Under the pieces are notes generated by a model that saw only the letters and a program-made list of their open reading frames with translations, was not told the DNA's origin and made no database searches. The translations under genes were made by a program, and so were the position numbers. A DNA stretch of 64,000 nucleotides from Gammaproteobacteria bacterium (GTDB taxonomy: Bacteria > Pseudomonadota > Gammaproteobacteria > Steroidobacterales > PWYM01). This document shows, piece after piece, positions 1-64,000 of this stretch. The stretch spans positions 19,859 to 83,858 of the forward strand of contig PWZL01000058.1 in the NCBI GenBank assembly GCA_003567475.1. Reading direction: 5' to 3'. Numbering within the stretch: the stretch's first letter is position 1; every line of letters starts with the position of its first letter.

Positions 1-222
1 GGTCACGATCAGAAAGTCGTCCGAGCCGTATCGCGCGCGAATTTCGCGGTAATAGTGCATGGCCTCATCGCCTTCGAGCACCAGCGATTCAGCTGAGGCA
101 TCAAGCTGAAAATGCCGGATCTGAGTCGCCGCGACTGCCAGCAGGGCCGACACCAGACCGGCGGCGATCCAGGGATGTTCGAGCACCAGCCGATGGTATA
201 GGGTTGTGAACGTGCGGGTCAT
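1..222 (-). CDS. RND/MMPL-type exporter, N-terminal fragment (runs off window)
   Basis: Reverse-strand reading from ATG at 222: MTRTFTTLYHRLVLEHPWIAAGLVSALLAVAATQIRHFQLDASAESLVLEGDEAMHYYREIRARYGSDDFLIVT; N-terminal TM followed by the DASAESLVLEGD..YG.DDF pattern of RND-superfamily exporters. Absent from the ORF track because it is truncated. Confidence 0.65.
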   Translation of the reverse strand, partial: MTRTFTTLYHRLVLEHPWIAAGLVSALLAVAATQIRHFQLDASAESLVLEGDEAMHYYREIRARYGSDDFLIVT

Positions 223-336
223 TTCAGGCATCCGGAAACCGGCAGGGATCGTATCATGTGGCAGGTCAGGGAACGGAACGCTCTGCGGCGTTTGCAGGTC
301 GGAACGTCTGGAGGGCCACTCTTCGGAGCATAGGAC

Positions 337-891
337 ATGGACAGACGATGGTTTTTGGGTGGTCTCGCCGCTACTGCAGCGGCCGGCACCACAACACCGT
401 GGGCGTTAGCCCGCGCTGGCGCCACGCCCCACGATATCGAGGCAATCACCCGTATGCTGACACGTGACGGCGAGCTCCAACGGCTCGAACACAGGGCCGA
501 TTTCTGGCGACGCTATGTGGACGGGCTCGCCTGGGACGTGCTGTTCCGGGAGCGGACCGAGCGACCATTCACCAGCCCGCTGAACGACGAAACACGCACG
601 GGGACCTACGTCTGTGCCGCCTGTCACCTGCCGCTGTTCGAATCCACTACGAAGTACGACAGCGGCACAGGCTGGCCGAGTTTCTGGGCGGCGATCGAGG
701 CCCATATCGGAACGAAAAGAGACTTCAAGCTCATCATTCCACGAACCGAATACCATTGCCTGCGCTGCGGTGGACATCAGGGACATGTCTTCAATGATGG
801 GCCGCGCCCGACCGGCAAGCGCTGGTGCAACAACGGGGTCGCATTGCGCTTCGTACCCATGGACGAGGCACTACCGGAGTTGCGCGGATGA
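337..891 (+). CDS. msrB: Exported peptide-methionine (R)-S-oxide reductase MsrB
   Basis: Two CxxC zinc motifs (CAAC, CLRC), GTGWPSFW, HCLRCGGHQGHVF, RWCNNGVALRF catalytic Cys; N-terminal MDRRWFLGG Tat-like signal. Confidence 0.93.
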   Translation: MDRRWFLGGLAATAAAGTTTPWALARAGATPHDIEAITRMLTRDGELQRLEHRADFWRRYVDGLAWDVLFRERTERPFTSPLNDETRTGTYVCAACHLPLFESTTKYDSGTGWPSFWAAIEAHIGTKRDFKLIIPRTEYHCLRCGGHQGHVFNDGPRPTGKRWCNNGVALRFVPMDEALPELRG

Positions 892-1523
892 TCAGGGTGG
901 TGACACGGAAACGACTGACGATCACGCTCGGGGCGACGCTGGCCTTGCTGGTGGCGAGCGGCCTGATGAGGCCGGCCAGCACCGTGCAGGCCGACGAGAA
1001 TACGACCGCCAGCGCGATCTTCGCGGGAGGGTGTTTCTGGTGCATGGAGCCACCTTTCGATGAGCTGGACGGTGTAATCTCCACCACCTCAGGCTTCATC
1101 GGCGGGCACGTCTCCAACCCCAGCTATCAGCAGGTGGTCCGCGGCGGTACAGGCCATGTGGAGGCCGTCAAGGTGGTGTATGACCCTGCCGTGGTCGCTT
1201 ATGACAGGCTGCTGGAGGTGTTCTGGCGGAACGTCGATCCCGTGGATGACGGCGGGCAGTTCTGTGACCGAGGTGAGGCCTATCTGACGGGCATCTTCGT
1301 GGGCAGTGCTGAAGAACGGCGACTGGCCGAAGCCTCACGTGTAGCACTGGACGCATCCGGGCGTTTCGACCAGCCTGTCGTGACGCCGATTCGCGAACGC
1401 GGCACGTTTTATCCGGCCGAAGAGTACCACCAGAATTACTACCGAAAAAATCCCGTACGCTACCGGTTCTACCGTTTCAACTGCGGCCGTGACCGTCGCT
1501 TGACCGAACTGTGGGGCGACTAA
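888..1523 (+). CDS. msrA: Exported peptide-methionine (S)-S-oxide reductase MsrA
   Basis: AGGCFWCMEPPFDEL active site, GGHVSNPSYQQVVRGGTGHVEAVKVVYDP; hydrophobic N-terminus; ATG overlaps msrB stop (ATGA). Confidence 0.93.
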   Translation: MIRVVTRKRLTITLGATLALLVASGLMRPASTVQADENTTASAIFAGGCFWCMEPPFDELDGVISTTSGFIGGHVSNPSYQQVVRGGTGHVEAVKVVYDPAVVAYDRLLEVFWRNVDPVDDGGQFCDRGEAYLTGIFVGSAEERRLAEASRVALDASGRFDQPVVTPIRERGTFYPAEEYHQNYYRKNPVRYRFYRFNCGRDRRLTELWGD

Positions 1524-1535
1524 TACCGCCCCCCG

Positions 1536-2705
1536 TCAGAACCAGAACGAAAAGAACAACTGGAACACATTGGCTGAGAGGCTGTATGTCGGCTCATCAC
1601 CGGGCGACTCGGCATTCACCCGCAGATCGCGGAAATCACGGTAATCCGCCGTGATCCAGTCATAGGTGAAGTTGACCGCACCCCGTTCGAACATGGCCCA
1701 GCGAGCCGTGAACAGCTCGTAACTGACACCCATCCGCACCGAGTGGCTGTCGTAACGGCTGAGTTCCTTGTCCCGCGCGAGGAAGTTCTGCGCGCTGCGA
1801 AACGGATACAGGTCGCTCCAGAAATCCGCGGCCCCCTGGGTGTAATATCGATACTGCAGATCGAGAATCACGCGTGGCAGCGTGGCGTGGGTGTACCCGA
1901 CCCGGGTACTGTGAGCGTCGATGCCCCAGTCGTCGCTGAAATAGCGATACTCCGCGTGCACCGCAGCGCGATACGGCAGGTGGTAACGCGCACGCAAAGC
2001 CACCGCACTGCTGGTGCGGCGTCGAGGATAGACCTCAGCCTGGAATCCGTAACCACGACTCGACTCCGGGTCCAGGTAGCGCACCTGCCGGTAGGGGTTG
2101 TTCAGGAACCCCTTGTCGGTAATGGTCTCGAAGGCGAGTTCGGCCAGCATGTTGCGGGTGACGACCTGCGTCACACCCAGACGCCACGAGTGACGGTCCA
2201 GCTCCTCGCTGAACTCTGGATCACCACTGCGGCCGATTTCGTCCGAACCACGGACGTAACCCATGCTCAGGGTGGTCATCGCCGCAAAGACCTCCTGACT
2301 CACCCCGATATTGAACGAACGGCCCTTGTAATCATTCTCGTCACTCGCAACCACCCCGAGACTGAGCAGGGTATCGCCTCTCAGGTAATCCAGCGTGCCG
2401 GCAAGCTCCGTACGCTCCTCCCGATACGGGCTGGCCGTGGTGATCACATCGATCGAGGCACCTGAGATCGTATCGACATGGTATTTCCCCTGTACAGAGA
2501 AGCTTTCGCCGAGCTGCTTGCGCACCAGTACGGACGGACCCTCTACCGTGATACCACCGCCGTCATAGTAATGATAGAGAACGTCCATTCGCTCTTCAGG
2601 CAGTACCGCGGCAGGCGCGTCGCCCATAGCCCACAACGCGACCGTACCCAGGACACACGCGAGGGTCCTGGAGGCGGTGCACCTGGAGTTCACGGACCCG
2701 CTCAT
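1536..2705 (-). CDS. DUF3570 domain-containing protein (beta-rich outer membrane-like)
   Basis: Signal peptide followed by VLPEERMDVLYHYYDGGGITVEGPSVLVRK and many alternating aromatic strands, ends in aromatic SFWF; start taken at ATG 2705 just after the DUF4266 stop. Confidence 0.75.
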   Translation of the reverse strand: MSGSVNSRCTASRTLACVLGTVALWAMGDAPAAVLPEERMDVLYHYYDGGGITVEGPSVLVRKQLGESFSVQGKYHVDTISGASIDVITTASPYREERTELAGTLDYLRGDTLLSLGVVASDENDYKGRSFNIGVSQEVFAAMTTLSMGYVRGSDEIGRSGDPEFSEELDRHSWRLGVTQVVTRNMLAELAFETITDKGFLNNPYRQVRYLDPESSRGYGFQAEVYPRRRTSSAVALRARYHLPYRAAVHAEYRYFSDDWGIDAHSTRVGYTHATLPRVILDLQYRYYTQGAADFWSDLYPFRSAQNFLARDKELSRYDSHSVRMGVSYELFTARWAMFERGAVNFTYDWITADYRDFRDLRVNAESPGDEPTYSLSANVFQLFFSFWF

Positions 2706-2706
2706 G

Positions 2707-2943
2707 TCAGTTGCACCCACAGCCGCCACCGGATCCACCACTCGCGCCGCGCGCACCCTCGCGAATGTCATACAGCTTCTGCAGATAGGCTGCGGAGACC
2801 GGGTCACGCTCGAAACTCATGATCGGATCCGCCAGACGGTCTCGCTCGTAGGGCTGAACCCACGGCTGGACCCCCGAGCACGCACTCACCGACGCCAGCA
2901 TGCCCAACACGATGAGACACCGAATGAGCCTGGCCATGATCAA
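2707..2943 (-). CDS. DUF4266 domain-containing small lipoprotein, C-terminal GGGCGCN
   Basis: MARLIRCLIVLGMLASVSAC lipobox, VQPYERDRLADPIMSF, C-terminal GGSGGGCGCN; ATG overlaps upstream TlpA-like stop. Confidence 0.8.
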   Translation of the reverse strand: MIMARLIRCLIVLGMLASVSACSGVQPWVQPYERDRLADPIMSFERDPVSAAYLQKLYDIREGARGASGGSGGGCGCN

Positions 2944-3465
2944 CGCTCCCGAACCAGCGCGCGGACCGCATCCTGGTATTTCTGCTCATCCCCCGGCTTG
3001 TAACCGAAGAAGTGATCGCGCAGCTGACCCTGACGATCGACCAGAATCGTGGTTGGCATCGCCGCCACTCCGTACAGGGCGCCCACTTCCTCCTTCGTGT
3101 CGAGCAGAATCGGAAAAGTCACCGGCACCTCGGCAAGGAAGCGGTCGATCAGCCGGTTCTCCTGCTCCACGTTGACGCCGAGCAGGCTAAACCCCAGTCG
3201 CTGGAAACGCTGATGAATCTGGTCAAGCAGCGGCATTTCCTGGCGGCAGGGCGGACACCAGGTCGCCCAGAAATTGATCATGACGACGTCGCCGCGCAGG
3301 TCGCTGAGGCTGAGACTGCCGCCCCCGCGCACGGGCAGCGTGAAGTCCGGCGCAGGGCCGCTCTGCGCGGCGCGTGCCAATGCCGCAGACATCGGTGTCG
3401 CGGCGAGCGGTGCCGTGGCGAGCATGGCGCACAGCATGCGGCGATCGAGATGGGCGTTGTGAGTC
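2940..3465 (-). CDS. TlpA-family thioredoxin-like protein disulfide reductase
   Basis: NFWATWCPPCRQEMPLLDQ active site, GVNVEQENRL, AMPTTILVDRQG; N-terminal signal; ORF track extends to 3515, start choice uncertain. Confidence 0.88.
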
Positions 3466-3511
3466 ATCATCGCTCCCTGGAAATCAAGCCTGAATTCACG
3501 CTCCAGCCAAC

Positions 3512-4180
3512 TCAAAAGAACCAGCCGAGCCCGATCACGAACTCAATGTTGTGAACCGTCTTGTCCTCACCCAGGAGATCGGTTCTGAACACGTGGTCGC
3601 GCACCATCAGGTGGGCTGACAGCCAGTCGTTCAACAGTACGCGGTAGCCGGCCCCGAAAGTAATGGTGAAGCGGCTGTCACCTGCAAAATCAGTGCTGCC
3701 GGCGCCGAGCAACAGATAAAGTGAAGAGGTGAACGCGCGATTTCGTCCGATGAACGTCTCGCCAGGAAACAGGTTGTAACCCAGCGACAGGTCGTAGTAC
3801 CGGAACGTGCGCTCGTCGGACGGGAGCAGGTCGACGGCCCCGCTAAGCGTCTCGAAGCTGGTCCGCCCGGCGGTGGTCTGGCCGATGGTCGCCTCGGCAA
3901 AAAGCCCTTCGGTAATGTGATAGGCCAGTCGCCCGCCGTACACGGTGCTGCTGCCGAAATCTTCCACACTGAGGAATCCGGTATAGGCCCCGAGTTCGAA
4001 GTTTTCGGTATCTATCCGAGGCCGTCGGACTTCACGACGTTCCACGCGGGGATCGATCACCGGTTCCGCTGAACTGGGCTCGTCAAGCGTATCCATCACG
4101 CGGCTGCAGCCGCTCGTCAACACGGCCAGAAAGAGCGCCACTGCCGCATTCAGAAAAAGAAACCGAAGCCCGCTTTCCAT
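3512..4180 (-). CDS. Outer membrane beta-barrel domain lipoprotein
   Basis: Start at MESGLRFLFLNAAVALFLAVLTSGCS lipobox; C-terminal barrel-like strands ending IEFVIGLGWFF; overlaps both neighbours. Confidence 0.7.
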   Translation of the reverse strand: MESGLRFLFLNAAVALFLAVLTSGCSRVMDTLDEPSSAEPVIDPRVERREVRRPRIDTENFELGAYTGFLSVEDFGSSTVYGGRLAYHITEGLFAEATIGQTTAGRTSFETLSGAVDLLPSDERTFRYYDLSLGYNLFPGETFIGRNRAFTSSLYLLLGAGSTDFAGDSRFTITFGAGYRVLLNDWLSAHLMVRDHVFRTDLLGEDKTVHNIEFVIGLGWFF

Positions 4181-4941
4181 TCGTTGACGTCCTCGTTTTC
4201 GTCGCGGCTGGTAAACACCACGTATCGCCGATACTCGGCCCGCAGCATGAAATTCCGACTCACGTGCATGCGCAACCCAAGGCCCGCATGCCCGATCTGA
4301 TCCGTACGGTTTTCCACGTCGACCAGAGTCGCGCGGGGTTCTATACGGATCACCCCTGTCCCCAAGGCCAGGAATGGTGACACTCGCCATTCCGGCCAAG
4401 GCTGGTGCACGAGATTGACTCCCGCTAGCCAGCCGCTGGAAAACCGGCCGTTGAGATCTGAAGCGCTCAACTCCAGCGACAGGTTCCTCGTCGCATGCCA
4501 GGCGAAATAGGCGGACAGAACATCTGCGCCGCTGAAATCGCCGAGCATCACTCCACCCTCAGTACGCCGCTCGAGATAGTCGAGGCGACTCGGTGGCGCA
4601 ATACTCACCGGCTCTCCCGAAGGCAATACGGTCCGACTGATCTGGGCGCGACTTGCCCAGCCTTCCACCCCACCCGCCGTGCGCACCCGGAACCAGTCCG
4701 TACGCCGACTCAGGATCTCGATCTGCTCACCACGCTCGGCGATGTGGAATCTCGGATACCCTCTTCCAGGGCCGCTATGCAGTTCCAGAAACGGCTCGGA
4801 CACTTCGACCACATAGTGCGCCTCGCGCGCCTGCACCGGTGTGACGAAGTGCAAGAAAATGGCAGCGCCGATGAGCATCAGTCGAAGAGCTTGGACGGCG
4901 TTCACGTTCACGATGAAGTCAGTCCTCTGCCGGCGCGTCAA
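4150..4941 (-). CDS. SH3 domain plus outer membrane beta-barrel protein
   Basis: Signal peptide, then SH3-like YVVEVSEPFLELHSGPGRGYPRFHIAERGEQIEILSRRTDWFRVRTAGGVEGWA, then barrel strands ending WKAGFGFFF. Confidence 0.75.
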   Translation of the reverse strand: MTRRQRTDFIVNVNAVQALRLMLIGAAIFLHFVTPVQAREAHYVVEVSEPFLELHSGPGRGYPRFHIAERGEQIEILSRRTDWFRVRTAGGVEGWASRAQISRTVLPSGEPVSIAPPSRLDYLERRTEGGVMLGDFSGADVLSAYFAWHATRNLSLELSASDLNGRFSSGWLAGVNLVHQPWPEWRVSPFLALGTGVIRIEPRATLVDVENRTDQIGHAGLGLRMHVSRNFMLRAEYRRYVVFTSRDENEDVNEWKAGFGFFF

Positions 4942-7624
4942 AGGGGTTGTTGAAGTATTGACCGCCGATGTCCAACCACTCGGCCACCAGACGAAGCTCA
5001 GCGGGACTCAGCCAGCCCGCGTGTCCCGCCCCGGGGGCGAAAGCAGCGAAAAACCGCCCGGAAGCACGCGCGCCGGCGGCGCTCATCGAGGGCTGGACCG
5101 CAACGGTGTCCAGAATAGGCTCACCCGTCTCTTCATCGACGACCGGCAGGCCCGTAGCAGGGTCGAGCCGCTCGACCAGGCGGATCTGCAGGGCGCCCTC
5201 GACCAGCTCAAGCTGGACGTCGGGGAACAACAGTTCGCGATACGAGCGCACCTGCAAGGCCTGCGCGGGAGAGGGATCCCCCGTCAATTCAAGCTGTGCC
5301 TCCGGCAGCTGGGTCACGCCCATTGCATCGCTGCGGGAGTGACAGCTGGTACATGTCCGATCGATCAGGACGGTGATGCCATCGTCATCGAGTATCTGGC
5401 GGTCCAGCTCCCATAGGGGCTGGATGTGCGTCTCGTAGTTGATCACCGTCCGGCAGCCTGCAGTCCATCGCTGCATGCAGGCTTCGCTCACCGGTGCAAG
5501 CGTCTCGAGGTCCTCATAGCGCCACGCAATCGAGGCGTCGGGTTCACGACCCGCCGCCACCGGATCGGTCCAGATGTCTTCGTAGAGCACATCGACACTC
5601 GGTCGGATCGCCGCGCAGTCCTCCACGCCGCAGCTGATGCGGGCCTTGACCTCGGCCATGGTTTCGCCGAAATCGGCGAACAGTGCGCTCTGGGTATTCG
5701 GAAACGGGATACTCGAGGAGGCCGCGCCCGCCCACGCGCTATCGAAGGCATCCAAGCGCCCATGGGACAGACCACTCCCAGGCTGGTGGCAGCCATTACA
5801 GCTCAGGGTCTGCCCTGGCCGCACCTGCAACCAGTTCTGGTGGCGCGCGCGCACCCGCTGTCCTGCGCGGTCGAGTACCGAGAGTGACAGCGGGACATCA
5901 GCCGGCACCGCCACCACCACAGAGCCATCCGGCTCGATGGGCGCATAGCCGATGATCTCGCGCATGCCACTGCGGGCTCCACCCCGGCCGAAGGCCACGC
6001 CCCGATTGAAATCGCGAACGTCATCATCCGGAATCGATACCGCCTTGAGCACGCGAAGCCAGGCCACGGGGCGGTCGGCGAAACTGGTCTGCGCCGGATC
6101 CGCGAGCGCCTCGATACCCACGCCCGACATGTCTTCGCCGAGCACGTCGTGGACGCTTCGAATGTTCAGCAACCCCAGGCCCTGCTCAGCCAGTCGGCTA
6201 TCCGCTTGTCCGCTGGCGAGCTGGTCGAAAATGATGCCGGGCAAGGGCCTGGGCTGCATCGCCACGACCTCCGAGTAGACGACGCCTTCCTGGGGCAACA
6301 GTACCGGGAGCTGCGTATCCGCGCGACGGTCGTAAATCCAGATCCCATACAGGGGTGGCGCCGGCACTGCCGCCGGATCTTCCAGACGCTCCGGGGTACA
6401 CGGCACGATACGGTCGTTGTCCATCAGCCGGCACTGACTCCAGCTCACGAACATCCGATCGGTGCCATCTTCCAGTGGCCAGGCTGCGCTGTATTGCCCC
6501 CCCGGCGACAACCCCACCCCGGGCGTCACGACACTCGCGGTCGCGGGCTGCTGCGCCGGGCCGCTCAGCACTCCGGCATTGGCGGCAGTCGGTTGGGTGT
6601 TCTCGACGTAGTTGTCCACATCGATCAGGACCAGGTCGCCACCGAGGTAACTGACCTGGAAAGGCTGAGCCAAGGCCAGTATGCGTCCATCCGGCATCTC
6701 ACGCGGCTTCAGGAAATGGACGTCAATGCCATCTTGTCCAGTGCCGCGACTGTTTTTGCCGTAGAGCAGTTCAAGCCCGGTACCGTCCGGGTTCATCCGA
6801 TAAAGACTGATCTCGTTACGGGAACCGAAGCGGTCCCAGCGACTGAATACCACCTGGCCACTGGAGAGGACACTGGGCGAGAGGTCATGGCTCTGATTGA
6901 ACGACACCTGGCGTATTTCGCTGCCGTCTTCGTTCATCACATGCAGTACGAACGCCGGCTCGTTGAAATTCTCGTCTAGTGCATCGAACTGCGGTTTGCC
7001 CTCGTCGAGCAGCATGGCCTTGCCGCCACGCTGCCGGGTGGAGGTGAAGATGATTCGGCCATCGGGAAGGTAATGTGGCGCCAGATCATGGCCGAGTTCC
7101 GCGGTCAGCTCCGAGGTGATGATTCGGCGCAACCGCTCATCGATGCGGTGATATTCCCAGATATTCCAGGTCGGCTGATCCTCCGGGTCAGCCCCCTCGA
7201 TGAAGGGTCCGCGCATCGAAAACAGCAGTCGCTCTCCGTCCCAGGAGACACTGACATCGCGGATGTCGTACATGCCCTCGGTCAGGGCCCCGGTGACATT
7301 GATCTCAGGGGCCGAGGGTGAGGCCCTTTCCCGAATGATCAGATCTGCGCCCAGCTCGAAGCGATCCAGCAGCCGTCGCGCATCGGTGGTCCCCAACATG
7401 CCCTGATCACCTGCCGGTACGGGACGCTGAACGTAGGCGATCGGAACATCCACGACCACCGGGTCTGGCCCTTGTCCGCCGGCAAGTCCGATACCGTCTT
7501 CCCCGCCGCAAGCCGCGAGTAGCAGCACTGCAGTGAGTGCGGGCAGCGTCATCACGGTATTGCGGCTCACCACCCGCTTGGTCATCGAGTCACCCGGCAT
7601 CGGTTTCATCGCGTGCATCCTCAT
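4919..7624 (-). CDS. HzsA-like PD40/beta-propeller lipoprotein with two c-type heme motifs
   Basis: Lipobox LLLAACGGEDG; WD40-like repeats (VSWDGERLLFSMRG, LPDGRIIFTSTRQRGGKAMLLDEGKPQ, VLSSGQVVFSRWD); CNGCH and CTSCH motifs with YETHIQPLWELDR upstream of the second. Start at 7624 behind AAGGAAC. Confidence 0.75.
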   Translation of the reverse strand: MRMHAMKPMPGDSMTKRVVSRNTVMTLPALTAVLLLAACGGEDGIGLAGGQGPDPVVVDVPIAYVQRPVPAGDQGMLGTTDARRLLDRFELGADLIIRERASPSAPEINVTGALTEGMYDIRDVSVSWDGERLLFSMRGPFIEGADPEDQPTWNIWEYHRIDERLRRIITSELTAELGHDLAPHYLPDGRIIFTSTRQRGGKAMLLDEGKPQFDALDENFNEPAFVLHVMNEDGSEIRQVSFNQSHDLSPSVLSSGQVVFSRWDRFGSRNEISLYRMNPDGTGLELLYGKNSRGTGQDGIDVHFLKPREMPDGRILALAQPFQVSYLGGDLVLIDVDNYVENTQPTAANAGVLSGPAQQPATASVVTPGVGLSPGGQYSAAWPLEDGTDRMFVSWSQCRLMDNDRIVPCTPERLEDPAAVPAPPLYGIWIYDRRADTQLPVLLPQEGVVYSEVVAMQPRPLPGIIFDQLASGQADSRLAEQGLGLLNIRSVHDVLGEDMSGVGIEALADPAQTSFADRPVAWLRVLKAVSIPDDDVRDFNRGVAFGRGGARSGMREIIGYAPIEPDGSVVVAVPADVPLSLSVLDRAGQRVRARHQNWLQVRPGQTLSCNGCHQPGSGLSHGRLDAFDSAWAGAASSSIPFPNTQSALFADFGETMAEVKARISCGVEDCAAIRPSVDVLYEDIWTDPVAAGREPDASIAWRYEDLETLAPVSEACMQRWTAGCRTVINYETHIQPLWELDRQILDDDGITVLIDRTCTSCHSRSDAMGVTQLPEAQLELTGDPSPAQALQVRSYRELLFPDVQLELVEGALQIRLVERLDPATGLPVVDEETGEPILDTVAVQPSMSAAGARASGRFFAAFAPGAGHAGWLSPAELRLVAEWLDIGGQYFNNPFDAPAED

Positions 7625-7818
7625 CGTTCCTTCAGTTATCGACCGCTGCGTCGACCACTGAAGTCTGAACCGCAGAAAACACACCAGACAGCGACTGTTT
7701 TACTTAACCCCATGGCAGTCTGCAAAAACGTTAACGCAGTCACAGAACAACAAGTAGCGGACTTTGCCTAATGATCACCAGCGTGTGGCACGCCCTATTC
7801 GACACGAGGTGACTCGAC

Positions 7819-9027
7819 GTGACAGCTGGCATGAACAACCTCCGGATCACGACCCTATGCCCAAGTGGCAGGCTGTCAGCGGCCGTATTGGCATTGGGGC
7901 TGTATCTCGCACTCGCCATGATCATGCAGGCGTTCGCGACCCCTCGCGATGAAGCACGTCGCATTCATGACCGGCTCGCGGGGGTACCCCCCTCCGCTGC
8001 AGTGCTCGACCAGATGACCAGCCTGGTCAGCAACGGCGATGCGATCGGTGCGGCTTACCTCGCGATGGAAAACCGCGCGTTCTATGACGTCACACTGAAA
8101 AACTGGGCGGCACCCTGGACGAACCGTGAAGAAGATGTGTTCGTCCCGCTGAACGACTACATCGCGACGGTGATCGGCATGGTGCGCGACGATGTACCGT
8201 TCAACCAGCTGCTCTCGGCTGACATGGTCTATGTCGGACGTGACGGACTTTCGGGCATACCCGCCTATTCGATGACCAGCAATGCGCACTACGAAGAGCT
8301 GGAGCGTCGAAATATCAACCTGATGGAGAATCTGGAACAGCGACGCCAGTCGGCGATGACGGATCTGCCACCAGACGCCACCGCAGGGGTCATGACCACC
8401 CGTGCCGCAGCAGAGGCGTTTTTCGTCGCCGGCACCAACCGGGCGATGCTGCGATTTACGCTCATGGCGCATATGTGCCGGGACCTGGAGCAGCTGGCCG
8501 ACACGACCCGCTCACCTGACCGGATTCGGCAAGACGTTTCGCGCAGCCCAGGTGGCGACAGCCGGTTATTCCTGAACAACTGCGTGAGCTGCCATACCGG
8601 CATGGACCCGCTGGCTCAGGCCTACGCCTATTACGACTGGGACGAGAGCGCGCGGCGCATCGTCTACACCAGTGGACAGGTCAGACCTAAATACTTCAAC
8701 AATGCCGACACATTCCCCTTCGGCTTTGTCACCACCGACGCCAGCTGGGCAAACTACTGGCGCGAGGGACAGAACGCGCTGCTCGGTTGGGACCCGGGTC
8801 GTCCGGGGGAGGGCTACGGCGCCAAGTCCATGGGTGAGGAGCTCGCCAACAGCCAGGCATTTGCACAATGCCAGGTCGAGAAAGTTTTCCGTACCGTCTG
8901 CCTGCGCACGCCCACCGATGCAGCAGATCGTCAGCAGGTTGCCAGCATGGTAACAAGCTTCCGCGGCGGCAATTACCGCATGCGCCAGGTGTTTGCCGAA
9001 TCGGCAGCCTACTGCCGCGCCGACTGA
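7819..9027 (+). CDS. Exported c-type cytochrome-like protein with one CxxCH motif
   Basis: GTG start after GAGGTG; N-terminal hydrophobic segment; LFLNNCVSCHTGMDPLAQAYAYYDWDES heme motif. Confidence 0.65.
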   Translation: MTAGMNNLRITTLCPSGRLSAAVLALGLYLALAMIMQAFATPRDEARRIHDRLAGVPPSAAVLDQMTSLVSNGDAIGAAYLAMENRAFYDVTLKNWAAPWTNREEDVFVPLNDYIATVIGMVRDDVPFNQLLSADMVYVGRDGLSGIPAYSMTSNAHYEELERRNINLMENLEQRRQSAMTDLPPDATAGVMTTRAAAEAFFVAGTNRAMLRFTLMAHMCRDLEQLADTTRSPDRIRQDVSRSPGGDSRLFLNNCVSCHTGMDPLAQAYAYYDWDESARRIVYTSGQVRPKYFNNADTFPFGFVTTDASWANYWREGQNALLGWDPGRPGEGYGAKSMGEELANSQAFAQCQVEKVFRTVCLRTPTDAADRQQVASMVTSFRGGNYRMRQVFAESAAYCRAD

Positions 9028-9049
9028 GCTGGAAAGAGGACAGGCCGCC

Positions 9050-11503
9050 ATGAACATGATGAGCCGTACACCGCGTCTGCGGATCGCCGCAGTCGGCGCC
9101 ACGCTCGCGTTACTCGCCGCCTGCGGCAGCGACGTGGAGACCCAGAGCAACCCGATCGTCGCGCCCCCTGGCAGTGGTGGCTACTCCGGGCCGCCGCCTG
9201 CCACCGCTGAGGTCCAGGCGTTCCGCACCCACCTGTGGGAAAACGTCAACACGCTGAACACCTGTGGAAACTGTCACGGCACAGGCGGCACGCTGCCGAC
9301 TTTCGCCCGCACGGATGACGTCAACCTCGCCTATCAGGATGTCGGCGGGCTGGTCAACCTGACTTCCCCTGGCGACTCGGTGCTGGTGAGCATGGTGGCC
9401 AACGGTCACAACTGCTGGCTGGAAAGCACCCAGGCGTGTGCCGATATCATGACGACCTGGATCGGTAACTGGTCGGGCGGCGACGGTAACCAGGGTCGCG
9501 AAATCGAGCTTGTCCCCCCAGTCCAGAGAACGGTGGCTGACAGCCGGGTACTGCCCGCGGACCCTGGCGCATTCCAGACCACGGTTTTCCCCCTGCTGCG
9601 CGACTTCTGTGCAGACTGTCACAGCGGCTCGGTCGCGAATGGCGTCGCGCCGTTCTTCGCCGACGGCGATGTCATCACCGCTTACAACGCCGCCCGGAGC
9701 CGCATCAATCTCGATTCACCGGGGATTTCGCGCTTCGTCGTCCGCGTGGGCGACGAGTTCCACAACTGCTGGAGCGGTGATTGCCGCGATGACGGTCAGG
9801 CCCTGGAGGATGCTATCGCGGCAATGGCGGCGATGGTTCCAGTGACTCAGATCGATCCATCACTGGTGGTCAGCATGGCGCTTGGCCTTCCTGACGGCAT
9901 CGTCGCTGCCGGCGGCAATCGCTATGAGGCAGCCCAGATTGGCTTCTGGGAATTCAAGGAAGGCCGTGGAAACCGCGCCTTCGACACCAGCGGCGTTCAG
10001 CCCGCACTCGACCTCACGCTGAGCGGTGATTTCGATTGGTTCGGCGGCTGGGGCATTGATCTTCGCGGCGGCAAGGCACAGGGCAGCGTCGCCGCGAGTC
10101 GCAAGCTCTACGACCTGATACGCGCCACCGGAGAATACTCGATCGAGGCCTGGGTGGTCCCGGGGAACGTAAACCAGGAAGAAGTCCCCATCGTCAGCTA
10201 TTCGGCTGGCGCCATGGCCCGGAATTTCACGCTCGGACAGACCATGTACAACTACGATTTCCTTAATCGGAGTGACACCACCGACGTCAACGGGATGCCG
10301 GCTCTGTCCACCCGTGACGCCGATGAGATCCTGCAGGCCACCCTGCAGCACGTTGTTGTCACCTTCGATCCGGTGGGCGGTCGGCAGATCTACGTCAACG
10401 GCAACCTTGTGGTCATGACTGACCCCAGTGGTGGCGGCAGCCTGAATGACTGGGACGACAGTTTCGCGTTCGTGCTCGGGAATGAGCCCTCCGGTGATGC
10501 CCCCTGGGAGGGTGTATTGCGCCTGGTGGCGATTCACAATCGTGCGCTGACGCCTGAACAGATCGACCAGAACATCGAAGCCGGTGTAGGTGAAAAATTC
10601 TTCCTGCTGTTCAACGTGAGCGAGCATGTCGGTCAGGCCGACAGCTATATCCTGATCGAGGTCAGCCAGTTCGACAGTTACGCCTACCTGTTCGCCGAGC
10701 CGCGGTTCATCGTGCTCGGCAGCGAGTCCGCCCCCGCAGGAGTCCCGTTACAGGGACTGCGTATCGGGATCAACGGCGGGGTCGGCAGCGTGGGTCAGGC
10801 ATTTGCCAAGCTGGACCTGCAACTCGGGGGTATGGACTATACGGCGGGCGTGGGACAGTTGCTCTCGCCGCAGGCGGCGGTCATCGGCTTGGAGGCCGGA
10901 CCGGAGATCGATGAGTTCTTCCTTAGCTTCGAACGCCTTGGCTCCAGCACGAATTTCATCGTCGAGCCGACCCCTCAGCCCCCAGCTATCGTCGACGGGA
11001 CACCCTCCTCACGAATCGGGATCCGCACCTTCGATCGCGTCAACGCGACCATGTCCGCAGTGACCGGCATTCCGCAGACGACCGGCGACATCCAGGACAC
11101 CTTCAGCCTGGTACGCCAGCAACTGCCCTCGATCGATGCCATCGATACCTTCGTATCGGCCCACCAGATCGGAGTCACACAGCTGGCGATCGAATATTGC
11201 AACACGCTGCTGGAGGATCAAACCCGCCGTAGCGCTTACTTCCCGGGTTTCGATTTCTCAGCGAGCCCGGCGACCGCACTGGCTGGCAACGGGCGCAATC
11301 TACTGATTGATCCGCTGATCTCCCGTATGGTCGGGCTAGGGCTCGAACAGCAGCCAAGTGCCACAGAGATTCGTGGCGAGCTCAACGCACTGATCGACCG
11401 ACTCGACAACTGCGGCGGCAGCTGCCCGGCAGATCGCACCGTGGTGATCGGCAAGGCCACTTGCGCGGCTGTCCTCGGCAGCGCAGCCGTGCTGGTTCAC
11501 TGA
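9050..11503 (+). CDS. Multidomain lipoprotein: two CxxCH motifs plus LamG/concanavalin-like domain
   Basis: Lipobox LALLAACGSD; NTCGNCHGTGG and DFCADCHSGS; LamG-like GEYSIEAWVVPGN...ILQATLQHVVVTFDPVGGRQIYVNGNLV...FVLGNEP...WEGVLRLVAIHNRALTPEQI. Confidence 0.75.
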   Translation: MNMMSRTPRLRIAAVGATLALLAACGSDVETQSNPIVAPPGSGGYSGPPPATAEVQAFRTHLWENVNTLNTCGNCHGTGGTLPTFARTDDVNLAYQDVGGLVNLTSPGDSVLVSMVANGHNCWLESTQACADIMTTWIGNWSGGDGNQGREIELVPPVQRTVADSRVLPADPGAFQTTVFPLLRDFCADCHSGSVANGVAPFFADGDVITAYNAARSRINLDSPGISRFVVRVGDEFHNCWSGDCRDDGQALEDAIAAMAAMVPVTQIDPSLVVSMALGLPDGIVAAGGNRYEAAQIGFWEFKEGRGNRAFDTSGVQPALDLTLSGDFDWFGGWGIDLRGGKAQGSVAASRKLYDLIRATGEYSIEAWVVPGNVNQEEVPIVSYSAGAMARNFTLGQTMYNYDFLNRSDTTDVNGMPALSTRDADEILQATLQHVVVTFDPVGGRQIYVNGNLVVMTDPSGGGSLNDWDDSFAFVLGNEPSGDAPWEGVLRLVAIHNRALTPEQIDQNIEAGVGEKFFLLFNVSEHVGQADSYILIEVSQFDSYAYLFAEPRFIVLGSESAPAGVPLQGLRIGINGGVGSVGQAFAKLDLQLGGMDYTAGVGQLLSPQAAVIGLEAGPEIDEFFLSFERLGSSTNFIVEPTPQPPAIVDGTPSSRIGIRTFDRVNATMSAVTGIPQTTGDIQDTFSLVRQQLPSIDAIDTFVSAHQIGVTQLAIEYCNTLLEDQTRRSAYFPGFDFSASPATALAGNGRNLLIDPLISRMVGLGLEQQPSATEIRGELNALIDRLDNCGGSCPADRTVVIGKATCAAVLGSAAVLVH

Positions 11504-11539
11504 CATCCAATTCATTGACGTATCGCACGAGGCAAGCCC

Positions 11540-13135
11540 ATGACTAGGCGAAGCAGGCACAGCAACGACTGGTACGCGCCACTGCGACACCCGGATCATC
11601 CCAGGCCGATCACTCGTCGACAGCTGATCGCGCAGGGTTTCATGACGGGCGCAGCCACCATCGCAGGCGCCGGGCTGTTTGGTCTGTTCGCCAACCCCAG
11701 GGCGGCCTGGGCGCAGTTGTCGCCCGATCTGCAGTCGCTCACCGAAAGCTGCGGTATCGCGGTGCAGGGTGCCGGCAAGATCCCCTTCATCTGCTTCGAT
11801 CTCGCGGGCGGCGCCAATATGGTCGGCTCGAATGTCCTCGGTGGTCGCCAGGGCGGGCAGCTGGACTTCATCAGCACGCAGGGCTACAGCCGCCAAGGCC
11901 TGCCAGGCGATATGGTGCCCCGGCTGAACGATCCGCTGACGGGTGCTGCATTCATCGACGATCGACTGGGGTTGGCTTTCCACTCGGACAGCGCGTTTTT
12001 GCGCGGCATCGTCGACAAGCTCTCGGCCAGTCGCTTTGACAACGTCAATGGAGCCTTGATTCCGGCCCGCTCGGAAAACGACACCGGCAACAACCCGCAC
12101 AACCCACTTTACGGCATCCATCGTGCAGGGGCGGACGGATCGCTGCTCACCCTGATCGGCTCGAGGCCGACCGACTCCGGCGGCAACTCGCTTGCCCCGA
12201 TGGCAATGATCAACTCCGAGGTTCGCCCGACCAAGGTCGACCGGCCGACCGACGTCACCGGCCTGGTGGATACCGGCAAGCTCATCGGCTTGCTCGACCA
12301 GGACGACGCCGTGGCGGTGATGGAGTCGATCTACCGACTGAGTGACCGCAAGCTCAACCGCGTCGATACCGGTCTGATCACACGTGATGCCGTGATCAAG
12401 GATCTGGTGCGTTGCGGGTACCTGCGTTCAGCAGATATCGCAGACCGCTTCGGCGATCCGTCTTCGCTCAATCCCGCGCTTGACCCGGACATCGTCGGTC
12501 CCAGCGGGATTTTCAGCGAACAGGAATTCAACAGCGATGGCGAATTCCGGAAGACGGCATCGGTCATGAAACTGGTCATGAACGGCTTCGCCGGCGCCGG
12601 CTGCATCACTATGGGTGGCTATGACTACCATGGCGGCAGACGCGCACTTGGTGAAGTTCGCGACCTACGCGCAGGACGTTGCATGGGTGCGTGCCTCGAG
12701 TATGCCGCACGCCTGAATGTGCCCTTGATGATGTATGTCTTCAGTGACGGCTCGCTCTCCAGCAATGGCGTCATCGACAACTCCGAGCAGGGTCGCGGAA
12801 AGGGGGAGTGGACCAGCGACAACCAGTCCACGGCCGCCTCATTTTTCCTGGTCTACAATCCGGGGGGCAGGCCCCAGCTGCTGGGCGCCACGCCGGAGCA
12901 GCAGGCCAGACACCAGCAGATTGGCTGGTTCAGGCCCGACGGCTCGGTGGAAACCGCGTCGAGCCCTGCCGCAAACAATGTCAACCAGCTGGTCGAACTC
13001 ACGGTCCTCAACTACCTGGCGTTGCACGGCGAGCAGGCAAGCTTCCCCAGTCTGTTCCCCGGCCATGGGCTCGGCAGCCCGACCCTCCGTGACCAGCTGA
13101 CCGCCTTCCAGCCTATCGTCAACGGCACGATCTGA
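11540..13135 (+). CDS. DUF1501-like protein with Tat-type signal
   Basis: ITRRQLIAQGFMTGAATIAGAGLFG twin-arginine leader; C-terminal MGGYDYHGGRRALGEVRDLRAG...MMYVFSDGSLSSNG...GRGKGEWTSDNQ. Confidence 0.65.
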   Translation: MTRRSRHSNDWYAPLRHPDHPRPITRRQLIAQGFMTGAATIAGAGLFGLFANPRAAWAQLSPDLQSLTESCGIAVQGAGKIPFICFDLAGGANMVGSNVLGGRQGGQLDFISTQGYSRQGLPGDMVPRLNDPLTGAAFIDDRLGLAFHSDSAFLRGIVDKLSASRFDNVNGALIPARSENDTGNNPHNPLYGIHRAGADGSLLTLIGSRPTDSGGNSLAPMAMINSEVRPTKVDRPTDVTGLVDTGKLIGLLDQDDAVAVMESIYRLSDRKLNRVDTGLITRDAVIKDLVRCGYLRSADIADRFGDPSSLNPALDPDIVGPSGIFSEQEFNSDGEFRKTASVMKLVMNGFAGAGCITMGGYDYHGGRRALGEVRDLRAGRCMGACLEYAARLNVPLMMYVFSDGSLSSNGVIDNSEQGRGKGEWTSDNQSTAASFFLVYNPGGRPQLLGATPEQQARHQQIGWFRPDGSVETASSPAANNVNQLVELTVLNYLALHGEQASFPSLFPGHGLGSPTLRDQLTAFQPIVNGTI

Positions 13136-13208
13136 CGACACGGCGCCCGACAACCAGTCAAAGCCCGACCGACCACGACGCTACACTGCGAGTGGCGGTC
13201 GGGCCATA

Positions 13209-14591
13209 ATGGCGGGCATGAACGCGACACCAAGCCTGCCTCTGGATCTGCTCGCCTGTCCGCGCACAGGCGAACAGCTGCGCCATCACCCTCAGGGACT
13301 GACCAACCAGGGCGGCCAGGTGGTCTTTCCGCTGCTCGATGGCGTCCCTGCGCTGTTTGCCGAGCCGGTCGCGACTCTTGGCGAGTGGCGGGACCGCCTG
13401 GAACTGCTGCTGGTGCAGCTGGGGCAACATGCGCAACGACTCGAGCAGAACGTTGAGGCCCCCGATCTCGGTGCGCTGGGACGAGCGCGCGTCGAACGCC
13501 TGCACGCGGCGACGGTCGACCATCGGGACCGACTGACTGCTCTGCTGGCGCCATTGGCGCTGCCCCGGCGCAATACGGCGACGGAGACGCACCTCGCCCT
13601 GCGGACACGTCTGCCTCCGGAAGCCTCGCTGGTCGGCTATTACGCCAACATCCACCGTGACTGGGTATGGGGCGAGACGGAGAACGCGGCCAGCCTGGAT
13701 CTGCTGGCGCAGGTGGCCGCAGACTGTCCACTCGGCCGGACCCTGGTGATCGGTGCGGGCGCGGGGCGACTGGCGTGGGACGTGCACCAGACCCTGGCTC
13801 CCGAGACCACGCTCGCACTCGATTTCAACCCCATGCTCATGCTCCTCCTTGCCCGCCTGGTCCGGGGTGAGAGCATCGACCTGTACGAGTTTCCGCTGGC
13901 GCCCAGGCGCCGCGAGGACCAGGCCCTGCTGCGACACCTCGCCGCACCGCAACCGACCCGTCCGGGATTCCACGCGATCATGGGAGACGCGCTGCGACCT
14001 CCCTGCGCCTACGGCGCTTTCGATACGGTGATCACGCCGTGGGTCATCGATATCCTGCCGGAAGATCCGCGACTGCAGATGGCCCGGATCAACAACCTGC
14101 TCGCGCCGGGCGGTCAATGGCTGAACTTCGGATCGCTGAACTTCAACTTCGCAGATCCCAGACTGGCATTCTCACTGGAAGAGACTCTGGAGCTGGTGGA
14201 ACACCATGGCTTCGGGCCGCCCAAGCTCACCGAAACCGAGTTGCCGTACATGTGCTCGCCTGCAAGCCGCCATGGGCGGCGCGAGCAAGTGGTTGCCTTC
14301 GGCGCCCGCAAGCGCGAAGAGGTCGACGCCCCGCCCCGACACAAGGCACTGCCGGACTGGCTGGTCACCGGCCGAGGTGCAGTACCGGCCCTGCCTGCTT
14401 TTCGCCAGCAGGCGCTGGCCTCCAGGATCCACGTGTTCATGCTGGAGCTGATCGATGGCCGACGCAGCCTCAAGGAGATGGCAGGCATTCTCGAACAACA
14501 GAAGCTGATGACGCAGGCCGAGGCCGAGGACTCGTTGCGGAATTTCCTGATCCGCCTGTACCAGGACAGTCAGCACGGAAGAAGCTACTGA
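13209..14591 (+). CDS. SAM-dependent methyltransferase (N2227/carnosine N-methyltransferase-like) with Trm112-like N-terminus
   Basis: LDLLACPRTGEQL...GGQVVFPLLDGVPALF N-terminus; LVIGAGAGRLAWDVH SAM motif; DTVITPWVIDILPED; KLTETELPYMCSPAS. Confidence 0.65.
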   Translation: MAGMNATPSLPLDLLACPRTGEQLRHHPQGLTNQGGQVVFPLLDGVPALFAEPVATLGEWRDRLELLLVQLGQHAQRLEQNVEAPDLGALGRARVERLHAATVDHRDRLTALLAPLALPRRNTATETHLALRTRLPPEASLVGYYANIHRDWVWGETENAASLDLLAQVAADCPLGRTLVIGAGAGRLAWDVHQTLAPETTLALDFNPMLMLLLARLVRGESIDLYEFPLAPRRREDQALLRHLAAPQPTRPGFHAIMGDALRPPCAYGAFDTVITPWVIDILPEDPRLQMARINNLLAPGGQWLNFGSLNFNFADPRLAFSLEETLELVEHHGFGPPKLTETELPYMCSPASRHGRREQVVAFGARKREEVDAPPRHKALPDWLVTGRGAVPALPAFRQQALASRIHVFMLELIDGRRSLKEMAGILEQQKLMTQAEAEDSLRNFLIRLYQDSQHGRSY

Positions 14592-14717
14592 GCCTTGCCG
14601 GCGTATGCTCCGCTGTCCGCCCAGTGAGCACCGCGGACGCGATCGCTGGTGTAGGCTGCGTCCCTGACTGTGGGCCGGCAGCTGCCGATCGATCAATAAT
14701 CAAGGGGAGAACGCGAT

Positions 14718-15767
14718 ATGGGCGAGCAGACGAGCAAGGCTCACGCCTGGCAGTTCGACGGTTATGGCCGACCGGACGACGTATTGTCCTGGCGAGAGCA
14801 GACGCTGCCAGCGCCCGGGCCCGGTGAGGCAGTGGTGCGGCTGCGTGCGATCGGCATGAACCGCTCGGAGTTCAACTATGTGCAGGGCCGCTACCAGCCC
14901 GCGCGCGAGTTTCCCAGCTGCCTTGGCCAGGAAGCGGTCGGAGAGATCGTCGCGCTCGGCCCACCGGGCGAGGACATGACTGCACCATGGTCGCAGACGC
15001 CACTTGAGCTCGGGGCGCGGGTGGCCCTGCTCCCAGGCCGCATCGATCTCTGCAGCACCGGCGCCTATCGTGACATTGGTTGCTATCCTCAGGCTGCCCT
15101 GCTCCCCGTGCCCGACAACTACAACGATGCCGAGGGCGCTGCGCTGTGGATGGGCGTGCTGACGATGGGGGGTGCCCTGGAACTCGCCGGCATCACCCCG
15201 GAAACGGCACCAGGTAAACGGCTCCTGGTCACCGCAGCCAGCTCCAGCATGGGTGTGGTCGCCCTGAAACTGGCCCGCGCCTGGGGGGCAACCACACTGG
15301 CCACGAGCCGCAGTGAGGCGAAAATCAGCACGCTGTCAGGGCTTGCCGACCATGCCTTCGTGGCCGGCGACAGCGACAGCCTCGCGGCCGGGATCGCCAC
15401 GGCCACGCAAGGCGAGGGCTTCGATGCCGCCCTCGATCCGGTCGGTGCGGCGTTCTACCCCGCTCTGGTGGCATCAGCAGCCATCGGCGCGAGTATCGTC
15501 AGTTACGAACTGATTACCGGGCAGGATACCCCGCTGCCCATCGCCAAGGTGATGATCAAGGATCTGGCCCTGCGTGGGTATACGATCTATCGCCCGCTGA
15601 GGCATCCGTCGCTGTTGCAGCGCATTCTGGGCTGGGGCCTCGAGTACGCCAACGATATCCGTCCGATCATTGCCGGCACCCGATCGTTGAACGACGCCCC
15701 TGAGAGTCTCGAGGAGCTTGGTCGTGCCGAACATCTGGGCAAGCTGGTGCTCGTGCCGGACGCCTAG
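14718..15767 (+). CDS. Zinc-type alcohol dehydrogenase / quinone oxidoreductase family protein (MDR)
   Basis: GEAVVRLRAIGMNRSEFNYVQGRY, GQEAVGEIVALG, LVTAASSSMGVVALKLARAWGATTLATSRS. Confidence 0.88.
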   Translation: MGEQTSKAHAWQFDGYGRPDDVLSWREQTLPAPGPGEAVVRLRAIGMNRSEFNYVQGRYQPAREFPSCLGQEAVGEIVALGPPGEDMTAPWSQTPLELGARVALLPGRIDLCSTGAYRDIGCYPQAALLPVPDNYNDAEGAALWMGVLTMGGALELAGITPETAPGKRLLVTAASSSMGVVALKLARAWGATTLATSRSEAKISTLSGLADHAFVAGDSDSLAAGIATATQGEGFDAALDPVGAAFYPALVASAAIGASIVSYELITGQDTPLPIAKVMIKDLALRGYTIYRPLRHPSLLQRILGWGLEYANDIRPIIAGTRSLNDAPESLEELGRAEHLGKLVLVPDA

Positions 15768-15795
15768 GCCTTGCCGCCGCCCTGCGCGGCTGCTG

Positions 15796-16644
15796 TCAGG
15801 GGGGTGAGGACGACCGGTCGTCGATGACGGACCAGACAAGTCGGCGGCCGGCCTTGTCCCGCATGAGCAGGCCAGTGATCACCACTGGAAAGCGACTCCC
15901 ATCCTTACGCAGGCATTCCTTGCGGTACGGGCCAAAGCGGCGATGACGACGCATGGTCTCGAGCTGTTGTCGATCCTGCGCGGCGTATTCCGCCGGAGTG
16001 AGACAGTCGTACGGCCGCCCGATCAGTTCTTCTGGCTGATAGCCGGTGGTAGCCACCAGCGCGTCGTTCACCTCCAGGAACCCCCCCGTGTCGAGATCAT
16101 TGAGACACATACCGATCGGCGAGAGTCTGAACAGCGCACGGAACAGCGCCTCGCTGCGCACCAGGGCATCCTCCGCCGTCACCCGGGGGGTAATGTCGCT
16201 GATCACCCCGATCAGCACTTCGCACTCCCCCGATACCTGCTGCAGCAAGGTGCCGGCATCTCTCACCCAGCGAACCGAGCCGTCTGCGTGAATAAGCCGG
16301 TACTCGATGTCGTAGCGCTCGCCCCGCCCAACCGCGGCGCGGATCTCCGTGCTGACCCGCAGACGATCGCCGGGGTGGATGACGCTGGCGAAACAGCGCA
16401 CGGCATTCCCGATGAAATCACTCGCCGGATACCCTAGCAGGGGCTCGCAGTCGACGGACATCCTGTCCATTGTCCAGTCGGCATTCAGACGACAGCGATA
16501 CATGATGCCGGGCACGGCGTCGAAGAGCGCACTCAACTCCTGCTCGCGCAGCGCCAGGCGGCGTCTGAGCATGGCGATGGTCTGGTCGGATTCAACGGCG
16601 GCCACAGGCGGCGGTTGCTGATCTGCAGGCGGTCTCCGGTCCAC
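15796..16644 (-). CDS. PAS domain protein (two PAS/PAC domains, no recognised output domain)
   Basis: LFDAVPGIMYRCRLNADWTMDRMSVDCEPLLGY..., FRLSPIGMCLNDLDTGGFLEVNDALVATTGYQPEELIGR; protein ends after the second PAC-like segment. Confidence 0.85.
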   Translation of the reverse strand: MDRRPPADQQPPPVAAVESDQTIAMLRRRLALREQELSALFDAVPGIMYRCRLNADWTMDRMSVDCEPLLGYPASDFIGNAVRCFASVIHPGDRLRVSTEIRAAVGRGERYDIEYRLIHADGSVRWVRDAGTLLQQVSGECEVLIGVISDITPRVTAEDALVRSEALFRALFRLSPIGMCLNDLDTGGFLEVNDALVATTGYQPEELIGRPYDCLTPAEYAAQDRQQLETMRRHRRFGPYRKECLRKDGSRFPVVITGLLMRDKAGRRLVWSVIDDRSSSPP

Positions 16645-16784
16645 TGTCTTGTCCTCGGCGCGAGCTCGCCCTCAATCCAGCAACTAGAACACCAGAGCTT
16701 GCGACTGATTTCAAACCCTTTGTCGCGCGGATCAGGGGTGACCAGGCCTGCGCGCAACGCCAGCCCTGTGGCATCATCGCGTGC

Positions 16785-17573
16785 ATGCGCGTTGTGGCTC
16801 ACACCTGCTCCAATACAGAAATCGTCTGCGCACTCGGCCGGAGCGACTGGCTGGTCGGCGTTGATGATCATTCCGACTATCCTGCGGAGGTGGTGTCCAC
16901 CCTGCCGCGAGTCGGACCCGACCTGGACGTGGATATCGAGCGTATTCGTGCACTCGAACCTGACCTGGTGATCACCTCGCTGACGGTGCCCGGGCATGAG
17001 CGCTGCGTCGAGCGAATCGCGGCCGCTGGACTCCCCTACCTCGTCACCCAGCCGACTTCGCTGGCGGGGGTCGCGGAAGATATCCGACACATCGGCGCCG
17101 CGCTGGGCGCCGCGACCGAGGCCGAGGCGCTCGCCAGCCGCTTCGACGTCGCCCTCGCACGCGCCGCCGGCGTAGCTACCGGAATTCCGGTGCTGGTCGA
17201 GTGGTGGCCAAAACCGGTGATTGTTCCCGGTCGGCGCTCATGGGTGAACGAGATGTTGCGGCTTGCCGGCGGCTACAACCCATGGGAAGCGGAAGATGCC
17301 GAAAGCCTTCCGGTCGACCCGAAAGCGGTCCGTCGGGCTGCGCCGGAGGCGGTGGTGATGAGTTGGTGCGGAGTCAGGGAGGACAAATACCGCGCGGAGG
17401 TCGTGCGCCGGCGCAGTGGCTGGGCGGAGGTCCCCGCCCTGCGCCACGACCGGATCCATGCTGTCAGCGAGGCTTGGCTGGGTCGGCCGGGTCCGCGACT
17501 GCTGGAGGGCATTGAACGGCTACGCACCATTGTGAACGAGATCCGTCCGGACCCCTGCTGGCCAGACGCGTGA
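16785..17573 (+). CDS. Cobalamin/iron-type ABC substrate-binding-like protein lacking a signal peptide
   Basis: SNTEIVCALGRSDWLVGVDDHSDYP, VGPDLDVDIERIRALEPDLVI, WWPKPVIVPGRRSWVNEMLRLAGG. Confidence 0.8.
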   Translation: MRVVAHTCSNTEIVCALGRSDWLVGVDDHSDYPAEVVSTLPRVGPDLDVDIERIRALEPDLVITSLTVPGHERCVERIAAAGLPYLVTQPTSLAGVAEDIRHIGAALGAATEAEALASRFDVALARAAGVATGIPVLVEWWPKPVIVPGRRSWVNEMLRLAGGYNPWEAEDAESLPVDPKAVRRAAPEAVVMSWCGVREDKYRAEVVRRRSGWAEVPALRHDRIHAVSEAWLGRPGPRLLEGIERLRTIVNEIRPDPCWPDA

Positions 17574-17599
17574 TCACGGCCAAGGCAAGGAGGCTCCCC

Positions 17600-18205
17600 A
17601 TGAAAGCACCACCGCTGTCCATTCTGTTGATACTGCTGATCTCGCTTGCCCCCATGAGCAGCGCGGAGGAACAGGCCCAGGCACCCGAGTCCGACTCTGC
17701 CCGGACCCAGCTTGGCCTGTATGTGACCGCCCGCCAGGCTTGGGCACTGCTGCAGAACGAGCCGGATGCCGTGCTGGTCGATGTCCGCGATCCCGTTGAA
17801 GCCATGTTCACGGGGTTCGCCGAGCCCACCCGCGTTCATGTGCCATGGCTGCTCGTCGACCCGCGACAGTTTTCTGCGGAGCACGGGCGCTACGACATGG
17901 TGGCCAATCGCCGTTTCGACAGCGAAGTAACCCAGCGGCTTGCGGCGCTGGAGATCGCTGCCGATGCCCCGATCATCGTGATCTGCCGCAGTGGCGCCAC
18001 GCGGAGCGCACCTGCTGCGGACCGTCTGACCGAACTCGGCTACAGGCGGGTCTACTCTGTCGTCGACGGCTTCGAGGGTGACCGCTTGCGCGACGGCGAC
18101 TCTACCGGCGTGCGCGCGCTCAATGGGTGGCGTAACAGCGGCCTGCCCTGGAGCTATACCCTGCCCGAGGACGTGGCCTACCGCGTATCCTCGTTCGACG
18201 ATTGA
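17600..18205 (+). CDS. Exported rhodanese-like domain protein
   Basis: Signal MKAPPLSILLILLISLAPMSSAEE; VLVDVRDPVE, IIVICRSGATRS active-site loop; AAGGAGG SD before ATG 17600. Confidence 0.88.
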   Translation: MKAPPLSILLILLISLAPMSSAEEQAQAPESDSARTQLGLYVTARQAWALLQNEPDAVLVDVRDPVEAMFTGFAEPTRVHVPWLLVDPRQFSAEHGRYDMVANRRFDSEVTQRLAALEIAADAPIIVICRSGATRSAPAADRLTELGYRRVYSVVDGFEGDRLRDGDSTGVRALNGWRNSGLPWSYTLPEDVAYRVSSFDD

Positions 18206-19080
18206 TCGGACCCGGACGGGGGTGATCCGGACTGCTCAGGAAAGACGGAGAGGCCATCGACCAGCACCACCGGAAACGGCCGCGTGGCCTCACCGGTATA
18301 CAACGAGCGGTGTGGGAACGGAATCTCTATGCCCGCCGCATCGAATGCCATCTTGATGTCGGCGGCGATGCTGTTGCGCAGCGCGAGAAAATTCTCCCGG
18401 CGCGCCCAGATCGAGAACTGTATCTGGAGTGCCGAGTCACCGAACCCGGTGAAGATGAACAGCGGTGCGGGTTCGTCGAGACACACCAGATTGCGGTCCG
18501 CAACGTCCATCAGCACGTCCCGCACCCGGTTGATGTCCTCCTTGTAGGCCACCCCCAGCATCATGTCGAGGCGACGAATAGGGAACCGCGTCAGGGTCGT
18601 CACTTCGCTCTTGATCAGAGTTTCATTTGAGATACGAACGTAGAGGTTGTCGAAGGTCCGCAGCTTGACTGACAGCAGATCCACGGACAGCACCTCACCG
18701 GTCGTAGCGCCGACCTTGATGATGTCGCCCACCGAGAAGGCCCGCTCACCAATCAGAAACAGCCCGCTGATGAGGTTGGACACGGCGGTCTGCGACGCGA
18801 AACTCAGGGCTACGGTCACCACGCCGGCAGCGCCCATCAGTACGGCCAGACTGAAACCGAGTTCCCGCAGCGCCGAGGCCACGAACAGCGCCAGCACCAG
18901 GTAGAACGCCAGACGCCGCAACAACAGCAGTCGGGTCGCAGACAGGTGTTTCCCGGCGGCCCTGCGGATCAGGCGTGAGGCGATGCCGGCGAGCAGCAAC
19001 CCCAGCAGCAGCAGCACACCCGCCCGCAACCAGGCCGCGAATCGATCGCTCGTCACCAGTTCCGTCAGCCACGCATCCAT
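18178..19080 (-). CDS. Mechanosensitive ion channel (MscS family)
   Basis: MGAAGVVTVALSFASQTAVSNLISGLFLIGERAFSVGDIIKVGATTGEVLSVDLLSVKLRTFDNLYVRISNETLI. Confidence 0.93.
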   Translation of the reverse strand: MDAWLTELVTSDRFAAWLRAGVLLLLGLLLAGIASRLIRRAAGKHLSATRLLLLRRLAFYLVLALFVASALRELGFSLAVLMGAAGVVTVALSFASQTAVSNLISGLFLIGERAFSVGDIIKVGATTGEVLSVDLLSVKLRTFDNLYVRISNETLIKSEVTTLTRFPIRRLDMMLGVAYKEDINRVRDVLMDVADRNLVCLDEPAPLFIFTGFGDSALQIQFSIWARRENFLALRNSIAADIKMAFDAAGIEIPFPHRSLYTGEATRPFPVVLVDGLSVFPEQSGSPPSGSDQSSNEDTR

Positions 19081-19083
19081 CGC

Positions 19084-19914
19084 CTACTCCCGGAACAGCA
19101 GGCTGAAGGCCCGCACGACCCCACCCCGCGCGGGCAGTTGTCGGGGCCCTGTGAGAAGGCTGACGTCACCCGCTTCACTCGGGGGTTTCTCAGCGATCTT
19201 CAGTGACGCCATGTCGGAATCGCTGCCTCGCTGCAAGGACACCGCCTGAGTCCAGAGCCGTCCGTCAGCGCCACCGAAAATCGACAACATCGGTACGGGC
19301 AGGCTGAGGCGTTCCAGCGGCAGGGCGTTTGGCGCATGGTTGGCAATTCGCACGGCGGTCACCGCCCGATGCACACGGCGCGGCAGTTCATCCAGCGAAT
19401 GGCGCGCGTGGGTTTTGCCGGCATAACAGATCTCGCCCTCTCGTGTGGTCGGCCCGAACCAGGTGTCCGACAGGCGCAGCATCGGAAGCTCGCGCAGCAC
19501 CGTGGGCGCTTTCTCGCCGACCTGCACACGCAGGTAAAGCGGTGTCGAGAGATACATCGTTGTCTCTGCGCCTGGGAGCAGAAACAGCGGGGTTCGCGGG
19601 CGAATGACGACCGGGCGGTCCGCCAGCAGAGGTGCAAGCACCAGCCGATCGCCAGCGCTCAGCATGAAGCGTTCGCCTGCTCCGGATTCCGGTACACCGG
19701 TATGCAGGACAAACTCGGGCCGCGCGTCGGCAGCGCTCTCCTCGACCTGCTCGGTCACGAGCTGCCACTCGCCTTCGCGGTGATGGACGTCGAGCAGCAG
19801 GGTCCCGAGTCGGCAGGCGAGAGTATGCCCGAGCGGCACCGTCTGTGGCAGCCACCAGGGTCCCGATACGGAATCTGTCGTGCCAGACGGCTCACCGGCA
19901 GTGCTCAAGGTCAA
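19084..19914 (-). CDS. DUF432-like protein, operonic with MscS
   Basis: MYLSTPLYLRVQ..., LSDTWFGPTTREGEICYAGKTHARHSLDELPRRVHRAVTAVRIANHAPNALPLERLSLPV; 3 nt upstream of mscS. Confidence 0.5.
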   Translation of the reverse strand: MTLSTAGEPSGTTDSVSGPWWLPQTVPLGHTLACRLGTLLLDVHHREGEWQLVTEQVEESAADARPEFVLHTGVPESGAGERFMLSAGDRLVLAPLLADRPVVIRPRTPLFLLPGAETTMYLSTPLYLRVQVGEKAPTVLRELPMLRLSDTWFGPTTREGEICYAGKTHARHSLDELPRRVHRAVTAVRIANHAPNALPLERLSLPVPMLSIFGGADGRLWTQAVSLQRGSDSDMASLKIAEKPPSEAGDVSLLTGPRQLPARGGVVRAFSLLFRE

Positions 19915-20065
19915 AGCTCGTCTCCCCCTACTCAGGCCAGGACTGCCGATTGTATGCCAGCCTGCCCGCCGGCACAGCGCAGGCCGAGCTTTCGGTTTCC
20001 CGCGGGCGACAGCGTTGTGTACGCATGATAACGTCGCGACAGACGTCTAACCTTGGAAACCAGTC

Positions 20066-20674
20066 ATGAGCAGCCACCCCCCCGAGGTCACTCGGCCGCT
20101 GGACGAGCAGGAACTCGATGAGCTGGAGGATTACCTCAACCGCGAGTCGCTGCCAGAGGACACCATGTCGCTCGCAACGCTGCATGGATTTCTCACTGCT
20201 ATCGTCGTAGGGCCTTCGCAACCCTCACCGGAACACTGGCTGGGACGGATCTGGGGTGACATTGAACCCGAGGTGGCACTGTTCGGCTCGGAAGAAGAGG
20301 CCGCCCGGATAAGGCAGCTGCTGTTTCGCCTGATGAATTCGATCGCGATCGAATTGGCCGAACACCCGGCGGAATTCAGTCCGATTCATGCGGCGGCCGA
20401 AGAGGACGGCGAAGAGCTTGTCCTGCCCGAATTCTGGTGTGAGGGCTTTGTCAGGGGAACGTTGATCGACCGCGATTCATGGCAGGGGCTGTTTGACTCG
20501 CGTGAGGATGCGTTGCTGGTGCTGCCGATACTCGCTCACGCGGTCGAGCGGAGCGAATTCGAGTCGGAAGTCACCGGACCGACAGAAGTGTTCTGGAGCG
20601 AGGAAGGCCTGGAACTGATCAGCCAGTCCACCGTCGCGCTGCACGCCTACTGGAGCCCGACACGCTCTGCCTGA
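20066..20674 (+). CDS. YecA/UPF0149 family protein
   Basis: DELEDYLNRESLPEDTMSLATLHGFLTAIVVGPSQPSPEHWLGRIWG. Confidence 0.82.
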   Translation: MSSHPPEVTRPLDEQELDELEDYLNRESLPEDTMSLATLHGFLTAIVVGPSQPSPEHWLGRIWGDIEPEVALFGSEEEAARIRQLLFRLMNSIAIELAEHPAEFSPIHAAAEEDGEELVLPEFWCEGFVRGTLIDRDSWQGLFDSREDALLVLPILAHAVERSEFESEVTGPTEVFWSEEGLELISQSTVALHAYWSPTRSA

Positions 20675-20732
20675 ACCCGGGCTGAACGGGGCGAGGCGAA
20701 ACAAGTCTCGTCCGCAGTGCGAAATGGACGCT

Positions 20733-20760
20733 TTGGGGAAGCCATCCATGCCGTTATACT
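20733..20760 (+). promoter_or_regulatory. Candidate sigma70 promoter for HiPIP gene
   Basis: TTGGGG-N16-TATACT, 64 nt upstream of the HiPIP ATG. Confidence 0.35.
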
Positions 20761-20824
20761 GGTCGTACTGGTGGAGGCCAGATTTGCCTGTGTCACAGGC
20801 GGACAACGAAACGGAGCTTGCAAC

Positions 20825-21163
20825 ATGAAGACACGTCGTGAATTCCTTAAAGTCGCAGCCATTGGCGCGGCAGTCCTGCCGGCAGGCAGCGCTGCACTGC
20901 GCAGCGCCCCGGCCGCAGCAGCCGTCCCGGACGGGATGCCGCGCCTCGAACTGGATGATCCCGCTGCCGTCGCGCTCGGCTATGTCCACGACGTCGCTGA
21001 CGTCGACACAGCGCGCTTCCCTCGCTATGAAGAAGGCCAGTTGTGCAGCAACTGCCGCCTGATTTCCGGCCCTGAGGGTGATGACTGGCGTCCATGCTCA
21101 ATTTTCCCGGGAAAACTGGTCGCCAACGAGGGTTGGTGCAGCGCCTGGGTCGCCAAAGGCTGA
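20825..21163 (+). CDS. High-potential iron-sulfur protein (HiPIP), Tat signal
   Basis: MKTRREFLKVAAIGAAVLPAG Tat leader; four Cys in LCSNCRLI...WRPCSIFPGKLVANEGWCSAWVAK. Confidence 0.93.
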   Translation: MKTRREFLKVAAIGAAVLPAGSAALRSAPAAAAVPDGMPRLELDDPAAVALGYVHDVADVDTARFPRYEEGQLCSNCRLISGPEGDDWRPCSIFPGKLVANEGWCSAWVAKG

Positions 21164-21207
21164 ATCCGGGCAGTCGGGACCGCAGGGTCGCGACGGATAA
21201 AACAGCA

Positions 21208-21237
21208 GGGCCGGCAAGTGTGCCGGCCCTTTTTTGT
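21208..21237 (+). terminator. Intrinsic terminator after HiPIP gene
   Basis: GGGCCGGCA-AGTG-TGCCGGCCC-TTTTTT hairpin with T-run. Confidence 0.85.
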
Positions 21238-21239
21238 GC

Positions 21240-22277
21240 TCAGTCCTCGCGCCTTGAAAACAACACATGGGTGACGAACCACTGGTCACCCCGCGCGTAA
21301 CCGAACAACTCTGCCACCGCCATAAAGAACATGCGCCAGCGCTGCACCCATCGGCGCGCGGCGGCCGCACCGTACACCTCGGAGAATATCCGCATGATCT
21401 CGTCGTCGGCCGCATCCAGGCGAGCGAGCCAGGCGTTGGATGTGCGCTCGTAGTGGCGACCGTCGACCCGCCACTGCGCCTCCAACCGCAGGTCGTGCTG
21501 AAACCACGCGAACATCTGTTCCGCCGGCATGATGCCGCCGGTGAAAAAATGTTCGGCCATCCAATCGTAATTGCCCTCGGTTTCGAACGGGTAGAGCAAC
21601 TCGCGATGACAGAATACATGCACGAACAGCCGCCCCCCGGGAACCAGCCAACCGCTGATGCGCCTCAGCAGCTCACGGTAATTGCGCATATGCTCGAACA
21701 TTTCCACCGAGACCACACGATCAAAACGCGCCTCCGTGGAGAAATCGTTCATGTCCGTCGTGACGATCTCGAGATTATCCAGACCTGCCGCCTGGGCTCT
21801 GGCCTCGATGAACTCCCGCTGGCTGGCCGAATTCGACACCGCAGTAATCCGACTCCGTGGATAGTGTTCGGCCATCCACAGTGAGAGCGAGCCCCAGCCG
21901 CAGCCAAGCTCGAGAATCCGCTGCCCATCGGCAAGTCCGGCACGCTCGCAGGTCAGCTCCAGCATCGCCGCCTCTGCCTGATCCAGAGACTCCGTGCCGG
22001 CAGGCCAAAGTGCGCAGCTGTATTTGAGATACCGCCCGAGCACATGTTCGAAGAATGTGGACGGCACCTCGTAGTGCTGCACGTTGGCAGCCTCCGTGTG
22101 CACTGCCAGCGGACCCTCCCGCAGCTCAGCAAGTCGCGCCTGGTAGCGGGCGAACTGTGCCTCGCCACCCTCGCCGCGCTCGCCCCTCAGGCGCCCGCTC
22201 ATCAGGCGTCGCATGCCGAAGCGCAGCAACGGGTCAGGAATCAGGCCACGCTCCGCCCAGTCGATCAAAATGCTCAA
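21240..22277 (-). CDS. Cyclopropane-fatty-acyl-phospholipid synthase family methyltransferase
   Basis: HYEVPSTFFEHVLGRYLKYSCALW, ILELGCGWGSLSLWMAEHYPRSRITAVSNS, VSVEMFEHMRNY; TTG start at 22277 with upstream GGGAGGCAGG preferred to the longer ORF. Confidence 0.8.
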   Translation of the reverse strand: MSILIDWAERGLIPDPLLRFGMRRLMSGRLRGERGEGGEAQFARYQARLAELREGPLAVHTEAANVQHYEVPSTFFEHVLGRYLKYSCALWPAGTESLDQAEAAMLELTCERAGLADGQRILELGCGWGSLSLWMAEHYPRSRITAVSNSASQREFIEARAQAAGLDNLEIVTTDMNDFSTEARFDRVVSVEMFEHMRNYRELLRRISGWLVPGGRLFVHVFCHRELLYPFETEGNYDWMAEHFFTGGIMPAEQMFAWFQHDLRLEAQWRVDGRHYERTSNAWLARLDAADDEIMRIFSEVYGAAAARRWVQRWRMFFMAVAELFGYARGDQWFVTHVLFSRRED

Positions 22278-22472
22278 AATCCTGCCTCCCCGGCACTGAA
22301 GATAGTGTTGATACCCACGGTGAATCCATACGACACGGCGCCCCGTGCGGATGAGCGCACGGCAACGATACCATCCAGCTGCGTTGACGGTGTCCGCAAG
22401 CGCTGGCAGTGTGCACTTGTTTTTCGACAGGTCCTGGGACCTGAACACCCGTATTGAGGGAGCACGAGGCGC

Positions 22473-23087
22473 GTGAGTAACACGACACAAGACCCACAGG
22501 CGGCAGGCACCATGCCGTCCGAAGAAGAAGCTCGGGAAGCCGTCCGGACGCTATTGCGCTGGGCGGGTGATGACCCGACCCGCGAAGGGTTGCTCGACAC
22601 GCCGAAGCGAGTTGTCAAGGCCTACCGCGACTGGTTCGCCGGCTACGATCAGGATCCAGTCGAGTTTCTGGCCCGTACGTTCGAGGAAGTCGAGGGATAC
22701 GACGAGATGATCGTCCTGCGCGATATCAGCTTTGAGTCGCACTGCGAGCACCACATGGCGCCGATCATCGGGCATGCCCATGTGGGCTATCTGCCGACCA
22801 ACAAGGTAGTTGGCATCAGTAAACTTGCGCGTGTCGTGGAAGCCTTCGCCCGGCGGTTCCAGGTCCAGGAGAAACTCACTGCACAGATCGCCAACTGCAT
22901 TCAGGACGTGCTGAAACCCAAGGGCGTCGGCGTCATCATAGAGGCGTCGCACCAATGCATGACGACCCGTGGCGTGCACAAGACCGGCGTCTCCATGGTG
23001 ACCAGCCAGATGCTCGGCACGTTCCGCAGTGACGCCCGCACGCGCGCCGAGTTCCTGACGAATGTCGGGCGCACGCGACTGGGCTGA
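22473..23087 (+). CDS. folE: GTP cyclohydrolase I
   Basis: [64 protein letters not shown] start. Confidence 0.96.
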
Positions 23088-23756
23088 ATGATTTCCAAGG
23101 CCCGCGCCATTGTCATCGGACTGCTCAGCGTGGCTGCGGCAGCGGGCGCTGACCGCCCGACCGTAAACGACTCGGACGCCTCTCTGGACGTGTCTTGGGT
23201 CGAAGGCGAGCTGCAGCTTCTGCTCACCAGCTCGGCGGAAACCCTGTTCGCACTCGGTGGGCTACCGGATGACGATGCGCGCCGGCAGGTCCTGGCCAAC
23301 GGGGCAGCCTTACTCGGCGACGCCAGCAGCTTGTTTCACCTGCCACCAGCGGCGGCTTGCCGTCTGATCGAGACGGTGGTCGGCGGCCGGGTGCTGGATG
23401 AGGCGGGCCTGGCGGTCAGCCATCGGCCAAGCCAACGTCTGCAGGAATTGCGACAGCGCGATGTGCCGCTGGGAGGACGACCGCCGGCCACGCCTGGGCC
23501 TGCAACAGCCTCGCCGGACACCGGTGAGGCGGACGGCCACGTCGGCCCGCCGGGCTTACCTGCTGCCGAGATCGTGGTCCAGCACCGTTACCAGTGTCAG
23601 CGGGCAGATATGCTGACGCAACTCGGGGCACAGATTTTCAGCGCCTTTCCGGCACTGCAGCGCTTGCAAGCACGCGTGTACCAGGGTCGTGAGCCTACTC
23701 ATGAGACTCTGCTGCAACCGCAGCAGCCAATACTGCAAGTCCCCCCGCCGCGCTGA
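23088..23756 (+). CDS. ZrgA/DUF2796-like exported protein lacking a His-rich linker
   Basis: EGELQLLLTSSAETLFALGG...LFHLPPAAACRL...HRYQCQRADMLTQLGAQIFSAFPALQRLQARVYQG; immediately follows folE. Confidence 0.5.
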   Translation: MISKARAIVIGLLSVAAAAGADRPTVNDSDASLDVSWVEGELQLLLTSSAETLFALGGLPDDDARRQVLANGAALLGDASSLFHLPPAAACRLIETVVGGRVLDEAGLAVSHRPSQRLQELRQRDVPLGGRPPATPGPATASPDTGEADGHVGPPGLPAAEIVVQHRYQCQRADMLTQLGAQIFSAFPALQRLQARVYQGREPTHETLLQPQQPILQVPPPR

Positions 23757-23829
23757 CGGCAACGGCCGGAGTCGGATCAATCGCCGGATCCAGCACCCGC
23801 TGAATCCCGCGGTACCCGGCGGGATGCCG

Positions 23830-25611
23830 TCAGAACTGCTCCTCTGTCAGTGCCATCATGCTCTCGCTGCCTGCCAGAATCGCGTCGCGATAGCCGCCTG
23901 CCCGTGGCAGCAGGTGTTGCGAATAAAACTGCGCAGTGACCAGCTTCGCTTCGAGATATTCCCGGTCGGCATCACCTTCGCTCAAGCGTCGGGATGCGGC
24001 CAGCGCGCTGCGCCCCAGCAACCATCCGCCGGCCACGGTACCGGTCAGCATCAGGAGATTGACGCCGGCTGAACCCATCGCGTTGGGGTCATGCGCCGAG
24101 CGCTCCAGCAGCCAGCGCACCGATGCTTCCAGTGCATCGACACCCTCAGCCAAGCGCTTTGCGATACCTGCATGGGCATCACCCCGACCGGCGAGTTCTG
24201 TCTGGGTCTCACGCATCTCGGCAATCAACGCAGCCATCGCCTGGCCGCCGTCGCGGATGACTTTTCGCCCAGCGAGATCGTTCGCCTGGATGCCGGTAGT
24301 CCCTTCGTAGATGGTGGTAATCCGTGCATCCCGCAGATGCTGGGCGGCACCGGTCTCCTCAACATACCCCATGCCACCGTGGATCTGCACGCCCAGTGAG
24401 GCCATCTCCTGGCCGAGTTCCGTGCACCAGCCTTTGACCACCGGCGTCAGCAGATCGACACGTGCCTGATGGTGCGCCTTCAGCTCGGGGTCGTCGGCCT
24501 GGTGAGAGAAATCCAGCGAAGCCGACGCCACATATGCCAGCGCACGCATCGCCTCGATGGAAGACTTCATGGTCAACAGCATTCGTCGTACATCCGGATG
24601 GCGGATGATCCGCACCCGCTCGGGCTCGCCGGCGACATACCCCTGCACGCGATCGCGCGCGTAGGCCAGCGCCAACTGGTAGGCACGCTCGGAAATCGAC
24701 AGGCCCTCGACGCCTACCGCCAGTCGTGCATGGTTCATCATGGTGAACATGCACGCCAGTCCGTTGTTCTCCTCGCCGACCAGAAAGCCGATCGCACCGC
24801 CCTCGTCACCGTAGCTCATGACACAGGTCGGGCTGCCATGAATCCCGAGTTTGTGCTCGACGGAGATAGGCTTGACGTCATTTCTTTCCGCCGGGCGGCC
24901 GTCGGCATCCAGCAGGAACTTGGGCACCAGGAACAGCGAAATACCCTTCACCCCCTCCGGCGCATCCGGCAGACGAGCGAGCACCAGGTGAATGACGTTA
25001 TCGGTCAGATCATGGTCGCCCCAGGTGATGTAAATCTTCCGACCGGTGATGCGGTAGTGGTCACCCTTCGGAATCGCCCGGGTGGTAATGGCGGCCAGGT
25101 CAGAACCCGCCTGGGGTTCGGTGAGGTTCATCGTACCTGTCCACTCGCCGGTGATCAGCTTGGCCAGATACGCCTGCTTGAGTGCCTCGCTGCCATGCGC
25201 CTCGAGCGCTTCGACGGCGCCATGGGTAAGCATCGGACACAGGGAAAACGCCAGGTTCGCGCTCTTCCACATTTCCATCGCGGCGGTGGCGACGACGTGA
25301 GGCAGGCCCTGACCGTCGTAGTCAGGATTGCAGGGCAGCGCCGGCCACCCTCCTTCCATGAACTGACGGTAGGCCTCACGGAACACCTCGGGGACCACCA
25401 CCGCGCCATTCTCGACACGCGTACCAGCCTGATCGCCCGGCCAATTGGTGGGGGCCAGCACTTCCGCGGCCAGGCGGCCGGCCTCGTCGAGCACGGTATC
25501 GACCAGGTCGGCACTGGCCATCTCGAAGGCTGGCAGGGCGTTAAGCTTGTCCAGGCCGGCGATTTCGTTGATCACGAATCGCATGTCCTTGATCGGCGCG
25601 GTATAGCTCAT
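23830..25611 (-). CDS. Acyl-CoA dehydrogenase (DmdC-like family)
   Basis: EWTGTMNLTEPQAGSDLAAITTRA, QIHGGMGYVEETGAAQHLRDARITTIYEGTTGIQANDL; start MSYTAPIKDMRF at 25611. Confidence 0.93.
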   Translation of the reverse strand: MSYTAPIKDMRFVINEIAGLDKLNALPAFEMASADLVDTVLDEAGRLAAEVLAPTNWPGDQAGTRVENGAVVVPEVFREAYRQFMEGGWPALPCNPDYDGQGLPHVVATAAMEMWKSANLAFSLCPMLTHGAVEALEAHGSEALKQAYLAKLITGEWTGTMNLTEPQAGSDLAAITTRAIPKGDHYRITGRKIYITWGDHDLTDNVIHLVLARLPDAPEGVKGISLFLVPKFLLDADGRPAERNDVKPISVEHKLGIHGSPTCVMSYGDEGGAIGFLVGEENNGLACMFTMMNHARLAVGVEGLSISERAYQLALAYARDRVQGYVAGEPERVRIIRHPDVRRMLLTMKSSIEAMRALAYVASASLDFSHQADDPELKAHHQARVDLLTPVVKGWCTELGQEMASLGVQIHGGMGYVEETGAAQHLRDARITTIYEGTTGIQANDLAGRKVIRDGGQAMAALIAEMRETQTELAGRGDAHAGIAKRLAEGVDALEASVRWLLERSAHDPNAMGSAGVNLLMLTGTVAGGWLLGRSALAASRRLSEGDADREYLEAKLVTAQFYSQHLLPRAGGYRDAILAGSESMMALTEEQF

Positions 25612-25826
25612 GATGTCTGCGTCCTCAGTCCTGATGCGTGGCTTCCAAGCCTGCGTGGCTTCCCTGCACGGCCCTGGCCGGGAGCACAAGCCCCCGCGGG
25701 CAGCTCACGAATAATACCGCATCGGCCGGACATCACAGCGCCACCGCCATGGCACCGGCCTCCGGGAACAGGACGACGGGGCCGACCGGCCCCGTCGTCA
25801 GCTCCACCTCAGGGTCTGCCTCGGGC

Positions 25827-26270
25827 TCAAGCCGCGACCTGAATCCGGCGCGGCTGCGCCCTGGCCTGCTTGGGAATCTCGATCTCGAGCACGCCCAACC
25901 GGCCGCTGGCCCGCACGCCCTCGGCATCGACCGTTTCGGGCAGAATGAAACGACGGTGGAACCGCCCCAGGCCGCGCTCGCGGCGCTCGCGCGCCGGCTG
26001 TTGTTCGCGCGTCTGTTTCTCCCGCTGGCCGCTCAGGGTCAACACGCCGCGATCGAGCGTCAGCTCGACCGACTCCGGGTCCACCCCGGGCAAGTCCACC
26101 TGCAACACAAACCGGTCCGTAAACTCCTCGATATCGACCGCGGGGACCCAGTCGGCAGTCGCCGCACTGCTGTCATCGTGTTCCTGGCGGAGCTGGCCCT
26201 CGAACAGCCGGTGCAGCCGCCCTTGCAGATCATTCATCAGTTCGAAAGGTTCATAGCGCACACTGCTCAT
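25827..26270 (-). CDS. Hsp20/alpha-crystallin family small heat-shock protein
   Basis: WVPAVDIEEFTDRFVLQVDLPGVDPESVELTLDRGVLTLSGQR...GRFHRRFILPETVDAEGVRASGRLGVLEIEIPK. Confidence 0.93.
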   Translation of the reverse strand: MSSVRYEPFELMNDLQGRLHRLFEGQLRQEHDDSSAATADWVPAVDIEEFTDRFVLQVDLPGVDPESVELTLDRGVLTLSGQREKQTREQQPARERRERGLGRFHRRFILPETVDAEGVRASGRLGVLEIEIPKQARAQPRRIQVAA

Positions 26271-26528
26271 GACCGCTTACCTCCGTTGTCCTGGTCTTTG
26301 GTCCATCGGGCGGAACTGCTCCGCCGATGACTCTGAAATGGGGGAGACTGCGCGAATTTCAAGCCAGTCGCGCAGGGGCTGGGCGCCAGGAGCGGAGCTG
26401 GCGGGCACGCCGGCCCCCGGCTTACGGAGATTTGCAATTATCCACGAGCGTGATTATGTTGAGGCTCACGGGAGTGCATGCTCCGGCAGGCGAGCTGCCG
26501 GCCCGCAGATGCCAATCCTGGAGGTGTC

Positions 26529-27212
26529 GTGACACCGTCGTCGCACCCTGAAGTTGCCAACACCCCCGCACCCGGCAGTCTGCCGTGGAGCGCCGTGGCC
26601 ATTGCCCTGCTGCTCACGGTGCTCGCGGGGTGCGCGTCGCCGGCCAGGGTGGCTGTGGAGACCCAGTTCCCGACCCCTCTGGTGGAACCCCTGCCGCTGC
26701 GGGCGGCGGTGTATTACGAAGCTGCGCTGCGTGACTTTGCCCACAGCGAGACGATTCCACAGCATTCCCAATGGGAGTTCGAGCTGGGTCAGGCCAGCGT
26801 CGGCCTGTTTCAACCCCTGTTCGGCGCCCTGTTCCAGCACGTTCAGACGCTGGACACACTGCCCGAGCCAGGCGAACTCGGCGCGTTCGATCTGATCGTC
26901 GCCCCGCGGCTCGAGCGCTTCGAATTCGATATCCCGCGGCATCGCGACAGCCGGTTCGCGGAGGTGTGGATGCAGTATCGGCTGTACATCTACGCCCCGG
27001 ACGGCACCGCCATCGCCGAATGGCCGGTGACCGGCTATGGCAAGAGCGCCGCCTCGGGAACGCTTCCCAGAGCGGCCCTCCATGACGCCGCCGTGCGCGC
27101 CATGCGCGAGGCCGGTGCCACGATTTCGGTCAGATTCGCGTCACAACCCGACGTCCGCAGCTGGCTCCAGGAGAACAGCCATGTCCACTCCGTGCAAAAC
27201 GGCGATGGCTAG
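26529..27212 (+). CDS. Predicted lipoprotein, unknown function
   Basis: GTG start after GGAGG; lipobox LLTVLAGCASP. Confidence 0.6.
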   Translation: MTPSSHPEVANTPAPGSLPWSAVAIALLLTVLAGCASPARVAVETQFPTPLVEPLPLRAAVYYEAALRDFAHSETIPQHSQWEFELGQASVGLFQPLFGALFQHVQTLDTLPEPGELGAFDLIVAPRLERFEFDIPRHRDSRFAEVWMQYRLYIYAPDGTAIAEWPVTGYGKSAASGTLPRAALHDAAVRAMREAGATISVRFASQPDVRSWLQENSHVHSVQNGDG

Positions 27213-27963
27213 GCGCCGTCCCCATCGCCTTCGCCCCCCGGCTGCTGCGCTGCCCGGCGCGGCGTCGGCCCAGCTGGCGACCGGCAGCGCCATCCGGGTG
27301 ATCGGGCTGCTTGCGCTGCTCGCCGCCGCGATGGTGGCCGCCGGCTGCTCCACGGCACAGATCGAGCAGCTCAAGCACTCGCGAACCGGCATCGCCAGCG
27401 GGGAGCGGGTGGTGATCCTCGCGCGGCAGCACCACAACACCCACGAAACGGAACTCGACTTCGTCGACTGCGTCGGCAATTCCCTCGGGCGGGGCGCCAA
27501 CGGGCTTGAAATCGCCTCGCACACCGACTTCGTCAATGGCCTGTATCCGTGGTTCGAACCTGCCACCGCACCGCTGACGGCGAACGAGCTGCCCTCACTG
27601 CTCGCGCGCCCCGGCGTGGCCGAGCGGCTCGCCGAAACCGGGGTGCGCTACGTGGTATGGGTCGATGGCATGACCGAGCGGGTCGACGGTGGCGGCAGTC
27701 TGTCCTGCGCAGTCGGCCCGGGCGGCGGCGGCTGTTTCGGGCTTGCCTGGTGGGAGACGGACTCACGCTATGAGGCGGCGATCTGGGATCTCAAGCAAGT
27801 CGGCCAGGCTGGCATGATCAGCGCCGACGTGACCGGCCGCTCGGTCATCCCCGCGATCATCGTCCCGCTGCCGTTCATCGCGCGGCCGCAGGCCAACGCC
27901 TGTCGGGGTCTGGCTCAGCAGCTTCAGGAGTTCCTGGTCGTCGAGGACCAGCTCAGTCGCTGA
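27181..27963 (+). CDS. Predicted lipoprotein, unknown function
   Basis: ATG inside the end of the preceding gene; lipobox AAAMVAAGCSTAQ. Confidence 0.55.
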   Translation: MSTPCKTAMARRRPHRLRPPAAALPGAASAQLATGSAIRVIGLLALLAAAMVAAGCSTAQIEQLKHSRTGIASGERVVILARQHHNTHETELDFVDCVGNSLGRGANGLEIASHTDFVNGLYPWFEPATAPLTANELPSLLARPGVAERLAETGVRYVVWVDGMTERVDGGGSLSCAVGPGGGGCFGLAWWETDSRYEAAIWDLKQVGQAGMISADVTGRSVIPAIIVPLPFIARPQANACRGLAQQLQEFLVVEDQLSR

Positions 27964-28795
27964 TCGTTGTTTTCGGGGCGGCCTGGCCCAAGGGGGCCCG
28001 TGAGGGCTCGGCGAACCTCGCGAGCTGGCGCGCCAGCGCCACGAGCTCACCCTGCTCGTCCCAGAATTCGCCGTCGTTTTCCAGCAGTCCACGCGTGAGA
28101 TAGCGCGTGCGCGTGCGGCACAGCAGCCAGCCAGTCGCGGGCCGGGCTCTGATCTGCACCGTGAGCTCCATGGTCGGAATCCAGCCGCGGGCACCGTACA
28201 CGGCCAGCAGCGGCGGGGGCAGCGCGTCGGCGGTGAGCGCCAATGAGTGCACATCCTGGTCGCGCCCGTCCGCAAACCGCACCCATGCGCAGAGCTCCGC
28301 GCGGGCACCCGCGCCCTGCCCCAGCCAGCCGGCTGACCCTGGTGCGATGCGCCGCTCGAATCGTCTGGCCACCTCAATGACCACCGGCTCGATCGGCTCA
28401 CAGGCAGCCGGCGGCGGGAGCCGAGGGGCGACACCCTCGATCCGCGTCTCACCGGCCTGTTCGGAAAGGTCGCCAAATACGCCGGTAAAGCGGGCGATCG
28501 CGCCGCGCCCTGCCTGACTGAGTGTTACCGCCGCGAAACTCATCCGCCGGCCGCGCCGCAGCAGCTCGACCTGTCCGGTCACCTTGCCAGGCTGGGCCGG
28601 CTGGAGGTAGTGGCCAGTCAGCGACAGTGGATCAGGACACGCCAGACTGGCACACAGCATGCGCCCCGCAACGGCCATGAGATAGCCCCCATTGGGCACC
28701 GTACCGGCATTCCAGCGGCTGCTGAGCTCGCCCGCCCACACGCCGTTGGCCAGCCGCCGGACAGCGCTGTCGCGGTCGAAAACAAATGCCTCCAT
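27953..28795 (-). CDS. Acyl-CoA thioesterase-like hotdog protein
   Basis: RWNAGTVPNGGYLMAVAGRML...LSLTGHYLQPAQPGKVTGQVELLRRGRRMSFAAVTLSQ. Confidence 0.78.
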   Translation of the reverse strand: MEAFVFDRDSAVRRLANGVWAGELSSRWNAGTVPNGGYLMAVAGRMLCASLACPDPLSLTGHYLQPAQPGKVTGQVELLRRGRRMSFAAVTLSQAGRGAIARFTGVFGDLSEQAGETRIEGVAPRLPPPAACEPIEPVVIEVARRFERRIAPGSAGWLGQGAGARAELCAWVRFADGRDQDVHSLALTADALPPPLLAVYGARGWIPTMELTVQIRARPATGWLLCRTRTRYLTRGLLENDGEFWDEQGELVALARQLARFAEPSRAPLGQAAPKTTISD

Positions 28796-28939
28796 GCGCC
28801 TCCTCCGGGCTGAGCCAGCCAACCGTTGCCAGCTGTCGGCGCGAGCCCGCTCGATGAACACCAGCAAACCGAGAGTTGTGACACGGCGGCACTTTGCGGC
28901 CGTCCCCTAGCATAGCGGAGCCTGTGCTGGAGATGGACC

Positions 28940-30430
28940 ATGCCCGACCGCAGTGATCTCGAACTGGTACTTACCGGAGGCACGCCAGTGGTCATTGTCG
29001 AGACCTGGGACGAACCGGGGTTTCTCGACATGCTGGTACAGATCGCGACCCAAGCCCGCCGCGACAGTTATCGACCGCTGTTTCGCTGGGCTGTGACCGA
29101 TGGACTTCAGCGCCTGGACCTGGCTCTGGAGCCTCAGCCAACGACCGCCGACCCGCGCGATGCGCTCCGCCACATTCGCGCCGTCGACAAACCGGGCATC
29201 TACGCCCTGCTCGACTTCCACCCATATCTGGGCGATCCGGTCCATGTACGCCTGTTGAAAGACATTGCCCTGGCGGCTCGCCGCCGCCGCCAGACCGTGC
29301 TGCTGGTGAGTCATCAGCTGAAGCTGCCCCCGGAACTGGAGCGGCTGGCTGCGCGCTTCGAGATGAGTCTGCCCGGCGAGCAGGAGCGTACCCGAATCAT
29401 CCAGCGAATCGCCGAGGAGTGGGCCGAAGAGTCAGGCCGGCCGGTCGACATCGATCCGCACGCACTCACCCTCCTCGTGCGCAACCTCGCGGGGCTCAGC
29501 ACAGCAGATACCGAGCGGCTGGCGCGAAATGCCATCGTGCTCGATGGCGCCATCACCGCTTCCGACCTCCCGGGGGTGATGCAGGCGAAATACCAGCTGC
29601 TGAATCGCGACGGGGTCCTGAGTTACGAGTACGACACCGCCCGGTTCGCTGATCTTGGCGGGCTGTCGCGATTCAAGACCTGGCTGGGCCAGCGACGCGC
29701 CGCGTTTCTCGGGGAGGGCCCGGAGAATACGCTTGAACCACCCAAGGGCGTCCTGCTGGTCGGTGTCCAGGGCTGCGGCAAGAGCCTTGCAGCCAAAGCC
29801 ACCGCCGGGGTCTATGGCGTCCCCCTGCTCGCGCTCGATTTCGGTGCGGTCTATGACCGCTACCACGGCGAATCCGAGCGCAGGCTCAGGGAATCACTGC
29901 GCATGGCCGAACTCATGGCACCTTGCGTGCTGTGGATCGATGAAATCGAGAAGGGCTTGGCCAGCAGCAGCAGCGATTCCAGCGGCACGTCGCAACGGGT
30001 ACTTGGGACCTTCCTGACCTGGATGGCCGAGCGTCGCACCCCGGTCATGGTCGTCGCCACCGCCAACGAGATCTCCGCCCTGCCCCCGGAGCTGGTGCGC
30101 AAGGGCCGCTTTGATGAGCTGTTCTTCGTCGATCTGCCGCGGCGTGAGGTCAGGCAGGACATCCTCGACATCCATCTCGCGCGCCGCGGACTCCCCCCGG
30201 AACGGTTCGATACCGCCAGGCTCGCGCTGGCCAGCGAAGGGTTCTCGGGTGCGGAGCTCGAGCAGGCTGTGGTGTCGGCGCTGTATGCCGCGAATGCGCT
30301 GGAACAACCCCCTGGACCGGGTCACGTACTCGCCGAACTCCGGCGCACGCGGCCGCTGTCGGTAGTGATGCGCGAGCGCGTGGAGGCTCTGCGGGCCTGG
30401 GCCAAGGACCGTACCGTCCCCGCGGACTGA
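28940..30430 (+). CDS. AAA+ ATPase, Ycf46-like
   Basis: KGVLLVGVQGCGKSLAAKA Walker A, CVLWIDEIEKG Walker B, VVATANEISALPPELVRKGRFDELFFVDLP. Confidence 0.88.
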   Translation: MPDRSDLELVLTGGTPVVIVETWDEPGFLDMLVQIATQARRDSYRPLFRWAVTDGLQRLDLALEPQPTTADPRDALRHIRAVDKPGIYALLDFHPYLGDPVHVRLLKDIALAARRRRQTVLLVSHQLKLPPELERLAARFEMSLPGEQERTRIIQRIAEEWAEESGRPVDIDPHALTLLVRNLAGLSTADTERLARNAIVLDGAITASDLPGVMQAKYQLLNRDGVLSYEYDTARFADLGGLSRFKTWLGQRRAAFLGEGPENTLEPPKGVLLVGVQGCGKSLAAKATAGVYGVPLLALDFGAVYDRYHGESERRLRESLRMAELMAPCVLWIDEIEKGLASSSSDSSGTSQRVLGTFLTWMAERRTPVMVVATANEISALPPELVRKGRFDELFFVDLPRREVRQDILDIHLARRGLPPERFDTARLALASEGFSGAELEQAVVSALYAANALEQPPGPGHVLAELRRTRPLSVVMRERVEALRAWAKDRTVPAD

Positions 30431-30509
30431 CCGACCGTGACACAGTCGCTGCACGCCCGACCAGCAGCGCTTATCATATGATCTTTGCTCCAGCGGAGCC
30501 CGTGCAGCG

Positions 30510-31667
30510 ATGTCATCCCCCAGCCGCCCCGCAAACCGCAGTCACGACGAGGATACCGATCAGCTGCCGATACTTTCGAAGTCGGCCCTGGCGGATCAGG
30601 ACCTCGACAACACCGGCACGCACATCTTCCGACCGCAGACACACGTCGGAACGGAGACGACGGCACCCGACCCCCTCGAACAGACCACGGTCTTCCATCC
30701 CGAGCAGCTGGCGGAACTCAGGGGCGAGGCGACCGAGAGTCAGCGTCTGCAGAAGGCCTTGACCGAGACCCGCCAGGCTTTGGAGGAGGCCCTGGAGAAG
30801 CTGGCCGACCGTGAAATGGCAGCTGCGCGACTCGAAGTGGAACTGCGCGATGCGCGCCGGGCCACGACAACCGTTCAGACCACACTGGCGTCGCTGGACA
30901 CTGAATTGAGCGAAGCACGGTCGGCCAGGCAGCAGGCGGAAAGCCAGCTGGCAGCACAGGAGGCGCGGCTGGCCGAGCAGGTGACCCGGATCGATGAACT
31001 CCGCGCCGCGCGGCAGGGGCTCCAGGATCGCCTGACCGCCCTCGAGGCACGGGCACATGACCTGCCTGAAACGACTGCAACACCGCCTGATCTCGCGGAA
31101 ACCGTGCAGGATCTCAGAGCCTACGTCGACCGCCGGCGCGACGCCTGGACGGCATTGAACCTCGAGCTGGCCGCGCGGCAGGAAAAGCTCGCCGAACTCG
31201 AGGCGGAACTGGCGCAACGCCAACGCCGCCAGATCGACGACAGGCGGCGCCTCAAGCGCGCCGAGCAGGCACTGGCCGCGCTGCGCACCCCGGGTGCGAC
31301 GCCACCCGGGGCCGCACCCGGGGCCGCCGTGGAGACGCCGTCAACCCAGCATGCCCTGGTGGCAGTCCTGCCGGACAGCCGCCTGCGCTACGCACTCCCC
31401 GCGGTAGGTGAAATCACCATCGGCAGGAGCTCGGCTAACGATATCCAGTTACGCACCCAGTTCGTCAGCCGGCAACACGCCAGGCTGCGCACCGACCACC
31501 AGGGCTGCACACTCGAAGACCTCGGCAGCCGCAATGGGGTGCTGGTCAACGGTCAACTGGTGCGCAGCCGTCAGCTCCACGATGGTGATGAGCTGGTGTT
31601 TGGTGAAAGTCGTTTCCGCTATGAAGCGCGGGACGACGACGAGCGGTTCGGTAGAACCCTCGGCTGA
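30510..31667 (+). CDS. Coiled-coil protein with C-terminal FHA domain
   Basis: Long E/A/R-rich coiled coil; ITIGRSSANDIQLRTQFVSRQHARLRTDHQGCTLEDLGSRNGVLVNGQLV. Confidence 0.9.
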   Translation: MSSPSRPANRSHDEDTDQLPILSKSALADQDLDNTGTHIFRPQTHVGTETTAPDPLEQTTVFHPEQLAELRGEATESQRLQKALTETRQALEEALEKLADREMAAARLEVELRDARRATTTVQTTLASLDTELSEARSARQQAESQLAAQEARLAEQVTRIDELRAARQGLQDRLTALEARAHDLPETTATPPDLAETVQDLRAYVDRRRDAWTALNLELAARQEKLAELEAELAQRQRRQIDDRRRLKRAEQALAALRTPGATPPGAAPGAAVETPSTQHALVAVLPDSRLRYALPAVGEITIGRSSANDIQLRTQFVSRQHARLRTDHQGCTLEDLGSRNGVLVNGQLVRSRQLHDGDELVFGESRFRYEARDDDERFGRTLG

Positions 31668-32671
31668 GCCGCCGCAGCCACCAGCGCACTGGTCGGGCTG
31701 GGCGTGCGGTGCGCCCGCAACTCAGCGATCGGCAACCGCGCGGTGACACACTCGGGCCCGCCGGTCTGGGCCTGTGCGATCAGTTCCCCGCGAGGACCGA
31801 ACACAAGCGCCCGGACATCACCCGGCGCGCCCGAGGACACCGGTGCGGCGTCGCAGGTTCCGGACACCGCGGTGAAAATTCCGTTATGCAGCGATCCTGC
31901 CGCCGCATCCATACGACTGCTGCCTGGCGACGCACTGCGCAGCAGCAGCTCACAGCCCCGGCCGGCGAGCACCCTGAGCAGTTCGGGCTCACCTGCCACC
32001 GAGTGCATGGCCAGGTTACCGAGCGGGGTTGCCGTGACCGGCAAGACAGCCTCCGCCCCATAGCGCTCCAGGTAAGCCTCCAGCACATCTTCCACGACCG
32101 TGACGCCGGGAGCGTGGGCGTGACCCTGGGGCGTGCGGGCGTGTCTTGCCTGCCAGTGCACGGCGACCAGTTGCCCATGGGGATCGAGCAGGAGATTTGC
32201 CGCTGGCACATGCCCGGGCCAGTCGGGCGCCCTGAGCCGGGCGCCGAAACCGAGATAGCAGCCATAGGTTCGCGCCCAGCCCGCGAGCGCCATGCGCTCG
32301 GGCCCGTCACGCTCAATCGCTTCCGAGAGCAAGGCTCGTGCCGACCGCCGTTCCGGCGGCGGCAACAGCGCATCGGCAGGGAACCAGAGCAGGTCATACC
32401 GCTGCCCGGCCGAGTAGGCGCGCTCAATGGTCGCCACCATGCGTTCGAGGGCCGCGCCGCGGCGCTCGCCGAGCTGCGCCGGGGGCAGCTGCACCACCCC
32501 GAGCCGGACCGTATCGCGCTGGAGCGGCTGGGGTGCCGTGACAGCTGGAGCATGCTGTTGCTGTGCCTCGGCGGCGGCGGGTGCCGACCTCAGCAATGGC
32601 CACGCCGCCGCCCCGGCCGTGGCGGCCGCCAGCAGGCCTCGCCGTGTCATGCCGGAGGGGCTGTCAACCAT
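31619..32671 (-). CDS. Carbon-nitrogen hydrolase (nitrilase) fold protein with Tat-type signal, possibly catalytically degenerate
   Basis: MTRRGLLAAATAGAAAWPLL leader; VRLGVVQLPPAQL..., AANLLLDPHGQLVAVHW..., LAGRGCELLLRSASPGSSRMDA. Confidence 0.65.
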   Translation of the reverse strand: MVDSPSGMTRRGLLAAATAGAAAWPLLRSAPAAAEAQQQHAPAVTAPQPLQRDTVRLGVVQLPPAQLGERRGAALERMVATIERAYSAGQRYDLLWFPADALLPPPERRSARALLSEAIERDGPERMALAGWARTYGCYLGFGARLRAPDWPGHVPAANLLLDPHGQLVAVHWQARHARTPQGHAHAPGVTVVEDVLEAYLERYGAEAVLPVTATPLGNLAMHSVAGEPELLRVLAGRGCELLLRSASPGSSRMDAAAGSLHNGIFTAVSGTCDAAPVSSGAPGDVRALVFGPRGELIAQAQTGGPECVTARLPIAELRAHRTPSPTSALVAAAAQPRVLPNRSSSSRAS

Positions 32672-33764
32672 GCTCACGCCGCCTGTTTCCGCCATCACCG
32701 CCAGCCGCATTGGCAAAGACCTCCGGGCGCGGCCACGCCCGAAGAATGGCGTTGACGACCGTGGCCAGCGGGATGGCAAAAAAGACCCCCCAGAAGCCCC
32801 ACAGACCCCCGAACACCAGGATGGCGACGACGATCGCGATCGGATGCAGGTTGACGACCTCGCTGAACAGCAGCGGCGAGAGCAGGTTGCCGTCGAGCAG
32901 CTGAATGACCCCGTAGGCGATCAGGACGTAATAGAACTCGGCCGAAATGCCGAACTGGAAGTAGGCCACGGCGGCCACCGGCAAGGTCACCACGGCCACC
33001 CCGACGAAAGGGATCAATACCGAAAGGCCGGTAGCCACAGCCAGCAGCAGGGTGTACTGCACCCCGAGGAATGTGAAGGTGGCATAGGTCACGCTGCCGA
33101 CAATCAGGATCTCCCACACTTTGCCCCGGACGTAATTGCCGATCTGGTCGTTGATTTCGGCAAGCACGGTATCGGTGAGCTGACGGTCGCGTGGTAGAAA
33201 TCCGGCCAGCCAGGCGAGGATGCGATCCTGATCGCGAATCATGAAAAACACCATAAGGGGTACCAGGATGAGGTAGACGATGACCGTGATGGCCACGAAC
33301 ACCGAGCTCACCGAGTAGGCCAGGACGCGCTGGCCGGAGCTCATGATTTCAGTGCCGATGGAGCTGACCAGCTGTGTGACCTGTTGCTCCATGATCACAC
33401 CGGGGAACTGCTCCGGCAGCCGCAACAGCAGCGCCTGGGCATCAGAGAGGATTGCCGGCATCTGTTGCACAAGCTGCGCCAGCTGCCGGAAAAACAGCGG
33501 GATCAGCCAGAACATCGTCAAGACCAGGGCGGTCATGAACACCAGGAATACGATGATCACGGCCGCAAGGTGGGGCAGGCCGATGAGTTGCAGGCGGCGC
33601 ACCAGGCCCGAAAGCAGGTAGGCGATGATCAGGGCCGCGAACGCTGGTGCCAGCTGGCGGCCCAGCACGATGATGATCAGCGTCAGTGCTATGAGCACCA
33701 GCAGCATCCCCACGACCTGTGGGTCGCCGAGATAGCGATTCAGCCAGTTCCTGATCGTATCCAT
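32664..33764 (-). CDS. AI-2E family transporter (PerM-like)
   Basis: Multiple TMs; VLAEINDQIGNYVRGKVWEILIVGSVTYATFTFLGVQYTLLLAVATGLSVLIPFVGV; LLFSEVVNLHPIAIVVAILVFGGLWGFWGVFFAIPLATVV. Confidence 0.93.
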   Translation of the reverse strand: MDTIRNWLNRYLGDPQVVGMLLVLIALTLIIIVLGRQLAPAFAALIIAYLLSGLVRRLQLIGLPHLAAVIIVFLVFMTALVLTMFWLIPLFFRQLAQLVQQMPAILSDAQALLLRLPEQFPGVIMEQQVTQLVSSIGTEIMSSGQRVLAYSVSSVFVAITVIVYLILVPLMVFFMIRDQDRILAWLAGFLPRDRQLTDTVLAEINDQIGNYVRGKVWEILIVGSVTYATFTFLGVQYTLLLAVATGLSVLIPFVGVAVVTLPVAAVAYFQFGISAEFYYVLIAYGVIQLLDGNLLSPLLFSEVVNLHPIAIVVAILVFGGLWGFWGVFFAIPLATVVNAILRAWPRPEVFANAAGGDGGNRRREHG

Positions 33765-33943
33765 TCGCTAGTCTCAATCCATCGGTCACGCCGGCCTGCA
33801 CGGCGCACAAATCATACCTTCAGTGTGCGCCGACGGGTCGGCCCATCCCGACAAACAGTGCTACGCAGTCAACCCGTGGCATACTCCCACCCCACGCCTG
33901 CGCCGCCGGCGTTCCGAAAACCTCTGACCCTGAACCACCACCC

Positions 33944-34306
33944 ATGAAGACGTCATCAAGACTGCATCAGCAGGGCCGCCTGCACAACCGGCTGCTTCAG
34001 GAATCGCTGGTCACCCTGGTGCTGCTGGCCCTCGGTGCGCTGGCATTGCCGCTGTCGGTATACTATGTCGGCACCGCGTTTTTCGGACCCTACGAAGGCG
34101 GTACGGGCAGTGTCGGCAGTTTTCTCGGCGCGCTCTTCGCCTCGCTGGCGGTCGGCGACCGGGGGGCCTGGCTGCTGGTGCTCTCGCCACTGCTGGTCAT
34201 CACGCTGCTGCGACTGGCCAGGGGTCTGCTTCGGCCGCGTCGCCGGCGCGTGGCCAGCACCGGCGACCAGGGAACCTCCGGCGACCCGACGCCGACTGAA
34301 ACGTGA
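33944..34306 (+). CDS. Small membrane protein
   Basis: 120 aa ORF with two hydrophobic segments, ATG start. Confidence 0.45.
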   Translation: MKTSSRLHQQGRLHNRLLQESLVTLVLLALGALALPLSVYYVGTAFFGPYEGGTGSVGSFLGALFASLAVGDRGAWLLVLSPLLVITLLRLARGLLRPRRRRVASTGDQGTSGDPTPTET

Positions 34307-34448
34307 ACCGCGTCACAGATTCCTGCTCGGCCTGAGCCTTTCGGCGCAAAACCGCTGTGTTTGCTGGTATCGTTTTGGAAATTCGCAGGGGTGTGTCCGG
34401 AGCAGACCACCCGGCGGCCGCCGCCCAGCATCCGGAGTCAGATCATTC

Positions 34449-34766
34449 ATGAAAAGGTTGCTCAAGTCCCTGTTCGGCAAGCCTGCGGACGACGGCCCGC
34501 GGGTCGCGAATGCCATGGATGTGAATCAGGTACTCTCGCGACCCCGCGTCAGCGCGCCGCCGGTGCTGCGGGCCGCCAAACCTCCGCCCGGACGCGCCAA
34601 GCTGCCAACTGTGACGCCTGCCCCCCCCACCCCGCCGGAACTGGACTTCGGGGCCGACGAACTCTCCATGGAGAAACCCGCCGACACCGGCTTCAACCCC
34701 TATGACACGGGCCGTTTTTCCGCCGCCGAACTGTGGGATAAACGCCATAGAGACGGCGTGGACTGA
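34449..34766 (+). CDS. Small hypothetical protein
   Basis: MKRLLKSLFGKPADDGPRVANAMDVNQVL...FNPYDTGRFSAAELWDKRHRDGVD within the longer ORF 34035-34766. Confidence 0.5.
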   Translation: MKRLLKSLFGKPADDGPRVANAMDVNQVLSRPRVSAPPVLRAAKPPPGRAKLPTVTPAPPTPPELDFGADELSMEKPADTGFNPYDTGRFSAAELWDKRHRDGVD

Positions 34767-34801
34767 GTTCCGGGGGACTCGGCTGGCCGTCGACGCTCCC
34801 A

Positions 34802-34822
34802 CCCATAGATGACATCTATGGG
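34802..34822. promoter_or_regulatory. Candidate OxyR-type binding site upstream of dps
   Basis: CCCATAGATGACATCTATGGG; contains ATAG-nTnnnAn-CTAT exactly. Confidence 0.5.
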
Positions 34823-34914
34823 TTCGCTGTGGAAGAAACCATTGGCCAAACAGGCAGGGACACCTTAGCCTTGGATATCCAGAGGCGGCGACCTCACAGG
34901 TCTCGGAGGCACAC

Positions 34915-35382
34915 GTGGACATCAATATCGGGCTCTCTGCCGAACAGCGTCGGGAGATTTCAGGTGGACTCTCGAGACTGCTGGCCGACAGCTATACCCT
35001 GTATCTGAAGACCCACAATTTCCACTGGAATGTCACCGGCCCGATGTTCCAGACCCTGCACACGCTGTTCGAGACGCAATACACAGAGCTCGCCACGGCG
35101 GTCGACGAGATCGCCGAGCGAATCCGGGCATTGGGTGAACCGGCACCGGGGTCCTATCAGCAATTTGCGGCGCTCTCCTCCATCAGTGAAGAAACCGGCG
35201 TGCCTGCCGCCGCCGACATGATCCGGCAGCTGGTGGAAGGCCAGGAAGCTGTAGCACGCACCGCCCGAAGCATCTTTCCCGCAGCTGACGCGGCGGGTGA
35301 TGAACCCACCGCGGATCTGCTGACACAGCGGATGCAGATCCACGAAAAGAACGCCTGGATGCTGCGCAGCCTGCTCGCCTGA
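34915..35382 (+). CDS. dps: Dps family DNA-binding ferritin-like protein
   Basis: [53 protein letters not shown] ferroxidase motif; GTG start. Confidence 0.93.
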
Positions 35383-35416
35383 GCTGGGACGCCGACCGAT
35401 CACATCGGTAGCCCCC

Positions 35417-35725
35417 ATGCATCCTGAGCTGCTCGAGTCGTTACGAAAGCAGGCGTCTGCCGCGCTGGAAGAAGAGCTCAGCGAGGGTACGGCGGCAGCT
35501 GAGCCATGGCTGCAGCGCGCGCGTGATTACCGCAGTTGGGTCCTCATGCGCAGCTATCCGGAACGCGTGCGCAGCCTGGCCCATGCCGCAGTCGCCGCGT
35601 CAGCCTCGCCGCCGGATCCCGCAGGCTTTCACGAGACCTGCCTGGCGTTGACCGGCATGCTGGCCGAACTCTGCCAGTCGGCTGCCGGGGCGGGGTTCAA
35701 TCCGGCCAGTAATACAACCCCGTGA
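35417..35725 (+). CDS. Hypothetical protein
   Basis: 102 aa ORF following dps. Confidence 0.4.
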   Translation: MHPELLESLRKQASAALEEELSEGTAAAEPWLQRARDYRSWVLMRSYPERVRSLAHAAVAASASPPDPAGFHETCLALTGMLAELCQSAAGAGFNPASNTTP

Positions 35726-35984
35726 TCAGCAGCGCGGCCCACAACAGCAGCTGCGCCGGCCAACGCCACCACCCGCGGCGCAACAGACCGACGAAACTGG
35801 CAGCTGCCACCGCGGTCAAAGCCCAGAAGATGGCGATGGCGGTCGTCAAACCGTCGCGCTCGGCAGCCACCTGGGGGTAGTCACTGCCGACAATCGTCAA
35901 CAGCAGCAACACCACCGAGAGGCCCAGTCCGATGGCAAATACCGACCCCAGTATGACGCCGGTCAACATTGTCAGTGGTTGCAT
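35697..35984 (-). CDS. Small membrane protein
   Basis: 95 aa with three hydrophobic segments. Confidence 0.5.
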   Translation of the reverse strand: MQPLTMLTGVILGSVFAIGLGLSVVLLLLTIVGSDYPQVAAERDGLTTAIAIFWALTAVAAASFVGLLRRGWWRWPAQLLLWAALLITGLYYWPD

Positions 35985-36136
35985 GGCACCTCCCAGGCGC
36001 TGGGCATCCGTCGCATTTCAGCGGTGGCGAGCTTGATCAGCCGCCGGGCGCGGTTTACGTTTAAGCTTGGGCCACAGATCGCGACATGGCGTTCCCGGCC
36101 AGATGTGTCATCAGACCCGCAGCAAGGCGAATCTCA

Positions 36137-38260
36137 ATGATGAAGAGTATAGTCCGGATCATCCTGGTCTTCGCACTGCTTGGTGCGCTGGGCCTGCAAA
36201 TCTGGCCGCAGCATGCGAACGGCCGCACGATCGACGTCAACGGCCGCAGCATCGAGGCCGGCGAACTCGCGTTAAGCGACCGTCATCGCCAGGTCAGCCG
36301 CAAGGTCACCGAATTCATGGAGCGGTTCCATTACCGGCGGGCACGCGTGGACAATGCCCTGTCCTCGGCAATCCTCGACCGCTACCTGGACAATCTCGAC
36401 GGCCAGCGACTCTACCTGCTGTCCTCTGACGTCGGCAACTTCAACCGCTACCGCTTCGAACTCGACGACAGGGTGCGCACCGGCGAGCTCGATCCGGTCT
36501 TCGAGATGTTCCGGATCTACCGGGAGCGTTCCCGCGAGCGCCTCGAATTTGCAATCACGCTGCTCGACGAGCCGATGGATTTCACGACCGACGAGACCTT
36601 CCGCTTTGATCGCAGCGAGCTCGCGTGGCCATCGACGCGAGCGGAACTCGATGACCTCTGGTACAGGCGCGTGAAAAACGATGCGCTCTCGCTGGTGCTG
36701 GCCGGTCGAGAGTGGGAGGACGCTGCAGAGACGCTGCGCACCCGTTACCGGCGGATGCTCACGCGCCTCGACCAGATCAACAGCGATGACGTTTTCGAGT
36801 CGTTCATGAACGCCTTCGCACAGACGATGGATCCGCACACCAGCTATCTGTCCCCGCGCAATTCCGAGGAATACCGGATTCAGATGAGCCTGTCGTACGA
36901 CGGGATTGGGGCTTCGCTGCAGATCGAGGATGAACTGGTCATGGTGGCCGACATCATCCCTGGCGGCCCCGCAGCCGCCGACGGCACGCTGAAGCCGCGT
37001 GACCGCATCACGGGTGTAGGCCAGGGCGACGAGGGTGATTTCGAGGATGTCGTGGGTTGGCGGCTGGATGATGTCGTGCAACTGATCCGCGGGCCTGGCG
37101 GCAGCACCGTGCGCCTCAGGGTGCTGCCGGCGGGGACTCCGCCTGGCAGCCAGGAAACGGTGATCGCACTGGTCCGGGACAAGGTCAGGCTCGAGGCGCA
37201 GGCGGCCAGCAAGGATATCCGCGAGATCGAGCGCAATGGCGAGACGCTGCGCGTCGGTGTCATCAGGGTGCCGAGCTTCTACCAGGACTATGCCGCCAGA
37301 GCGCGGGGTGACGAGGAGTACACCAGCACCACCCGCGACGTCGAGCGCCTGCTGCAGGAACTCAACGAGGCGGGCGTGGATGGCGTGGTCATGGATCTGC
37401 GGGGTAACGGGGGCGGTCATCTCACCGAAGCCACAGCCCTGGCGGGTCTGTTCATCGATCGCGGCCCAGTGGTCCAGCTGCGTAACAGCCGCGGCCAGGT
37501 GGAGATTCTCGACGACACCAACGGTGCACCGGCCTATGCGGGTCCGCTTGCGGTGCTGGTCAACAGATACTCGGCCTCGGCGTCGGAAATCTTCGCCGCC
37601 GCCATTCAGGATTACGGCCGTGGACTCGTCATCGGTCAGCGGACCTTCGGCAAGGGGACGGTACAGAACCTCTACAGCCTCGACCGCTTCATGCAGGGCG
37701 AGGGGTTTGGTCAATTGACCCTGACCATTGGCAAGTACTACCGCGTCACCGGGGGCGGTACACAGCACCGGGGCGTTGAGCCGGATATCGCCCTGCCCTC
37801 ACCGATCGACAGCAGTCTCGTCGGTGAGAGCGCGCGCGATACGGCGCTGCCCTGGGACCAGATTTCACCCACACGTTTCCGCAGTCGTCCGTTATTGTCC
37901 CAGCCCGCCATCTCGCTGCTGAGTCACTTTCAGGACGAACGGACACAGAGCGATCCGGACATGGATTTCCTGCTCGGTGATATCGCCGCATTTCGCGACA
38001 TGCGCGAGCGCGACGAGGTGTCGCTCAACCTCGAGGTCCGTCGCGCGGAGCGTGAAGTGAGCGAGCAGGCGCGGCTTGCGCGGGAGAACGTCCGCCGCGA
38101 GGCACGCGGACTGCCGCCGTTGCCGGATCTCGAAGCCCTCGGCCAGACCGAGACGCCCGACGTGATCCTCGACCAGGCCGCCGACATCGTCGCCGATATG
38201 GTCCACCTCGGCATGCTCGCTCCGGACGAACTCGAGCGACTGGCCGCGGCGCTGCGCTGA
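36137..38260 (+). CDS. Carboxy-terminal processing (tail-specific) protease, S41 family with PDZ
   Basis: FAQTMDPHTSYLSPRNSEEYRIQMSLSYDGIGASLQ PDZ; VMDLRGNGGGHLTEATALAGLF; RYSASASEIFAAAIQDYGRGLVIGQRTFGKGTVQ Ser/Lys catalytic region; signal peptide. Confidence 0.94.
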   Translation: MMKSIVRIILVFALLGALGLQIWPQHANGRTIDVNGRSIEAGELALSDRHRQVSRKVTEFMERFHYRRARVDNALSSAILDRYLDNLDGQRLYLLSSDVGNFNRYRFELDDRVRTGELDPVFEMFRIYRERSRERLEFAITLLDEPMDFTTDETFRFDRSELAWPSTRAELDDLWYRRVKNDALSLVLAGREWEDAAETLRTRYRRMLTRLDQINSDDVFESFMNAFAQTMDPHTSYLSPRNSEEYRIQMSLSYDGIGASLQIEDELVMVADIIPGGPAAADGTLKPRDRITGVGQGDEGDFEDVVGWRLDDVVQLIRGPGGSTVRLRVLPAGTPPGSQETVIALVRDKVRLEAQAASKDIREIERNGETLRVGVIRVPSFYQDYAARARGDEEYTSTTRDVERLLQELNEAGVDGVVMDLRGNGGGHLTEATALAGLFIDRGPVVQLRNSRGQVEILDDTNGAPAYAGPLAVLVNRYSASASEIFAAAIQDYGRGLVIGQRTFGKGTVQNLYSLDRFMQGEGFGQLTLTIGKYYRVTGGGTQHRGVEPDIALPSPIDSSLVGESARDTALPWDQISPTRFRSRPLLSQPAISLLSHFQDERTQSDPDMDFLLGDIAAFRDMRERDEVSLNLEVRRAEREVSEQARLARENVRREARGLPPLPDLEALGQTETPDVILDQAADIVADMVHLGMLAPDELERLAAALR

Positions 38261-38300
38261 GTGGTGAGCAGCAGCTGCGTGGCGGCTGCTGACGACCTCC

Positions 38301-38336
38301 AGGCCGGTCCTCCTCCCGGGGCCGGCCTGTTTGTTT
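38301..38336 (+). terminator. Probable intrinsic terminator after the prc-like gene
   Basis: AGGCCGG-N14-CCGGCCT followed by GTTTGTTTG. Confidence 0.5.
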
Positions 38337-38403
38337 GGGGGCTTGCGAGCTATTGATCTGGTGTTATACTTAACTACAACAGTCATCCACCTAGGCCATC
38401 CCA

Positions 38404-39482
38404 ATGATCCGCCCTGTCGCGCTGAACGCCCTGATCCCCCCGATGCTGCTGCTGACCGGGCTGCTCTTGCTGGCAGGGTGCAGCCCTGGAACAGCCAACG
38501 ACGATAATGTGGACGAGGCCGCGCCCGCCACCGTCCCGGTGGAACTGGCCACCACGACACGCGGCACCGTAGCAGCCCACTGGACGGGCACGGCAGCGCT
38601 CGAAGTCGACGAGTCAGCCACTGTGGTCGCCCGCGTCGGCGGAGAGCTCGTGGCCGTGCTGGCCGAAGAAGGCGACACGGTCGACGCCGGTCAAGTCCTC
38701 GCCCGGCTGGATGGGGACCGGCTGAGACTTGAAAAACGTGAGGCCGAAGCGAATCTTGGGCGATTGCAGCGTGATTACGAGCGCAACCTCGAGATGTTCC
38801 GCCGAGGACTGATCAGTTCGGAGGCGCACGAGATGCTGCGCTTCGAACTCGATGCAATGCAGGCGATCTATGAGCGTCGCGCGCTGGAATACGAATACAC
38901 CCGGATTCGGGCCCCGATCGCCGGCATCATCGCCGAGCGCCATGTTCGCGTCGGCAACACCATCAACACCGGCGACCCGACCTTCCGGATCACGAGTCGT
39001 GCGCCGCTGCTGGCTTACCTGTTTGTTCCGGAGCGGGAGTTCGCCAGACTCGCACCCGGTCAGACTGCGGAGGTCCGGGTCGATGCGCTTGGCGGCGCAC
39101 GCTTTGCAGGCCGCGTGCAACGCATCAGTCCGGTCATCGATCCTGCCACCGGGACTTTTCGGGTGACCCTCGAGATCCCCGATCCAGAAGACCAGCTCAG
39201 TCCTGGCATGTTCGGGCGCTTTGCGGTCGTCTATGAGCGCCGCGAGAACGTCTTGCTTGTCCCCCGGGCTGCCCTGCTGGACACCGACGGGGGCGACGCT
39301 GTTTTCATCGTCAACGACGCTACGGCCAGGCGCCAGGATGTGACCACGGGGTTTACCACCGGCGAGCTCATCGAGATCACCTCTGGCCTGCGCGACGGCG
39401 ACCAGGTGGTGGTCGTTGGTCAGAACGCTTTGCGTGATGGCACCCGCGTGCGCATGGCGGGCCAGGCATCCGGTCGCCAGCC

Positions 39483-39486
<4 letters not shown>
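38404..39486 (+). CDS. RND efflux periplasmic adaptor (membrane fusion protein)
   Basis: Lipobox LLLAGCSPG; VVARVGGELVAVLAEEGDTVDAGQVLARLDGDRL; YTRIRAPIAGIIAERHVRVGNTI. Confidence 0.93.
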
Positions 39487-42760
<3,274 letters not shown>

Positions 42761-42764
<4 letters not shown>

Positions 42765-45700
42765 AGCACACCGAGCTCGCCCTGCGCCGGCCGGTCACCT
42801 GTGCGATGGTCTTCGTTGCGCTGGGCCTGATCGGGCTGATGGGTGCCCGCATGCTGCCGCTTGAACGCTTTCCGGACATCGACTTTCCCGGCATGTTCAT
42901 CGTGATCCCTTACGAGGGCTCGACACCCGAGGAAGTGGAGCGGCTGATCACCCGACCTGTTGAAGAGGTGCTGGCGACGCTCCCGAACCTGAAGAACATG
43001 GTCTCGACCAGCACCGAGAACTCAGCCACGATCGGGATCTTCATGGGCTGGGACCAGGACATGAGCGCGACCGGTATCGACGCGCGTGTCAAGGTCGAGA
43101 GTATCCGTGATCGTCTACCGGCCGATCTGCGCCGTATCCAGATTTTCACGGGTTCCACCGCAGATCAGCCCCTGTTGAACCTGCGCATCTCCAGTGAACG
43201 CGATCTCTCCGACGCGTACGAACTGCTGGATCGCGCCCTCAAGCGCCGGATCGAACGTCTCGAGGGCGTCTCCCGCGTGGACCTGCAGGGCGTGGAGGCG
43301 CAGGAAGTCCGTATCCTGCTGGATGCCGATCGGGTGGCCGCCCATGGCGTGGACCTGAACCGGCTGCGTCTGCTGCTGGAGCGCAGCAATTTCTCGGTGA
43401 GTGCTGGTCGACTCAGTGCGGAGGGGCTGCGCTTCGCGGTGCGGCCGCGCGGCGAGTTCCAGTCGCTTGACGACATCGGCGCGCTGGTGGTCGACGATCG
43501 CGACCTGCGGCTGCGCGATGTCGCCAGCATCGAACTGCGGGCACCTGATCGCAGTTATGGACGTCGTCTGGACGGCAGTTACTCGATTGGCCTTAATGTC
43601 TTTCGAACACCGGGCTCGAACATCGTGGAGGTGGCTGACCGCGTCAAGTCCGAGCTCGCGGACATCGAGAACGATCCACAAATGCTCGGTATCCGGGTGT
43701 ATGAACTCGACAACCAGGCGGCCAGCGTCCGCCAGTCGCTTGGAGACCTGCTGCAGGCCGGCGCCATCGGCGCGATGCTCGCCTTCCTGGTGCTCTACCT
43801 GTTCCTGCGCCAGGTCACCACGACGTTGATTGTCGCGCTGGCCGTGCCGTTCTCGCTGCTCATCACTCTCGCAGTGATGTATTTCGCGGGGATCAGCCTG
43901 AATATCCTGAGCATGATGGGCCTGATGCTCGCCATCGGCATGCTCGTGGACAATTCCGTGGTCGTCACGGAAAGCGTATTCCGGCAACGCCAACTCGACC
44001 CTGGCGACCCTCACGGTGCGACTCTACGGGGGGTGCGCGAAGTCGGTATCGCCGTGATCGCGGGCACCGCGACCACGGTGGCGGTATTCCTGCCGATCGT
44101 TTTCGGCGAGCGCACCGACATCTTCGTGTTCCTGACCCACGTCGCCGTCACCATTTCCGTGGCTGTCGTGGCCTCGCTGGTGATCGCCCAGACCCTGATC
44201 CCCATGTTGGCCAGCCGGGTGCCCCCACCGCCGCCGGTGTCGCGACAGCGGGTCATGCCGGCCCTGACCCGTGCCTACACGGCGTTGCTCGCCCAGACCC
44301 TGCGCCACCGCTGGTGGACCTTTCTTGGCGTTCTGCTGATTCTCGTGACCGGCTTCACGATCCCGCCGAAGCTGATCAATTTCGATTTCTTTCCGGAGGA
44401 GCCCTCACGACGATTATTCCTGCCCTATAACGTCGACGGTAGCTATCCTCTGGAACAGGTGCGCGCCTCGGTACAGACCATCGAGAGCTTCCTGCTCGAG
44501 CAGCGGGAAAGCCTTGATATCGAGTCGATTTACAGCTTCTACAATACCGAACGGGCCGAGACCACCATCCTGCTGGTCGATGAGCGACAGGCGCGCAAGC
44601 CCCTGAATGACGTCATCGCCTTCATCCGCGAGAACCTGCCGGATATTGCCATCGGCGAGCCTGCGTTCCAGTTTGAACAGCAAAGCGGTGGCGAGGGGTT
44701 CAGCGTACGTGTCACCGGCGAGTCCACCGAAGTGCTGGTCGGACTGGCCGAAGAGGCCCGACGGCGGTTGCTCACGCTCGACACCTTCGACCGATTGACC
44801 ACTGACACCTCCGGCGGCGAGCGCGAGGTCAGGGTCAGCGTGGACGCCGACCGGGCCGCGAGACTGGGACTGACCCCGCGGGAGGTGGGTGACGCGATCC
44901 GCGTAGCCATGCGCGGTGACCAACTCCGGGAGTTCCGCGGCGCGGAAGGGGAACTGGCGATACGACTGGCCTATCGCGAAAGCGACCGGCAGTTCATTGA
45001 CGACCTCGCCCGCCTGCCCCTGTTCACACCTGCCGGGCAGCGGGTCGTGCTCGGCAGCCTGGCCGAGTTCGAACTCGCGCGCGGCGCCCGCAGCATCCGC
45101 CGCGACAACCGCAGCACGGCGATCACCATCAGTGGACCGCTGAAGCAGGGCGAAAGCCTGGACAGCGTGCGCCCCGAAGTCAGGCGTATCCTCAACGAAC
45201 TGGAACTCCCCCCGGGTTACGGCTGGAGTTTCGGGCGAAGTTTCCAGAGCGCAGATGATTCCCAACGTCTGGTCCTGCAGAGCATGTTGCTGGCCATAGC
45301 CCTGATTTTCCTGGTCATGGCGGCGTTGTTCGAATCGACGCTGTATCCGCTCTCGATCCTGGTGTCGATCGCCTTTTCGGTGATCGGAGCCCTGTGGTTC
45401 TTTGCGCTCACCGGCACCACGTTCTCGTTCATGGCCTGGATCGGCCTGCTGATTCTGATCGGCGTGGTCGTCAACAACGGCATCGTGCTGGTGGATCACA
45501 TCAACCAGTTGCGCTGGCGGGGCCGCAGCCGGTTCGACGCGATCATCGAGGGAGGCCGTGACCGGCTTCGGCCGATTCTGATGACGGTGGCCACTACGGT
45601 TCTTGGGTTGACCCCGCTGGCCATTGGAACGGCACAGGTCGGCGGCGATGGCCCACCCTATTATCCGATGGCCCGGGCGATTATCGGCGGACTGACCTTC

Positions 45701-45817
45701 TCTACCGTGGTGTCGCTGCTGGTGGTGCCTTTCGTCTACAGTCTGCTCGACGATTGCGTCCGCTGGTCGCGGCGGCTGCTCGAGTTGTCGGCGCCAACTC
45801 AGCGCAAAGCGGCGTGA
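42761..45817 (+). CDS. RND efflux permease 2
   Basis: AcrB-like, 1018 aa; MGLMLAIGMLVDNSVVVTESVFRQRQLD, GLLILIGVVVNNGIVLVDHINQLRWRGR; overlaps permease 1. Confidence 0.95.
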
Positions 45818-46824
45818 AGCTCCCAGTAGTCTTCCGCCAGGACATTGATTTTCAACAGGCTGCCCCCGGCACGGCTGGCATCGCGCGGAAAGTGCTCGAC
45901 GCTCTGCGCCAGCGGTACCGGCTCATCATCCCGGCGGTACTCGACCCTCGACCGCAACCAACCCACCCGGGGTTTGAGGGTTGTGCCAGAGGGTTCAAGC
46001 GCGGCCACTAAGGAGCGACACCGCGTCACACCCCGCGCGAGGTTCTTCACCTCGCTGCGCGAACCGTAGTCGGCATCCTCCATGGCCTGCATCATGGCAG
46101 CGCGGGCAAGCGCGGCAATGCCCTGATCATCGCAGACCACCGCAAGCTCCTGGGCCAGGCCGATGACCGCCAGATTCACCAGGCGGCGGTCTTCGACTGA
46201 GAGACCGGGGCATTCCGGCCGCGGCATTTCGCGCAGCGCGCGCTCGCGCTCCGCATACGCCTCGAGTTCGGCGGCTCGCGCGGCGCGCTCGACGGCCAGC
46301 GCAAGGCGCTCGGCACGCAAGCGACCCCGACGGCGCCAACGCCAGAAGGGCGTGGCTGAGACCAGGCGTTCAAGGGCGAGTTCCCGCTCTTCGAGATCAC
46401 GGACCTCCGCCTGCAGCCCGGCCAGGGGGCCAGCAAGCTCGCCAAGTTGGCGCGCCCGCTCGACCTCGAAACCGCGGTGCAGGCGTTCGCGCATGCGCCG
46501 TGTCTGACGCTCGGCCAGCGCTGCGGAAAATCTGCTCAGTCGGGCGGCACACTCCCGCCAAAGCTCGCGCAGCTGGCAGTGCAGGACGATGCAGGCCGCC
46601 CGTTCTTCATCAGCCAGGAGGGATTCGAGTGTGTGCAGGCGCTGGTCGCGGCGGGCCTGTTCGGCTTCTTGATCGCGCAGGCGCGTGACCAGGCTGTCGC
46701 GCTCACGCCGGAGGGCCGCAAGCTCCTGCTTGACCGCAGCACGGTTCCAGTAGAGTTGCAACAGACGCTCGTCGCCGGCGCCGTCCGTATCCTGTGCGCG
46801 TGAGGGCATGAGTGCAGTGAACAT
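45799..46824 (-). CDS. Coiled-coil hypothetical protein
   Basis: 341 aa, R/E/L-rich coiled coil; no recognised domain. Confidence 0.5.
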   Translation of the reverse strand: MFTALMPSRAQDTDGAGDERLLQLYWNRAAVKQELAALRRERDSLVTRLRDQEAEQARRDQRLHTLESLLADEERAACIVLHCQLRELWRECAARLSRFSAALAERQTRRMRERLHRGFEVERARQLGELAGPLAGLQAEVRDLEERELALERLVSATPFWRWRRRGRLRAERLALAVERAARAAELEAYAERERALREMPRPECPGLSVEDRRLVNLAVIGLAQELAVVCDDQGIAALARAAMMQAMEDADYGSRSEVKNLARGVTRCRSLVAALEPSGTTLKPRVGWLRSRVEYRRDDEPVPLAQSVEHFPRDASRAGGSLLKINVLAEDYWELHAALR

Positions 46825-46920
46825 TGCAGACCGACCGGAGAACCAAGCTCTGCCGCCGCGGCCGGACGTCCCAGAGGACGGCAGAGCGCTCGGGTAGAGA
46901 ATGAGCTGGAGCTTACGCGA

Positions 46921-47427
46921 TCAGCGCCAGCCAAAGCGTGACCGGTCGCAAGCTTCGGACGTCTGGACACCGTGCGACAAGCGGGTGATCAGGTGGCCCG
47001 CGTCAAGAAGGTAGCCAAGCCACTTGTTGAGAATGACGTTGCGCCGCCAGCGCCGGTCAAGCTCACTGCTCTCCGCGATCAACTGCTGCAGCACCGCGTG
47101 GCGGTGCTCATTGACACAGCTGACGGCCTCAACCTGCCGGGCATCAGTGTAGACGCGCAGCAGGAAGTCTGGATCGGCCTCCACGCCGTCATCCACCGGA
47201 AACAGGTACGTCAGCCGCAGGCTCATCGTATAGCGCGCGGATTCAAGTACCTCGAGGTACAACTCGCAGTCTTCCCCGGCCCGTGAGCTCAGCGCCCCCT
47301 GCAGGTCCGCCAAGCTCGGCGCCAGCGCTTGCAGCAGGCGCCAGTTCTCCTCGTACAGCGCCATCAGTCCCGAAAATGACCCCGGGGCGCAAGCGCGGTG
47401 GCGGCGAACGATCATGACCGTATTCAT
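46921..47427 (-). CDS. DUF1249 family protein
   Basis: LMALYEENWRLLQALAPSLADL...LYLEVLESARYTMSLRLTYLF...DPDFLLRVYTDARQVEAVS...ELDRRWRRNVILNKWLGYLLDAGH. Confidence 0.83.
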   Translation of the reverse strand: MNTVMIVRRHRACAPGSFSGLMALYEENWRLLQALAPSLADLQGALSSRAGEDCELYLEVLESARYTMSLRLTYLFPVDDGVEADPDFLLRVYTDARQVEAVSCVNEHRHAVLQQLIAESSELDRRWRRNVILNKWLGYLLDAGHLITRLSHGVQTSEACDRSRFGWR

Positions 47428-47497
47428 TCGCCGAATATAGCACGCGCCCTGCCTGCCCGCGCCATGCCAACGTGCACCCCACCGCGCCCCTGAGAGG

Positions 47498-48319
47498 TCA
47501 ACGGACCCTGCGCTCGACCCCGGTCTCGTTGAGAATCGCTGCCGAGATCTCCTCGATCGATTTGTCGGTGGTGTTGATGTAGGGGATCGCATGGCGACGG
47601 TACAGTGACAGCGCTGCCCGCAACTCGAAGCCCACCTGCTGGGCCGAGGCGTAACGGCCATGCGCGCGCCGTTCGCGACGAATGTGCTGGAGCCGGTCGG
47701 GAGCAATGGTCAGTCCATAGAGCTTACGGCGATGAGGCCGCAGCAGCTTGGGCAGATCACCACTCTCCAGGTCTTCCTCTGTCAGCGGATAATTGGCGGC
47801 GAAAACCCCGTACTGCAAGGCCATGTACAGGCAGGTCGGCGTCTTGCCGGAGCGCGAGACACCCAGCAGGATGACATCGGCGCGCTCGTAATTCCGCGCC
47901 GCGCCACCGTCATCGTGGGCCATGGCGAAATTGGTCGCCTCGATGCGCCGCATATAGCTCGCCACGTCGACGACGCCATGCGCCTTGCCCTCCTTGTGCG
48001 AGGACTCCATGCCGAGTTCGAGCTCCATCGGCCCCACGAAGGCATCGAAGAAATCAAGAAACAGCGCATTCGCCGTACGCAGAACGTGACGCAGGTCATC
48101 GCGCACCAGCGTGCTGAAAACGATCGGACGCAGGCCCTCGCGCTGGCCGACCGCGTCGATCCGCTCTACCGCGGCTTCTGCCTTGTCAACGGAATCGATA
48201 AATGGCACAGTCACCTGCCGAAATTCCTGGCCGTCGAACTGTGTCAGCAGGCTGTGGCCGAGGGTTTCCGCGGTGACCCCCGTCTGGTCGGAAACGAAGA
48301 AGACAGTTCTTTGCTGCAT
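47498..48319 (-). CDS. ppsR: PEP synthase regulatory protein (bifunctional kinase/pyrophosphorylase, DUF299)
   Basis: VFFVSDQTGVTAETLGHSLLTQF; DVILLGVSRSGKTPTCLYMALQYGVFAANYPL; divergent from ppsA. Confidence 0.94.
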   Translation of the reverse strand: MQQRTVFFVSDQTGVTAETLGHSLLTQFDGQEFRQVTVPFIDSVDKAEAAVERIDAVGQREGLRPIVFSTLVRDDLRHVLRTANALFLDFFDAFVGPMELELGMESSHKEGKAHGVVDVASYMRRIEATNFAMAHDDGGAARNYERADVILLGVSRSGKTPTCLYMALQYGVFAANYPLTEEDLESGDLPKLLRPHRRKLYGLTIAPDRLQHIRRERRAHGRYASAQQVGFELRAALSLYRRHAIPYINTTDKSIEEISAAILNETGVERRVR

Positions 48320-48406
48320 GGGATCCAGGCGTACCTGAGGGTGGGCTTGCCCGAGGATTGTGCCTCATCGGGCAGGCAACACAAGTAAAAAAGCAAGGGA
48401 GTTGAC

Positions 48407-50794
48407 TTGGACGCTTACGTAGTCGGGCTGGAACGCCTTGGCAAGCACGACATCGAGCATGTCGGCGGCAAAAACGCCTCTCTCGGCGAGATGATCGGCA
48501 ACCTGGCCAACCTCGGCGTTCGCGTCCCCGGGGGCTTCGCCACCACCGCGCGAGCCTATCGGGATTTCATCGCTCAGTCCGGACTCGATGAGCGCATCCG
48601 CGAGGCGCTCGCCACGCTGGACGTCGACGACGTGGCCGCGCTGGCGCGCACTGGCGCCAGCATCCGCCAGTGGATCATGGACACCCCCCTGACCGGGCCA
48701 TTGCAGGACGCCGTCGCGGAGGCCTGGCACAACATGGCCGGGGGCCGGGATATCGCCGTTGCCGTGCGCTCTTCAGCGACCGCGGAAGACCTCCCTGAGG
48801 CTTCCTTCGCCGGACAGCAGGAGACCCTGCTGAATGTCCAGGGACTGGACAACGTCGTGGCCGCCATCCACGAGGTCTACGCCTCACTGTTCAACGACCG
48901 GGCCATCGCCTACCGGGTCCATCACGGCTTCGATCACAACCTGGTGGCGCTGTCTGTCGGGGTCCAGCACATGGTTCGCAGCGATCTTGGCGCGAGCGGT
49001 GTCATGTTCACCTTGGACACCGAATCCGGTTTCCGCGATGTGGTGTTCATTACGGCCTCCTACGGTCTGGGCGAGATGGTCGTTCAGGGCGCTGTAAACC
49101 CCGACGAGTTCTACGTATACAAGCCCGGCATCCGCAAGCAACACCAAGCCATCCTGCGGCGTAACCTCGGCGCCAAGGCAGAGAAGATGGTCTATGCCGA
49201 AGACCGGAGCAGCGGCGAGCGGGTCCGCGTGGTGGCAGTTGATCCAGCGGAACGCATGCGCTTTTCGCTGCACGATGAAGACCTCGTGTCACTGGCAAAA
49301 CAGGCCATGATCATCGAGGAGCATTACGGCTGCCCAATGGATATCGAATGGGGCAAGGACGGCGACGATGGTCAAATCTACATCCTGCAGGCGCGCCCCG
49401 AGACCGTGCAGAGCCGCAGCGGGCGCAGCATCCAGCGCTACCGTCTGAAAACCCGTTCCACCGTGATCGCACGGGGTCGCAGCATTGGTCAGAAAATCGG
49501 CAGCGGCAAAGCCAAGATCATCACTGACATCAGCGAGATGACCCGGGTTCAGACCGGCGATGTCCTGGTCGCTGACATGACCGATCCCGACTGGGAGCCG
49601 ATCATGAAGCGTGCCTCGGCGATCGTGACCAATCGGGGCGGACGCACCTGTCACGCTGCCATCATTGCGCGTGAACTCGGCATCCCTGCCGTCGTCGGCT
49701 GCAGCGACGCCACGGATTCGATCGCCGACGGCACGGCCGTCACGGTGTCTTGTGCCGAAGGCGACGAAGGCCACGTTTATGAGGGCATCCTCGATTACGA
49801 GCAGACGCGCATCGAACTCGACAAGCTGCCAGACATCCCGGTCAAAGTCATGATGAACGTGGGCAATCCAGACCGCGCCTTTGCCTTCGCCTCGATTCCG
49901 CATCGCGGAGTCGGACTGGCCCGGCTGGAGTTCATCATCAACCGGATGATCGGCGTGCATCCGCGTGCGCTGCTCGAGTTCGACACGCTTGATGAAGATC
50001 TCAAGTCCACGATCGCCACGCAGATGGCAGGGTATGACGATCCGGTCGAGTTCTATGTCGAAAAACTTGCCGAGGGCATCTCCACCATCGCCGCGGCGTT
50101 CGCGCCGGAGCCGGTGATCGTGCGGCTGTCGGACTTCAAATCTAACGAATACGCCAACCTCATCGGCGGTCCCCGGTATGAGCCGCACGAAGAGAATCCC
50201 ATGCTGGGCTTCCGGGGTGCCTCGCGCTACCTGGACGCCGCTTTCCGCCCCTGTTTCGATCTCGAGTGCCGCGCGATACGCCGTGTCCGCGAAGACATGG
50301 GCCTTGCAAACGTGCAGGTCATGGTACCGTTCGTTCGCACCGTCGACGAAGCGCGTCAGGTCACCGGCCTGCTGGCGGAAAACGGCCTGGTGCGGGGAGA
50401 GAACACGCTCAAGATCGTGATGATGTGCGAACTGCCCACGAACGCGCTGCTGGCCGATCAGTACCTGGAGTATTTTGACGGCATGTCCATCGGCTCCAAC
50501 GACATGACCCAGCTGACACTCGGTCTGGACCGTGACTCCGCCGTCATCGCCCACCTGTTCGACGAACGCGATGAGGCCGTGAAAGCGCTGCTGAAGATGG
50601 CGATCGATGCCTGCCGTCGCCGAGGGAAGTACGTCGGGATCTGCGGTCAAGGACCGTCAGATCACCCCGATCTGGCCCGCTGGCTGCTGCAACAGGGCAT
50701 CGAGAGCATCTCGCTGAACCCGGATACCGTGGTTGAGACCTGGCTGTTTCTTGCAGGAGAGACCGCACAAACCGGCATGTCTCCGGCACCCTGA
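48407..50794 (+). CDS. ppsA: Phosphoenolpyruvate synthase
   Basis: [39 protein letters not shown] active His, [33 protein letters not shown] start. Confidence 0.96.
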
Positions 50795-50796
50795 TG

Positions 50797-51513
50797 TCAG
50801 AGATCGCTCCAGCGTGAGCGTCGCCGCCAGCGGATCCGCGGCAGCACCAGGCCCAGCACCAGCCCCACGACCAGCACCGCGGCGCCCGCGATAAACCAGT
50901 CCCGTTGGGTGCTGCGGCGCAGATCGCGCGTCTCGAGCGAGAGTTCCGCGACGCGCTGTTCCAATCCGGTGTTTTCCTCTTCCAGCGACAGCATACGGTC
51001 GCGCAGCCGCAGCGGCTCTGCCGCCGCGCTCCTGACTTCGGCCAATTCGGCAGTGAGCTCCCGGTTGGCGGCGTCCAGCACATCGCGCTCGCGCAGCAGC
51101 GCGTCGCGCTCGACCGTCATGCTGTCGAGCATTTCGCCAGCGGAACCTCGCTGGGCCAGAGCCTGCTCGAGACGCTGGCGCATGTCCGCGAGCTGCTCCC
51201 GGGCTGCGGGCTGATCGACAAGGTAACGGGTCAGCACCCAGCCCTCGACGCCCTGCGCTGTGCGCACGCGAGTGTAGCCGCTCTCCTGGTCGGTCTCGAG
51301 CACCTCAAGGCGGGCGCCGGCCGGCAGCATGCGCACGATTGCAAACTGCGTTCCCGTGCCCCGACGCAAGGTCACTTCCAGGCGATCGGTCACCCAGGCC
51401 GCTTCATCGGCAATCGACAGCGCGGGGGCGCCGAATATCGCAACGACGCCGAAGACGAGTGCCGCGCCGAGACGTGTCGGCACCGCCTTGATCTGCGGTG
51501 CTCGCCGACTCAT
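50797..51513 (-). CDS. SH3 domain protein with coiled coil and C-terminal TM (TIGR04211-like)
   Basis: VTDRLEVTLRRGTGTQFAIVRMLPAGARLEVLETDQESGYTRVRTAQGVEGWVLTRYL, coiled coil, WFIAGAAVLVVGLVLGLVLPRIRWRRRSRW. Confidence 0.85.
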   Translation of the reverse strand: MSRRAPQIKAVPTRLGAALVFGVVAIFGAPALSIADEAAWVTDRLEVTLRRGTGTQFAIVRMLPAGARLEVLETDQESGYTRVRTAQGVEGWVLTRYLVDQPAAREQLADMRQRLEQALAQRGSAGEMLDSMTVERDALLRERDVLDAANRELTAELAEVRSAAAEPLRLRDRMLSLEEENTGLEQRVAELSLETRDLRRSTQRDWFIAGAAVLVVGLVLGLVLPRIRWRRRSRWSDL

Positions 51514-52127
51514 GCCGACTCGCGCGCCAGAAGGTCAAGCAGCAGGCCGATCACCAGCCCGTGGTAGTAATCCTGCGCCTCCTCACGACCGCGCTGTTGC
51601 TCGACCCACGCCTGCATCTGCGCGGCGCTCGGCGCGCCGTCACAGTCGGCGAAGGCACCGGCCAGCGAATGCCGGGCGATCGCGAGGCTGGCGGCATAGT
51701 GACGGCGGCTGGCGGCATCGGCCCACAGTCCCATGGCGCGACAGGCATCGGCAGGCAGGGCATCGGGCACCCCGTCGAAGTGGATCAGGGCCGAGACGAA
51801 CTGCGACTGCCGATGCCCCATCGCCGCTGCCTGATCGACGTAGTCCATCCCTGCCAGGAAATTGCCTGAGTAAAACAGTACCCGGCCGAGGTAGTACACC
51901 AGGCGCGGCGTCTCCGGTTCGTTCTCCACGGCGCGACGGCAGGCCTCAATTGCGGTATCCAGATCCTGACGAACCACCGAAGCCGGCACGCCGGCGACGA
52001 TACGATCGGGATCGGAGGGATGGGCGGCAAGCAGATCACAGGCCGTCGGCACCTCGATCTCGCCGGCACCGGCGGTCAGCAACGGGCAGAGGGCCAGTAC
52101 GGCGGTGAGCAGCAGAGATCGCGTCAT
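51510..52127 (-). CDS. Exported TPR/Sel1-like hypothetical protein
   Basis: Signal MTRSLLLTAVLALCPLLTAGAG; IEACRRAVENEPETPRLVYYLGRVLFYSGN helical repeat. Confidence 0.65.
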   Translation of the reverse strand: MTRSLLLTAVLALCPLLTAGAGEIEVPTACDLLAAHPSDPDRIVAGVPASVVRQDLDTAIEACRRAVENEPETPRLVYYLGRVLFYSGNFLAGMDYVDQAAAMGHRQSQFVSALIHFDGVPDALPADACRAMGLWADAASRRHYAASLAIARHSLAGAFADCDGAPSAAQMQAWVEQQRGREEAQDYYHGLVIGLLLDLLARESA

Positions 52128-52268
52128 GGTGGGCTCCGGAAATTCTGAACGCCGGCGAGTGTAGCAACATTCTCCGTGGACACGTATCCTCTGCGCAGCA
52201 GTGGACGTCCGGGTCCTGAGACGCGGCGAAACACTGACCTCGGTTAGCGCTCCCCGACGAGGCCCCCC

Positions 52269-52661
52269 ATGACCATCGCCTACTGGTGTGTATTGATTGC
52301 GGCAGTCATGCCAATCGTCTGGGCCGGCTGCGCCAAGGCCGGCGGTGTCCGCGGGGGCGCCGGTCGGTTCGACAATGCGGCCCCGCGCGACTATCTCGGG
52401 CGCCTCCAGGGCTGGCCCGCACGGGCCAACTGGGCCCAGCAGAACGCGCTGGAGGCCTTTGCGCCGTTCGCGGCCGGCGTCATCATCGCGCATCAGATCG
52501 GCAACCTGGCACAGACCACCATTGACCTGCTGGCCATCATTTTTATCGCGGCACGGATCGCTTACGGGCTGTTTTACATGGCAGACCGCGCCAACCTGCG
52601 CACCGTCGTCTGGCTGATCGGCTTCGTCAGCACCCTCCTGCTGTTCGTGCTCTCTGTCTGA
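52269..52661 (+). CDS. MAPEG family membrane protein
   Basis: ANWAQQNALEAFAPFAAGVIIAHQIG...IIFIAARIAYGLFYMADRANLRTVVW. Confidence 0.9.
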   Translation: MTIAYWCVLIAAVMPIVWAGCAKAGGVRGGAGRFDNAAPRDYLGRLQGWPARANWAQQNALEAFAPFAAGVIIAHQIGNLAQTTIDLLAIIFIAARIAYGLFYMADRANLRTVVWLIGFVSTLLLFVLSV

Positions 52662-52717
52662 GCGCCGTTGGCGCTGCGCTGAGGCTCCGCGGCCACTGAC
52701 CGGAACGAACCGCGCCC

Positions 52718-52736
52718 ATGTGCTAAATTGGCACAT
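52718..52736. promoter_or_regulatory. Inverted repeat ATGTGC-N7-GCACAT directly before the histidine kinase start
   Basis: ATGTGCTAAATTGGCACAT, 6 bp perfect arms. Confidence 0.4.
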
Positions 52737-52738
52737 CT

Positions 52739-54226
52739 ATGGGCATGACAAACGTCTCTAGCGGTCGCGCAACCCGCTTCCACCCCAGCCTGCGGCTGTC
52801 CATCTCCGCCTTCGTGCTGCTGCCAGTGCTGATCCTGCTGGCCGTCGGCGGCTGGCTGGCGCTCGCCAGCCTGGAACGCCAGACCATGGCGCGGATGCAG
52901 GAGGATGTGCGGCTGGTGGCCGAGACACTGCGCCGCCCCCTGGCGTACTCGCTGGAGCTCGGCAGGCTCGGTACGGTCGAGAGCGCGCTGCTCTCAGCCC
53001 GACGGCTGGGGCCCGTGTATGGCATCTATGTCTATGACCATGAAGGCGAACGCGTGGCTTCCGTGGGCACTCGCCGGGGCGAGATCAGCACCGAGGACGT
53101 CCGCGCCCTGGCCGATGATGGCGAAAGGACGGCGGATTTCGAGGAACTCGGCGGTGAGGAGATGTTCTCGTATTTCCAGCCGCTGACCGATGCCGGCGGA
53201 CAGATCATTGGTTTGTTGCAGGTGACGCGACGAGGGGAGGACTTCGATGCCTACCTCAGGCGCCTTCGCTCGGGCGCGCTCGGGCTGCTCCTGCTCGCCG
53301 GCATCCTGATGACAGGGATCATGCTGCTGGGTCATCACCGCGCGGTGGGGCGGCATGTGGGTGACATGCGTGAGGCCATGCGCCAGGTCGCCGATGGCGC
53401 ATACAGCCAGCGGGTGTCCGGGCAGGGACCCGCGGAACTCCACGCGCTGGCCGAAGGCATCAACGGGATGCTGGATGCGGTTGAACGCTCGCATACTGAA
53501 CTCGACAGGCGTCGTGAGTCCGAGCTGGCGCTGCGGGCCCGGCTCGCACGCTCGGAGAAGATGGCGGCCATCGGACAACTCGCGGCCGGCGTGGCCCATG
53601 AGCTGGGCACTCCGCTGGCGACCGTCGACGGGCAGGCGCAGCGGGCCCTGCGCGAACAAGACAACCTGCCGCCGCAGGTCCGCCACGGTTTCGACAGCAT
53701 CCGTGCGGAAGTGGCACGGATGGTCAACATCGTCCGTCAGCTGATGGATGTCGGCAGGCGCAATCCGCTGGACCGGCGGGACATCTCAGCCGCAACCCTG
53801 GTACGACGGGCCCTGACGCAGCTGCCCGAATCGCGCGCCGCCACAGCACCGGATATCGAAGTGATCCTGCCGAAACCTGCCCCCCATCTGCCAGTAGAGC
53901 CGGTGCGCGGTGAGCAGGCACTGGTCAATCTGCTGGACAACGCGCGCCAGGCCGCGCGGCAGCGCGTACGCCTGAGCTGGTATGACGCCGCAGACGGCCG
54001 AGGCTTTGTCGTCGAAGACGATGGCCCAGGCGTCTCCAGCGACGCGGCCCCCCATGTCTTCGAACCCTTCTTCACCACCAAACCGGTCGGCGAAGGGACC
54101 GGGCTCGGCCTCGCAGTGGTCCACTCCATCGCCGAGGCCCATGAGGGCGAGGTGCGGATCGACCCGTCCTCACTTGGCGGCGCACGCTTCACCCTCGTGC
54201 TGGCTCCACCCGGGACCGCCGGATGA
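52739..54226 (+). CDS. Membrane sensor histidine kinase (HAMP, HisKA, HATPase)
   Basis: Two TMs flanking a periplasmic segment; AAIGQLAAGVAHELGTPLATVDGQAQRAL H-box; VNLLDNARQAARQRV N-box; GEGTGLGLAVVHSIAEAHEGEV G-box. Confidence 0.94.
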   Translation: MGMTNVSSGRATRFHPSLRLSISAFVLLPVLILLAVGGWLALASLERQTMARMQEDVRLVAETLRRPLAYSLELGRLGTVESALLSARRLGPVYGIYVYDHEGERVASVGTRRGEISTEDVRALADDGERTADFEELGGEEMFSYFQPLTDAGGQIIGLLQVTRRGEDFDAYLRRLRSGALGLLLLAGILMTGIMLLGHHRAVGRHVGDMREAMRQVADGAYSQRVSGQGPAELHALAEGINGMLDAVERSHTELDRRRESELALRARLARSEKMAAIGQLAAGVAHELGTPLATVDGQAQRALREQDNLPPQVRHGFDSIRAEVARMVNIVRQLMDVGRRNPLDRRDISAATLVRRALTQLPESRAATAPDIEVILPKPAPHLPVEPVRGEQALVNLLDNARQAARQRVRLSWYDAADGRGFVVEDDGPGVSSDAAPHVFEPFFTTKPVGEGTGLGLAVVHSIAEAHEGEVRIDPSSLGGARFTLVLAPPGTAG

Positions 54227-55635
54227 GCGCAGAGATCGCCGGCACCCGCCAGTCGCGTGACCCGGAAGCCGACACTCGCCCTCGTATTCTGGTGGTCGAG
54301 GACGACCAGGCGCTGCGGGAACTGCTGGCCGACGAACTTGCTGATGCCGGCTACGAAGTCACTGCCGCAGGCGATGCTCAGCAGGCACTCGCGTGCCAGC
54401 ACGCCGAGGCCTGCGAGGTGGTGATCAGCGATCTCCGACTCCCTGGGCAGGACGGTCTGGCCCTGCTCGCGGCAATCCGGACGGCGGGGCTCGACTGCGG
54501 ATTCATCATGATCACGGGATTCGGCACGGTCGAGCAGGCTGTCGAGGCGCTCAAACAGGGCGCTGATGACTTCCTGACCAAGCCGCTCAAGCTCGATCAT
54601 CTACGACTGGCGGTCTCCCGGGTACTCGAACACCGACGCCTCCGCAGCGAAGTCACCCGTTACCGCGCCCTGCTCGTCGGCGATGACTTTCATGGCATGC
54701 TGGGGCGCAGTGAGCCCATGCGCCGGCTGTTCGACATCGTGCGACGCGTGGGGGCGGCCAATGGGCCGGTGCTCATCCTTGGCGAGAGCGGCACCGGCAA
54801 GGAACTGGTCGCCCGTGCGATCCATGCCGAGAGCGACCGGGCCGGCGGCCCGTTCGTGGCGATCAACTGTGCGGGCATCCCGGCCGAATTGATCGAAAGC
54901 GAACTTTTCGGCCATGCCTCGGGCGCCTTTACCGGCGCCAGGCAATCGCGCGAGGGCCTGTTCATGGCCGCCCAGGGCGGTACCCTGCTACTCGATGAGA
55001 TCGGCGAGATGCCCATGGACATGCAGGCCAAGCTGCTGCGCGTCCTCGAGGACGGCACTCTGCGTCCCGTGGGTGACAACCGCGAACTTCGCCCGGATGT
55101 CAGGGTGCTGGCGGCCACGCATCGGGATCTCGAATCCCAGGTCCGCGAGGGCGGCTTTCGCGAGGATCTGTTCTTTCGACTTGAGACCTTCCAGGTGGTG
55201 GTGCCGCCGCTGCGCGAACGCGGCGAGGATGTGGACCTGCTCGCAGCGCGGCTGGTCGCACGGTTCGGCGCCAACCGCCAACCACCGGTCGCGGGGATTG
55301 CCCCCTCTGCGCGGGCGCTGTTTCAACGCTACGCTTTTCCCGGGAACGTCCGCGAGCTGTCCAATGCGCTGGAGCGTGCGGTGGCCTTCTGCCAGGGCGA
55401 TGAAATCACCGCGGCGGACCTCCCCGAGCGCCTTCGCCGCACCGGCGCCGCCGCGGAACCCGCACCGCTGTCAGGCCTCTGGGATGACGCTCGCCTGCCC
55501 ACCCTGGAACAGGTTGAGCGGCGCTATATCGCGCACGTGCTGGAAGCGCTGGGCGGCAACAAGCGCCGGGCCGCACAGGTGCTCGGCATCGGCCGACGCA
55601 CGCTGTACCGCCGGCTGGGACTGGACGCAGGCTAG
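54223..55635 (+). CDS. Sigma54-dependent response regulator (REC-AAA-HTH, NtrC family)
   Basis: REC domain with D in VVISDLRLPGQDG; LGESGTGKELVARAIH; ESELFGHASGAFTGARQSREG (GAFTGA); Fis-type HTH NKRRAAQVLGIGRRTLYRRL. Confidence 0.96.
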   Translation: MSAEIAGTRQSRDPEADTRPRILVVEDDQALRELLADELADAGYEVTAAGDAQQALACQHAEACEVVISDLRLPGQDGLALLAAIRTAGLDCGFIMITGFGTVEQAVEALKQGADDFLTKPLKLDHLRLAVSRVLEHRRLRSEVTRYRALLVGDDFHGMLGRSEPMRRLFDIVRRVGAANGPVLILGESGTGKELVARAIHAESDRAGGPFVAINCAGIPAELIESELFGHASGAFTGARQSREGLFMAAQGGTLLLDEIGEMPMDMQAKLLRVLEDGTLRPVGDNRELRPDVRVLAATHRDLESQVREGGFREDLFFRLETFQVVVPPLRERGEDVDLLAARLVARFGANRQPPVAGIAPSARALFQRYAFPGNVRELSNALERAVAFCQGDEITAADLPERLRRTGAAAEPAPLSGLWDDARLPTLEQVERRYIAHVLEALGGNKRRAAQVLGIGRRTLYRRLGLDAG

Positions 55636-55648
55636 GCAGATCGCGCCA

Positions 55649-55665
55649 TGTGTCACAACGACACA
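55649..55665. promoter_or_regulatory. Palindrome TGTGTC-N5-GACACA, candidate enhancer site
   Basis: 6 bp perfect arms, about 80-95 bp upstream of the -24/-12 element. Confidence 0.4.
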
Positions 55666-55742
55666 ACTCCGGCGCACCGATGCAGCCCTCATCTCCCCGG
55701 AACACTGCTGTCAATCTTCCATTTTTCAGTCACTTGAGAAAC

Positions 55743-55758
55743 TGGCACGGCACTTGCT
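55743..55758 (+). promoter_or_regulatory. Sigma54 (-24/-12) promoter
   Basis: TGGCACG-GCAC-TTGCT, GG and GC exactly 12 nt apart, 36 nt upstream of the DUF4168 ATG. Confidence 0.8.
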
Positions 55759-55793
55759 TCACATGACTGGAGTTCACCATACAGGAGTGTTTC

Positions 55794-56219
55794 ATGCAGT
55801 CTTTCAAGCATCTCATCCGTCGTGGCGTCCTGACCGCGCTGGCCGCGAGCCCGCTGGCCGTCGCACCCGCAGCTCTTGCCGCTCAGTACGACGAGCCTGC
55901 TCAGGGCGGCGAGGCGCACCAGGGCTTCGGGGCCGAGCAGCAGGCCGAACACCACGACGAGACGACGCTGGAGAATTTTGCGGACGCCTTCGTCGAGGTG
56001 CAGAGTATTCAGACGTCAGCTTCCCGGGACATGGAACAGGCGGGTGACCCCGCCGAGGCGCAGGAGATCCAGCAGCGCGCTCAGGAGGAGATGGTGCAGG
56101 CGGTGATCGACACCGGCCTGACCGTCGAGACCTACAATCGAATTGCCCAGCAGATGAATACCGATATCGATCTTCGCGAGGACGTCATGGCCCGACTCGA
56201 GGCTCGGATGGGCGGCTGA
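55794..56219 (+). CDS. Exported DUF4168 domain protein
   Basis: Signal LIRRGVLTALAASPLAVAPAALAA; FADAFVEVQSIQ...MVQAVIDTGLTVETYNRIAQQMNTDIDLREDVMARLEA; SD ACAGGAG. Confidence 0.82.
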   Translation: MQSFKHLIRRGVLTALAASPLAVAPAALAAQYDEPAQGGEAHQGFGAEQQAEHHDETTLENFADAFVEVQSIQTSASRDMEQAGDPAEAQEIQQRAQEEMVQAVIDTGLTVETYNRIAQQMNTDIDLREDVMARLEARMGG

Positions 56220-56274
56220 ACGCCCGCCATGATGTCCCATAGCCGGCTTTCGTGAGCGCCGGCTGATGCGATTT

Positions 56275-56303
56275 AACCCCGCCATCAGGCGGGGTTTTTT
56301 TTG
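56275..56303 (+). terminator. Intrinsic terminator after DUF4168 gene
   Basis: AACCCCGCC-ATCA-GGCGGGGTTTTTTTT. Confidence 0.9.
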
Positions 56304-56929
56304 ATCTCACGTTCGGCCAGCACCGGCAATGCGGCAAGTTCAGCGTACGCCGCTGAAGCGAACACCGTCGGATCGGCAAGGTGAACGCGCAGCATGTCCA
56401 GGCCATCCCGCCCCCAGAACACCTGGCCATCGACCACCAGGGTCGGCACCCCGAAGACCCCGTCGCTGATCGCCGCCGCCGTATGGGCGCGCAAGTCTGC
56501 TTTCACGGCATCGTCGCGCAGGCGTGCGGGCGCATCGGTCACCCCGAGCCGTTCGGCCAGTTGACAGATCCCCTGGAAGTCCCGGGGGTCTCCACCATCA
56601 CGCCAGACCCACGCGAACACCTCATGGACCGCTGCGGGCGCAGGCGCCAGCAGGCAGCACAGGCGATCGAGCATCAGCGGATTGAACGGATGGCCTGGCG
56701 GCCAGCGCAGCGCGACGCCGTCGCGTTCGGCCAACCACTGCACATGGCGATAGGTGAATGCGCGCTTGGGCGGGACTTCTGCTGGACCCAGCTGCCCCCA
56801 ATGGGCCAGCAGACCCGCGAACAGCACGGGTCGGGCTTCGAGCTCGAGCGGGATCGACAGCGCCTGCAGCCGCACGCTGTGCAGCCAGGCATAGGGGGAG
56901 ACGATATCGAAGTACCAGCGGACCTTCAC
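56285..56929 (-). CDS. 2-hydroxychromene-2-carboxylate isomerase / DsbA-like
   Basis: VRWYFDIVSPYAWLHSVRL; AISDGVFGVPTLVVDGQVFWGRDGLDML. Confidence 0.9.
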   Translation of the reverse strand: MKVRWYFDIVSPYAWLHSVRLQALSIPLELEARPVLFAGLLAHWGQLGPAEVPPKRAFTYRHVQWLAERDGVALRWPPGHPFNPLMLDRLCCLLAPAPAAVHEVFAWVWRDGGDPRDFQGICQLAERLGVTDAPARLRDDAVKADLRAHTAAAISDGVFGVPTLVVDGQVFWGRDGLDMLRVHLADPTVFASAAYAELAALPVLAEREIKKNPA

Positions 56930-57528
56930 GCCCGTCGGCGCCAGACCAGCAGACTGTTGTTGGCGGGCATGGCGTGATCTGCGGCCAGCGCGAAGCCTGT
57001 ATCCGCCGCCAGTTTCTCGAGCAGACCGAGGTCGCGGATCCCCATTCGGGGATCACGCAAACGCAGGGATGCGTCGAACTCGCGGTTGCTTTCGCTCGTG
57101 AAGCGCCCAGCCCGGTTGAACGGCCCGTAGAGACAGAACGGCGCCTCGGGCGGGAGACGCTCGCCAAGTCCCGCGAACATGTCGCAGACGGCATCCCAGC
57201 CCATGATGTGGGCTGTATTGGCACTGAAGGCCGCATCGATCGACGGGACATCTGGCCACGGCCTGGAGGAGACGTCCAATCGCAGGGGCGCGCGCACGTT
57301 CTCCGGGCCGCACTCGCGGATCCAGCCCAGGATGCCGGGATGATGCTCGGAAAGATCACTGGTATGCCACACCAGGGCGCTCAGGGCGGCGGCAAAAAAC
57401 ACCGCGTGCTGGCCAGTGCCCGAGCCGACTTCGAGCACGCTGCGCCGATCCGAGAACACCTCGCACAGCACCTCCAGGATCGGCCCGCGATTGCGCTCGC
57501 AGGCGGGCGAGTACGCCAGTCGACTCAT
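56926..57528 (-). CDS. DUF938 family SAM-dependent methyltransferase
   Basis: [58 protein letters not shown]. Confidence 0.87.
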
Positions 57529-58103
57529 GATCTGCGCATGCTCGCCGCCGCCCCCAACTCGGGTCGCAACAGGAATTCCCGATAGTGTCGCAACTCGGCG
57601 ATCGAATCGTGAATATCGGCCAGCGCCAGGTGGGTCGAGGCCTTCCCGAACGCATCGGCCACGTCCGGCGCCCAAAGGCGTGCCAGAATCTTCAGCGTCG
57701 ACACGTCCAGGTTGCGGTAATGGAACCACGCGGCCAGCTCCGGCATATGGCGCACGAGGAAGCGGCGATCCTGGCAGATGCTGTTGCCGCACATGGGCGA
57801 ACAGCCTGCCGGCACCCAGTTACGCAGGAACGTCAGCGTGATCAGCTCCGCCTCGCGCTCGGTCATGGCGCTGGAACGGACCCGCTGGGTCAGCCCCGAG
57901 CGGCCATGCTGCTCGGTGTTCCAGTCATCCATGCCCGCGAGCGCTGCATCATCCTGATGGATTGCCATGACCGGGCCCTCCGCCAGCACGTTCAGGTAGC
58001 GGTCGGTGATGACGGTGGCGATCTCGATGATGCGGTCGCGCTCCGGGTCGAGCCCGGTCATCTCGAGATCGAGCCAGACGAGGTTATCCTCTCGGCATTG
58101 CAT
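57525..58103 (-). CDS. orn: Oligoribonuclease
   Basis: [77 protein letters not shown]. Confidence 0.96.
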
Positions 58104-58177
58104 AACGGTCGCGACTCCAAAGCACATGAGACACCTCAGTATAGCCGCTGCCGCCTGACGGGAAACCGGGCCTATAC

Positions 58178-59185
58178 TTGTCGCCCATGCCGCCTGCCGC
58201 CTCTCCCGCCAGCCGACCCGCCACCACCGTCGCCGGACTGGTGGTCGCACGTTACCGGCGTGAATTCCTGGTCGAGGATGCTGCGGGCACGCGCCATCGC
58301 TGTCTGGCGGGACGTCGCGAGCTGCGGCCCCTGGTCGGGGACCGAATCCGGTTCAGCCTGCCCGGGCAGGCCGGCGACACAGGTCGTATCGAACACCTGG
58401 AACCCCGCGACAACTGCCTTGAGCGCATCGACAGCCGGGGCCGCAGCGAACCCCTGGCGGCCAACCTGACCCAGCTCGTGGTCGTGGTCGCCCCACAACC
58501 GGCCCCGGACGCCCTGCTGGTCGACCGCTACCTCTGCGCCGCCAGGCTGCTCGATCTTGCCGCCTGCATTGTCAGCAACAAAGCGGACCTGGCAGAACGC
58601 AGGCCACCACAGGCGGTGTCCACAGGCGCTGCGGTAGGCCTGGAGGTCGACCTCGGCTCAGGCGAGCTCCTCGCGGAATACCGCGCCCTGGGCTACGAGG
58701 TGATCGAATGCTCGGCGCTCGCTGGCGCGGGGCTCGCGGCGCTGGCGCGACGACTGGCCGGCGAGGTCAGCAGCCTGGTCGGTCAATCCGGTGTGGGGAA
58801 ATCCTCCCTGGTCAACCGGCTGGTGCCGGGCGCCACGCAGGCCGTCGGCGAGGTCTCGGCGAGATCCGGCGAGGGCCGGCACACCACCACCACGGCGCTC
58901 GCGCATCGCCTCGACGGCGGTGGCATGGTCATCGACTTCCCCGGCGTGCGCGGCTACAGCCCACCCCTGCCGCCGCCCGCGCGCGTACAGCAGGGGTTCT
59001 GCGAAATCGCCAGCGCAGCCCCGGGTTGCCGCTTCGCCAATTGCCTGCATCAGGACGAACCCGACTGCGCCGTGAAACAGGCGATCGCCACAGGCGCGAT
59101 CAGCGCACGACGCTACGCCAGCTACCTCGAACTCTTGCGGCTGGCTGCGAAATTCGACCGACCTGACGCCCGCCGGCGACGCTGA
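58178..59185 (+). CDS. rsgA: Ribosome small subunit-dependent GTPase A
   Basis: [42 protein letters not shown]-terminal Cys/His zinc finger; divergent from orn. Confidence 0.95.
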
Positions 59186-59198
59186 ACCCAGGCGCGCC

Positions 59199-59561
59199 TC
59201 ACCCCGGGGGCCAGGCGAGGCGCCGACCCGCCAGCAGGTGCAGATGGATGTGGTACACGGATTGCCCACCGTCGCCATTGCAGTTGATCACCGTCCGGTA
59301 GCCGGCCTCGGCGAAACCCTGCTCGACGGCGATCTCCGTGGCCACCACCAGCAGCCGGCCAAGCAAGGCCGCCTGCCCGGCGGTCGCGTCATTCAACGTG
59401 GCGATATGGGTTTTCGGGATGATCAGCGCATGCAGAGGGGCCTGTGGATTCACGTCCCGGAAGGCCAGGAGCTCGTCATCTTCATACAGCTTATCGGCGG
59501 GAATTTCCCCGGCAACAATTCGGCAGAACAGGCACTCTGGATCGCTGACACGCTGTGGCAT
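59199..59561 (-). CDS. hinT: Histidine triad nucleotide-binding protein
   Basis: CLFCRIVAGEIPADKLYEDDELLAFRDVNPQAPLHALIIPKTHIATL; YHIHLHLLAGR. Confidence 0.94.
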   Translation of the reverse strand: MPQRVSDPECLFCRIVAGEIPADKLYEDDELLAFRDVNPQAPLHALIIPKTHIATLNDATAGQAALLGRLLVVATEIAVEQGFAEAGYRTVINCNGDGGQSVYHIHLHLLAGRRLAWPPG

Positions 59562-59582
59562 TTCATGCTCCCGGGAATTCGC

Positions 59583-60215
59583 TCAACCGACCTCGTCCAC
59601 GCCCGCGGATCGTCCCGCCAGGCGCAGACGGCCTGTGAGTGCCCGCGACAGGGTGCCGGCATCCACGTATTCAAGATCCCCGCCGATGGGCACGCCATGG
59701 GCAATTCTCGAGGCTGCGACACCATGACCTGCCGCCAGTTCGGCGATCAGCTCGGCCGTGGCATCGCCCTCGACGGTCGTCCCGGTGGCGAGGATCAGTT
59801 CAGCAATCTCCCCGGTCGCCAACCGGGCATCCAGGACTGCGAGTCCAAGCTCATCGGGCCCGATGCCATCGAGCGGCGACAGATGCCCCATCAGGACAAA
59901 ATACTGACCGCTGTAGGCCCCAGAATCCTCGATGGCCAGCACGTCAGCCGGGGTTTCCACCACGCACACCAGGCGCGGATCACGGGCGGCCGAGCGGCAG
60001 ATCCCACAGAGCGTCTCTTCGGTGAGCATACGGCAGCGCTGGCAGTGTCCCACCTTCTCCACCGCGCTCTGCAGCGACCCCGCCAGCCGGCGCGCCCCCT
60101 CGCGATCACGCTCAAGCAGATGAAAAGCCATGCGCTGGGCTGACTTCCGGCCCACCCCGGGCAACGCCTTGAACGCCTCCACCAACTCCTTGACCAAAGG
60201 CGAGAAACTCACCAC
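59583..60215 (-). CDS. recR: Recombination protein RecR
   Basis: [19 protein letters not shown]; zinc finger [16 protein letters not shown]; Toprim [12 protein letters not shown]. Confidence 0.96.
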
Positions 60216-60279
60216 AAAAACCTGTTTTTATTGATAACAATAATCTCGAAACGTCCTCAGCTCGAGCCTTGCACGCCCA

Positions 60280-60603
60280 TCAGAACGGCAGCTTCATGCC
60301 CGGTGGCAGGTTCAGCCCGGCGGTCATTCCGGCGAATTTTTCCTGGGTGGTGCGAGCCACGCGGGCCGTCGCATCATTGCAGGCTGCGGCGACAAGATCT
60401 TCCAGCATGTCGCGATCATCGCCCATCAGGCTCTCATCGATCTCGACATTGCGGACTTCATGCTTGCATGTCATGTGCACCTTGACCATCCCGCCGCCGG
60501 CCTCACCCACCACGACCAGATCAGCCAGCTCCTGCTGAGCCCTTTCCATGTTCGCCTGCATTTCCTGCGCCTGCTTCATCAGCGCGCCAAGTCCACCTTT
60601 CAT
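60280..60603 (-). CDS. YbaB/EbfC nucleoid-associated protein
   Basis: [51 protein letters not shown]; between dnaX and recR. Confidence 0.95.
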
Positions 60604-60641
60604 GACATACTCTCCATAACGAATGAGACACAGATTAGGGT

Positions 60642-62333
60642 TCAGCTGTCTATCGGCGGCAGCGGCTGCACCGAGTCAAGGTGCAGCGTTGCATCGAACG
60701 TCTCCTCCAGTGCCCGGACGTTGGGGTCGGCCGCCAGCGCCTCCCGCGCGGCCTGCAGCCGCGCATCCCGCGCCTCGGCCTGTTGGCGCGCCGGCGTCGG
60801 CGCAGGCCGTCCGGCCTGAGCGATCACCAGCTCCACCGGCTCGCCCAGATGGGCCGACAGCTCCTGCTCGAGCTTGCCACGAATATTGGCCGTGTTCATA
60901 TGCGCCCCAGCGGCATCCAGCGCCAGCCGCCAGCGGCTGCCATCACGGGCCTGCAGCACGCAATGACTGGCGAGCTGCAGCGCGGCACCCCGAAGGCCGG
61001 CGGCGGCGATCACGCGACCCCAGTCGGCAGCGGGTTCAGCCATGCCTGCCGACACCCCGGCAGGCGCTGCGGGCGCCCGCGCGGCCCGGGCCGGGGCGGC
61101 CGCCCCCCGGGCAGCGGCCGGCCGGGAGTGTCGCACCGCCTCCGTTGGCGAAGCCGTGGTGACCTCCGGAGGCGCCGTCGCCCTCGATGGTGCTGCGCGA
61201 TGGCCGCCGGACTGGGCAGCCACGCCGCCATCCGCGGCGAGGCCCGGGCCCCCGGCCGGCTGCATCGCCAACATCCGCAACAGGGTCATCTCGAAGGCGC
61301 CGCGCTGGGCGTCGGCAAGTTCGAGTTCGCGCCGGCCCAGCAGCGCAATCTGGTAATACAGCTGCACGGCTTCCGGGCTGAGCGTCTCGGCAAGCCCCTG
61401 CAAGGCCTCTCGTTCCGGACTCTCCTCCAGGCCCGCATCGACCAGCTGCATCACCGCAATGCGCTGCAGCAGCTCGGCCAGGGCCTGCAACCCGGCGTCG
61501 TAGTCGGGTGCGCGTTCATCCATCACCGCCACGCAGGCCAACAGGCTGCGGCCATCACCACGCGCCAGTGCCTCGAGCACGCGCAGGATCTGGTCGCGAT
61601 CGATGCTCCCCAGCATCTCGGCCACCTCATCGGTCGAGACCCGGCCACCACCATAAGCGATCGCCTGATCGAGCAGGCTCAGGCTGTCGCGAACGCTGCC
61701 CTTGGCAGCCGCAGCCAGCAACCCCAGGGCGCGCGGCTCCGCGGCGACTTCCTCGGCCTGGCAGAGGCGCTCGAGATGGCCGGCCAACGCTTCCGGCGCC
61801 AGGCGCTTGAGATTGAACTGGAGGCACCGCGACAGCACCGTGACCGGCAGCTTCTGCGGATCGGTGGTGGCCAGCAGAAACTTGACGTGTGGCGGTGGTT
61901 CCTCAAGTGTTTTCAGCAATGCGTTGAACGAGTGCGTGGACAGCATGTGCACCTCGTCAATGAGATACACCTTGAATCGCCCGTTGGTCGGGGCGTACTG
62001 GACGTTGTCCAGCAGCTCACGCGTGTCATCGACTTTGGTACGCGAGGCCGCATCGACCTCGATGAGGTCGACAAATCGCCCCTGATCGATCTCGGTACAG
62101 GCCCGGCATTCACCGCAGGGCCGCGCGGTGATGCCGGTCTCGCAGTTGAGCGCCTTGGCCAGTACGCGCGCCACGGTGGTTTTGCCCACGCCGCGGGTCC
62201 CGGTGAACAAATAGGCGTGATGCAGGCGATCGTGCTCGAGTGAATTGATCAGTGCCCGCAGGACATGCTCCTGACCAATCATCTCGTCGAATTGCCTGGG
62301 CCGCCACTTGCGGGCGAGAACGGTGTAACTCAA
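60642..62333 (-). CDS. dnaX: DNA polymerase III subunit gamma/tau
   Basis: [53 protein letters not shown] start at 62333. Confidence 0.95.
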
Positions 62334-62411
62334 AGGGAGAATCCACTGCGTGGGGAATGACTGGCCGGCTGCGAACGCCTGATGCGTCCACAGCCGGCCA
62401 CGAATTTCAAG

Positions 62412-62521
<110 letters not shown>

Positions 62522-62667
62522 GCCACCTGCAACTTTAACAGGACGGCCCCCGGCGCGACAGGGAACCGGCCCGCGTCTTCGCGATCGCGAAGCCCAGTAG
62601 TGACTTCCCCCGGTTTCCCGAAACGCGCTGCTGGCGATACTGCGAGGGGTACACGGAGGGGGTCAGT

Positions 62668-64000
62668 ATGGACACGACACATTTCCGCGACCGCACACCG
62701 GGTCGCCCATCTCATGTTCTCAACCGCCGTCAGCTGCTGGGCGGGATCGCCGGCCTGGGGGCCGTCGCCGCAGCGGCAGGACATGTCCACACCGCGGAGG
62801 CGGCGGCGGTACGCACGCGGGCCCGGGTGGTGATCGTCGGCGCCGGCGCCGCGGGGATCGCCGCCGCCAACCGGCTGAACCGCCTGCTGGACGGCGCCAC
62901 CATCACCCTCATCGACGCCCGGCGCGAACACTGGTATCAGCCCGGTTTCACGCTGGTCGCCACCGGCGTCTGGCCGCAGCAGAAGCTGGTCGATGACAAC
63001 GCCCGCTATATTCCGAGCGGAGTCAACTGGGTCCAGTCGATGGTCGCCGAATATGACCCTGACGCCAACCGCGTGGTCACCGATGACGGCCAGATCATCG
63101 ATTACGACTACCTGGTGATCGCCACCGGCCTGTCGCTGGACTATGACCGCATCGAAGGGATGTCGGCCGACCTGATCGGCCAGCACGGCATCGCCAGTGT
63201 CTACGCCAGCCCGGCAGCGGCGGCAGCGAGCTGGCAGGTCTTCAGCGAGTTCGCCGAGCGTGGCGGCACCGGCCTGTTTACCCGTCCCCCGGGCGCGATC
63301 AAGTGCGCCGGCGCGCCCGTGAAGACAGCGCTGCTCAACGAGCATCGGCTGCGGCAGCGCGGCGGCCGCGACCGCGCACGCCTGCACTACACCATCCCGG
63401 CCACCGGCATGTTTTCGCAGCCGGAGATCGACCAGTTCCTGAAGACGGAATTCCCGCGACGGGGTATCGAGGTCGAGCAGCACCACAGACTGCTGCGCAT
63501 CGACGCGCCGCGGCGGGAGGCCACCTTCGCGACACCAGACGGCGAGCGCACCCTCGCCTATGACGTCATCCACGTGGTGCCTACCATGTCGGCGCCCGCG
63601 TCCCTGGCCGCCAGCCCGCTACCATGGCAGGAGGGCGAACACGCTATCGGGCACTGGCTCGAGGTGGACATGTACACCCTGCAGCACCGGCGCTACCCGA
63701 ACATCTTCGGCACCGGCGACATCAACGGCGTTCCCATGGGCAAGACCGCCGCAAGCGTCAAGGCGCAGGTGCCGGTCGCAGTGGCCAATCTCACGGCGAT
63801 GATCGCGGATCGGGAGATGACGATGGCCTACGATGGCTACACCTCCTGCCCGCTGATCACCGAGGTGGGCCGCGCCATTCTCGTCGAGTTCGACTACGAA
63901 GCAAAGATGGTGCCCTCGTTCCCCTTCATTGACCCCTACACCGAACATTGGGTCCCCTGGGTGATGAAGGATCGTTTCCTGCAGGCGGCGTACAACGCCA
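62668..64000 (+). CDS. Sulfide:quinone oxidoreductase-like FAD/NAD(P) oxidoreductase, Tat-type signal (runs off window)
   Basis: LNRRQLLGGIAGLGAVAAAAG leader; RVVIVGAGAAGIAAANRL; PPGAIKCAGAPVKTALL and YTSCPLITEVGR cysteines. Open frame with no stop before 64000, so absent from the ORF track. Confidence 0.85.
   Translation, partial: MDTTHFRDRTPGRPSHVLNRRQLLGGIAGLGAVAAAAGHVHTAEAAAVRTRARVVIVGAGAAGIAAANRLNRLLDGATITLIDARREHWYQPGFTLVATGVWPQQKLVDDNARYIPSGVNWVQSMVAEYDPDANRVVTDDGQIIDYDYLVIATGLSLDYDRIEGMSADLIGQHGIASVYASPAAAAASWQVFSEFAERGGTGLFTRPPGAIKCAGAPVKTALLNEHRLRQRGGRDRARLHYTIPATGMFSQPEIDQFLKTEFPRRGIEVEQHHRLLRIDAPRREATFATPDGERTLAYDVIHVVPTMSAPASLAASPLPWQEGEHAIGHWLEVDMYTLQHRRYPNIFGTGDINGVPMGKTAASVKAQVPVAVANLTAMIADREMTMAYDGYTSCPLITEVGRAILVEFDYEAKMVPSFPFIDPYTEHWVPWVMKDRFLQAAYNA

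Follow-up and report, generated by a model that had tools for sequence, protein, structure and literature searches.

A divergent cluster of exported redox genes and its link to a Glt/Agl-type core in Gammaproteobacteria

What function is served by a divergent group of exported heme, thiol and beta-barrel proteins that resembles no single familiar pathway? Here, this question was addressed for nine genes at positions 1536–13135 of a 64,000-nucleotide stretch of gammaproteobacterial DNA (hereafter, the window). The original prediction had described an exported heme/thiol machine spanning the periplasm and the outer membrane, a description that fits the encoded parts but captures only half of the system and misses its flavin component. 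Our preferred reading, to which we assign a probability of roughly 0.6, is that the nine genes form the outer-membrane and periplasmic redox half of a larger envelope machine that is coupled to the proton-motive force (PMF) and related to the Myxococcus gliding motor.

A fixed divergent set of nine genes

The leftward arm (1536–7624) encodes a DUF3570 protein, a DUF4266 protein, a TlpA-like thioredoxin, the barrel OMP1, an SH3-barrel protein and an HzsA-like protein, while the rightward arm (7819–13135), comprising a cytochrome, a LamG protein and a twin-arginine (Tat) exported protein, begins at the same gap. The open reading frames of the window confirmed the predicted compact leftward run, with overlaps at 4919/4941, 4150/4180 and 2940/2943 and a 1-nt gap at 2705/2707. 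In a three-genome alignment, the shared intergenic region (7625..7818) retained the blocks GTTTTACTTAA, AAACGTTAAC and GTCACAGAA within the genus and is thus a candidate divergent control region.

The whole nine-gene order was found at 61 of the 80 named loci, and at 48 of 48 among those with enough flanking DNA, which is far beyond chance. At least 538 relatives are present in the genome collection, and the HzsA-like gene occurs in 26 of 185 sampled Gammaproteobacteria. The nine genes are therefore a fixed set across many Gammaproteobacteria. The expectation that both arms would be conserved together as a single system is strongly supported by these intact loci and by the presence of the Tat protein in 23 of the 26 genomes that encode the HzsA-like protein. 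The exported MsrB and MsrA (337..1523, forward strand) adjoin the cluster in the genus of the window and seldom elsewhere (MsrA at 4/80 and MsrB at 1/80 named loci); lacking conservation outside the genus, they were rejected as core members. A methyltransferase gene 3′ of the right arm (13209..14591, forward strand) lies near the cluster in 21 of the 80 named loci and is likewise a doubtful member.

Heme, thiol and flavin components

Comparison with Pfam and NCBIfam models yielded matches to DUF3570, DUF4266, a TlpA-like redoxin, SH3_3 plus a barrel, the TIGR04565 barrel, the HZS_alpha middle domain and LamG. The predicted count of five CxxCH motifs over three proteins, in addition to one thioredoxin, was borne out (two in the HzsA-like protein, one in the cytochrome and two in the LamG protein), and all five are invariant across the aligned relatives. 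The HzsA-like lipoprotein (4919..7624, reverse strand) is composed of a propeller, an HZS_alpha middle domain with CNGCH (PF18582, E 3.7e-16) and a C-terminal CTSCH. It matches the HzsA chain of structure 5c2v (E 1e-19), with which it shares the propeller, the middle and C-terminal heme domains, their order and the heme positions. The HzsA sequence CSGCHYGSY ends in a Tyr that is the reported heme ligand. In contrast, the predicted lipoprotein of the window reads CNGCHQPGSG, and the Tyr four residues past the heme I CxxCH His is absent in 18 of 18 aligned homologues. Since the protein also reaches just 49 bits against the NCBIfam hydrazine synthase equivalog (cut-off 800), the HzsA-like label stands at the level of domains, while identity as a hydrazine synthase was rejected. 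Despite the shared architecture, the proposal that the cluster is a hydrazine synthase or another anammox-type nitrogen enzyme is hardly credible. A mobile-element origin of the HzsA-like protein was also rejected, since a plasmid search returned distant matches only.

The cytochrome gene of the rightward arm (7819..9027, forward strand) encodes an exported mono-heme protein with an invariant CVSCH that resembles DUF1588/DUF1585 (PSD) proteins, with PSD2 detected in 11/12 and PSCyt3 in 8/12 family members at weak, sub-threshold Pfam scores. Among the planctomycete-type PSCyt/PSD cytochromes, it resembles the C-terminal part of PSD proteins, and it differs from these cytochromes by being short and carrying a single heme. 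The LamG lipoprotein (8993..11503, likely start ATG 9050, forward strand; Laminin_G_3, E 3.6e-20) carries two invariant CxxCH motifs. The third protein, of 531 aa (11540..13135, forward strand), has a twin-arginine leader and a mean column identity of 69%. Its initial label of DUF1501 did not hold, as the protein lacks a Pfam match and 0 of 26 family members match DUF1501 even at E<=10. Its AlphaFold2 model is of moderate quality (pLDDT 71.5), and the listed fold matches, all alkaline-phosphatase-superfamily-like, are weak (best E 6e-3, TM about 0.2); the protein thus possibly adopts an alkaline-phosphatase-like fold. PDB searches with the LamG protein, the cytochrome and the Tat protein returned nothing useful.

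At the opposite end of the cluster lies the outer-membrane beta-barrel DUF3570 (1536..2705, reverse strand; PF12094, E 1.9e-43), for which AlphaFold2 predicts 16 long strands (mean pLDDT 86.5); a fold search returned generic porin-like barrels only (PelB, FadL, Occ, OmpG) and nothing specific. Two serines, S84 (SGAS) and S92 (TTAS), are its predicted FMN acceptors; they map to the loop joining strands 3 and 4 and are retained in 95/97 and 96/97 homologues, respectively. The protein belongs to a divergent subfamily that, by sequence, retains both of these serines and is linked to motor genes. Of the [S/T]GA[S/T] acceptor motif, the Gly is present at the first site in only 16 of 97 homologues (15 SGAS and 1 TGAS) and most read SSAS, so that acceptance by ApbE is only predicted, which counts against our preferred reading. 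The adjacent DUF4266 lipoprotein (2707..2943, reverse strand; PF14086, E 2.4e-21) has its lipobox at Cys22 and ends in GGGCGCN, a CxC tail; the lipobox Cys and both tail Cys are invariant in 17 sequences. It is followed by the exported TlpA/ResA-like thioredoxin with WCPPC (2940..3470 or 3515, reverse strand; AhpC-TSA, E 5.5e-29), whose subfamily match (ResA, 3.7e-32) identifies it as DsbE/ResA-like. The adjacency of these three genes reproduces the arrangement of the published TlpA–DUF4266–DUF3570–ApbE flavinylation module (Meheust et al. 2021, PMC8238504). The co-occurrence of DUF4266, DUF3570 and TlpA genes, which the original prediction had mentioned, is thus real and in part published. 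Covalent FMN attachment by ApbE has been experimentally shown for the Chlorobium luteolum DUF3570 only (PMC8238504). ApbE is absent from the 64-kb window, and an orthologous copy is found on another contig of the same genome, C46, beside the Glt/Agl-type core described below. ApbE is present in 28/28 genomes tested and adjoins DUF3570 or D190, a conserved 190-aa protein, in many relatives; DsbD is present in the window genome. In support of our preferred reading, the first DUF3570 acceptor site is gone as well from one genome (G113) whose cluster has neither TlpA nor DUF4266.

These thiol components also bear on a different role, in which TlpA, DUF4266 and MsrA/MsrB would keep outer-membrane proteins reduced by thiol and methionine repair while the hemes scavenge oxidants. 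The DsbE/ResA-like nature of TlpA and the Msr genes beside the cluster in the window genus are consistent with such a role, but the rarity of those genes at the other named loci argues against it, as does the loss of TlpA from a Woeseia-type clade that keeps everything else. TlpA is therefore not indispensable, which also counts against our preferred reading. As repair would, moreover, leave the motor unexplained, we regard it as very unlikely.

The leftward arm additionally encodes two barrel proteins. OMP1 (3512..4180, reverse strand), with a lipobox-like N-terminus, passes the TIGR04565 outer-membrane beta-barrel model (158 bits, cut-off 60), whereas the protein combining an SH3 domain with a C-terminal beta-barrel (4150..4941, reverse strand; SH3_3, E 5.6e-10; OMP_b-brl, 7.4e-7) scores below that 60-bit cut-off (TIGR04565, E 2.4e-9).

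Linkage to a Glt/Agl-type core

In many relatives, the redox set is contiguous with a second half in the order apbE-tlpA2-D190-gltC-D-E-x158-aglR-Q-S-tonB (loci L050, L051/L071, L055, L056, L057 and L043, with variants at L027-L035), and D190 and GltC fall within the same locus in 33 of the 80 named loci. Across the 185 Gammaproteobacteria, the core marker was detected in 25 of 26 genomes with the HzsA-like protein versus 16 of 159 without it (Fisher p 4e-19, genomes counted regardless of kinship). In the window genome itself, apbE and the core reside on C46, apart from the redox half, which counts against our preferred reading. The D190 encoded there groups with redox-linked copies, and the detached core pairs as sister (95/97) with that of L035, a relative from the same genus in which the core is contiguous. 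A chance neighbourhood, or two unrelated operons, could account for the separate contigs, but this explanation is refuted by the full divergent order in 48/48 loci and the very strong co-occurrence with the core, and we consider it practically dismissed. The redox half and the Glt/Agl-type core are therefore very probably one system.

The core on C46, outside the window, comprises a TolQ and two ExbD proteins, corresponding to an AglR-, AglQ- and AglS-like proton channel. The AglS-like protein keeps the transmembrane proton-channel Asp (SLMDIFTILVFFLLVN), and most AglQ-like members carry Asn at that channel position, a further point against our preferred reading. For the TonB-like protein, the score against the NCBIfam AgmX/PglI C-terminal model NF033768 (66.9 bits) exceeds the cut-off of 40, and a match to GltG is seen at 43 bits. 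TonB_C was its only Pfam domain and the FHA domain of M. xanthus GltG was not found, so that it is GltG-like rather than a GltG of the M. xanthus type, which again counts against our preferred reading. Three consecutive TPR proteins are putatively GltC/D/E-like, with the GltE model reaching 43 bits against a cut-off of 225. A stand-alone core clade without redox genes also exists, indicating that the motor does not need them, another point against our preferred reading.

The TolQ/ExbD/TonB-type parts could also point to TonB-like reductive uptake, in which the motor would open one barrel and a metal or metal complex, reduced by the flavin/heme chain, would be imported. VIT1, a ferrous iron transporter, sits in some other DUF3570 clusters (PMC8238504). 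However, no recurring TonB-dependent receptor plug, metal ABC transporter or VIT1 was observed at the loci examined, and three TPR proteins exceed the needs of TonB uptake, leaving this function quite unlikely.

A proposed machine and its relation to known systems

Taken as a redox half joined to a motor, the system can be outlined from its gene set and conserved order, the contiguity and co-occurrence with the core, the AglS-like Asp and the invariant heme, thiol and flavin-acceptor residues. The energised half would consist of the TolQ-like (AglR-like) channel, the two ExbD-like (AglQ/AglS-like) proteins, the GltG-like protein with its TonB/PglI tail, the GltC/D/E-like proteins, D190 and a dedicated ApbE. 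DUF3570 would receive its FMN from ApbE while still in the periplasm, ahead of barrel insertion. Electrons may then pass from DsbD through TlpA and the CxC tail of DUF4266 to flavins in the DUF3570 pore, and onward to the c-type hemes of the surface lipoproteins (HzsA-like, LamG and PSD-like), and would finally act on a substrate at the cell surface or outside the cell. This route is tentative, and we place it somewhat below even odds: which way the electrons run, what they act on and how the route is coupled to the motor are all inferred. The PMF motor, via TonB- and TPR-type linkers, might drive, gate or position the outer-membrane part. The more specific notion that it gates or moves a flavin-loaded beta-barrel passing reducing power over the outer membrane to surface cytochromes is speculative and rather improbable. 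If true, this PMF-energised machine would be an extracellular redox system with mechanical coupling, distinct from Mtr-type conduits, that may predate the gliding machine.

Judging by the lectin-like LamG domain and the Tat protein, the substrate may be a polymer, and these proteins could also belong to a surface polymer machine. Here, the motor would move or wrap a polysaccharide bound by LamG; oxidation, cross-linking or trimming would fall to the redox proteins, and de-sulfation or de-phosphorylation to the Tat protein. The SH3 domain and the weak alkaline-phosphatase-superfamily matches fit this proposal, as does the Myxococcus Agl-Nfs machinery, which transports spore-coat polymer; a published proposal casts the gammaproteobacterial core as a basal transport machine (PMC3858216). 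Yet no recurring glycosyltransferase or polymer export genes were seen at the loci examined, and the most constant partners are thiol/flavin parts with no obvious use for a polymer mover, so that we judge a polymer machine unlikely, if well worth bearing in mind.

The gammaproteobacterial Glt/Agl core has been without a known function since 2011, and the DUF3570/DUF4266 clusters without a known role since 2021. As parts of one conserved locus of ~20 genes in many Gammaproteobacteria, each offers a handle on the other, and this version of the motor gains a testable redox job. The predictions are FMN on the DUF3570 barrel and surface redox activity dependent on the motor's proton channel; Aliiglaciecola and Steroidobacter isolates are workable carriers of the system. 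In the open literature searched, no paper connecting Glt/Agl to flavinylation or to HzsA-like genes was found.

Compared with the known ApbE–DUF3570–DUF4266–thioredoxin (DsbD) clusters (PMC8238504), the present system has the same four-part make-up, with ApbE on C46 in the window genome, together with the C-terminal CxC of DUF4266, the predicted DUF3570 acceptor serines and a genomic DsbD. Canonical gammaproteobacterial DUF3570 copies (L166-L170 and L172) score 200–430 bits and occur without the barrel pair, the HzsA-like protein or the motor, whereas the window-type copies score ~80–155 bits per segment and are linked with a further two barrels, cytochromes and the Glt/Agl-type core. Another close system is the seven-gene Glt/Agl core complex of Gammaproteobacteria, itself of unknown function there (Luciano et al. 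2011, PMC3169522; Wartel et al. 2013, PMC3858216), which likewise combines TolQ, two ExbD, a TonB/PglI tail and three TPR proteins in one cluster. There, the core stands alone, while here it comes together with a flavin/thiol/heme module and TIGR04565 barrels.

Conserved gene order of the redox set

A reading-frame check of the window recovered all nine open reading frames of the original prediction (1536-13135) with their overlaps and leader peptides as described, and the five predicted CxxCH motifs proved invariant in alignments of homologues. Pfam and NCBIfam models matched DUF3570, DUF4266, a TlpA/ResA-type redoxin, a TIGR04565 barrel, an SH3 plus barrel protein, an HZS_alpha domain and a LamG domain, while the name DUF1501 previously attached to the Tat protein found no Pfam backing. 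The HzsA-like protein was present in 34 of 59 genomes of the same genus and order, and wherever it occurred at full similarity the neighbours were conserved together in one divergent order (DUF3570-DUF4266-TlpA-OMP1-SH3 barrel-HzsA-like facing cytochrome-LamG-Tat protein).

When a named genome collection was scanned, it yielded at least 538 relatives, of which 80 loci were listed, all bearing proteobacterial names, mostly of Gammaproteobacteria, with one metagenome-assembled genome (MAG) labelled Rhodospirillaceae. Named carriers include Thiodiazotropha, Sedimenticola, Woeseia, Steroidobacter, Aliiglaciecola and tubeworm symbionts; the closest among the loci listed is MAG DLM2.Bin61 (91% identity). 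The complete order was visible at 61/80 named loci, TlpA being included in 44 of the 61, and it was kept without exception at the 48 loci whose flanking DNA sufficed on each side. Across the analysis as a whole, the genomes used for comparison are mostly MAGs. The cluster TlpA was absent from the entire Woeseia-type clade (L058, L061-L063, L086, L089 and others), with all other parts present.

Flanking the set, exported MsrB and MsrA (337-1523) adjoin it in the window's genus, and a methyltransferase that weakly matches CARME and PqqD-like families (13209-14591) lies nearby at 21 of the 80 named loci. The divergent gap (7625-7818) carries three blocks, GTTTTACTTAA, AAACGTTAAC and GTCACAGAA, conserved in three same-genus genomes.

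Heme and flavin components

The HzsA-like protein aligned with HzsA (5c2v) across the middle and C-terminal heme domains but lacks the Tyr reported as a heme ligand in HzsA, and hydrazine synthesis is therefore not expected. In a second architecture (L027-L035), a longer HzsA-like protein of ~1000 aa carries a third CxxCH and is accompanied by an extra CX4CH cytochrome. Here the right arm (cytochrome, LamG and Tat protein) is absent and the cluster is nonetheless contiguous with the motor-like core described below, so that the right arm is a replaceable attachment and the barrel pair, DUF3570 module and core form the stable part. The same-genus genome G002 has this variant.

Gammaproteobacterial DUF3570 proteins fell into two sets. 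The canonical set scores 200-430 bits and resides in Trx-DUF4266-DUF3570-ApbE clusters, once also with DsbD, whereas the Glt-linked set scores lower and adjoins the core. Among 97 Glt-linked proteins, Ser was kept at the two positions aligned with published acceptor sites in 95 and 96, respectively, and the Gly position of the [S/T]GA[S/T] motif was usually Ser or Thr. The window DUF3570 was modeled as a 16-strand barrel with the acceptor loop (83-93) on the long-loop side; if the N-terminus is periplasmic, this loop would face outward or fold into the pore. The invariant R311-D312-K313 and N203-P204-Y205-R206, located in other long loops, could hold the flavin phosphate. At L173 (genome G113), neither TlpA nor DUF4266 was found in the cluster, and the first DUF3570 acceptor site is lost (RGLP). 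This joint loss, a single natural case, is consistent with a shared role; the locus offers a natural experiment on the flavin/thiol part.

Linkage to a Glt/Agl-type core

In relatives, a second half of the system lies on the far side of DUF3570 or of the Tat protein, comprising apbE, a second tlpA, D190 (a conserved 190-aa protein), three TPR proteins and the short protein x158, followed by TolQ/ExbB, two ExbD and a TonB-like protein. The window genome carries this half outside the window, on contig C46 (L045:7570-16921; L064:2-1396; L174). PDB comparison relates the TolQ-like protein to TolQ/ExbB, and the TonB-like protein scores above the cut-off of the NCBIfam AgmX/PglI C-terminal model and also matches GltG. 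A YSC84/SYLF-domain protein, at times with an M48 peptidase, recurs beside ApbE of the redox-linked core (L045:4002-6808; also L027, L031, L083, L112 and L163).

Among 185 genomes drawn evenly from class Gammaproteobacteria, the HzsA-like protein occurred in 26, D190 in 41 and both in 25 (Fisher p 4e-19, phylogeny ignored), in most of these shared cases no more than 25 kb apart on one contig. In G091, the one genome with the HzsA-like protein but not D190, the HzsA-like frame spans just 630 codons. The Tat protein was found in 23 of the 26.

The D190 tree, in which inner branch support is often weak, placed the window genome's detached core beside that of a same-genus relative in which the core is contiguous with the redox set (95/97), and grouped five stand-alone cores without redox genes nearby (L157-L161, in G143, G076, G078, G009:C33 and G194:C13) on their own (96/76, not starred). 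These placements suggest that the detachment is recent and that the redox-linked core represents a separate lineage. Some genomes carry both core types.

The AglS-like protein keeps its transmembrane Asp (SLMDIFTILVFFLLVN), while most redox-linked AglQ-like copies (e.g. L045:16397-16921), including that of the window genome, have Asn at the usual ExbD position (AFMNLMVVLVPFLL); those of L071 and L154 have Asp. One channel Asp set is thus retained, a pattern compatible with a working proton channel.

Proposed function and comparison with known systems

Alongside the observed gene linkage, conserved residues and co-occurrence, our best reading is an energised machine of the envelope that carries, at the outer membrane, a thiol-flavin-heme relay. 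Electrons would most likely enter from DsbD and pass via TlpA to DUF4266; this direction, the substrate and the coupling to the motor are inferred. The rival readings are an Nfs-like machine that would transport or modify a polymer, and a system for reductive metal uptake.

The core is called Glt/Agl-type on the strength of domain models, its composition, its gene order and published descriptions. Luciano et al. described a seven-gene core (GltC, D, E, G and AglR, Q, S), of no known function, whose genes cluster in Gammaproteobacteria together with an additional gene that is absent from Myxococcales (PMC3169522), and Wartel et al. reported the core as stand-alone in many Gammaproteobacteria (PMC3858216). 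The second half seen in relatives and on C46 matches the composition of the core of Luciano et al.
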